From a virus, in IMG/VR virus record IMGVR_UViG_3300027996_000115, positions 1 through 31,428 of that record: DNA of 31,428 nucleotides. The stretch is one strand, 5' to 3'. Positions 1 to 31,428 of the stretch are shown here, in pieces (the first letter of the stretch is position 1; every line of letters starts with the position of its first letter). Below the pieces are notes generated by a model that saw only the letters and a program-made list of their open reading frames with translations, did not search any database and had not been told where the DNA came from. The position numbers and the translations under genes are program-made.

Positions 1-1971
1 TGTAATGCTAGTTGTCCCTGCTACTGGGCTACTAACGCTTAGTACTTGAGTGTAGTCTACGTATTCACCTCTTAAATACATGTCTGTTGTAGGTAAAGAA
101 CCTATAGTTGGTGTAGAGAAGCTTAATGTCCACCTGTTAGTACCTGCGTCATAAGTTAAAGAATCATTAGTGCTATTATCTACAACCCAAGATGTTTGAG
201 GTTCTCCGTATATACCTGGAGCACCTGTAGCTAAATTACGATCCGAAGATCCTATTGTAAAATCACCTATTGTTTGATTTAACAAAAGCAAAGCCGCGTC
301 ACCAAACCAAGACTTTACATCTAATGAATCATTAGCGTCGTAGTACGGGTGGAAAACAGTTGATCCGCCAAATATAGTACTACCTTGAGAGGCTGAAAGC
401 GTATCGTATGTAGATAAAATAACCGAGGATTGTCTTCCAAATTTATCTGATAAAACAAAACCTATTTGATAAGTTCTATTTTGTTTTATTGTGTGATTAG
501 GATATTCTGCCCAAGAAGTATACAAGTCATTTTTTTCTTGCACTGTACAGTTGTAGTCAAGCGTATCGTAAGGTGTGTGCTTGTCTCTAAAGTTGCCATA
601 TATAACTCTATTACCAGCAACAGATTGTGCTAATGCTCTAACTGGTACTTTATCATAAACCCTAGTTGTTTGTCCTTCAGTTAACGTTTTATATGGTTTT
701 TCAGATTGATATTCATAAACATAAACATCTTCGTCCATTTCAGAAGCCATAGTCGTACCTGATATGGTTTTTAAAACCTTAACAACTAAACCATTTGATT
801 CTTTATATAGTATGTCTATGTTTTTTATCTTATATTCTGTAAGTACGTTTTTAGAGGTACTACCTCCTAAGTTTTGATTTGTACCGACTCCAGGCAAAGG
901 TATTCTTAATTTAACATTATCCACGTTGTTCTCGAACCACTTAACAATAGTACTTTCATAAGCCTGTGTTTCGTTTCCATTTAGAAAAAATCCAGATTGT
1001 TGAGGTATAAATGCTATTTGGGTAAAAGGAGACATTAAAGAATATTCACCATCATCAAATTGAAACCTATACGCAAATCTAACGTATTTATCTTCTAAAT
1101 ATCTAGGATCACCAGGCCAACTAGTATTACCACTTTCGTTTGTCATTGTAGTTTCAATAAACCTAAGCCTTTGCCCAACAACAACAACGGTAGCAGGATC
1201 TGCATTAATAGTTACAGTGTTTGTAACTGTATCTATAGCTGTTACTCTTATATATTCACTACCAAGTATACTTTCTGATCCTACGTTTTGAGCAGCATTG
1301 GAAACTACAAACATATCAATAGATATACCGGTAACTGTTTCTAATATAAAATTCTTAGTATCTGTAATTGTAACGACAGTAGTATCTACCTCTTTATAAA
1401 GTTCAGGAGGATTTGTCGGCATATATTTAGCTACAGATATTTGACTTTCTTTAGTGTAATAGTTAGGGTTTGATAAAGCTGTAGTTACGTTTATTTTTCT
1501 AGGTTGATTTCTATTATCAGTCCAAAATAATAAATTCTCTACTAAATTTATTCCTGTAACTTGCCAACATCTGTTTTTAGCTAAATTTAAAAACTTACCT
1601 TCAACTAAAGTACTATAAGTATTATTATTAAGATCAAGAACAGTTATTTTCATTTCTACAGCAGTAGATGCTGATGGATAATTTATCGTTTGGCAAGTAG
1701 CGTCTACATCAGTATAGTCTGTTAATATTTGAAATATTCTATTACCAACTTCATCTTCAAACTTACCTATACATTTTAAATTAGCATTGCTAGAGGTTGT
1801 AGGCGGGATTAAAATATTACCTAATATATTCTCAAGCGAACCAACATCATTGTCTTCTGATCTACCTACAGATATATTCAGAGCATCTCTATATTCACCG
1901 TTAGGCAATATTCTATCATCAAGATCTTTATTCATCTTGGATTTTAGAAAAGTATTTTTAGCTTCTGCCAT
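1..1971 (-). CDS. tail stabilisation/structural protein, C-terminus cut by window edge
   Basis: An open frame runs without a stop from ATG at 1971 to base 1, at least 657 residues, so only the C-terminus is missing. The protein is rich in Thr/Val/Asn/Tyr, as beta-structured tail proteins are, and contains the segment DKYVRFAYRFQFDDGEYSLM, which I associate with large tail-stabilisation (stopper/nozzle-like) structural proteins of crAss-like and other Bacteroidota podoviruses. No catalytic motif is seen. It starts 3 bases after the stop of the neck gene 1975-3231, so it is the promoter-distal member of the terminase-portal-capsid-neck series. The role is inferred from the family resemblance and the position; a coding, structural function is near certain. 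Confidence 0.75.
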   Translation of the reverse strand, partial: MAEAKNTFLKSKMNKDLDDRILPNGEYRDALNISVGRSEDNDVGSLENILGNILIPPTTSSNANLKCIGKFEDEVGNRIFQILTDYTDVDATCQTINYPSASTAVEMKITVLDLNNNTYSTLVEGKFLNLAKNRCWQVTGINLVENLLFWTDNRNQPRKINVTTALSNPNYYTKESQISVAKYMPTNPPELYKEVDTTVVTITDTKNFILETVTGISIDMFVVSNAAQNVGSESILGSEYIRVTAIDTVTNTVTINADPATVVVVGQRLRFIETTMTNESGNTSWPGDPRYLEDKYVRFAYRFQFDDGEYSLMSPFTQIAFIPQQSGFFLNGNETQAYESTIVKWFENNVDNVKLRIPLPGVGTNQNLGGSTSKNVLTEYKIKNIDILYKESNGLVVKVLKTISGTTMASEMDEDVYVYEYQSEKPYKTLTEGQTTRVYDKVPVRALAQSVAGNRVIYGNFRDKHTPYDTLDYNCTVQEKNDLYTSWAEYPNHTIKQNRTYQIGFVLSDKFGRQSSVILSTYDTLSASQGSTIFGGSTVFHPYYDANDSLDVKSWFGDAALLLLNQTIGDFTIGSSDRNLATGAPGIYGEPQTSWVVDNSTNDSLTYDAGTNRWTLSFSTPTIGSLPTTDMYLRGEYVDYTQVLSVSSPVAGTTSIT

Positions 1972-1974
1972 GTA

Positions 1975-3231
1975 TTATGATTTTATCCATTTAGATTTAC
2001 CCCTCATTACTTGTACTATTTCTTCAAGCTTTATATTAGATAATCTTATTTTTGCGTTTCGCAATTTTGAACTCTTGTCTTTTCTTAGTCTTTGAACTAC
2101 ATACTCTTGTTGGTTTGCTCTAGTAGATATTATAGAATAAAGTATATAAGCGTACATTGCCTCTTCAGCAAGCTTAGGTAACTTAGTGTCTAAATCAGTA
2201 GCTAAGCCGTCTGATATGTATTCTAAAACAATTAACTTGTCTTTTAAGTTTGCTGAAAAAGATACTTTACCTTCTCTTTCGTTCATATTAAACCAGCCAT
2301 TGTACTGTGAGTACTGAGGATCCATTCCATACATTTGGCCTCTTGTTGCGCCAAAGAAAGAACCTGGGTAGTCCCAGTTGTAAGCCCATAAATCATTAGT
2401 GAAATCTTGCATTGTCCAACTCCCGTTTATTAACTTGTCATTAGCGCTATGCCATCTTTCTTGAACTATAGATGTTCCCTCTAAATCATTACCAAAATTA
2501 TCTTGCGTAGGTATTCCTTGATTATCTTGCAACTGAGTATTGAAAGGACTTATTGTTAGATTATTAGCTGGATATATAGGTCTTTTTACTCCTTGCCCAT
2601 CGATCCAAGACATAGCCACGTAATTAACGTAGTCTTGAGGAAGAACTAGAGTCAAACCCTCAGGTATTGTTAACTCAGAAGATTTAATACTTTTTAAAGT
2701 ATCATAACTAAATTCTTGCATACCTCTTTTTGCGTGAAAGATAACATCTGTTCTTTTAGCGTCTGGTAGTAATTTACCAGTACCAACATATCCTACTAAA
2801 AAGTTATTTACTATGTCAACTAGTTTTACGTATTTGTAACTACCATAGTTATCTTCTACGGTTTGACCATATGCTTTTTCAGCAGGCGTAGAACCGTATT
2901 TACCACCATCTAGTATTTTTAATTGAACTACTATATACAAACCATTAGCGGGTATCGCATTGGCTGGAAAAACAATTGAATTATCTGAAATAGAAAACTC
3001 TGTAATGTATTCAGACCAAGATCCAGGAAAACCACTAGTACTAGTATACACTTTAAAATTATTTAATGCGTAGTTTTCAGCACTAGGATTCCAATTACCT
3101 AAATATAAGTCAGTATCAAAAGTTGTAGTAAAGGTTCTATTAGCCCCATCACCTACAAAACCTTCAGCACCTTGGTAGTATTGTTGACCAGTTTCGTTTA
3201 GTAATCCGTTATTTGGAGGTTGTATAGCCAT
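1975..3231 (-). CDS. neck / head-tail connector (ring-type) structural protein
   Basis: 418 aa. The C-terminal two thirds (from about residue 150) contain the block DVIFHAKRGMQEFSYDTLKS and the phrase QDYVNYVAMSWIDGQGVKRPIYP, which I recognise from neck or ring proteins that follow the capsid gene in crAss-like phages. Residues about 20-115 look like an added beta-sandwich domain (repeated Thr/Asn-rich strands ending IPANGLYIVVQL). It lies 3 bases after the 309-aa gene and directly before the stabilisation protein, in the order expected for gatekeeper or tail-tube adaptors. It has no signal peptide or membrane segment. The connector role is inferred; the alternative is another low-copy tail-tube component. 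Confidence 0.7.
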   Translation of the reverse strand: MAIQPPNNGLLNETGQQYYQGAEGFVGDGANRTFTTTFDTDLYLGNWNPSAENYALNNFKVYTSTSGFPGSWSEYITEFSISDNSIVFPANAIPANGLYIVVQLKILDGGKYGSTPAEKAYGQTVEDNYGSYKYVKLVDIVNNFLVGYVGTGKLLPDAKRTDVIFHAKRGMQEFSYDTLKSIKSSELTIPEGLTLVLPQDYVNYVAMSWIDGQGVKRPIYPANNLTISPFNTQLQDNQGIPTQDNFGNDLEGTSIVQERWHSANDKLINGSWTMQDFTNDLWAYNWDYPGSFFGATRGQMYGMDPQYSQYNGWFNMNEREGKVSFSANLKDKLIVLEYISDGLATDLDTKLPKLAEEAMYAYILYSIISTRANQQEYVVQRLRKDKSSKLRNAKIRLSNIKLEEIVQVMRGKSKWIKS

Positions 3232-3234
3232 GTT

Positions 3235-4164
3235 TTATATTTTTTCGTTTTGGTTATCCATAGCAACCTGTTGAGCTGCGCTTTGTATTAACTGCGGATC
3301 TTTAACTATGACACCAGCGTACATTAGTATTCTTAATACTATTTCAGTTTGCTCTGTTGGATGTAATTCAAAGTTTACAGAACTACTAGCATTGTAAATA
3401 TACTGATAAGCTGGAGCTGTTGCTGTAAAGTTCCACATTGGGTTTAGTGGTTTTCTTAAGTAAGTACAAGATAAATCACTCTGTATAGTTGCTGGTGATA
3501 CAAATATTTGTCTATCTTTATATCTGTAAACAGGAAAAGAAGTAGATGGTTTTGTTATAGGTGATAAATTTAGTTCTAATAATTCATTAGGTTGAACATA
3601 TTGAACAGGTGTTTCATCTTTATGTATAACAGTTCCTAGTTTATAAAAATCAAACTCATTAACTGTTAATATTAAAGCTCTGCCAGCTGTAGGTACGTTA
3701 GTTAAACTAAGTGTAAGACCAGATATAGTCCAATCAGTAAATTCAGCTAAAGGTTGTTGAATACCATTAGCGTCTTCTAAGGTAACGCTTGGTTGCCCAG
3801 CGTCTAATTCATCTGCTGTAATAGTAGTTACTACATACTGCTGAGCTGTTGTTGTGTTAAATGTTTGAGATGTGGTAGTACCTGATACTGTTGGTACGCC
3901 AAAATAAGGGCCTACGTAAGGACACGTGCCCGCTTCTTGAAAGAGCGCAATTTTTTCTTGCGTATTTTTTACACGATCTGAGTATTCAGAGTCGTTATCT
4001 GGCACACGTAATTGTTGATTTAAATCTTCAAAATAAGACTCGAATATTTCAAGCTGCACTTGTGCGCCTATTCTATTAAATTCATCAGGAGTTAAATATC
4101 CCCTTTGTTCTTTATTGAGAATAAGTAAAACTGTTTGATAAACTTGATTTACGTTTATTGCCAT
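3235..4164 (-). CDS. neck / head-tail connector structural protein
   Basis: 309 aa. The N-terminus (VYQTVLLILNKEQRGYLTPD, then a helix containing AQVQLEIFESYFEDL) is a signature I associate with an adaptor protein found downstream of the capsid gene in Bacteroidota podoviruses. Residues about 95-175 form a Thr/Val-rich insertion (EFTDWTISGLTLSLTNVPTA) that resembles in style the added domain of its neighbour 1975-3231. The start at 4164 is preceded by a ten-base A-run and no Shine-Dalgarno sequence; a 9-bp hairpin (4189-4209) lies just upstream. Assembly role inferred from context. Confidence 0.65.
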   Translation of the reverse strand: MAINVNQVYQTVLLILNKEQRGYLTPDEFNRIGAQVQLEIFESYFEDLNQQLRVPDNDSEYSDRVKNTQEKIALFQEAGTCPYVGPYFGVPTVSGTTTSQTFNTTTAQQYVVTTITADELDAGQPSVTLEDANGIQQPLAEFTDWTISGLTLSLTNVPTAGRALILTVNEFDFYKLGTVIHKDETPVQYVQPNELLELNLSPITKPSTSFPVYRYKDRQIFVSPATIQSDLSCTYLRKPLNPMWNFTATAPAYQYIYNASSSVNFELHPTEQTEIVLRILMYAGVIVKDPQLIQSAAQQVAMDNQNEKI

Positions 4165-4188
4165 TATATGTTTTTTTTTTAATAATTA

Positions 4189-4209
4189 GGTGACCACAAA
4201 GTGATCACC
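4189..4209 (-). other. 9-bp hairpin between two structural genes
   Basis: The bases from GGTGATCAC to GTGGTCACC (minus strand) form a 9-bp stem (one T-G pair) with a TTT loop. It lies 18 bases after the stop at 4228 and 24 bases before the next start. An A-run rather than a T-run follows on the minus strand, so it does not look like an intrinsic terminator; a 3'-end stabiliser, RNase site or leader hairpin is more likely. Confidence 0.4.
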
Positions 4210-4227
4210 CATTATTATAATCACCTG

Positions 4228-4992
4228 TTAAATCATTTTTTTCTCTATTGATTTAAATACTTCTACACCTTCGTCTGTTTTTAAATAAGCAGCAAAAGCT
4301 GAATAAGGATTTTCATCAAACGGAACGTTCATTAGTTTTCTACCGTTAGACGCCCAGGATATTTGCCTTTGATCTTGAGACAATAAAATTATTCCAAGTT
4401 CAGCTGATCTAACCGCAAAGTTTCTCAACATCACGTTTTCGTCATTAGCTAAATCTAAGAACAACTTAGGATTGTTTTTAGCAAATATTAATAAATCTCT
4501 TTTTAGTTCTTTAGAACTCATCTTATTAACCCTAGAGCCAATCTCTACTCTCATGATTGCTTCAGCTTGATCTATTTCTATTTCCCTAGCAGCATTTAAT
4601 GCATCTATTTCTATATTTAAATCAGCTAATTGATCTTGAGCGATTGCTTGAGGTTTGTGTTCTAGGTATTTTTTACCTAATAAAGGGTGGTATATAGATA
4701 GCATTTTCTGCAAAGCTTGCTGTTCTTTTGGAACCTGCAAAACACCATCGGTAAAAGATATATGCCCCATTGTTGCTTCACCTTTTTGCTCATCAACAAA
4801 TACAGATGCTTGATTTGTAGCATATCTCAACTCTCTTTGAGATCCTGTTTCTTCGTCAAACCATAGTAGAGCGTGTTTTTTTGTATGCTTACTAGGTATT
4901 GTTAATGTTAATGGTGAAGAGTTATCTTTTAAAAAATATCTTCTATCTTTTATCTCCCAACCAGTTTGTTGGATTTTTTCTTTTTTTTCCAT
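4228..4992 (-). CDS. conserved-position virion-associated protein of unknown function
   Basis: 254 aa, between the major capsid gene and the neck genes. I do not recognise the family. It has a mixed alpha/beta N-terminal half (residues 1-105, with RYFLKDN and ALLWFDEETGSQREL) and a helical second half (about 115-215) rich in Glu, Ile and Ala. No signal peptide, membrane segment or catalytic motif is visible. Position suggests a head-completion or head-decoration component, or a capsid-linked regulator. The start at 4992 follows a terminator-like hairpin behind the capsid gene, so its expression may be reduced relative to capsid. Confidence 0.6.
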   Translation of the reverse strand: MEKKEKIQQTGWEIKDRRYFLKDNSSPLTLTIPSKHTKKHALLWFDEETGSQRELRYATNQASVFVDEQKGEATMGHISFTDGVLQVPKEQQALQKMLSIYHPLLGKKYLEHKPQAIAQDQLADLNIEIDALNAAREIEIDQAEAIMRVEIGSRVNKMSSKELKRDLLIFAKNNPKLFLDLANDENVMLRNFAVRSAELGIILLSQDQRQISWASNGRKLMNVPFDENPYSAFAAYLKTDEGVEVFKSIEKKMI

Positions 4993-5025
4993 GATATAAT
5001 ATAATAAAATTAATAAAAGTAATAA

Positions 5026-5052
5026 TTACCCCCGTTGATATAACGAGGGTAA
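5026..5052 (-). terminator. terminator-like hairpin after the capsid gene
   Basis: On the minus strand TTACCC-T-CGTT pairs with AACG-G-GGGTAA around a 5-base loop, followed by a T-rich tail (TTATTACTTTTATTAATTTT). It lies 18 bases beyond the capsid stop codon. This fits a leaky intrinsic terminator or a 3' stabiliser that lets capsid mRNA exceed the genes downstream. Confidence 0.55.
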
Positions 5053-5070
5053 GAATTACATTAATTTACT

Positions 5071-6537
5071 CTAGATTCCTTTGAATAATACAAAGTTGTT
5101 TCTAGCTTGAGTTACTAAACATCTTTCAGATAAGAAGTTAACTTCCATTGCATCTAATGTAGAAGTAAACGCACCACCAACTGAACCAGTTAGCCATGAT
5201 TTCATTCGTCTGTCATCAGCTTGAGAAGCTCTGTATCTTACGTGTAAGAAAGGACGTCTAATGTTTGTACCTAAGATTTGGTCATAAACAGTAGAAGTAC
5301 CTGCAGGAACTAATACTCCTTCAATTGAAGCAGGACCAGTCATTGCACCACGCGTTGAAGCGTCGTTTAAGTATTTCCAATCTGTCTTGTAGAAATCATA
5401 AGAACCTCTACGGAATCCTGAGAATCCTAAGTTCAATGCCATTTCTTCAGAGTTTTCGAAAAGACCAAAAGCAGTACCACCTGCATAACCTCCAGAGATA
5501 GAAGCTAACATATCGTCAAAATCAAGAGCAGTGTTTCTGTTCAAGAATAACATGTTTTCTTCGATAGCTCCTTGAGTATCTAGGTTTTTAAGTATTGCGT
5601 CGAAAGCGTCGATACCAGCAGCAGCAGTAAATCCTACTTCTACGTTACCTCCGTTTTGGATAGCAGCAAATAAACCTTCAGTACCAATGATACCTACACC
5701 AGCAGCTCCAGCAATAGGAGATACAGCAGCGTTTTTAAGTTCACCTTCAACCATAGACATTTCTAAGTAATCTTCGAAACGTAGTCTAGTTTCAGACTCA
5801 GCTTTTAAATACCATAAGTAACCACCTGTTCCATCTTCAGTAGCAACTTCTACCCAACCGATCTGAGCAGTGTCAGAACCATTGATAGAATATTGGCTTC
5901 TAATGATAATAGGATTGTTGCTAAAAGTAGTAAACGCAGGGTTTACAGTAATCATAGGGTTAGCACCTCCAATTGCGTTTGCACCAGAAATAGCTTGAGC
6001 TGAACTCTGTCCTTTTTGGTAATCAGAACCATATACAAATACTTTAACTAAACCAGTTAGACCGGATAGATCAGCAGCAGTATAAGGTTGTACAGATATA
6101 AGACCAGTAGCGCTATTAGAAGCATCTACAAAACATTTTAATTCACCACCAAAGTCGTCCATAACTACAACCGTAGAGGCTGGAGAAACAACGTTTGACA
6201 CTTGTGTGTTTGCACCACCGTTAGTAATATCAATACCTAGATTTGCACCACCACCAGAGTTAGCAGCGATTGCACAATCAGCATAAGATATGTGTAAACG
6301 ATTTTGTTCAGACCAAATTACTTGATCAGAAGTCATAGGCATTTCAGCGCCTACCATTCTTAAAAATCCGGATAACGTTCTGTTACCGTATCTTTCTACT
6401 TCAGCTTCGTAAAGCTCTGGTAAATATTGCTGAGCAAAATTTCCACCAGCAGCACCATCGAATGTAAGATAGTTCTGTTGAAGTAATTGTTGAGTTTGAG
6501 AAGGTACTATACTTCCAAACTGTGGGGATAAAGCCAT
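5071..6537 (-). CDS. major capsid protein
   Basis: 488 aa, a typical size for an HK97-fold capsid protein of a Bacteroidota podovirus. It starts MALSPQFGSIVPSQ and is rich in Ala/Gly with few Cys and Lys. Its base composition is visibly less AT-rich than its neighbours, with a preferred codon set as seen in highly expressed genes. It follows the acidic, Lys/Glu-rich scaffold-like gene (15-base gap) and precedes the neck genes, the classic place for mcp, and is followed by a terminator-like hairpin. The N-terminal 40 residues may be an arm; I see no obvious protease-processing site. The call rests on position, size and composition, supported by general resemblance to marine phage capsid proteins. 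Confidence 0.8.
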   Translation of the reverse strand: MALSPQFGSIVPSQTQQLLQQNYLTFDGAAGGNFAQQYLPELYEAEVERYGNRTLSGFLRMVGAEMPMTSDQVIWSEQNRLHISYADCAIAANSGGGANLGIDITNGGANTQVSNVVSPASTVVVMDDFGGELKCFVDASNSATGLISVQPYTAADLSGLTGLVKVFVYGSDYQKGQSSAQAISGANAIGGANPMITVNPAFTTFSNNPIIIRSQYSINGSDTAQIGWVEVATEDGTGGYLWYLKAESETRLRFEDYLEMSMVEGELKNAAVSPIAGAAGVGIIGTEGLFAAIQNGGNVEVGFTAAAGIDAFDAILKNLDTQGAIEENMLFLNRNTALDFDDMLASISGGYAGGTAFGLFENSEEMALNLGFSGFRRGSYDFYKTDWKYLNDASTRGAMTGPASIEGVLVPAGTSTVYDQILGTNIRRPFLHVRYRASQADDRRMKSWLTGSVGGAFTSTLDAMEVNFLSERCLVTQARNNFVLFKGI

Positions 6538-6551
6538 AATTTTAATTTTAA

Positions 6552-7763
6552 TTAGTTAAACTTTTTTGTTTTTATTTTTAATTTTGATGAATCTAAACCA
6601 CTAATCGACTTTACTTTTAATCCATTTATGAAAACATTTCCATCGGCAACTTGCCTAGGTCCGTCTTGCGCTGGATTTTTAGAATTTGTAATAACACCTT
6701 TGATGCCATCCGCTTTTCCTTGTTCGTAAAAATGATGAGCTAGTTTATCAGCATTCATTGCAGCGTACATAGCCTTGTGATACCCACTTGGATCTATCAT
6801 ATTTCCGTCTTTGTCTAAATACTTACCTACGAAATTCTGAACATCTATTTGGGTTTCACCTACCTTAGCTGGGTCTTTAACACCGTATCTAAATTTCTTA
6901 TCCCCCACATTAAAATCAAAACCTTTGAATTCTTTATTGAATAATCTTTTAGTACGATCTCTAAAATCACCGTGTTGTGCTTGAGCTTTTTCTTGCTGCT
7001 CTTTATATCGGTCATAAAAGCTTAACGCTTCTTGCTGTTCTTGAGTTACGCCCGGTCTCAACTTGATATCGTCGTAATATTTACTCTTAGAACTTTCTAA
7101 GTATTGTTTTGCTTTTGCAACTTCTTCTTTATAAGCGAGTTTCTTTTTACGTATAGCTCGCTCTTCATCTATATCCTCATCATACTTAAAATTATCTTCC
7201 ATTAAGAAAGCTATTTCTTCTAAGTCTAAGTGTGGTTTGGATTTAAGATAATATTCTTTTAAAACCTCTGAGCCATTAAGCTTAGAGTAATCTTTGTTTA
7301 ATGCCACGTAGTCTTCTACGCTTCCACCTGTTTCCTCCATAAAAGAAACTAGTTTTTCTACATTTTCCGGTAAAGGTTTTCCTAAGATCTGCTGATCTCT
7401 TACAGCTTCCTTAGCTTCTTGTTTAACCTCTTTAACTTCTTCATCGGTTATTTCTTGGAGTGGGGTGACTTCTTCAACAGCCTCGCTGGGCTCTTGTATT
7501 TGTTTGTCCACTTCAACCAAATCTCCGGCTTGTTTTTCTTCAGGAACACTTCCTGTTTCTCCGATACGAATGGCATTATCTTCTTTTGGTATTTCAACCT
7601 TTACAACATCTGGTATAATTTCACCTGTTGCTTCTGGTTTTGTTAAATCTACTTTTACAGGATCATTACCACTAAGGTGTCCTAAGTTTTTTGGTGTTTT
7701 CTTTTTTTTAATTTTAAAATCACCTTCTTGTTTGACTTCTTGAGTCGTTGTGTTTTCTGACAT
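6552..7763 (-). CDS. scaffold-like / capsid assembly protein
   Basis: 403 aa, highly charged. Residues 1-125 are acidic and low in complexity (many Glu, Val, Pro and Lys), residues about 140-280 are predicted helical with KKKLAYKEEVAKAKQYLESS and YKEQQEKAQAQ stretches, and the C-terminus is basic (LKIKTKKFN). It has no signal peptide and no protease motif. The gene sits between portal and capsid, where tailed phages usually keep the scaffold, so an internal scaffold role is inferred. An alternative is a virion protein with a disordered tail. Translation start at 7763 follows an AT-only leader. Confidence 0.6.
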   Translation of the reverse strand: MSENTTTQEVKQEGDFKIKKKKTPKNLGHLSGNDPVKVDLTKPEATGEIIPDVVKVEIPKEDNAIRIGETGSVPEEKQAGDLVEVDKQIQEPSEAVEEVTPLQEITDEEVKEVKQEAKEAVRDQQILGKPLPENVEKLVSFMEETGGSVEDYVALNKDYSKLNGSEVLKEYYLKSKPHLDLEEIAFLMEDNFKYDEDIDEERAIRKKKLAYKEEVAKAKQYLESSKSKYYDDIKLRPGVTQEQQEALSFYDRYKEQQEKAQAQHGDFRDRTKRLFNKEFKGFDFNVGDKKFRYGVKDPAKVGETQIDVQNFVGKYLDKDGNMIDPSGYHKAMYAAMNADKLAHHFYEQGKADGIKGVITNSKNPAQDGPRQVADGNVFINGLKVKSISGLDSSKLKIKTKKFN

Positions 7764-7791
7764 AATATAATATAATTAAATAATTAAATAA

Positions 7792-10203
7792 TTAAACTTT
7801 AGGCATTAACTCTTCTATGTTAAATCCTAAGTTGTTTTCTCCTGTATTTTCAAAATCAACAGGGTTAGAGTCATTTTGTCTCTGCTGTATCAATTTACTC
7901 TGTTGAGTACCTTGCATTTTTAATCTTTTATCTTTACGATCTTCAATATCTTTCTCTTTAGAACCTTCAGCTCCTGTTTTTATTTGAGCTAATTGAAATT
8001 GATAACCATACTCTTGCTGCATTAATTTAGCTTTTATCTGCATTTCAGTTTCCATTCTACTTATTTCAAATTGAGACTTAGCTTGCTCTATACTAACTTT
8101 TTGTTGAGTTAATGCTGCTTGTTTTTGAGTTTCTGCTAATGCAGTTTGCTCTGCTGTTTTAGCAGCTGCTTCACCTTGAGCAGCTATCATTCTCTCTTGA
8201 TTTGCTCTTTCTCTAGCTAATTTCTTTTTACGTTTTTGTTTTAGTAATTGATTTGCTAGTTTTAGATTTTTAATTTGACGAATATCTATAGCGTCTTCTA
8301 AGTCAATACCTCCAGACTGCAAGGCAACTTGGATGTTTTGTTCTAGCTGAGCTTTCTCTTCATCGTCAGGTTCTAGCTCTAAGAATATACCAAAGTCATG
8401 TAAGTTTAAATTAGATATCTCTCTTAATGTTTCTACATTATATATAGATATACCTTCTATTAAAGCATTAGCTGTTAAAGGATAACTTAAAGCATCTGCT
8501 AGTTTTAAAGATATGTTTTCACATATTTTTAAAGCAATATATAAGCTACCTTGATTTATATGTTTTGTAGCTATATTAGATTGATTAGCTGCCATTTTAG
8601 CAAGACCTACTAAAGCATCTTTATCAGGTAAACTACCATCTCTAGCCTCGTTAAGACCCGTGACATCACGTATCATTTGTAAATAGTATTGATACGTTTG
8701 TATTAAAGCTGCTAGTTTTTGACCACCAGCAGATGACTGTAATTCTTGAATAGGTATCTTGCCTCTATTTGGATCACCATCTTGTGTCAGTGATCTACCG
8801 ACTATACTACCTGTTTGGAAATACATATTCAACGCTTCAGCTGGATTGTAGTTTGTTCCATTACCTAGATCAACTTCTGCTAAACCGTCCATATCTAAGA
8901 ACACCCCATCTGGAACCATTCTAGCTAGTACTTGCTGCATCTTTAAATGCGTTAACTGTATCATGTCTGCAAAACCTGTACATCTACTTACAATAGATTC
9001 TATTCTACCTTTGTACATTCTTGGCGCAACTATAGAATAATTCATTTCTACTTTAGTAGTATCAGCAGCTGGTCTTGTCATATTTTCTGCTAGCTCCCAC
9101 TTAAGCATTGTGTTTGTTCCTAACACTTTAGCTCCAGTGTATAATACTTCTATACTTCTACCGACTCTTTCAAACCCATCATTTGGCGGAGGATTAAATT
9201 CGTCTGTTTTTTCTATTATTTTTTCTAAACCGTTTTCAGTTCTTTTTAATTTAAAAACCTGATTCATGTAAGTTTTATATTCAAAATACATTACTTGAAC
9301 CGTATTGTTGTCATAGTTGCCCCACCCAGTTATATACTGCCTGTTACCAGGCATTTCTTGAATTCTTTGTAATTCTTCTTCTGGAATATTAGGAAACTGC
9401 TTCTTAAGCTCTGGTATAGTTATTGATTTAACTTCACCAACATAGTATATGTCTTGAAAATTAGGATCTTCTGTGTAAGAGTATACTAAATAAGAAGGAT
9501 CAACGTAGTCTAAAGTTATGCCATTAGCTACATTAAAACTAGTTTTTGCACATGCTATTCCGCATACAACAAGATCTTCATTTAATCTTCTTTTAGTAAG
9601 TTCCCATTTATTTTTAGCTAAAGTCTGCGTTATAGCTTCTTCTTCCGCTATTTCAATAGCTTGTTTATAACTTAACTGTAAATGTAACTCTAATTCTTCT
9701 TTTGTTTCTGGTAAATCTGCGGGAGGAATACTTGTTCTTTGTAATTGAACTCCTAGTAAATCTTCAGCAGCTTGCATTTGTTCCTTAGCAAACATATCTT
9801 CTGCAACAGCGGTTGCATACATAGTTCTTTTCTTTACAGAAGCAGGATCTTGAGAATAAGCTTTTATGTCATATTCTTTACTAGATATACCGTTTACAAC
9901 AATATCAACAAACTTAGATAATATAGGAACTGGCTTCCAGTCTAGATTTAAGTAGCTTAAGTCACCGTTTATTGATAGTTCATCTTTGTATTTTTGAACA
10001 GGTTGTTCACCTCTAGCATATAATCTTAAGTGATGAAAATTATTAAAACTAGTAAGATATCTATTACCATTAGTTCGGCCTTGATTAAACCACTCTGTCT
10101 CAATAGCCTGCGCCACTTGTGAACCATATTCTAACGAAGCTTTTTCATAATCCGGTACTACCTGACTAGGAAAGGCGCTATTTGAGTTAGTGTACATTTT
10201 CAT
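7792..10203 (-). CDS. portal protein
   Basis: 803 aa, the size expected of portals in crAss-like and related podoviruses. The region PILSKFVDIVVNGISSKEYD (about residues 90-115) and the following helices are typical of portal clip/wing sequence; residues about 500-560 (RDVTGLNEARDGSLPDKDAL) match the portal crown-side helical region. The last 150 residues are a Gln/Lys/Ala-rich coiled coil (QTALAETQKQAALTQQKVSI). The gene begins one base after the terminase stop and is followed by the scaffold-like gene. The portal forms the dodecameric DNA channel at one capsid vertex and docks the terminase. Family assignment is from motif memory and genome order. Confidence 0.85.
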   Translation of the reverse strand: MKMYTNSNSAFPSQVVPDYEKASLEYGSQVAQAIETEWFNQGRTNGNRYLTSFNNFHHLRLYARGEQPVQKYKDELSINGDLSYLNLDWKPVPILSKFVDIVVNGISSKEYDIKAYSQDPASVKKRTMYATAVAEDMFAKEQMQAAEDLLGVQLQRTSIPPADLPETKEELELHLQLSYKQAIEIAEEEAITQTLAKNKWELTKRRLNEDLVVCGIACAKTSFNVANGITLDYVDPSYLVYSYTEDPNFQDIYYVGEVKSITIPELKKQFPNIPEEELQRIQEMPGNRQYITGWGNYDNNTVQVMYFEYKTYMNQVFKLKRTENGLEKIIEKTDEFNPPPNDGFERVGRSIEVLYTGAKVLGTNTMLKWELAENMTRPAADTTKVEMNYSIVAPRMYKGRIESIVSRCTGFADMIQLTHLKMQQVLARMVPDGVFLDMDGLAEVDLGNGTNYNPAEALNMYFQTGSIVGRSLTQDGDPNRGKIPIQELQSSAGGQKLAALIQTYQYYLQMIRDVTGLNEARDGSLPDKDALVGLAKMAANQSNIATKHINQGSLYIALKICENISLKLADALSYPLTANALIEGISIYNVETLREISNLNLHDFGIFLELEPDDEEKAQLEQNIQVALQSGGIDLEDAIDIRQIKNLKLANQLLKQKRKKKLARERANQERMIAAQGEAAAKTAEQTALAETQKQAALTQQKVSIEQAKSQFEISRMETEMQIKAKLMQQEYGYQFQLAQIKTGAEGSKEKDIEDRKDKRLKMQGTQQSKLIQQRQNDSNPVDFENTGENNLGFNIEELMPKV

Positions 10204-12414
10204 TTATTCAATTATTTTTGACATTGTTCCTTTATTATTATATCTTTTAAAACCAAGATCATAAGTTTTTCTTGTAATTGTAGGTATTGGTCTATATTTG
10301 TTTTTATTGCAGGCCATTATTGCTAGGCCAGAACTTATAGAAGCATCATGTTTTGTTCTGTTATTTATATTAAATTTAGACCAATCGTTTAATGTTCTTT
10401 GAAAGTAAACATCTCCATATGTTCCATTTTGTTTTAAACCTACAAAATCTTCTATATATGATTCTATAGCAGCTGCGTGAGCTTGTTTAATATCTTCTGA
10501 TGAATTAGGTATTCCACCTATCTCTCTTTCTGTAATAGATAGTTTTAATTTATCCGGTCTATTCATTGCAAAACCTCTATAACCTCTTCTTTTAAAATGA
10601 TACAGTAATCTAGGTTTATTATTTTCCGCTAATATAGGCATTCCATAAAAAATACAAGCCATTAAAACATCTTCAAAAAACATTTCAGCGGTTTGAGGTC
10701 TTGCTATATATTCTAAAAAGAAATGATTCGCAGGAGCGTTCTCCATGCTAAACTTAGTTAGACCATGCAAAGATCCATTAGAACCTCTGCCATCCACTGT
10801 TCCTGATATGTCATAAGAGTCACATCCAAAAGCTCCCATGTGTTCATTAGCTGGGTATTTTATACCTCTTTTAATTATAATCTTATTTTGTTGACTAACA
10901 TCTGGCACCCATGATAAATAAAATTTACCATTATTTTTAGGTGCAAAAAGAACTCGTGTATCTTTTATTCCGTTTTCCCAGTAAAAATCTCCTCTTGTTA
11001 CTAGCTTTGTTTTACCAACATCACCATTGTAATCTATTTGCTCATAAATCTTAGTTAAATTAAATAACGAAGATTTAGCTTCGTCTCTAAAAGCATGCTC
11101 TTCAGTTCTTGGAAATTGTCTATAGAATTCATTTAAAGCGTCTTGATCTTGCTTTAAACCATCTACTTCATTTTGCCAATATTCTATTACCCCTTGTTTT
11201 ATTTTTACTCCGTGAGGGTCTTCAACCGGTTTCTTTGGTGTGTCGAATACAGGTACGCCATGAGAATCAATGTATCCTTCGTAGTTCCATTCCATAGGTA
11301 TGAACAAAGAATAGAGTCCGCTGCGAGTCTGTCCATTGGCGTTTCTTTCTGTAACATCTGAGTCATAGTATAATTTCTTGAAGTTATCACCTCCTTTGTC
11401 TAAAGCATTAGATGTTGAACCCATCATACACTTTCCAATAATTCTACTACCTAATCTAAGGGTGGTTTTCGTAACGCGCCAGTTGTTGAGGATGTTGTTC
11501 GGCCTCTCCCATTTACCGGATTCATCGTGGACGAGGAGTTTGAGTTTCTCCCCATCATAGGCATTGTCGCCCGTGTTTTTCCAATCGATAGTGGTATCGA
11601 GTCCCTCGAGATCGGCCGCGGTCTCGTTGGCGATGAGTTTCCTCCTGGTGAATTTGGACGCTGGTACTCTATAGGCAAGTTCGGTTTTGGGACGGTCCAT
11701 TCCGTCTTGTATCGGTTTAAAAAAGAACGGATAATTGACCGATATTGGTACGACTTTATCAGTGAACATTGTCTTCGCGTCGGCCCCAGATTTGGACAAT
11801 ATTCCGTATCGTGAATCGGAATTAATAGTTGCAAGATTAACCACCTCTCCTGATGCCATAAAAGAAAATCCCGATCTACGGTTTTTGAGATAGCACATTC
11901 CATAACACCTGACATCGGCTTTACAAGCTTCCCAGAATATAAAGAATAATCTGTTTGCTTCCCTAAAGTCTGGTTTCCCAACATCAATTTTGGACCACTG
12001 CAGGTACATATAGTGAGTACCAGTAAGGTAAGTAGCCACACTTTTATTATAGAACCAAAAACCTTGTTCTCTTCTATTAAATTCTTTATCAATATAATCA
12101 TACCATTTTTCTTTAAAATCAACTGGGTATTCTTCCCAATCAAAAATTGTTTTGATTTTTTTGAAATCAACTGGTAGTGTTTCTCTATTCCATTTGTTGT
12201 TTTTAAATTTAACAACATCTTTAGGAACCTCAGGTAGCCCTATATATAAATTTTGTATTTTATATATTTCACCTATTTTTCCTGTTTTAGATATAATAAC
12301 TATATCATGTTCTTCATTATAACCATACTCCCACTTGTTATACCTATTCATTCTTTTTAGAACTTTAGGTTTTATGTGGTCTTCAACAACAGTAAAAAGA
12401 TCTTGCGTATACAT
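10204..12414 (-). CDS. terL: terminase large subunit (DNA-packaging ATPase/nuclease)
   Basis: 736 aa. The ATPase half shows a P-loop region KNRRSGFS at residues 177-184, a Walker B strand LKLLVHDE at 291-298, and a coupling motif GSTSN at 332-336. The nuclease half has acidic candidates D532/D535 (GCDSYD) and D690 (KHDASISSGLA), the RNase H-like pattern of terminases. The P-loop lacks the usual GK[S/T] lysine; a Lys/Arg pair sits upstream instead, as in deviant phage Walker A motifs. It cuts concatemers and pumps DNA into the head. The start overlaps the stop of the preceding 91-aa gene by one base (TAATG). Bases 11460-11820 (residues about 199-319) are far more GC-rich than the rest and use different codons (CTC, ATC, GTC), see findings. 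Confidence 0.9.
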   Translation of the reverse strand: MYTQDLFTVVEDHIKPKVLKRMNRYNKWEYGYNEEHDIVIISKTGKIGEIYKIQNLYIGLPEVPKDVVKFKNNKWNRETLPVDFKKIKTIFDWEEYPVDFKEKWYDYIDKEFNRREQGFWFYNKSVATYLTGTHYMYLQWSKIDVGKPDFREANRLFFIFWEACKADVRCYGMCYLKNRRSGFSFMASGEVVNLATINSDSRYGILSKSGADAKTMFTDKVVPISVNYPFFFKPIQDGMDRPKTELAYRVPASKFTRRKLIANETAADLEGLDTTIDWKNTGDNAYDGEKLKLLVHDESGKWERPNNILNNWRVTKTTLRLGSRIIGKCMMGSTSNALDKGGDNFKKLYYDSDVTERNANGQTRSGLYSLFIPMEWNYEGYIDSHGVPVFDTPKKPVEDPHGVKIKQGVIEYWQNEVDGLKQDQDALNEFYRQFPRTEEHAFRDEAKSSLFNLTKIYEQIDYNGDVGKTKLVTRGDFYWENGIKDTRVLFAPKNNGKFYLSWVPDVSQQNKIIIKRGIKYPANEHMGAFGCDSYDISGTVDGRGSNGSLHGLTKFSMENAPANHFFLEYIARPQTAEMFFEDVLMACIFYGMPILAENNKPRLLYHFKRRGYRGFAMNRPDKLKLSITEREIGGIPNSSEDIKQAHAAAIESYIEDFVGLKQNGTYGDVYFQRTLNDWSKFNINNRTKHDASISSGLAIMACNKNKYRPIPTITRKTYDLGFKRYNNKGTMSKIIE

Positions 12415-12689
12415 TATTTAGATCTTCCTTCTGCAAAACCTTTAAAAGCTTTTTCTTCTTTAACTTCTTTTGGTTTTTCGTTTATAATATTTTCTTCTTC
12501 TTGTATTCTTTGTAATATTTCAAAGGCATCAAATATAGCTAATTTTTTAGTAGCCGCGGCATTCTTAAGTCTATCTGCTGAGATGTCAGGGCCAAAATCT
12601 ATAATGGGCTCTTTAGCGACCTTTATTAGTTCTTCAACCGCTACTTGCCCAGCTTGGATTATACTCTTCTTGGTTTTCTTTATTTCCAT
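12414..12689 (-). CDS. small protein upstream of terL, possible small terminase subunit
   Basis: 91 aa, basic N-terminus (MEIKKTKKSI) then amphipathic helices (VAVEELIKVAKEP; FDAFEILQRIQEEEN). Its stop overlaps the terL start by one base, so translation is probably coupled. The position directly before terL and the small helical make-up suggest a terminase small subunit, but no helix-turn-helix can be read with certainty. There is only one Met, so the start at 12689 is forced; this overlaps the previous gene by 56 bases. Function inferred only. Confidence 0.55.
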   Translation of the reverse strand: MEIKKTKKSIIQAGQVAVEELIKVAKEPIIDFGPDISADRLKNAAATKKLAIFDAFEILQRIQEEENIINEKPKEVKEEKAFKGFAEGRSK

Positions 12690-13239
12690 ATTTAATTACA
12701 ATATCATTAGATTTCATACAATATAAACGCTCGTTCTCTACATTAAAATCATATTCCCCATAAGGAGTATAACCAACACAGTCTCCCTCGTTTATTCCTA
12801 GCGCTTCTAAGGAACTATTACCTATTTTAAGTATACCAATAAGGTGCTGTTCTTTATTTGTTGTTAATTTGTCCTTAGATTTTAAAGGTTTAACAAAACA
12901 TCTATCGTTTACAGCTTTCCATTTGTTCTTATTTTTATATAAGTATATTTGATCAAGAGCACAAAAAAACAGATCATCTTTAAAGTAAGATCTTGATTTT
13001 TTCTTTACACCTTGCATACTATAAAAAGTTCTAAAAACATTATGGTGTATTAACACTAAATCTCCTTTTTTTATAATAGTTTCATAAGCAGCTGGAGTTT
13101 CAATAACCTCTGCTACATTATTTACGAATTTAAAACTCTCAATTTTAGTATTTAATATAAGTTCTTTGTCACCTATTGTTTTTTTATTTTCATAAGTATC
13201 ACCTAGAGGTTTTACTATAAAATCATAAAGGCTTTTCAT
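12634..13239 (-). CDS. protein with two GroES-like beta-barrel halves
   Basis: 201 aa. The first half (residues about 5-75) reads FIVKPLGDTYENKK then ETIIKKGDLVLIHHNVFR; the second half (about 113-185) reads CFVKPLKSKD, then INEGDCVGYTPYGEYDFNVE and NDIVIKYG. Both show the GroES pattern: an N-terminal VKPL strand, a KxGD(x)V turn, and in the second half the closing strand. A co-chaperonin-like or dodecin-like structural role is inferred; compare T4 gp31, in which a phage GroES substitute helps capsid folding. The usual mobile-loop Ile-Val-Leu is not clear in either half, so it may not dock on GroEL. It begins at a TAATG-type junction with the 75-aa gene and overlaps the 91-aa gene. Separate from the true GroES at 18964. 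Confidence 0.6.
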   Translation of the reverse strand: MKSLYDFIVKPLGDTYENKKTIGDKELILNTKIESFKFVNNVAEVIETPAAYETIIKKGDLVLIHHNVFRTFYSMQGVKKKSRSYFKDDLFFCALDQIYLYKNKNKWKAVNDRCFVKPLKSKDKLTTNKEQHLIGILKIGNSSLEALGINEGDCVGYTPYGEYDFNVENERLYCMKSNDIVIKYGNKENQEEYNPSWASSG

Positions 13240-13466
13240 TAATACTCTAAATCATATTCAATGGATATAGCCATGTTAGAATTAAACTTCTTCCACGGCA
13301 ATACCTCATTGTTTTTCTTTATGTGAATATTATAAGAATTATCTTTCTGGTCTTGAGTTATATAGGCAATTTCATGACCACCATAGACACTTTGTCCAAC
13401 AGAGTAGTGCATAGCATCGCTTTTATAATCAGCACCTATACTGATTTTTCTTATTACGTTAGTCAT
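13239..13466 (-). CDS. small conserved phage protein, function unknown
   Basis: 75 aa, starting MTNVIRKISIGADYKSDAMH and containing VGQSVYGGHEIAYITQD. I recall similar short proteins with an 'IRKISIG.DYK..MHY.VGQ' start in marine Bacteroidota phages, without a known function. Predicted beta-rich, soluble. Its stop shares a base with the start of the double-GroES-like gene and its start shares a base with the stop of the 91-aa gene 13466-13741, so it is part of a tightly coupled cluster. Confidence 0.65.
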   Translation of the reverse strand: MTNVIRKISIGADYKSDAMHYSVGQSVYGGHEIAYITQDQKDNSYNIHIKKNNEVLPWKKFNSNMAISIEYDLEY

Positions 13467-13741
13467 TAGTCCTCAGCTTTAACAACAGCTGTTTCACCAT
13501 CATCATCTTTCTCTATTTCAGTGTACTCACCTGTTTGTATGTTTATATTAATAGAACCGTATTTGTCTTCAAGAGCTTGTTTGTTTTCTTCTATTTTAGG
13601 AAGTAGTACGTCTAATTGAGATAAAAGCGTGTGCTTTCTCACGTCAGACAAACCTAATTGCTCTATTATTTTTTGATAATTTACTTGTTGTTCTTGAACA
13701 ACTTTTAACTCTTCTTCTGTAATTTTAAAGCTTTCTGCCAT
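13466..13741 (-). CDS. small coiled-coil protein
   Basis: 91 aa. Residues about 8-65 are a heptad-rich helix (EELKVVQEQQVNYQKIIEQL, then LLSQLDVLLPKIEENKQALE) and the C-terminus is acidic (EKDDDGETAVVKAED). No membrane segment. Probably dimerises; possible packaging accessory or chaperone-type partner given neighbours. Function not recognised. Confidence 0.6.
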   Translation of the reverse strand: MAESFKITEEELKVVQEQQVNYQKIIEQLGLSDVRKHTLLSQLDVLLPKIEENKQALEDKYGSININIQTGEYTEIEKDDDGETAVVKAED

Positions 13742-13746
13742 TTTAT

Positions 13747-14088
13747 TTAATTTAATTTAGTGAATTGTTGAAGCATACCATTCGCTTCTTTTGTTAATAT
13801 ATTATCTTCTAATCTGTACTCGGTAATAAATTTTACATTATTAATATTGTCTTCATACTCTGTTTGAACTAAACCGTTTTTTTCATATAAAAAACTTTCT
13901 TTAATGTTAAACTTGTCACCTAACTTAAAGTTCCAAAATTTTAAAGATTTAATAATCTTGTCGTGATACACAACTAAAACAGTTTCATCGTTATTGATGT
14001 CTTGCCATATTCCAGCAAATTCTTTTCTATCTTGTGAATACATTAAAATAGAACAGAATAAACATAATGATAATATTAGTTTTTTCAT
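13747..14088 (-). CDS. secreted small protein with a signal peptide
   Basis: 113 aa. Residues 1-19 form a Sec signal peptide (MKK, then LILSLCLFCSILMYS, then Gln) ending in the SQ typical of flavobacterial exports; no lipobox is evident. The mature part is beta-rich (FAGIWQDINNDETVLVVYHD), reminiscent of small periplasmic lipocalin-like host proteins. Its place between the holin and the small late genes suggests a periplasmic job at lysis or superinfection exclusion, or a captured host gene. The signal peptide is seen; the role is inference. Confidence 0.65.
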   Translation of the reverse strand: MKKLILSLCLFCSILMYSQDRKEFAGIWQDINNDETVLVVYHDKIIKSLKFWNFKLGDKFNIKESFLYEKNGLVQTEYEDNINNVKFITEYRLEDNILTKEANGMLQQFTKLN

Positions 14089-14124
14089 TTTATTAGATTT
14101 TATTTAATTTAATTAATACTCTTA

Positions 14125-14526
14125 CTATTTATTATTACTTATAGATTTGAATTTTTCCACGCCTCGTGATCCAAAATAAGCTATATAAACAGTTGTAAGT
14201 AACTGCTTTAATAATCCAATCCACTCTTGTTCTACAGTAAAAGATATTTCATGATGACTATCAACCCATATAAAAGCTATAGCCATAATAGATAAAAATA
14301 TTAAAGCCATAGGTCGTGTGTTTTTAGAAAGCCAAGAATCTGATTTCATATCGCTTTCCCAACGCCTTGTTATTTGACTCTCTGCCTCAGCGTTAGCCTT
14401 ATCCATGATTTCTTGGATTTGCTTTTTAATTAGCAGCTTTTCTTCTTTCGTGGTTGTAAGCTTATCAATGACGTCACCAACTTCTTTGATGACGCCACCT
14501 GTAAGCCATTGAATTATTTTTTTCAA
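14125..14526 (-). CDS. holin of the 3-TM family
   Basis: 133 aa. The motif RRWESDMKSDSWLSKNTRP (residues 54-72) is a hallmark I associate with the Holin_3TMs family. Hydrophobic segments follow at about 73-88 (MALIFLSIMAIAFIWV) and about 103-119, and a weaker N-terminal one may be amphipathic; residues 24-50 are a charged helix. Holins of this family form inner-membrane pores that time lysis. No endolysin is visible next to it. The start at 14526 is 6 bases from the stop of the Gly/His-rich gene. Confidence 0.75.
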   Translation of the reverse strand: MKKIIQWLTGGVIKEVGDVIDKLTTTKEEKLLIKKQIQEIMDKANAEAESQITRRWESDMKSDSWLSKNTRPMALIFLSIMAIAFIWVDSHHEISFTVEQEWIGLLKQLLTTVYIAYFGSRGVEKFKSISNNK

Positions 14527-14532
14527 AATTTA

Positions 14533-15450
14533 TTATTGTTTATTTTGACCATCTCTATACATAGTATTAATCTCTTCTCTACTGAAAAGATTGCTATTAC
14601 GTCTACTTGTTGCAGCTGCCCTACCTCCTGCTCTACCTGCAGCGGCTTGTCCTGCTTCCGTCAGTTGGTGGAATCGAGGCATTTTATCTAACGTTTGGTT
14701 TGCTTTTCTAATAGAATCATTACCGGCTGCAATTTGTGCCTCTTCTCTATCAAAATTCAAAGTCTGTGCTCTATTTTCATTTGCAATATTAGCTTGAAGA
14801 AGTGTCTCAGCCATTGAGTTTGGTGATGTAATTGTATTAGAAGTAGTTGTACTGCTACCAGCATTAGTATTGTTAGATGAATTACTAGACGTCGTTACAT
14901 TCGCAGAACTATTTTTATTCTTTTTTTCCGCCAACATTTGTTTGTACTTTACTGGATTATTTGTTATCCATTCCTTTTGCTTTGCTCTTTCTACAGGGTC
15001 AGAGCTAAAGTTTGTTCTTGTTGATGTTGAAGAGTTAGAATTAGAAGAACTAGAATTATCGCCTCCAGTAGTGTTTGAGCTAGAAGAAGTACTTCCACCA
15101 CCACTAGTATTTCTAGAGGTTATTGTTTTTGTAGGGTGAGTATGACCTTCTGGGCCACCGTGCCCTGTGTCAGCTGCTCCATGCTTCATGTACTTAGAAG
15201 CTCCAAAACTCATTACACTAGCTACTTTCGCAGCTCCTTTAGCATAACCATTCATTCTTGCAGCTCCAAAAGATTGAGAGTAACCCATTTTTGCAGCACC
15301 ATGTGGGTGATCGTGAGAACCTTTAGATGTATCATAATCATGAGCGCCTTTGTATTTAGCTGCACCTTTTTGGTTTGCTTTTAATTCTTTAGCAGGGGCT
15401 GTTGAACTTTCGCCACCACCGTCTTGATTTGTTTTCATTTTTTTATCCAT
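14533..15450 (-). CDS. low-complexity protein with GAAK and His-rich repeats
   Basis: 305 aa from ATG at 15450. This start is preferred over the upstream ATG at 15510 because it makes a one-base TAATG overlap with the metalloprotease gene, like other junctions here. Residues about 25-105 carry repeated GAAK/GAAR/GASK boxes among Gly, His, Tyr and Met (GSHDHPHGAAKMGYSQSFGA); the middle is a Ser/Thr/Asn linker; the last 90 residues are helical and Ala/Arg-rich (AGQAAAGRAGGRAAATSRRN). Not a known enzyme. His clusters could bind metal. The GAAK box recurs in three other nearby proteins. Probably a virion-internal or disordered structural protein; this is inference. Confidence 0.6.
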   Translation of the reverse strand: MDKKMKTNQDGGGESSTAPAKELKANQKGAAKYKGAHDYDTSKGSHDHPHGAAKMGYSQSFGAARMNGYAKGAAKVASVMSFGASKYMKHGAADTGHGGPEGHTHPTKTITSRNTSGGGSTSSSSNTTGGDNSSSSNSNSSTSTRTNFSSDPVERAKQKEWITNNPVKYKQMLAEKKNKNSSANVTTSSNSSNNTNAGSSTTTSNTITSPNSMAETLLQANIANENRAQTLNFDREEAQIAAGNDSIRKANQTLDKMPRFHQLTEAGQAAAGRAGGRAAATSRRNSNLFSREEINTMYRDGQNKQ

Positions 15451-15827
15451 TACGTTTGTTTGTTTTTTTGCATTAATTTTTTTTCTGCTAATTGAGCATC
15501 TTTTTCCCAAGGACCTTTACCGGCCTGCATTACTGAGTAATCATATTCTTTTCCTTTAAACATTACTTTACCAGCTCCTTCAGAATTTACCTCATAATCT
15601 AATCCACTACCTGGATTTTTTATTTCACTTTTGTATTGATCAACGTGAACTTGCTCATGAGCTAATGTTTTTTGCATTTCTACTGGATCATCTAGTAAAT
15701 CTTCATTTAAAATAATAACTCCATTTTTAGGCGTTCGCGCATAAACAGGATCATCACCCATATCTCTTTCAAATACAGACGTGTTCATTTTGTTTAAATC
15801 GAACGGAGGGTTTATTTTAAATGCCAT
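15450..15827 (-). CDS. putative zinc metalloprotease (HExxH)
   Basis: 125 aa from ATG at 15827 (an upstream ATG at 15878 would overlap the 53-aa gene by 62 bases, so the inner start is preferred). The motif AHEQVH at residues 56-61 is an HExxH zinc site, preceded by an amphipathic helix, and a downstream acidic cluster PWEKDAQLAEK (residues 106-116) could give the third ligand. The arrangement resembles small DUF4157-like peptidases. The phage may use it to process virion proteins (the GAAK-box proteins beside it are possible substrates) or to loosen the cell envelope. Motif seen; catalysis and substrate inferred. Confidence 0.6.
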   Translation of the reverse strand: MAFKINPPFDLNKMNTSVFERDMGDDPVYARTPKNGVIILNEDLLDDPVEMQKTLAHEQVHVDQYKSEIKNPGSGLDYEVNSEGAGKVMFKGKEYDYSVMQAGKGPWEKDAQLAEKKLMQKNKQT

Positions 15828-15978
15828 TGTTGTAAGGAAATTTTTTATTAAACCATGATTGTCTTTTATCACAACCACAAGGTATGTTAAGACCGTCTGA
15901 TATTTTATCTACAACGGTCTTAATACCTGTTTTGTTAGTGAATTTAGCAATGCTATCGCCTAATCCTTTGGATTCCAT
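15817..15978 (-). CDS. 53-aa small Cys-containing protein
   Basis: Reading on the minus strand from ATG 15978 gives 53 residues ending in a stop at 15817-15819. The C-terminal part reads NIPCGCDKRQSWFNKKFPYN; a CGCxKR box followed by an L/FNKxFPY tail is something I recall from many marine phages. The N-terminus has KGLGDSIAKFTNKTGIKTVV. The gene is below 60 residues but overlaps the metalloprotease start by 11 bases and follows the 142-aa gene by 3 bases, so it fills an otherwise unexplained gap. Function unknown. Confidence 0.7.
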   Translation of the reverse strand: MESKGLGDSIAKFTNKTGIKTVVDKISDGLNIPCGCDKRQSWFNKKFPYNNGI

Positions 15979-15981
15979 TTA

Positions 15982-16410
15982 TTATATTGCTTCTGTTGCA
16001 ATTGCAAAGTCAGAAAAATACATTTGCACTGGAGTAGCAGCTTCATCAAGTCCTAATTGAACAGTTGATTGTACACCTCCTGGATTAGCAGTTAATGCAG
16101 CGTATACAGCTTTTTGCGGTGACTTGCTTCCATTAACTATAGTTGGAACACCGGCGGTTCCATCTTTAGTTGTTGTTACAGTAATATTTATTACTCTTTG
16201 ACTTAAAACCGCAGCTGGTACAGTTGCAGAACCATCGTTAGCAATAGCGTATCCTGCTTGAGTACTTACAGCGCCTTCTAATACAAGTGATAACACTCCT
16301 GTTCCTGCTACGTATGATACGCTTTGGATTTGATCTACGTTGACTAATTCAGATCCTTGTGTTAATGGTGCTGCTGAGTCAACAATGTTGAATTTTAAAA
16401 ATTTTGACAT
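15982..16410 (-). CDS. beta-rich virion-like protein, function unknown
   Basis: 142 aa, low in charge and rich in Val, Thr, Ala and Gly (VDQIQSVSYVAGTGVLSLVL). This make-up is like phage minor structural or decoration proteins. It has no signal peptide or active-site motif. Context is the cluster of small late genes between the tail fibres/chaperonins and the lysis gene. The start (15-base T/A leader, no Shine-Dalgarno) is clear. Confidence 0.6.
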   Translation of the reverse strand: MSKFLKFNIVDSAAPLTQGSELVNVDQIQSVSYVAGTGVLSLVLEGAVSTQAGYAIANDGSATVPAAVLSQRVINITVTTTKDGTAGVPTIVNGSKSPQKAVYAALTANPGGVQSTVQLGLDEAATPVQMYFSDFAIATEAI

Positions 16411-16476
16411 TTGTTTTTGTTTTGTGGCTGTTAAGCCTGGTTTGGTTGTTTTTTTTGATTTATCAGTTTACTCTGT

Positions 16477-16827
16477 TTATTTATTTTTCGGTAAGGATTT
16501 TATTTTACCGTTATGTGTTCTAGCATATCTATGTGTAGATGTTTCTTTGCTAGGTATTAATTCACCTGAGTACGTAGCGTCTCCATATTTCCAGCTAACT
16601 GTCTTAGCAGCTCCATAATGTTCAGCGCCAGTAGAATTATGTCCATCATAATTATAACTACCATGTGCATCATCAAACAACGCCTCAGCGTGTCCTTCGT
16701 GGCCTTCTGCCATTTCTTTTCTACCTCTTGCTACATCTTCTTCTTCCCATGAATTAACCATGTGATGCTTTGAGTGCTTTGCGTTTCCGCTGTAATGACC
16801 GTAATGTCCTTTGTGATTGTATCCCAT
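16477..16827 (-). CDS. His/Gly-rich small protein with a GAAK box
   Basis: 116 aa. The N-terminus is packed with His, Gly and Tyr (MGYNHKGHYGHYSGNAKHSK), a middle acidic stretch has HEGHAEALF, and a GAAK box (EHYGAAKTVSWKYGDATYSG) lies near residue 72. It shares this box and its His-richness with 14533-15450. Possibly metal-binding. No known family. It is read 2 bases after the 67-aa gene, so it is coupled with it. Confidence 0.6.
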   Translation of the reverse strand: MGYNHKGHYGHYSGNAKHSKHHMVNSWEEEDVARGRKEMAEGHEGHAEALFDDAHGSYNYDGHNSTGAEHYGAAKTVSWKYGDATYSGELIPSKETSTHRYARTHNGKIKSLPKNK

Positions 16828-16829
16828 AG

Positions 16830-17033
16830 TTATGAATTTGCGTGATATGCCGAAAGCATCTTCTTAGCTTCTTCAGCAGAAGAAAAACCTGATTTCCAAA
16901 CACCACCTTTTTTATTATTTAAAATAACGTATTTATCGCCACGCTTTACAACGCAACCACTTCCACCCTCTGACTCTGCGCAACCTTTACCGGCCTTAGC
17001 AGCACCTAATCTGTTCATTAGAATGTTTGCCAT
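16830..17033 (-). CDS. 67-aa protein with N-terminal GAAK box
   Basis: Starts MANILMNRLGAAKAGKG, then a Cys-containing stretch (CAESEGGSGCVVKRGDKYVI) and a C-terminal helix (SSAEEAKKMLSAYHANS). Cys18 and Cys27 (two Cys) could form a disulfide or join a metal site. The second half, with KRGDKYVILNNKKGGVWKSG, looks like a small beta-domain. Function unknown; part of the GAAK-box group. Confidence 0.6.
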   Translation of the reverse strand: MANILMNRLGAAKAGKGCAESEGGSGCVVKRGDKYVILNNKKGGVWKSGFSSAEEAKKMLSAYHANS

Positions 17034-17035
17034 AA

Positions 17036-17518
17036 CTATATGTTTTGTAAAGCTACTATATCAGTTAAAGCAGTTGATCCAGTTGATAACACTTTAACCA
17101 CCAGTAGATCTATTACTTTTCCAGCAACTACATTATTTAAAGTAACTTGATTACCAGAAACATCTTCAACAACAACATTACCTGTTGTTCCAAAATATAA
17201 AGAGTAACCATCACTAATATTAGCAGCGTTACTTTTATATATTTCATACGTAGCAGCTTGAGTGGGACTACCACTTAACGTTATCGTATTTGCATCGTCC
17301 ACACTTACCACGGTAAATATCTCGCCATTAGTGTATACTACGTCTCCTCCAGATATAACATATCCCAGAGGGTTAGTTACTGCTGGTAAAAAATCACTAC
17401 CAGCATCAATTAATTGATTTGTAGCCCCTGTGTTTGTACCACTAGCTATAACCCCAGGTTGAGGTATATTAATAGTGTCGCTGAGGATAACACTTACCGA
17501 TGAATTGTATGTACTCAT
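17036..17518 (-). CDS. beta-rich virion-like protein
   Basis: 160 aa from ATG at 17518 (MSTYNSSVSV...). The frame is open 14 codons further upstream, but that would overlap the 75-aa gene; the inner start leaves an 11-base gap. The sequence is Thr/Val/Ile-rich with no charge clusters, e.g. NTITLSGSPTQAATYEIYKS, in the style of small tail or head decoration proteins. No enzyme motif. Function unknown. Confidence 0.6.
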   Translation of the reverse strand: MSTYNSSVSVILSDTINIPQPGVIASGTNTGATNQLIDAGSDFLPAVTNPLGYVISGGDVVYTNGEIFTVVSVDDANTITLSGSPTQAATYEIYKSNAANISDGYSLYFGTTGNVVVEDVSGNQVTLNNVVAGKVIDLLVVKVLSTGSTALTDIVALQNI

Positions 17519-17529
17519 TTTTTTGTTTT

Positions 17530-17757
17530 TTATAATTCTCCAACTCTGCCTTGTGCGCAAAGAACTGGATTGATTCCTTTATATTTAACAGGAGCTTTAA
17601 GTATTTGCATACCTGTTATTCCATTACTAGCTCCTTGACCATGAACTCTGCCTTCTTGATTTAAAGGCCCGTCCCATATATGAGATTCACCTACTACACC
17701 AACTTTTTGTCCTGGTTTTAATTTTTCCATTGCTGGATCGTATTTTTTGTGGTCCAT
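17530..17757 (-). CDS. 75-aa protein of unknown function
   Basis: MDHKKYDPAMEKLKPGQKVG at the start, then a Gly-rich middle (RVHGQGASNGITGM) and a basic end. No recognised family, no membrane segment. The downstream gene starts 11 bases after its stop. The gap before it (17758-17842) has a run of repeated ATTT units and only a 13-residue frame, nothing convincing. Confidence 0.55.
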   Translation of the reverse strand: MDHKKYDPAMEKLKPGQKVGVVGESHIWDGPLNQEGRVHGQGASNGITGMQILKAPVKYKGINPVLCAQGRVGEL

Positions 17758-17842
17758 AATTATTTTTATTTATTTATTTATTTCTTTTTCTCATATCGTT
17801 CCAATACATAGTATGCATTGTGTCTACGTTACAGTGTGTAGG

Positions 17843-18520
17843 TCATTTATATTTTTTAGCAGCTCCAGCAAACAATCCTCCGTAAGATTGACCAAACATT
17901 TCTCCAGCGTTTGTTATAGCACTATTTTTAAAACCTACAGCATTCATAGGTTGTAATTCTTGCCCTAAAGGGTTTCTTAATTTAGATTCAGAAGTTTCTT
18001 GTTCACTAGGATTATCTGTATAAGATTGCTGTGCGTCTGATACTAGTTGGTTTTGAGTTGCGTTAACACCATTTCTAATATTGCCATATTGAGACATCAT
18101 ATTACCAATACCTAATCTTCTTCCATAACCTCCACCATACTGAGACACTTGATCTTGACTGTATTCCTCTGGAGACATACCTGCTTCTTCTGATTTAAAT
18201 CTTAGTCTAGCCGCGTCTCTCGCTTCTTTAGCAGAATTAAAAGCATCCATTAAACCAGCTGACTGAGCGTTCGCTCTTCCACCTGGCCCTTTATTATCCA
18301 TCATTGCAGAATAAGCATCACTATAAGCTGAATTAGCATCAGATAAGTAACTTGGGTCAGTTGATTCTGGCTCTGGCGCTGCACCAACAGCTTGTTGATT
18401 ATTTAATCCTAAAGCGGCTAGATTAGCTGGATTTCCACCACCAATAGCGCTAACTATTCCTCCAGATCTACTACCTGAGATTCTTGATCCCGCCGCTGCA
18501 CTTGCTGCTGTTGTACTCAT
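17843..18520 (-). CDS. Ala/Gly/Ser-rich virion-type protein, C-terminal GAAK
   Basis: 225 aa, low-complexity N-terminus (MSTTAASAAAGSRISGSRSG), helical Ala/Asp/Ser middle (EARDAARLRFKSEEAGMSPE), a Gln/Ser-rich region, and a C-terminus ending FAGAAKKYK. The end carries the same GAAK box as the three proteins above. The amino-acid make-up fits internal virion (ejection) proteins, which is an inference. The stop is followed 85 bases later by the 75-aa gene. Confidence 0.55.
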   Translation of the reverse strand: MSTTAASAAAGSRISGSRSGGIVSAIGGGNPANLAALGLNNQQAVGAAPEPESTDPSYLSDANSAYSDAYSAMMDNKGPGGRANAQSAGLMDAFNSAKEARDAARLRFKSEEAGMSPEEYSQDQVSQYGGGYGRRLGIGNMMSQYGNIRNGVNATQNQLVSDAQQSYTDNPSEQETSESKLRNPLGQELQPMNAVGFKNSAITNAGEMFGQSYGGLFAGAAKKYK

Positions 18521-18967
18521 TTATCTGCTTTTATCTTTATTAACGTTATATATAGATTTAGTTAAAACCTTATCTATATATGAATTTCCTTTTATAATCT
18601 TGTTTCGCCTTTTACTAATAGGTATATCATCTTCACCTAGCATTATGCGATATATTCTTTTAATAAGCTGTTTACCTTTAAAAGAAACTTTGTATATGTT
18701 GTACTTTTGAGTTGTTCTATTTCTCTGTCTCCAAACAGAAATCCATTCGCCCTTTATTAATCTACTCCATCTTCTATTATCCCAACTGTAAGAGTAAGAA
18801 CCTGCTTCAAAATCTTTTTTTGTAAACAAGTCTATACAATCTAAATATATCAATAGTTCTAAATCTGCTTCATTTAGATCGTTGTTTTTGGAAGCCCATT
18901 TACGTATTATTCGATAATGTTTTAGCAGATTAAGATTTTTTAAATCTCCTGCTTCTAGCTTTTTCAC
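18521..18967 (-). CDS. possible winged-helix DNA-binding protein
   Basis: 148 aa, basic. Residues about 14-50 (LLKHYRIIRKWASKNNDLNE, then LELLIYLDCIDLFT) form helices and a turn in the spacing of a MarR-like winged helix, followed by SWDNRRWSRLIKGEWISVWR and TTQKYNIYKVSFKGKQLI, which would be the wing. I recall marine-phage proteins with this set. It overlaps the GroES stop by 4 bases (ATGA). It could be a late-transcription regulator. DNA-binding inferred, not proved. Confidence 0.55.
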   Translation of the reverse strand: MKKLEAGDLKNLNLLKHYRIIRKWASKNNDLNEADLELLIYLDCIDLFTKKDFEAGSYSYSWDNRRWSRLIKGEWISVWRQRNRTTQKYNIYKVSFKGKQLIKRIYRIMLGEDDIPISKRRNKIIKGNSYIDKVLTKSIYNVNKDKSR

Positions 18968-19224
18968 AAAACAACGACCACGTCCGTTGACTTAATAACG
19001 TGATATATTTTTTTATTATTCTGTATCTTATGACCTGCATGTTTATCATAAAATATAATATCTTCTTTTTTAACACCTTCAACATCATTACCTAAGCTTA
19101 TGATTTTAGCTTTTAAGTACCTAATGTCATCTCTATGTATTTCTGCTAAAAGCAACCCACCATCTGTTTCTTGAATTTGATCTTCTAGCTTTTCTATAAT
19201 TAAATTTCTACCTAGCGCTTTCAT
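18964..19224 (-). CDS. groES: phage co-chaperonin GroES
   Basis: 86 aa, close to the 94-97 aa of bacterial GroES. It begins MKALGRNLIIEKLE (barrel strand), has a short mobile-loop-like turn ETDGGLLLAE at residues 19-28 with the hydrophobic LLL in place of the canonical Ile-Val-Leu that docks on GroEL, then YLKAKIISLGNDVEGVKKED and ends STDVVVVL. The gene overlaps the GroEL stop by 17 bases (19208-19224), so the order of translation is GroEL first, then GroES, the reverse of the usual bacterial groESL order. Encodes the lid of the folding chamber, cytoplasmic, and works with the neighbouring GroEL. Confidence 0.85.
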   Translation of the reverse strand: MKALGRNLIIEKLEDQIQETDGGLLLAEIHRDDIRYLKAKIISLGNDVEGVKKEDIIFYDKHAGHKIQNNKKIYHVIKSTDVVVVL

Positions 19225-20758
19225 CTATTCTCATATTATTAATTACACAATCAGTAGAAAGGATAGTTGTTGCCACAGAAGCCGCGTTAATTAAAGCGCT
19301 TTTAGTTACGAGCAAAGGATCAATAATCCCTGACTCAACCATATTTACCATTTTTCCTGTAACCACGTTTAATCCAGTACCATCATTTTTATTAAAATCA
19401 GGTTCTTTAATATTAGCGTTTTTAAGTATAGTTTTAAAAGGTGACTTTATAGCTTCTAACAACACTTTTTGACCTTTTGTTTTAGGTTTTATTATTGACG
19501 AAGCATTTAATAAAGCAATACCACCTCCTGGTACTATACCTTGTTTTATAGCGGCTTTTGTAGCACATATAGCGTCTTCGACCCTATCTGTTTTTTCTTT
19601 TAATTCTACATCAGAAAAAGCGCCTACTTTTACTATAGCCACTTTAGCACTTAATGTAGCTAATCTTCTTTCTAAATTAACAACAACGTGTGCAGGGTTT
19701 TTCTTTTTTAAATCTTTTTTAATTTTTTCTATAAAATCTTTAGCTTCATCAGGTATTTCTTCTACTTGAATTACTGTTTGATTTTCTTGAGAAACTGACT
19801 TTACACATTCACCTAAATAATCTATTTGTATTGCATTTAAATCATCGCCTAAGTCCTCATTTATTATAGTTGAGTTTGTAAGCAAAGCTAAATCATTTAG
19901 TATTTCTTTTTTGCGTAAGCCATACGCTGGAGGGTCTACAACATTTACTTTAATATTACCCTTCATTTTATTCATTACCAAAGCAGAAAGAACAGTAGGA
20001 TCAACTTCGCCTATTAAAAGTAATGGTTTGTTGTTTTTTATTACATGTTCTAACACAGGTTGTATTTGTCTAATAGATTCTACTTTTGATTCCATTATTA
20101 AAACCAGCGGTTTATCTAGTTCTGCCGTGCCTTTTTCTTTATCAGTTATAAAGTTTTGATGGCAATAACCTTTGTAGTATTCTATACCATCTACTATCTC
20201 TGTTTCTGTTATTCCATTTTCAGAAACACCAAGTGTCACAATCCCTGTTTCACCTACTTCTCTAAAAGCATCACCTATTAACTTACCTAGAACTTTATCA
20301 TTGTTGGTTGATATAGTTGCTATATCGTCTATCATGTCACCTTTGACAGGTATACTTATTGATTCTAAATATTTAACAACTTTATCAACAGCTTTATTTA
20401 TACCTTCTTTTAGCTCTCTAGTGTTTATGTCTTTACTACGAGCTTCACTCAGTATAGCGTGAGCTAACACGGTAGCTGTGGTTGTTCCATCACCAGCTTC
20501 GTTAACTGTTTTTCTAGCTGCACCTTTTAATAAAGTTGCACCCATATTTTCTATTGGATCGTGCAGTGTTATGCAGTTCGCGACAGTAACACCATCTTTT
20601 GTTATGACAGGATTACCCTGGTCATCTTCCATTATAACACATTTACCGCTAGCTCCAAGTGTGGAGCTAACAGCGTTTGTGAGTTGTTCAATTCCTTTAA
20701 ATATTTTATCTTTAGCTTCGTCTCCAAAACTAAGATTTTTTACTATAGCATCAGCCAT
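19208..20758 (-). CDS. groEL: phage chaperonin GroEL (Cpn60)
   Basis: 516 aa against about 545 in bacteria. Equatorial ATP site: KDGVTV with D55 (E. coli D52), GDGTTTATVLA at 89-99 (D87 equivalent), and RVEDAICATKAAIKQGIVPG with D395 (E. coli D398), so ATPase residues are intact. The apical domain runs about 190-330 (GIEYYKGYCHQNFITDKEKG). The C-terminal Gly-Gly-Met tail is missing; the protein ends NNMRIDESAR. It is 24 residues shorter than usual in the C-tail and parts of the intermediate and apical regions. It probably folds the phage's own capsid or fibre proteins, or replaces a host GroEL that does not suit them. The pair with GroES is complete, so it can act alone in the cytoplasm. Small gap before the 104-aa gene, no Shine-Dalgarno. 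Confidence 0.93.
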   Translation of the reverse strand: MADAIVKNLSFGDEAKDKIFKGIEQLTNAVSSTLGASGKCVIMEDDQGNPVITKDGVTVANCITLHDPIENMGATLLKGAARKTVNEAGDGTTTATVLAHAILSEARSKDINTRELKEGINKAVDKVVKYLESISIPVKGDMIDDIATISTNNDKVLGKLIGDAFREVGETGIVTLGVSENGITETEIVDGIEYYKGYCHQNFITDKEKGTAELDKPLVLIMESKVESIRQIQPVLEHVIKNNKPLLLIGEVDPTVLSALVMNKMKGNIKVNVVDPPAYGLRKKEILNDLALLTNSTIINEDLGDDLNAIQIDYLGECVKSVSQENQTVIQVEEIPDEAKDFIEKIKKDLKKKNPAHVVVNLERRLATLSAKVAIVKVGAFSDVELKEKTDRVEDAICATKAAIKQGIVPGGGIALLNASSIIKPKTKGQKVLLEAIKSPFKTILKNANIKEPDFNKNDGTGLNVVTGKMVNMVESGIIDPLLVTKSALINAASVATTILSTDCVINNMRIDESAR

Positions 20759-20786
20759 GATTTAATTAGATTTAATTTAATTTATT

Positions 20787-21101
20787 TTATTTAAAAGTTT
20801 TTACTACCTTAGGTCCGTTTAAAAATTCAACTTTCTTTTTGTAGTGTTCTATTGTCTTATCTATTGAAGTCTCGGCAGCTTCCATTGTTTCTCGCCGAGT
20901 TACATCCTTCCAGGTCTCTTCGTTTCGAAGATCTTGGTATTCTGTTTGGTAGTAACCGTTTGGTAATTGAACTATACGCCAGTTAGCTTTGTCGGCTATA
21001 TGGTTCCATAGTTTAATTTGGTTTTCATCTGGTTGCGGTTGACTAGTCCACGAATTAGTCTCGTAATAAAATGTCATTGGTTTTGGTTTTAAATTAGACA
21101 T
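20787..21101 (-). CDS. small conserved phage protein, function unknown
   Basis: 104 aa. Contains the phrase NWRIVQLPNGYYQTEYQD, which I have seen in small marine-phage proteins, and a C-terminal helix with TRRETMEAAETSIDKTIEHY. Soluble and acidic/basic mixed, no enzyme motif. It is the first gene of the GroEL unit, 28 bases upstream of groEL, and follows a hairpin in the leader (21109-21123). Could be a chaperonin cofactor; this is guesswork. Confidence 0.6.
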   Translation of the reverse strand: MSNLKPKPMTFYYETNSWTSQPQPDENQIKLWNHIADKANWRIVQLPNGYYQTEYQDLRNEETWKDVTRRETMEAAETSIDKTIEHYKKKVEFLNGPKVVKTFK

Positions 21102-21108
21102 TGGTTAT

Positions 21109-21140
21109 TGCTCTCACCGAGCAGGTATATTTATATTATC
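21109..21140 (-). promoter_or_regulatory. candidate promoter/leader before the GroEL unit
   Basis: Just upstream of the 104-aa gene, the minus strand has GATAATATAAAT, the same 12 bases as the first part of the plus-strand repeated element, followed by a 5-bp hairpin TGCTC-GGTGA-GAGCA (21109-21123). The upstream TACGA half is absent. Suggests a shared start-site sequence or an A/T-rich promoter; the evidence is only this match. Confidence 0.35.
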
Positions 21141-21167
21141 ACTTGTTTGGTGTTGTTTTTACTTTAA

Positions 21168-22538
21168 CTATGTTATTGTAATTATTTCAGTGTTATTAAG
21201 AATATCATTATTAATGTTTATTTTTTTAACTTTTAATCTTAAATAGTAATCTCCCGAGCTACTACCTGCACTAACCGAGCTAGCCGTTAGTATTACAGAC
21301 GCCCTTGCGTATGCAGTACCAGAACCCTCTTGTAGTCCTCCGCCTGATACACTTAAAGCACCTGCTGAAACTCCTTGCATAACCGTTCTTCTTGTGTTTG
21401 CAGCATTGATTGTAGCTTGTGGAACCACCCAAGCGGTACTCGTTCTTACAGTACCGACTGCTGGCGTCCATTTATAATCAAGTCTCAAATCAGCATTGAA
21501 GGTTGGCGCTGAAGCTCCAGCAGTATCGTTGTCTTGAAATACATAGAAGTCCTCCACTATGTAAGTGTAAGGTCCGGTATCTTGTGCTATTAACACTCTA
21601 GGAGTTGTGTCTATAGTAGCCATATTGGCAAATGAAATTTTAAAAGTATAATACCTTGCATCTTCAACTACTTTACCACCACTACCAAAACCCGTTGAGT
21701 ACTGAGGAGTTCTTGTGGTAGATGTAGACGACCCCCATTCAACACCGGATCCATAGTAACCCATTTTTACATATCCAACAGGAGTGTCTCCTGTTGTACT
21801 AACAAACAAATATTGTTCCGTAGTAGGACCTACATTTAAAGATCCTCTTACTCTTGCATTCTTTCCTACATCCAATGATGCTTCCGGTTGTGTAATAGAG
21901 CCAGGATAAGCATCAGTACAAATTCCCAATCTTGCACTATTAGAACTAAGATTTAAAGTTCCCCCATCAGCATCACCACCGTTACCTGTAATGGTCATTC
22001 TTGCACCAGTTACTGTTATTCTTTTAGCGGTTCCTGTACCTATATTCGCCTGACTCATAGCAGAATTTCCCAACGTAGTTCCATTAGGGGTGAACATTGG
22101 TATAAAGTTAGTTGTTCCTGAACCTCCTATTGCGCCAATGTCAGTTCTTACCTCTGCACCAGTTCTATATTTAATTACACCGCTATCAGAAACTAAAAAC
22201 TTATCAGTGTCTGTAGATACGTTGTTTATTGTGGAAATATTTAATTCGCCTGATATAAGTATACCATAATTTTTTGTCCCAAGTTTTGTTGATCCTTCGT
22301 AATTTAACTCAACCTCTCCCCCCATCCTACCTGTAATAACATGGTTCTGGTCACTTGTACCACTCATTAGCTCAAAAAGACCGTCTTGTGCATCAACATA
22401 CATTGCTTGGAATGAACCTACTTCAATTTCACCTACATCAAAACCGCCAGTGTCAAAAATTAATTTTCCCTGAGAATCAGAAGATCCTAAGGTTAAGTTT
22501 GCGTTTATAATTTGATTACAGTATGTTTCTATAGCCAT
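21168..22538 (-). CDS. tail fibre / tail spike protein
   Basis: 456 aa. Ser/Thr/Gly/Asn-rich beta-structured protein. Residues about 1-120 resemble a virion-binding N-terminus (DGLFELMSGTSDQNHVITGR), followed by a long central region with LNLSSNSARLGICTDAYPGS and repeats such as ASLDVGKNARVRGSLNVG typical of phage fibre shafts; the C-terminal half has a receptor-binding-like beta domain (RVLIAQDTGPYTYIVEDFYV). No enzymatic motif. Encoded at the promoter-distal end of the four-gene tail cluster (26102-21168). Role in host recognition inferred. Confidence 0.65.
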   Translation of the reverse strand: MAIETYCNQIINANLTLGSSDSQGKLIFDTGGFDVGEIEVGSFQAMYVDAQDGLFELMSGTSDQNHVITGRMGGEVELNYEGSTKLGTKNYGILISGELNISTINNVSTDTDKFLVSDSGVIKYRTGAEVRTDIGAIGGSGTTNFIPMFTPNGTTLGNSAMSQANIGTGTAKRITVTGARMTITGNGGDADGGTLNLSSNSARLGICTDAYPGSITQPEASLDVGKNARVRGSLNVGPTTEQYLFVSTTGDTPVGYVKMGYYGSGVEWGSSTSTTRTPQYSTGFGSGGKVVEDARYYTFKISFANMATIDTTPRVLIAQDTGPYTYIVEDFYVFQDNDTAGASAPTFNADLRLDYKWTPAVGTVRTSTAWVVPQATINAANTRRTVMQGVSAGALSVSGGGLQEGSGTAYARASVILTASSVSAGSSSGDYYLRLKVKKININNDILNNTEIITIT

Positions 22539-22581
22539 TTATATTTAGTTTATTTATTAATTAAATTTGATTAGATTATTA

Positions 22582-24825
22582 CTACGCAATAACCTTACTT
22601 ACTAAAACTCTAATGTTTCCAGCAGGAAAGCTATTACCTGATATACCAACTTGATTTGTAGAAGTTCTATCTACACAAGCATATATTGTTTCATAATTAG
22701 TAGCATTGTATAGTTGTACTATTACATCATAAGATCCTAAGTTATGAGTTATTGTTCCAAACCCAGTTATAGTAGCTGCGTACGAATTAGCATCGTGAGT
22801 TGCGGCTGCAAGGTTTGCTACGGTTACCGCTTTGTTTGTGTCGGTTGAAGTATCATAAATTATTAACTCATCATTAGTAGCGGGCGCAGAAGCTAAGTTT
22901 GTTTGACCTTTAATGTCAAGACCAACAACAGGAACTGGTCCTGATGAAGAGGCTACTATAATACCCTTTTCGTCATTAGTTGTAGAAGCTGTAACGCCTG
23001 TTACATCACCTTGTGGTATTGTTGGGAAAGTAATTAAATCACCCTCACCATTTACATATTGAGATGTAGTTCCTTGCCATACACCGGTCATTGTGCCACT
23101 TCCTGTGATTGTGTTTGAGGCTACATTTAAAGCAGTACCGTCGGTTTTAAAGTTTACACTTGTTACGCCAGACACTGGTAGAGTTCCTAAAGTTAAATCA
23201 CCAAGAACAACTTGAGAAGATGTACCGGCTCCTGATATGTTAAAGTCAGGATCAGTAGCAGTTCCAGTTTCCGTGATAGTAAGTGCGGTACCTGTTTCTG
23301 TTATATCAATGCTAGTTATAGTACCACCTGAATTTGTAGGTGTTACCCAAGTACCATCTCCACGTAAAAACGTACTGTTTGAACCACCGCTTGGAACGTG
23401 ACCTACATTAGAACCACCATTATAACCAAATGATTGAACTGATACAGATCCAACTGAAGCAGTTTGAGAAGTTATTGCTTGACCAGTAGAAGCGGATACC
23501 GCATTACCAGAACTAAATTGACTAACACCTTCATCAGACTGAACAATAACCCAGTCATTTATATCAGATGTTCCTGCGGCTGCATCTTGTTTACATATTA
23601 CGGAATCTCCATCATCTAATTGTACTGATCCATAAAAACTACCAGAGGTTGTTACCACATAGTAATCACCGACTGATATTGCTACTCTTGAACCACCTGT
23701 TGTAAGGTTACCGCCACCATCTATTGCACCGGATCCAGCATTAAAGCCGTCTTTGAAAGTTAAGCCTCCAGTTACAAGTCCATCTACATAAGCTTTAGAA
23801 GCAGCATCTGTTCCAGCGCTAACTGTGTCAATACCTTGAATACGTCCTGTTCCGCCTAATGTGATATCTCCACCTGAAACTGTCAAGTCTCCAGCAATTA
23901 CTACATCTGTTGGTAAACCAATAGTAACACTACCATTATTTCCAGCAGATTCTGAAACAGCTATTTGGCTAGCCGTACCGTTTATTGTTACGGCAGACTT
24001 GATACCAGAACCAGTACCACCAGCTGTTAAATTAAGAACAGCAGAATTAGCACCGCCTGCAGCAACTGGTAATGTATATGTTTCATTTGTATTAGATGGT
24101 GCTGTATATGTTACTCTTTTATTTGTAGAATCAAAAGCAACACTCGCGCCACCTGAAGCAGCAAACTGTAAATCTACCGTATCAGTAACTGTGAACTGCT
24201 CGGTTCCACCAGAATTTGCAATACCTAAAGAAGTTGTATTAGCTACGGTGTTTGTAACTGTAACCGCGCCTGTAGAGCCGCTTACAGAAATACCAGTACC
24301 TGCGGCAATGCTAGTTACACCTGTGTTTGTTATTGTTAAAGTATCTGTTGCACTAACAGCTGTATCAATACCTGTACCACCAACAAAAGAAGCTGTATTT
24401 CCATCAGCTATTGCTTGAGGTGTTCCAGTGTCTCCATCTAGCGTCCATGAAGTATATGCTCCAGCAGGAGTTGCCCATGTGCCATCACCTCTATAGAATT
24501 CAGTGCTAGTTCCAGATCCTCCAGCTAATGTACTAGTTAAAGTAACAGCACCGGTGGACACGTTAACTGAATTTGTTATATATGTAGACGTTCCTCCAGC
24601 TAATGAAGATACACCTGAACCAGTTCCGTCCATTTCAACCCACGCGCTTCCATTATAGAAATACATAATGTTGGTGGTGGTGTTGTAATACATTTGACCT
24701 TCTACCTCACTACCTGTCGCTGGTGCAGAGGTTTCATTGTCTATGACCGGAAGCAAAAGCTCATTACGGTTCATTTCAATATCAGAGCCATTCATTGCAA
24801 TGGCGCAGTAGTAATTAATAGGCAT
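22582..24825 (-). CDS. long tail fibre with GDGTW repeats
   Basis: 747 aa, the longest of the fibre genes. The N-terminal 65 residues (GQMYYNTTTNIMYFYNGSAW) are the kind of 'text in tail' motif of fibres. A repeat RGDGTWATP occurs at residues 112-120 and RGDGTWVTP at 488-496, and a third looser copy (NGEGDLITF) follows. Middle blocks such as AGDLTVSGGDITLGGTGRIQ and the D-A-ASKAYVDG stretch are classic shaft sequence. The C-terminus (TITHNLGSYDVIVQLYNATN then PAGNIRVLVSKV) is a beta-domain I recall as the distal tip of marine-phage fibres, likely the receptor-binding tip. Host range determinant by inference. Confidence 0.75.
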   Translation of the reverse strand: MPINYYCAIAMNGSDIEMNRNELLLPVIDNETSAPATGSEVEGQMYYNTTTNIMYFYNGSAWVEMDGTGSGVSSLAGGTSTYITNSVNVSTGAVTLTSTLAGGSGTSTEFYRGDGTWATPAGAYTSWTLDGDTGTPQAIADGNTASFVGGTGIDTAVSATDTLTITNTGVTSIAAGTGISVSGSTGAVTVTNTVANTTSLGIANSGGTEQFTVTDTVDLQFAASGGASVAFDSTNKRVTYTAPSNTNETYTLPVAAGGANSAVLNLTAGGTGSGIKSAVTINGTASQIAVSESAGNNGSVTIGLPTDVVIAGDLTVSGGDITLGGTGRIQGIDTVSAGTDAASKAYVDGLVTGGLTFKDGFNAGSGAIDGGGNLTTGGSRVAISVGDYYVVTTSGSFYGSVQLDDGDSVICKQDAAAGTSDINDWVIVQSDEGVSQFSSGNAVSASTGQAITSQTASVGSVSVQSFGYNGGSNVGHVPSGGSNSTFLRGDGTWVTPTNSGGTITSIDITETGTALTITETGTATDPDFNISGAGTSSQVVLGDLTLGTLPVSGVTSVNFKTDGTALNVASNTITGSGTMTGVWQGTTSQYVNGEGDLITFPTIPQGDVTGVTASTTNDEKGIIVASSSGPVPVVGLDIKGQTNLASAPATNDELIIYDTSTDTNKAVTVANLAAATHDANSYAATITGFGTITHNLGSYDVIVQLYNATNYETIYACVDRTSTNQVGISGNSFPAGNIRVLVSKVIA

Positions 24826-24845
24826 AGTTTATTTTTTTTATATTG

Positions 24846-25553
24846 TTAATTTAGTATTGACGATCCTGCTACTGTTTTATCAAAATCGACTGTTATTGTC
24901 GTTGCGTTTGTGTATGTTATACACCCTTTTATTTCTTTTGGAGGATTTGAGTTATCAGTCAAAGTTACTGAAGGTTCTGCCTTACCTGTTGTATTGTTTA
25001 TAACCCATTGTATTGATGAGGTAAAATTTTGTTTTAAATTTACATCTCCACCTTGTATGTCAAAGTGTATCAATGTATATTGAGTTCCTTGTGGAGCAAT
25101 AACTCCATTACCTCCGATGTAGGTTAAATCAGCTATATAATAAAAAGGATCTGCAGGATCTACAGTGTAAGTGTCTAATGTATAATTACCAAACTGACTT
25201 ATCTGATCACCTTGACCTAGTAATATAGGTTTACCTGTTATATACTCTAAAAACTTAACTACATTCTGACCATTTAGTTCTGTTATAGATATTCTTACTT
25301 GTGTTAAAGTATTAAGCCCCGTTCCAGATCCACCACCACCGGTTTTAGATATAGTACCTGCTCCACCGTTTTGGGTGTCAGACCACTTAAATGACATTTG
25401 ACCCCCTATATTAACTTTAGCGTTAATATTAAGATAAGTAGCTACTGCCGATGCAGTGAATTGCTTTGTCTGTCTGTTTGCCGCGTTAGTTCCTATCCAT
25501 GCGTCATTATCTGTGACAGTTGTATCGAACGGATACGAACTTATTCTAGCCAT
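24846..25553 (-). CDS. tail protein with fibre-adaptor N-terminus
   Basis: 235 aa. Starts MARISSYPFDTTVTDNDAWI and goes on to IGTNAANRQTKQFTASAVAT. The N-terminus pairs with that of its neighbour 25560-26102 (see findings), suggesting a common anchoring domain. The rest is beta-rich (DTYTVDPADPFYYIADLTYI). Probably a fibre or baseplate-like adaptor. No catalytic site. Confidence 0.6.
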   Translation of the reverse strand: MARISSYPFDTTVTDNDAWIGTNAANRQTKQFTASAVATYLNINAKVNIGGQMSFKWSDTQNGGAGTISKTGGGGSGTGLNTLTQVRISITELNGQNVVKFLEYITGKPILLGQGDQISQFGNYTLDTYTVDPADPFYYIADLTYIGGNGVIAPQGTQYTLIHFDIQGGDVNLKQNFTSSIQWVINNTTGKAEPSVTLTDNSNPPKEIKGCITYTNATTITVDFDKTVAGSSILN

Positions 25554-25559
25554 GTGTTT

Positions 25560-26102
25560 TTATATTACTTGGTATCTTACTGTTATAGAAACAAATCCAG
25601 TCCCCTGAATTGTAGCTGAATCAATTACACCAAAAGTTATAGGACTGTTTAGCTTAGGAGTTGTAGCTTTTAAAGCAAATACATCAATTTGTCCCAAAGT
25701 ATCGGTGTCGCCAAAAGAAGCAGGTATCTTAGCTTGTATAGAATCTGCATTTATATTAGCATAAGAAGCTTGTGCTCCTAAAACAAGATCAGCACTCCAA
25801 TTCATTGTTGTGCTAGGATTTGTTGGGTAACCTAGCACTGTTAGATAAGCTTGTGTTATAATTGTTGTCCCCGCTTGAGCCGGTACAACAGTTATTGCTG
25901 TGGTTGCTAATGCTAGCCATTCTGCATTACTTAAGGTTTTTGTTACCTCCACGTAGTTTTCGGTAGCGAATGTTGCAATACTAGATACACTAAAGTTTCT
26001 AGTAGTTGGCATTTCATCAGAACCAGCCGTAGGTATAGATGTACCTATTATATAGTCTCCTTTTTTAGGTGTACCTTTTGGATAGCTTTGCAGTATAGAC
26101 AT
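25560..26102 (-). CDS. tail protein with fibre-adaptor N-terminus (first late gene)
   Basis: 180 aa. Starts MSILQSYPKGTPKKGDYIIG, then TRNFSVSSIATFATENYVE, matching the neighbour's start (SYP, then a D and IGT, then a T-x-F-(S/T) and SSIATF box). The rest is a Thr/Ala-rich beta protein (TTIITQAYLTVLGYPTNPST). First gene after the control region on the minus strand, so likely the start of the late unit, whose upstream 540 bases hold the operator array. Role in tail assembly is inferred. Confidence 0.6.
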   Translation of the reverse strand: MSILQSYPKGTPKKGDYIIGTSIPTAGSDEMPTTRNFSVSSIATFATENYVEVTKTLSNAEWLALATTAITVVPAQAGTTIITQAYLTVLGYPTNPSTTMNWSADLVLGAQASYANINADSIQAKIPASFGDTDTLGQIDVFALKATTPKLNSPITFGVIDSATIQGTGFVSITVRYQVI

Positions 26103-26240
26103 TTAGTTAGTTTTTATTTGTTTTCTTTAGTCTATATCATTACAGGTTTTGAAGTGTTTTTACATAAAGTGTGACAATAGGGTGTTACTTATCTATATTA
26201 TAAGGCTTATGTCACTGTTTTTAAAAAAGTTGTTACAAAT

Positions 26241-26265
26241 ATAGGGGTATGGTGTTGCCCCCTAT
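26241..26265. other. 7-bp GC-rich hairpin
   Basis: ATAGGGG pairs with CCCCTAT around an 11-base loop. A pyrimidine tract (CCTCGCTTTCTTTTTCTCT) follows on the plus strand, so it may end plus-strand transcripts entering the late region, or be a structural part of an origin. Confidence 0.45.
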
Positions 26266-26359
26266 CCTCGCTTTCTTTTTCTCTAGGGAAAACGGGTTTC
26301 AAATTTACGGGTCCGCGTCCGTTTCAGGATTTTCCATGTCATATATACGACTTTCCAGG

Positions 26360-26373
26360 CCCCCGAGCGGGGG
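26360..26373 (+). terminator. terminator-like hairpin CCCCC-GAGC-GGGGG
   Basis: Five C-G pairs around a GAGC loop, followed on the plus strand by TTTAGACTTTTC. On the minus strand there is no T-run. It therefore fits a plus-strand intrinsic terminator or antiterminator site upstream of the early genes; alternatively an origin hairpin. Confidence 0.45.
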
Positions 26374-26447
26374 GTTTAGACTTTTCTACCTAGATTTCAT
26401 ACCTATTATCCTGTCTAGCTCGTCTTTTCCTTGTGAGATTTAGGTGT

Positions 26448-26554
26448 ATGACACATTGACATGACACATATGACTGATTGTCATGACATTACGTCATATA
26501 TATAATATACTATTGTTAATGACATAGTGACATAGTGGTATGACATCTTGTCAT
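26448..26554. repeat. array of ATGAC-N5-GTCAT dyads and TGACA half-sites
   Basis: Three 15-bp dyads ATGAC-N5-GTCAT lie at 26470-26484, 26483-26497 (sharing the end of the first) and 26540-26554. Half-sites ATGACA are at 26448-26453 and 26461-26466, and a tandem TGACATAG pair lies at 26520-26535. The dyad spacing is constant, as for a dimeric DNA-binding protein, either a repressor or an origin-binding initiator. Confidence 0.7.
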
Positions 26555-26582
26555 CTTCTACTACTAAACTATTTTACATACT

Positions 26583-26616
26583 TAATACGAAGTTATAATG
26601 ATAATATAAATGTAAC
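26583..26616 (+). promoter_or_regulatory. early promoter-like element, copy 1
   Basis: TAATACGA (26583-26590), 9 bases, then GATAATATAAATGTAAC (26600-26616); 43 bases from the G to the ATG of the 43-aa gene. Matches T7-type promoters from -17 to +1. Confidence 0.65.
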
Positions 26617-26642
26617 TAATAAAAACTAATAACAATAAGAAT

Positions 26643-26774
26643 ATGGAATTACTACAATACATTGACTTCACTTCAATATGTGATGACTTTAATTTAGAAA
26701 CTGGTGACATTACACCACCACAACAACTTGAATTAGAAAATATAATTTCACAATTTATAAAACAAAATAAATAA
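26643..26774 (+). CDS. 43-aa early protein
   Basis: Reads M-ELLQYIDFTSICDDFNLETG then DITPPQQLELENIISQF and a basic end. The D-F-x-x-ICxDFNLETGDI pattern is one I recall from marine Bacteroidota phages, function unknown. First gene after copy 1 of the promoter-like element. Below 60 residues, so it is easily missed; the A/T-rich leader and clean start-stop support it. Confidence 0.65.
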   Translation: MELLQYIDFTSICDDFNLETGDITPPQQLELENIISQFIKQNK

Positions 26775-26784
26775 TTACAAACAT

Positions 26785-26818
26785 AATACGAATACATAAT
26801 GATAATAATAATGTAACT
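26785..26818 (+). promoter_or_regulatory. early promoter-like element, copy 2
   Basis: TAATACGA (26785-26792), 9 bases, then GATAATAATAATGTAAC (26802-26818); 53 bases to the ATG of the 76-aa gene. Confidence 0.65.
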
Positions 26819-26854
26819 AATAAAAACTAATAATAATAATAAATACTTTTAACT

Positions 26855-27085
26855 ATGCAAAATTCAATTACTTCAAAAAGATTCGTCATCAGAAAATCTT
26901 TAATCGGCAAAAATACTACTATCAATGTAGAATTTAAATCAGGAAAAACTTTCACTTACAATCATGATATTGTATATGAACTAATGAAAGATAAATTATC
27001 TTCTATAAATTGCTTCAACAAATATGGTTCGTATACTTCTTCAACTAGCGTTCCAGTTGTACTAAGGGATAAAGAGGTAGTATAA
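26855..27085 (+). CDS. 76-aa early protein, unknown
   Basis: MQNSITSKRFVIRKSLIGKN, then TTINVEFKSGKTFTYNHDIV and a Ser/Thr-rich tail. Predicted beta-barrel-like and basic; may bind nucleic acid, by look alone. It is the only gene between promoter copy 2 and the tRNA-like element 1, with the stop at 27085. Confidence 0.6.
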   Translation: MQNSITSKRFVIRKSLIGKNTTINVEFKSGKTFTYNHDIVYELMKDKLSSINCFNKYGSYTSSTSVPVVLRDKEVV

Positions 27086-27205
27086 CTACTACTTCTTTAC
27101 CAAACGGTGACTATCCGAACCGAGTAGGCAACAGACTAAACTGGATATTATACAGGCGCGTTAAGCTGTGTACATCACCTGTCTAAACAATGTTGAAAAC
27201 AGCAG

Positions 27206-27248
27206 TGTCATTATGGTACTCGAGTGTGTTCGATTCACACTATGGCAA
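27206..27248 (+). ncRNA. tRNA-like element 1 (T-arm plus short acceptor helix)
   Basis: A perfect T-arm, GTGTG-TTCGATT-CACAC (27224-27240), is followed by TATGGCA and A (27241-27248). An upstream TGTCATT (27206-27212) pairs with TATGGCA at 6 of 7 positions, leaving only ATGGTACTCGA between them. The T-arm is certain to be tRNA-derived; the 43-nt minihelix is a proposal. No D-arm or anticodon arm can be found and the region 27086-27205 before it has small hairpins only. It sits in the leader of the gene at 27269. Confidence 0.5.
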
Positions 27249-27268
27249 CTAATAACTAAATTATAACT

Positions 27269-27478
27269 ATGTCAAATTTCAAATTCAGAGGATTTATTCC
27301 TGCAGTAACTAAATATGTAAAATCAAAACCATTAACAGAAGTGGTAGCGGAAGTAATAGCTTTCGGTTTACTAATGCCATTAGCGTTTGGCGGAATTGCC
27401 TTCTTCATCTTTATGATGATAACAGGTCAAGTTGATTATTCAGCGATGGATTCTATTAAATGTCAAATCTGCTACTAA
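27269..27478 (+). CDS. 69-aa single-pass membrane protein
   Basis: Residues about 26-52 are hydrophobic (VAEVIAFGLLMPLAFGGIAF, then FIFMMI), with basic residues ahead (KSK) and a polar C-tail with two Cys. No signal peptide cleavage site. Likely inner-membrane; perhaps superinfection exclusion or lysis timing, by inference. Overlaps the next gene's start (TAATG at 27476-27480). Confidence 0.6.
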   Translation: MSNFKFRGFIPAVTKYVKSKPLTEVVAEVIAFGLLMPLAFGGIAFFIFMMITGQVDYSAMDSIKCQICY

Positions 27479-27618
27479 TGAAAAGTTACTATAGCAAACT
27501 ACAGCAGAGATTTATAGCTCGTGAAGAATATTTTGACGAGCTACTCTTTGGAACGCTCAATGATGAGAACTACGAAAAACCAATACAAACTAAATACGAC
27601 TCAAAATCGATAATATAA
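27478..27618 (+). CDS. 46-aa early protein
   Basis: MKSYYSKLQQRFIAREEYFD, then ELLFGTLNDENYEKPIQTKY and a Ser/Lys end. Helical and charged. Starts inside the stop of the 69-aa gene (TAATG), so coupled. Its 3' end contains promoter copy 3 (the TACGA is in codons for Tyr-Asp and the stop is inside the conserved right half). Unknown function. Confidence 0.6.
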   Translation: MKSYYSKLQQRFIAREEYFDELLFGTLNDENYEKPIQTKYDSKSII

Positions 27619-27625
27619 ATGTAAC
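27592..27625 (+). promoter_or_regulatory. early promoter-like element, copy 3
   Basis: AAATACGA (27592-27599), 9 bases (CTCAAAATC), then GATAATATAAATGTAAC (27609-27625). This copy reads AATACGACTCA, 11 bases in common with the T7 promoter. 101 bases to the ATG of the 39-aa gene. Confidence 0.65.
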
Positions 27626-27709
27626 ACAGAGACAATAACAACTAGCAAATTCAAAATAAGCACTATTGTTTCTGTTGTTACTAATTAATAACTAATAAAA
27701 AATATAACT

Positions 27710-27829
27710 ATGTCAACATTCTCTTATACATTACTAAAAATCTCGTGGAATCTCTACGACAAACATTACACTAAATTAACTGACGAGCAAAAGTCTAAAG
27801 TTATGGATATCTACTACGATTTCTACTAA
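27710..27829 (+). CDS. 39-aa early protein
   Basis: MSTFSYTLLKISWNLYDKHY, then TKLTDEQKSKVMDIYYDFY. Helical with Tyr/Trp; unknown. The start follows a 5'-leader of CTAATTAATAACTAATAAA type and no Shine-Dalgarno. Confidence 0.6.
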   Translation: MSTFSYTLLKISWNLYDKHYTKLTDEQKSKVMDIYYDFY

Positions 27830-27848
27830 AATACATAACGGTTTCACT

Positions 27849-27906
27849 CTGCATTTTGACTACGCGAGCTCTACTTTGTGAGGCGGTTCGATTCCGCCAA
27901 TGTCTA
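27849..27906 (+). ncRNA. tRNA-like element 2 (perfect T-arm)
   Basis: T-arm GGCGG-TTCGATT-CCGCC (27882-27898), followed by AATGTCT and A (27899-27906). An upstream CTGCATT (27849-27855) pairs with AATGTCT at 5 of 7 positions with a G3-U70-like wobble, a weak assignment. The 26 bases between contain CGCGAGC. No full tRNA cloverleaf can be drawn. Confidence 0.45.
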
Positions 27907-27932
27907 CTAATAACTAATAATAAAATAATACT

Positions 27933-28070
27933 ATGCAATTTATACTAACATGCCAGAATGGCAAGCAAATCGACGTGAGCGGATATGTGCTCATGCAACT
28001 TGAAGGCGAGATTACTCGTGAACAAGTAGAAAATAAAATTAAATTCTATCAACAAACTAATTTAAAATAA
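27933..28070 (+). CDS. 45-aa early protein
   Basis: MQFILTCQNGKQIDVSGYVL, then MQLEGEITREQVENKIKFYQ and a short Gln/Asn tail. Small alpha/beta, unknown. First gene after element 2, leader TAATAACTAATAATAAAATAATACT, no Shine-Dalgarno. Confidence 0.65.
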   Translation: MQFILTCQNGKQIDVSGYVLMQLEGEITREQVENKIKFYQQTNLK

Positions 28071-28074
28071 TACT

Positions 28075-28317
28075 ATGCAATTTCAAGATACTAAATTTAA
28101 AGAGTTAGACGCTAAAGGTCTAATCACTGATAAACTAAATCAAATAAAAAAGTTTGAAACTAAGTACAAACCCTGTACTTCAAGTATAGCTATGTACAAA
28201 TGGTGTACTGACTACGAATATCGTAAGCGTGAATGGCAATTCAGACAAGGAATATCTAATTATGCTACTCACAATGCTCATAAAGCATTTCAAGGTACAG
28301 ATAAATCCGTACTATAA
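28075..28317 (+). CDS. 80-aa early protein
   Basis: MQFQDTKFKELDAKGLITDK, then NQIKKFETKYKPCTSSIAMY, and a basic aromatic middle (KWCTDYEYRKREWQFRQGIS). Positively charged, perhaps nucleic-acid binding; no known family. It starts 4 bases after the preceding stop, both genes starting MQF. Confidence 0.65.
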   Translation: MQFQDTKFKELDAKGLITDKLNQIKKFETKYKPCTSSIAMYKWCTDYEYRKREWQFRQGISNYATHNAHKAFQGTDKSVL

Positions 28318-28325
28318 TACATACA

Positions 28326-28359
28326 AAATACGATTAACTATTGATAATATAATAAATTA
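28326..28359 (+). promoter_or_regulatory. early promoter-like element, copy 4
   Basis: AAATACGA (28326-28333), 9 bases, then GATAATATAA (28343-28352); the right half diverges after that into ATTAAATT-type sequence. 21 bases from the G to the ATG at 28364. Heads the seven-gene unit 28364-29702. Confidence 0.6.
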
Positions 28360-28363
28360 AACT

Positions 28364-28567
28364 ATGCAAAATATAATCAAAAAAGTAAACAAAACTACTA
28401 TCAAATTAAACAACATAACTTATAAAGGTTATAATGTTGGCGAATTACCAAACAGATTTGCTTTCATCTACAATGAAGACAAAGACCAAGAAGGTATTAA
28501 CTCGTGGTTTAACTACCAAGGATTAACTTATATCGAATATAAACCTACAATCTGGTCTTATGTCTAA
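28364..28567 (+). CDS. 67-aa early protein
   Basis: MQNIIKKVNKTTIKLNNITY, then NVGELPNRFAFIYNEDKDQE and aromatic C-terminus. Predicted small beta-rich. Its last 8 bases overlap the start of the next gene. Unknown function. Confidence 0.65.
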   Translation: MQNIIKKVNKTTIKLNNITYKGYNVGELPNRFAFIYNEDKDQEGINSWFNYQGLTYIEYKPTIWSYV

Positions 28568-28814
28568 TCCAACTAACATGAAAGAGCTTCTAGCCTATGC
28601 CAAAGCGCAGAAAAAAATCAGAGCAGACGGGCATAGACGTCTAACTCTACTCAACGGAACGTGTAGTGGACTAACTGACGCAGAGTACAACAAAGTTGTA
28701 ACAAGACAGAAATCTAGTTTCCCAAAAGCTAGAAAGTTCACTCACAACCGTATGTGGCGCGAAACAAGTAAAGAATATTCAGTAAAACAATTAATAGAAA
28801 TAGTAAAAACATGA
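28560..28814 (+). CDS. 84-aa early protein
   Basis: Basic (MKELLAYAKAQKKIRADGHR, then KVVTRQKSSFPKARKFTHNR) with helical start; nucleic-acid binding is possible. Overlaps the 67-aa gene and the 87-aa gene (ATGA) on both ends. Confidence 0.65.
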   Translation: MSNPTNMKELLAYAKAQKKIRADGHRRLTLLNGTCSGLTDAEYNKVVTRQKSSFPKARKFTHNRMWRETSKEYSVKQLIEIVKT

Positions 28815-29074
28815 GCGATACAATAAAAAAGTGGCACGAGATGCAAGAAGAGTTTACAGAAGTGGTAGAAGTAAAACCAGTTAAATATATATTCTTACTA
28901 GACTATGAAGACGCTACACCATATAGATATGACATTAGCGTGTTATGTAACGAAGGAAATAAATGGAATCCTGAAACACAGTCTTGCGAGCAGTTCTTAG
29001 AACTAGCAGGACACAGTATAAACAACTGTGAATGGATGGTAACTAGCAAAGAATTCATACAACGTGGAAACTAA
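28811..29074 (+). CDS. 87-aa early protein
   Basis: MSDTIKKWHEMQEEFTEVVE, then YIFLLDYEDATPYRYDISVL and a C-terminal part with Cys. The mixed alpha/beta pattern is typical of small inhibitor-type phage proteins. Overlaps upstream by 4 bases (ATGA) and the GTG-started gene downstream by 11. Confidence 0.65.
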   Translation: MSDTIKKWHEMQEEFTEVVEVKPVKYIFLLDYEDATPYRYDISVLCNEGNKWNPETQSCEQFLELAGHSINNCEWMVTSKEFIQRGN

Positions 29075-29192
29075 AGCAACTAACCCATGGGATTTAGCGT
29101 GGTCTAAATGGTGGGTACAACAGAATTATAAGAAATGTGAAGTGGACGAAATGACACTGAGCGAAATATATGAACTATTAGAACAAGATTAA
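29064..29192 (+). CDS. 42-aa early protein with GTG start
   Basis: GTG at 29064 opens a frame reading ETKATNPWDLAWSKWWVQQN, then YKKCEVDEMTLSEIYELLEQD. It ends exactly before ATG 29193 (no gap). The Trp-rich start and the coupled position make a real gene more likely than chance, but the short length keeps it uncertain. Confidence 0.6.
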   Translation: METKATNPWDLAWSKWWVQQNYKKCEVDEMTLSEIYELLEQD

Positions 29193-29327
29193 ATGAAAAC
29201 ACTTAAACTAACAGAAAGCGACTGTATATTTATACACTATGCACTGAAACAATACGCTATCCAAACCGAAAACCTGGACAAAGTTGATCGGCAAGAAATA
29301 TACGAAGTAGCAAATAAATTTAAATAA
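29193..29327 (+). CDS. 44-aa early protein
   Basis: MKTLKLTESDCIFIHYALKQ, then AIQTENLDKVDRQEIYEVAN and a basic end. Helical. Directly abuts the previous stop and is followed one base later by the 66-aa gene. Unknown function. Confidence 0.65.
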   Translation: MKTLKLTESDCIFIHYALKQYAIQTENLDKVDRQEIYEVANKFK

Positions 29328-29328
29328 A

Positions 29329-29529
29329 ATGAGTAAAATAGACGAAATAATAGACAAAGAGTTAAAAATGTTTGATAGAGGCATAGTAGCAACTCCAAAA
29401 GATAGAGAGTCTTTAGACGCTTTTGCAAAAGCAAATCAAGGTTCTATGGATTACTTGTTAACACAAATGGCAGTGCAATTAGGTTATATAACTGCGCTAA
29501 AATTTATAAAAAAAGAAATAAACATATGA
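29329..29529 (+). CDS. 66-aa early protein
   Basis: MSKIDEIIDKELKMFDRGIV, then TPKDRESLDAFAKANQGSMD and YLLTQMAVQLGYITALKFIK. Helical; no membrane segment, though the last 25 residues are fairly hydrophobic. ATGA overlap with the next gene. Confidence 0.65.
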   Translation: MSKIDEIIDKELKMFDRGIVATPKDRESLDAFAKANQGSMDYLLTQMAVQLGYITALKFIKKEINI

Positions 29530-29702
29530 GTAAAATGAAAGAGCTAGATTCTATTGCACAAGGTGTAGCGGATCATATGAAAGAAATCATTGAAGACAGT
29601 GTTGATTGGCAACTAGCTGACCAACCATTTGACGGTGATGACTATCAAAGAATGAAAGAATATGTAATAAATGTTGCTTTAAATAAGTTATTACAAACAT
29701 AA
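29526..29702 (+). CDS. 58-aa early protein
   Basis: MSKMKELDSIAQGVADHMKE, then DSVDWQLADQPFDGDDYQRM and a hydrophobic C-terminus. Coupled (ATGA) to the 66-aa gene. Its stop codon TAA is the first half of promoter copy 5, so the unit ends where the next begins. Confidence 0.65.
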   Translation: MSKMKELDSIAQGVADHMKEIIEDSVDWQLADQPFDGDDYQRMKEYVINVALNKLLQT

Positions 29703-29733
29703 TACGAACTATTGTTGATAATATAGATGTAAC
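29700..29733 (+). promoter_or_regulatory. early promoter-like element, copy 5
   Basis: TAATACGA (29700-29707), 9 bases, then GATAATATAGATGTAAC (29717-29733). 33 bases to the ATG of the 62-aa gene. Overlaps the preceding stop codon. Confidence 0.65.
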
Positions 29734-29749
29734 AAATAAAAATAAAACT

Positions 29750-29938
29750 ATGTATTGTAAATGCGGCACAGTAGTGCATCCTATCAGAGTAAATTATGGT
29801 TATAAATCGTGTGTTCCTTGTAGCACAGTTCAAGATTATAGTTATATACCTATAATAAACCATAAGACAGGTAACACAATACAAATTGTCAGCCAAGAAG
29901 TAAGTGCATCAGTGCACAGAGCTTGGCGACGTAAGTAG
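29750..29938 (+). CDS. 62-aa zinc-ribbon-like early protein
   Basis: Four Cys in the pattern C3-x-C5 and C21-x-x-C24 (MYCKCGTVV, then KSCVPCSTVQ) resemble a small zinc ribbon; the C-terminus is basic (SVHRAWRRK). I recall close relatives in marine phages, without known role. Binding to nucleic acid or to a host polymerase subunit is a reasonable guess. The stop at 29938 begins the RNA cluster. Confidence 0.7.
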   Translation: MYCKCGTVVHPIRVNYGYKSCVPCSTVQDYSYIPIINHKTGNTIQIVSQEVSASVHRAWRRK

Positions 29939-30288
29939 CTACGGACGGGTGAGGGATCGTTATGAACTCCGCGAGTAGTTAATAGCTAGACGAGTAGCTT
30001 AATTAGGATTTAGGTGGGCGAATGCTGTAAAGATACCACGACAAATGGTACCTAAATTACATAAGCGAATTGCTAGTAGCTAGATGAGTGGTCTAATCAG
30101 TGTAAGTAATAACTTACTCTCAGAGATCGACTCTAGCGGCAACTAGGTAGGGTTACTACTGACGAGTATGAGGGTTCGAGTCCCTCGCTAGTTACAAATG
30201 TGCAGCGAATAAATAACAAACCTGCAAATCGGTTAGAGTGTAACTAATTTAGGTTACCGAAAAGCGGTTAGGAAATGACTGCACACAC
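29939..30288 (+). ncRNA. gene-free structured RNA cluster upstream of the tmRNA-like domain
   Basis: 350 bases without a convincing reading frame. Two similar starts, TAGCTAGA-CGAGTAG-CTTAATTAG (29983) and TAGCTAGA-TGAGTGG-TCTAATCAG (30077), lie 94 bases apart. TTTAGGT (about 30009) pairs with ACCTAAA (about 30050). A hairpin GTAAGT-AATA-ACTTAC lies at 30102-30117. TGTGCAG (30199-30205) pairs with CTGCACA (30279-30285), closing an 87-base domain next to the tmRNA-like element, with inner stem GTAAC/GTTAC (30240-30257). The repeats and stems are seen; that this is processed RNA is inference. Confidence 0.5.
30141..30194 (+). ncRNA. tRNA-like element 3 (perfect T-arm)
   Basis: T-arm GAGGG-TTCGAGT-CCCTC (30170-30186), then GCTAGTT and A (30187-30194). 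AACTAGG (30141-30147) pairs with GCTAGTT at 6 of 7; between them TACT-ACTGACG-AGTA forms a 7-base-loop hairpin. An alternative 5' partner is GTAGCTAG (30076-30083), pairing with CTAGTTAC over 8 bp and giving a 120-nt RNA. Neither is a standard tRNA. Confidence 0.45.
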
Positions 30289-30366
30289 GGGGGTGACCTG
30301 GTATTGACGTGATAGAAAGCCTATATGGAACTATTGCGGAAGAGAGTTCGAATCTCTCCACCTCCA
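30289..30366 (+). ncRNA. tmRNA-like domain without tag region (78 nt)
   Basis: Starts GGGGGTG-ACCTGGTATTGAC, matching the 5' end of tmRNA (GGGGnTG-A-CTGGTttTGAC type). It ends with a T-arm GAGAG-TTCGAAT-CTCTC (30342-30358) and acceptor 3' strand CACCTCC plus A (30359-30366). The acceptor is fully paired 7 of 7 with G3-U70 as a wobble, the alanine identity pair kept in tmRNA. Before the T-arm, GGAACTATTGCGGAAG resembles the conserved tmRNA 3' block. Only about 30 bases link the halves (a short stem ATAG/CTAT), so there is no room for a tag frame or pseudoknots. CCA is not encoded. Precedes the 50-aa gene by 22 bases. Confidence 0.7.
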
Positions 30367-30388
30367 CTAAACTTAAAATAAAATAACT

Positions 30389-30541
30389 ATGGAAAACCTT
30401 TATGAACAATTAGAAGAGTTGATAGATACTATCAAATACTCACACGCTGCAGGCGATGAAAATCCAGATTACTTAGAAAACGACTACTTTGAAGAAGTTG
30501 TAGAAGCATGTAAAGAAATTTTAAAATACACAGATAATTAA
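30389..30541 (+). CDS. 50-aa early protein
   Basis: MENLYEQLEELIDTIKYSHA, then AGDENPDYLENDYFEEVVEA and a Lys/Tyr tail. Acidic, helical. Follows the tmRNA-like RNA; 3 bases before the 88-aa gene. Unknown function. Confidence 0.65.
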   Translation: MENLYEQLEELIDTIKYSHAAGDENPDYLENDYFEEVVEACKEILKYTDN

Positions 30542-30544
30542 ATT

Positions 30545-30811
30545 ATGAACAAAGAATACAACGGATGGACAAACTACGCTACGTGGCGAGTAAACGTAGA
30601 GATTATTGATGGTATAGAAATTGATACTATAATATGTGCAGAATATATAAAAGAATACGTAGAAGACGTAGTGTTTGGTCAGTATGAGCTTGGCAACGGA
30701 TCTCATTTAGTTGAAGATTACGCGAGAGCTTTTGTGTCTGAAGTTAATTTTTATGAAATAGCTCAGAGTATTAACGAAGAACTAGAATTACAAACAAAAT
30801 ACGATGACTAA
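30545..30811 (+). CDS. 88-aa early protein with WTNYATWRV motif
   Basis: Starts MNKEYNGWTNYATWRVNVEI. The NGWTNYxTW box is one I know from small proteins of phages and bacteria (a DUF of unknown function). The middle is acidic (EYIKEYVEDVVFGQYEL). Cytoplasmic, no motif for catalysis. Overlaps promoter copy 6 at its 3' end. Confidence 0.7.
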   Translation: MNKEYNGWTNYATWRVNVEIIDGIEIDTIICAEYIKEYVEDVVFGQYELGNGSHLVEDYARAFVSEVNFYEIAQSINEELELQTKYDD

Positions 30812-30830
30812 TGGATAATATTAATGTAAC
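30797..30830 (+). promoter_or_regulatory. early promoter-like element, copy 6
   Basis: AAATACGA (30797-30804), 9 bases, then GATAATATTAATGTAAC (30814-30830). 29 bases to the ATG of the 82-aa gene. Inside the 3' end of the 88-aa gene. Confidence 0.65.
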
Positions 30831-30842
30831 AAATAAAAAATT

Positions 30843-31091
30843 ATGAGATCAAACTTATTATCTCGGCTAAAGCCCGAGTTTAAAAAAGGCTTGGAAGACA
30901 ACAAAGTTAGATATCCTAGTACGACTAACGATATTGAGTTCTTGCTTACTCAATTGTTTTACTACGACGACTTAACTGTACGTCAAGTGTTAAACATCTT
31001 TGTGTTCTCTGACATGGAGTATCTTGACAGAAAATCATTCGATTGGCGTTACGGTGAAGACGTGTTCGAAGTTGAAAACAATGTAGCATAA
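30843..31091 (+). CDS. 82-aa early protein
   Basis: MRSNLLSRLKPEFKKGLEDN, then YPSTTNDIEFLLTQLFYYDD and VRQVLNIFVFSDMEYLDRKS. Helical with a basic N-terminus. The next gene starts one base inside its stop (TAATG). Unknown function. Confidence 0.65.
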   Translation: MRSNLLSRLKPEFKKGLEDNKVRYPSTTNDIEFLLTQLFYYDDLTVRQVLNIFVFSDMEYLDRKSFDWRYGEDVFEVENNVA

Positions 31092-31315
31092 TGGCTATGT
31101 GCGAATGGACGCTTGCAGATATTAAGAATAGAGCAAGCAATAAAGCTTTTGCAAAGGTTACAATACTAACCTTAGATGTTGAAACTTACAAGGAAGACTT
31201 AAGAACAGGTAATATCGGAGGTGTTACATATGAAGAGTTTGAGCAAGTAGTAAAAGGTTACGAAACAGAGCTTCAAATATGGAATTATATAACAGAATTA
31301 ATAGAAAAACAATAA
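31091..31315 (+). CDS. 74-aa early protein
   Basis: MAMCEWTLADIKNRASNKAF, then TILTLDVETYKEDLRTGNIG and a C-terminal helix (YEEFEQVVKGYETELQIWNY). No known family. Coupled to the previous gene (TAATG); the next gene starts one base after its stop. Confidence 0.65.
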   Translation: MAMCEWTLADIKNRASNKAFAKVTILTLDVETYKEDLRTGNIGGVTYEEFEQVVKGYETELQIWNYITELIEKQ

Positions 31316-31316
31316 A

Positions 31317-31428
31317 ATGGCAAAATTTATAACAGACGAGCTTATCGAACAAAAAATGATAAGCTATGGCTACGGAGAAACTAATTCTCACGACGAAGAA
31401 TATGTGCGTGAACTAATACTAAAGCATT
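31317..31428 (+). CDS. early protein, C-terminus cut by window edge
   Basis: ATG at 31317 opens MAKFITDELIEQKMISYGYG, then ETNSHDEEYVRELILKH and runs to the edge with no stop. First 37 residues only. Part of the unit headed by promoter copy 6. Confidence 0.5.
   Translation, partial: MAKFITDELIEQKMISYGYGETNSHDEEYVRELILKH

Follow-up and report, generated by a model that had tools for sequence, protein, structure and literature searches.

The window, by which we mean the whole 31,428-base virus record analyzed here, carries terminase and portal genes together with genes for GroEL and GroES, the last two encoded at 18964-20758. On its plus strand, at 30289-30369, sequence and fold reveal a complete tRNA-like domain (TLD) of a transfer-messenger RNA (tmRNA) that is closed on itself (Table 1). 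The initial annotation had described both halves of such a domain, separated by about 30 bases and no tag region, and had ended the element at the discriminator base (30289-30366). Inspection bears out this description: the 5′ half GGGGGTG-AC-CTGG-TATT-GAC (30289-30308), the T arm, and the strand CACCTCC followed by A are all present, the alanine-identity pair is formed by G3 at 30291 and its U70 partner at 30363, and the GAC that ends the 5′ half is separated from the T stem by 33 bases (30309-30341), most of them paired. The element combines the features expected of a TLD, namely, a 7-bp acceptor stem with G3-U70, a discriminator A, a T arm, and a stemless D region, and presents them in standard order without a coding sequence, the arrangement that characterizes a tag-less, DS6A-type tmRNA.

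Table 1. Coordinates of the RNA element in the window and of divergent elements in three terminase relatives
Feature	Position	Strand	Evidence or remark
Putative tag-less tmRNA, whole, plus three bases past the discriminator	30289..30369	+	RF00023, fold, conserved in relatives
Acceptor stem 5′ strand GGGGGTG, G3 = 30291	30289..30295	+	sequence; pairs counted in alignments
D region AC-CTGG-TATT-GAC, no stem; final C 30308 pairs with G 30338	30296..30308	+	sequence, RF00023 alignment, fold
P2 helix 5′ strand GTGATAG	30309..30315	+	fold; covaries
P2 cap AAAG / CC-TATAT-GG / AA, in place of tag frame and pseudoknots	30316..30330	+	fold, comparison of 48 distinct sequences
P2 helix 3′ strand CTATTGC, plus G pairing with C 30308	30331..30338	+	fold; covaries
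T arm GAGAG-TTCGAAT-CTCTC, loop UUCGAAU	30342..30358	+	RF00023 alignment, covariation
Acceptor stem 3′ strand CACCTCC (30359-30365), U70 equivalent 30363, discriminator A 30366	30359..30366	+	sequence
Divergent TLD-like element, 78 nt, G3-U70	L466 398-475 (-)		RF00023 match below cut-off, terminase relative
Divergent TLD-like element, 134 nt, G3-U70, long extra hairpin in P2	L467 458-591 (-)		terminase relative
Divergent TLD-like element, 108 nt, A-U at 3-70 (by eye)	L468 about 480-587 (-)		terminase relative, weak

Fold of the element and its upstream neighborhood

Rfam and ARAGORN searches had been proposed as checks on the tmRNA resemblance. The Rfam tmRNA model RF00023 matches the element at 64.1 bits against a gathering cut-off of 47 (E 5.2e-23), and it is this match that sustains the resemblance; ARAGORN, when run, reports 0 genes in the window and misses the element. 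The RF00023 alignment spans model positions 1-374, with 304 middle model positions facing 11 bases. Folded in isolation, the 81 bases reach -26 kcal/mol (z -2.24), and 2 of 200 shuffled sequences fold equally well. The features of the TLD are shared with the one-piece tmRNA that RF00023 describes, but the short form has no tag reading frame, resume codon, or pseudoknots, and its P2 is closed by a cap; in the window element, both sequence and RF00023 alignment leave no space for a pseudoknot ring. The predicted P2 hairpin consists of GUGAUAG/CUAUUGC, an internal loop AAAG/AA, CC/GG, and a UAUAU loop. CCA is not encoded after the element, the discriminator being followed by CTA. A tRNA-Ala was considered and ruled out, given the missing D stem, the 0 genes from ARAGORN, and the single helix P2 with its internal loop. 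The 5′ half precedes the 3′ half, so that the gene is not permuted, and the permuted-tmRNA model RF04321 yields only 13.6 bits.

Two-piece tmRNAs exist, and in permuted tmRNA genes the 3′ half comes before the 5′ half. The element might represent one half of a split tmRNA, supplying the acceptor while the coding part is encoded elsewhere, for example in the RNA just upstream (30196-30288), a proposal that we regard as very unlikely. An RNA-like segment with conserved ends does lie directly upstream in 5 of 11 window-clade contigs, the window included, but it is missing in six (L003, L025, L027, L028, L064, and L071), and on account of this absence the segment, which contains the frame Ala-Ala-Asn-Lys-stop (GCAGCGAATAAATAA), was rejected as the coding piece. 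Moreover, the cap seals P2 and leaves no free end with which a partner could pair, and the 5′-then-3′ order in the window is opposite to that of permuted genes, as seen in L005.

More broadly, positions 29940-30287 of the window hold an array of further RNA-like segments, for which Rfam and ARAGORN returned nothing over cut-off in the window and six relatives. Judged by eye, the segments keep their ends and vary their middles in several relatives, for example AACTAGGTA(T/G)GG..TACTACTGACGAGTATGAGGTTCGAATCCTCACTAGTTAC and GTGCAGCGAATAAATA..AAATGACTGCACACAC. One segment resembles a tRNA, T arm included (RF00005, 19.5 bits, under the cut-off).

A family of short forms across many phage groups

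The exact 20-base 5′ part of the window element occurs in four other viral contigs, all four carrying short forms in which both P2 and the T stem show paired changes. A looser sequence pattern, which required CTGG, GAC, GGA, and GTTCRA and asked for no base pairing, retrieved 69 viral stretches, and 67 usable matches from these entered a test in which the 3′ halves were swapped between loci. P2 pairing at five or more of six positions was found in 52 of the 67, whereas 1000 swapping trials averaged 6.6 and never exceeded 14, and a full 7/7 acceptor stem in 49 of the 67, compared to a mean of 11.3 (maximum 19). The pairing of the short forms therefore exceeds chance.

When the 69 stretches and those from later scans were filtered for at least 6/7 acceptor and 4/5 T-stem pairs, at least 36 distinct sequences remained, the window's included. 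Their alignment contains 20 consensus pairs, 15 of which have changed on both sides, and a G-U at 3-70 in 36/36. The CTGG, GAC, GGA, and GTTCRA letters and the acceptor and T helices are partly built into this viral-contig set by the search; no such requirement applied to G3-U70 as such, to A73, to P2 pairing, or to the cap. A covariance model of the short forms (R1) scores the short forms that were counted at 44-92 bits, and five ordinary bacterial tmRNAs at 23-38 bits. Realignment of 51 R1 matches (48 distinct) left 95.2% of cells paired, with G3-U70 in 48/48 distinct rows before any row was dropped, and gave a covariation score of 0.749, against 0.175 for shuffled and at most 0.130 for slid versions.

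The collection comprises at least 48 short forms of distinct sequence, of which viral contigs supplied 40 and named Streptomyces phages the other 8. Before this count, eight doubtful rows were dropped (L063, L193, L012, L068, L204, L069, and L030, portal gene; L285, which overlaps long ORFs), as was an R1 match to a tRNA-Ala (L376 2906-2980); rows that overlap ORFs of at least 80 aa and were kept include L060, L035, L040, L007, L014, L038, L036, L041, L010, L272, and L311. Two later finds outside the 48, L315 and L333, both have G3-U70 and a discriminator A; L315 is without the AAAGCC cap.

Closed TLD-like structures with G3-U70 were also seen within portal genes of phages, near the 3′ terminus of the reading frame (coding ..DGGSTPPDS..), at L012 3341-3435, L069 3861-3955, L204 4646-4740, and L063 10160-10254, among others. 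The portal identity was supported by PF05136 in 3/3 tested (L069, L012, and L068), and in both P2 and the T stem, codon third positions were noted by eye to change in a matching way. They are either RNAs embedded in the portal message or a coding coincidence.

Proteins flanking 58 loci sort into 14 groups with no protein in common (13 if the doubtful L285 is left out), although the flanks are short and such grouping does not prove the phages unrelated. The short form is not a lone deletion and is spread over many phage groups. According to the initial annotation, a normal-length tmRNA in related phages would have made the window copy an isolated deletion; the related contigs examined carry short forms or nothing, and none of them has a match over the tmRNA cut-off with normal length. 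Phages often use the 3′ end of a tmRNA gene as attachment site, and the short forms look tmRNA-derived, as would be expected if a normal tmRNA, or an integration site in a tmRNA gene, had decayed. But neither half is truncated, the fold persists in 48 distinct sequences, an overlapping 48-row set displays paired changes of the strength given above, and the loci fall into separate flank-protein groups. A remnant is thus scarcely credible, and we rejected it.

Among 47 contigs with a short form, some of which may be fragments, 43 pass the RF00023 cut-off with matches that all measure 71-103 nt, one falls just below it, and three have none; no full-length tmRNA was detected in these contigs with RF00023. 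Nor did the 47 contigs, again possibly including fragments, yield a match to an SmpB gene, in a search whose control was positive in 10/14 known genomes. A host partner would thus be needed, and SmpB, EF-Tu, alanyl-tRNA synthetase, and CCA addition would all come from the host.

Cultured phages entered the collection through BLAST. The L038 element as query led to Streptomyces phages BRock, pSt2308, and Alone3, and the BRock element to GiJojo, LuckySocke, Tomas, Naboo, Riptide, and Jay2Jay, with Targaryen and Evy also listed; queries with the L042, L067, and L009 elements gave no match spanning most of the query. R1 finds a short form in 9/9 of the records from BRock to Jay2Jay. Eight of these records are annotated, and there its neighbors include tRNA-Val and other tRNA genes, with no annotation under it in seven and a hypothetical protein in GiJojo; the Naboo record is unannotated. 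Tomas, Naboo, Jay2Jay, and Riptide additionally encode a standard tmRNA 9-12 kb from the short form (L382-L385; L376, L377, L380, and L381), with ARAGORN-predicted tags such as ANSNVAFALAA. In the other five Streptomyces phages, RF00023 gives no additional match above its cut-off. In the four phages with both RNAs, the short form is divergent, with a weakened CUGG/GAC D region in which GG is kept (by eye) and with acceptor and cap retained; RF00023 scores it at 33.0 bits, below cut-off, in Jay2Jay and lists no match there in Tomas, Naboo, and Riptide. The Alone3 short form is likewise below cut-off at 36.8 bits. Such genes fall into an annotation blind spot, ARAGORN missing the one in the window and calling improbable long tmRNAs around the short element at two other loci (L037 10045-10574 and L368 1178-1803).

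Closer to the window, the picture is uneven. Each of 11 window-clade contigs has one R1 match per contig, but these contigs were chosen for carrying the element, so that its presence in 11/11 is by construction and holds no frequency information. The nearest of 87 named records with a related terminase is MW202828 (62.7%), followed by Flavobacterium Elemovirus (~44%) and Cellulophaga phages (~36-38%), and R1 matched 0/7 of the whole genomes searched from the 87. Terminase-related viral contigs number at least 600, of which 80 were kept and 20, picked by eye for length (17-77 kb), were searched. In these 20, which may be fragments, R1 matched two at 37-39 bits and 18 not at all, and RF00023 gave three matches below cut-off and none above; the divergent elements are listed in Table 1, and the fold of the 78-nt one is equaled or bettered by 26 of 200 shuffled sequences. 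The RNA is patchy and fast-changing among the window's terminase relatives, or was lost in fragments.

Bacterial genome contigs, scanned with the same kind of pattern, returned at least 119 stretches; none of those listed combines 6/7 acceptor with 4/5 T-stem pairs. One of them, L107, was rejected as a short form, being the 3′ half of an ordinary tmRNA, and L181 looks similar by eye. R1 applied to 149 genomes of the family of the Muriicola genome came back empty at E 1e-8, under strict filters and with no positive control among them.

The charging signal and the P2 cap

Alanyl-tRNA synthetase recognizes its RNA substrates by a G3-U70 pair and A73. G3-U70 is present in 48/48 distinct short forms, and neither search pattern nor filter required it; the discriminator, also free of any search requirement, is A in 46/48 and U in two. 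CCA is encoded in 16/48.

The second recurrent feature lies in P2. An asymmetric loop below a short hairpin is present in 39/48 distinct short forms by a loose script criterion (at least three bases 5′ and at most two 3′ at some P2 loop, which L023 satisfies at another loop), and AAAGCC is spelled out in 27/48. At the third pair of the cap hairpin, all of C-G, G-C, A-U, and U-A are represented (by eye). AAAGCC...GGAA is common to the window clade and the Streptomyces phages, despite their different flank-protein groups. A kink-turn was considered for the cap and proved a poor fit by eye. Clade members L025, L027, L049, and L064 have the D region CTGGTTTTGAC, which two out of four Bacteroidota tmRNAs compared (Muriicola and Taibaiella) also have, and the window's own D region, TATTGAC, differs from it; the shared D region is a weak hint of a fit to the host.

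Possible functions and relation to known tmRNAs

SmpB and EF-Tu bring an alanyl TLD to ribosomes stalled without a codon. On this background, we infer a course of events for the short form. The RNA would be transcribed together with the neighboring plus-strand genes, trimmed like a tRNA, provided with CCA, and charged with alanine by the host synthetase. Host EF-Tu and SmpB would then carry the charged RNA to ribosomes stalled without a codon, where it would take the place of the host tmRNA; as it has neither resume codon nor tag, nascent chains would not be tagged for proteolysis, and host trans-translation would be outcompeted. A phage-encoded tag-less tmRNA, cut down to its TLD and acting as an alanine-chargeable competitor of host trans-translation, is the reading that we favor, and to which the sequence features lend roughly an even chance.

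Several observations sit awkwardly with it. The near-invariant charging signal sits badly with a plain SmpB sponge, for a pure decoy need not be chargeable, as do the four phages that possess both the short RNA and their own tagged tmRNA, which a decoy would hinder. Competition alone leaves the P2 cap unexplained. The A-U at 3-70 in L468 and the patchy occurrence count against the competitor reading as well.

Some of these observations bear on tag-less rescue or alanine donation, in which the charged RNA would enter stalled ribosomes, add alanine (perhaps repeatedly, the A site being codonless), and free or mark chains without an ssrA tag, as a positive phage function. The near-invariance of G3-U70 and A73 suggests that charging is used; coexistence with a tagged tmRNA in four named phages leaves room for another task; and the element stands beside tRNA genes in the eight annotated Streptomyces phages. 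However, we know of no way for a TLD alone to end a ribosome stall, and the reported effect of such molecules is inhibition. Mitochondrial tmRNA offers a parallel in that it apparently has no tag frame yet is suggested still to help, as stated in the accessible text of PMC11915505. Overall, rescue by alanine donation is possible but doubtful. Equally tentative is our suggestion, drawn from sequence comparison, that the short forms may constitute a separate tmRNA-derived class of phage RNA with its own P2 cap (AAAG / short hairpin / AA), selected for alanine charging and serving a positive tag-free reaction on stalled ribosomes (e.g., untemplated alanine addition with chain release), beside a full tmRNA in some phages.

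Alternatively, an alanine-charged RNA could act outside the SmpB pathway by titrating alanyl-tRNA synthetase or EF-Tu, or by feeding a tRNA-dependent ligase. The weakened CUGG/GAC with intact acceptor and cap in Tomas, Naboo, Jay2Jay, and Riptide would suit such a role, but the contig set retains the D region (where the search pattern demanded CTGG and GAC), and even the divergent Streptomyces forms keep GG by eye. We judge an action outside the SmpB pathway improbable.

The competitor reading has a published precedent that renders plausible, by analogy, the decoy role proposed in the initial annotation. The initial annotation knew of no phages with such a form, a statement overtaken by the tmRNA of mycobacteriophage DS6A, already reported as "TLD only" (Hudson et al., 2014; PMC4131195). 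That source reports strong inhibition of tmRNA by a DS6A-like molecule, which may act by titrating SmpB, in work credited to Mao et al. (2009), and the inhibitor is described as working whether or not it can be charged (PMC4131195). Another paper restates the DS6A-type inhibition and tabulates nine "standard, no CDS" cases among 97,179 unique tmRNA genes from all sources (PMC11915505). As described there, the DS6A tmRNA resembles the short forms in being phage-borne and little more than a TLD; it is, however, a single phage compared by description only, whereas the present set spans many phage groups and is mostly capped. DS6A is the only phage TLD-only tmRNA that we found, and neither family nor cap is described, in the literature covered, which lay mostly outside subscription journals.

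The tag-less tmRNA is thus a kind already known, and what is new is its breadth, the P2 cap, the near-invariant charging signal, and the four phages with both RNAs. A form noted, in the accessible sources, in one phage (DS6A) and in nine of 97,179 tabulated genes is now seen to be spread over many phage groups, cultured Streptomyces phages included. One can thus test directly if host trans-translation is attacked or rewired by phages, and how a chargeable TLD acts on a ribosome when no tag follows.

Other reduced or rearranged tmRNAs are alike in part, as far as the accessible texts describe them. The plastid tmRNAs of Mallomonadaceae (~65 bp; PMC11915505) are likewise short and devoid of coding sequence but are two sequences from plastids, not phages; mitochondrial tmRNA (RF02544; PMC11915505) likewise appears to have no tag frame but is usually permuted and is the organelle's own RNA. 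The tmRNA of phage Melnitz is also phage-borne but permuted and described as two-piece (PMC9004378). Maribacter phage Panino, first seen as a BLAST match, was ruled out as a short form: its tmRNA, though phage-borne too, has a permuted gene order (L005 2987-3195, RF04321 62.2 bits), in a record that annotates one 333-base tmRNA. In the crAss-like phage cr50_1 (L372), a RAGATH-22 RNA at 565-731 lies ~450 bases upstream of a permuted tmRNA at 1187-1555.
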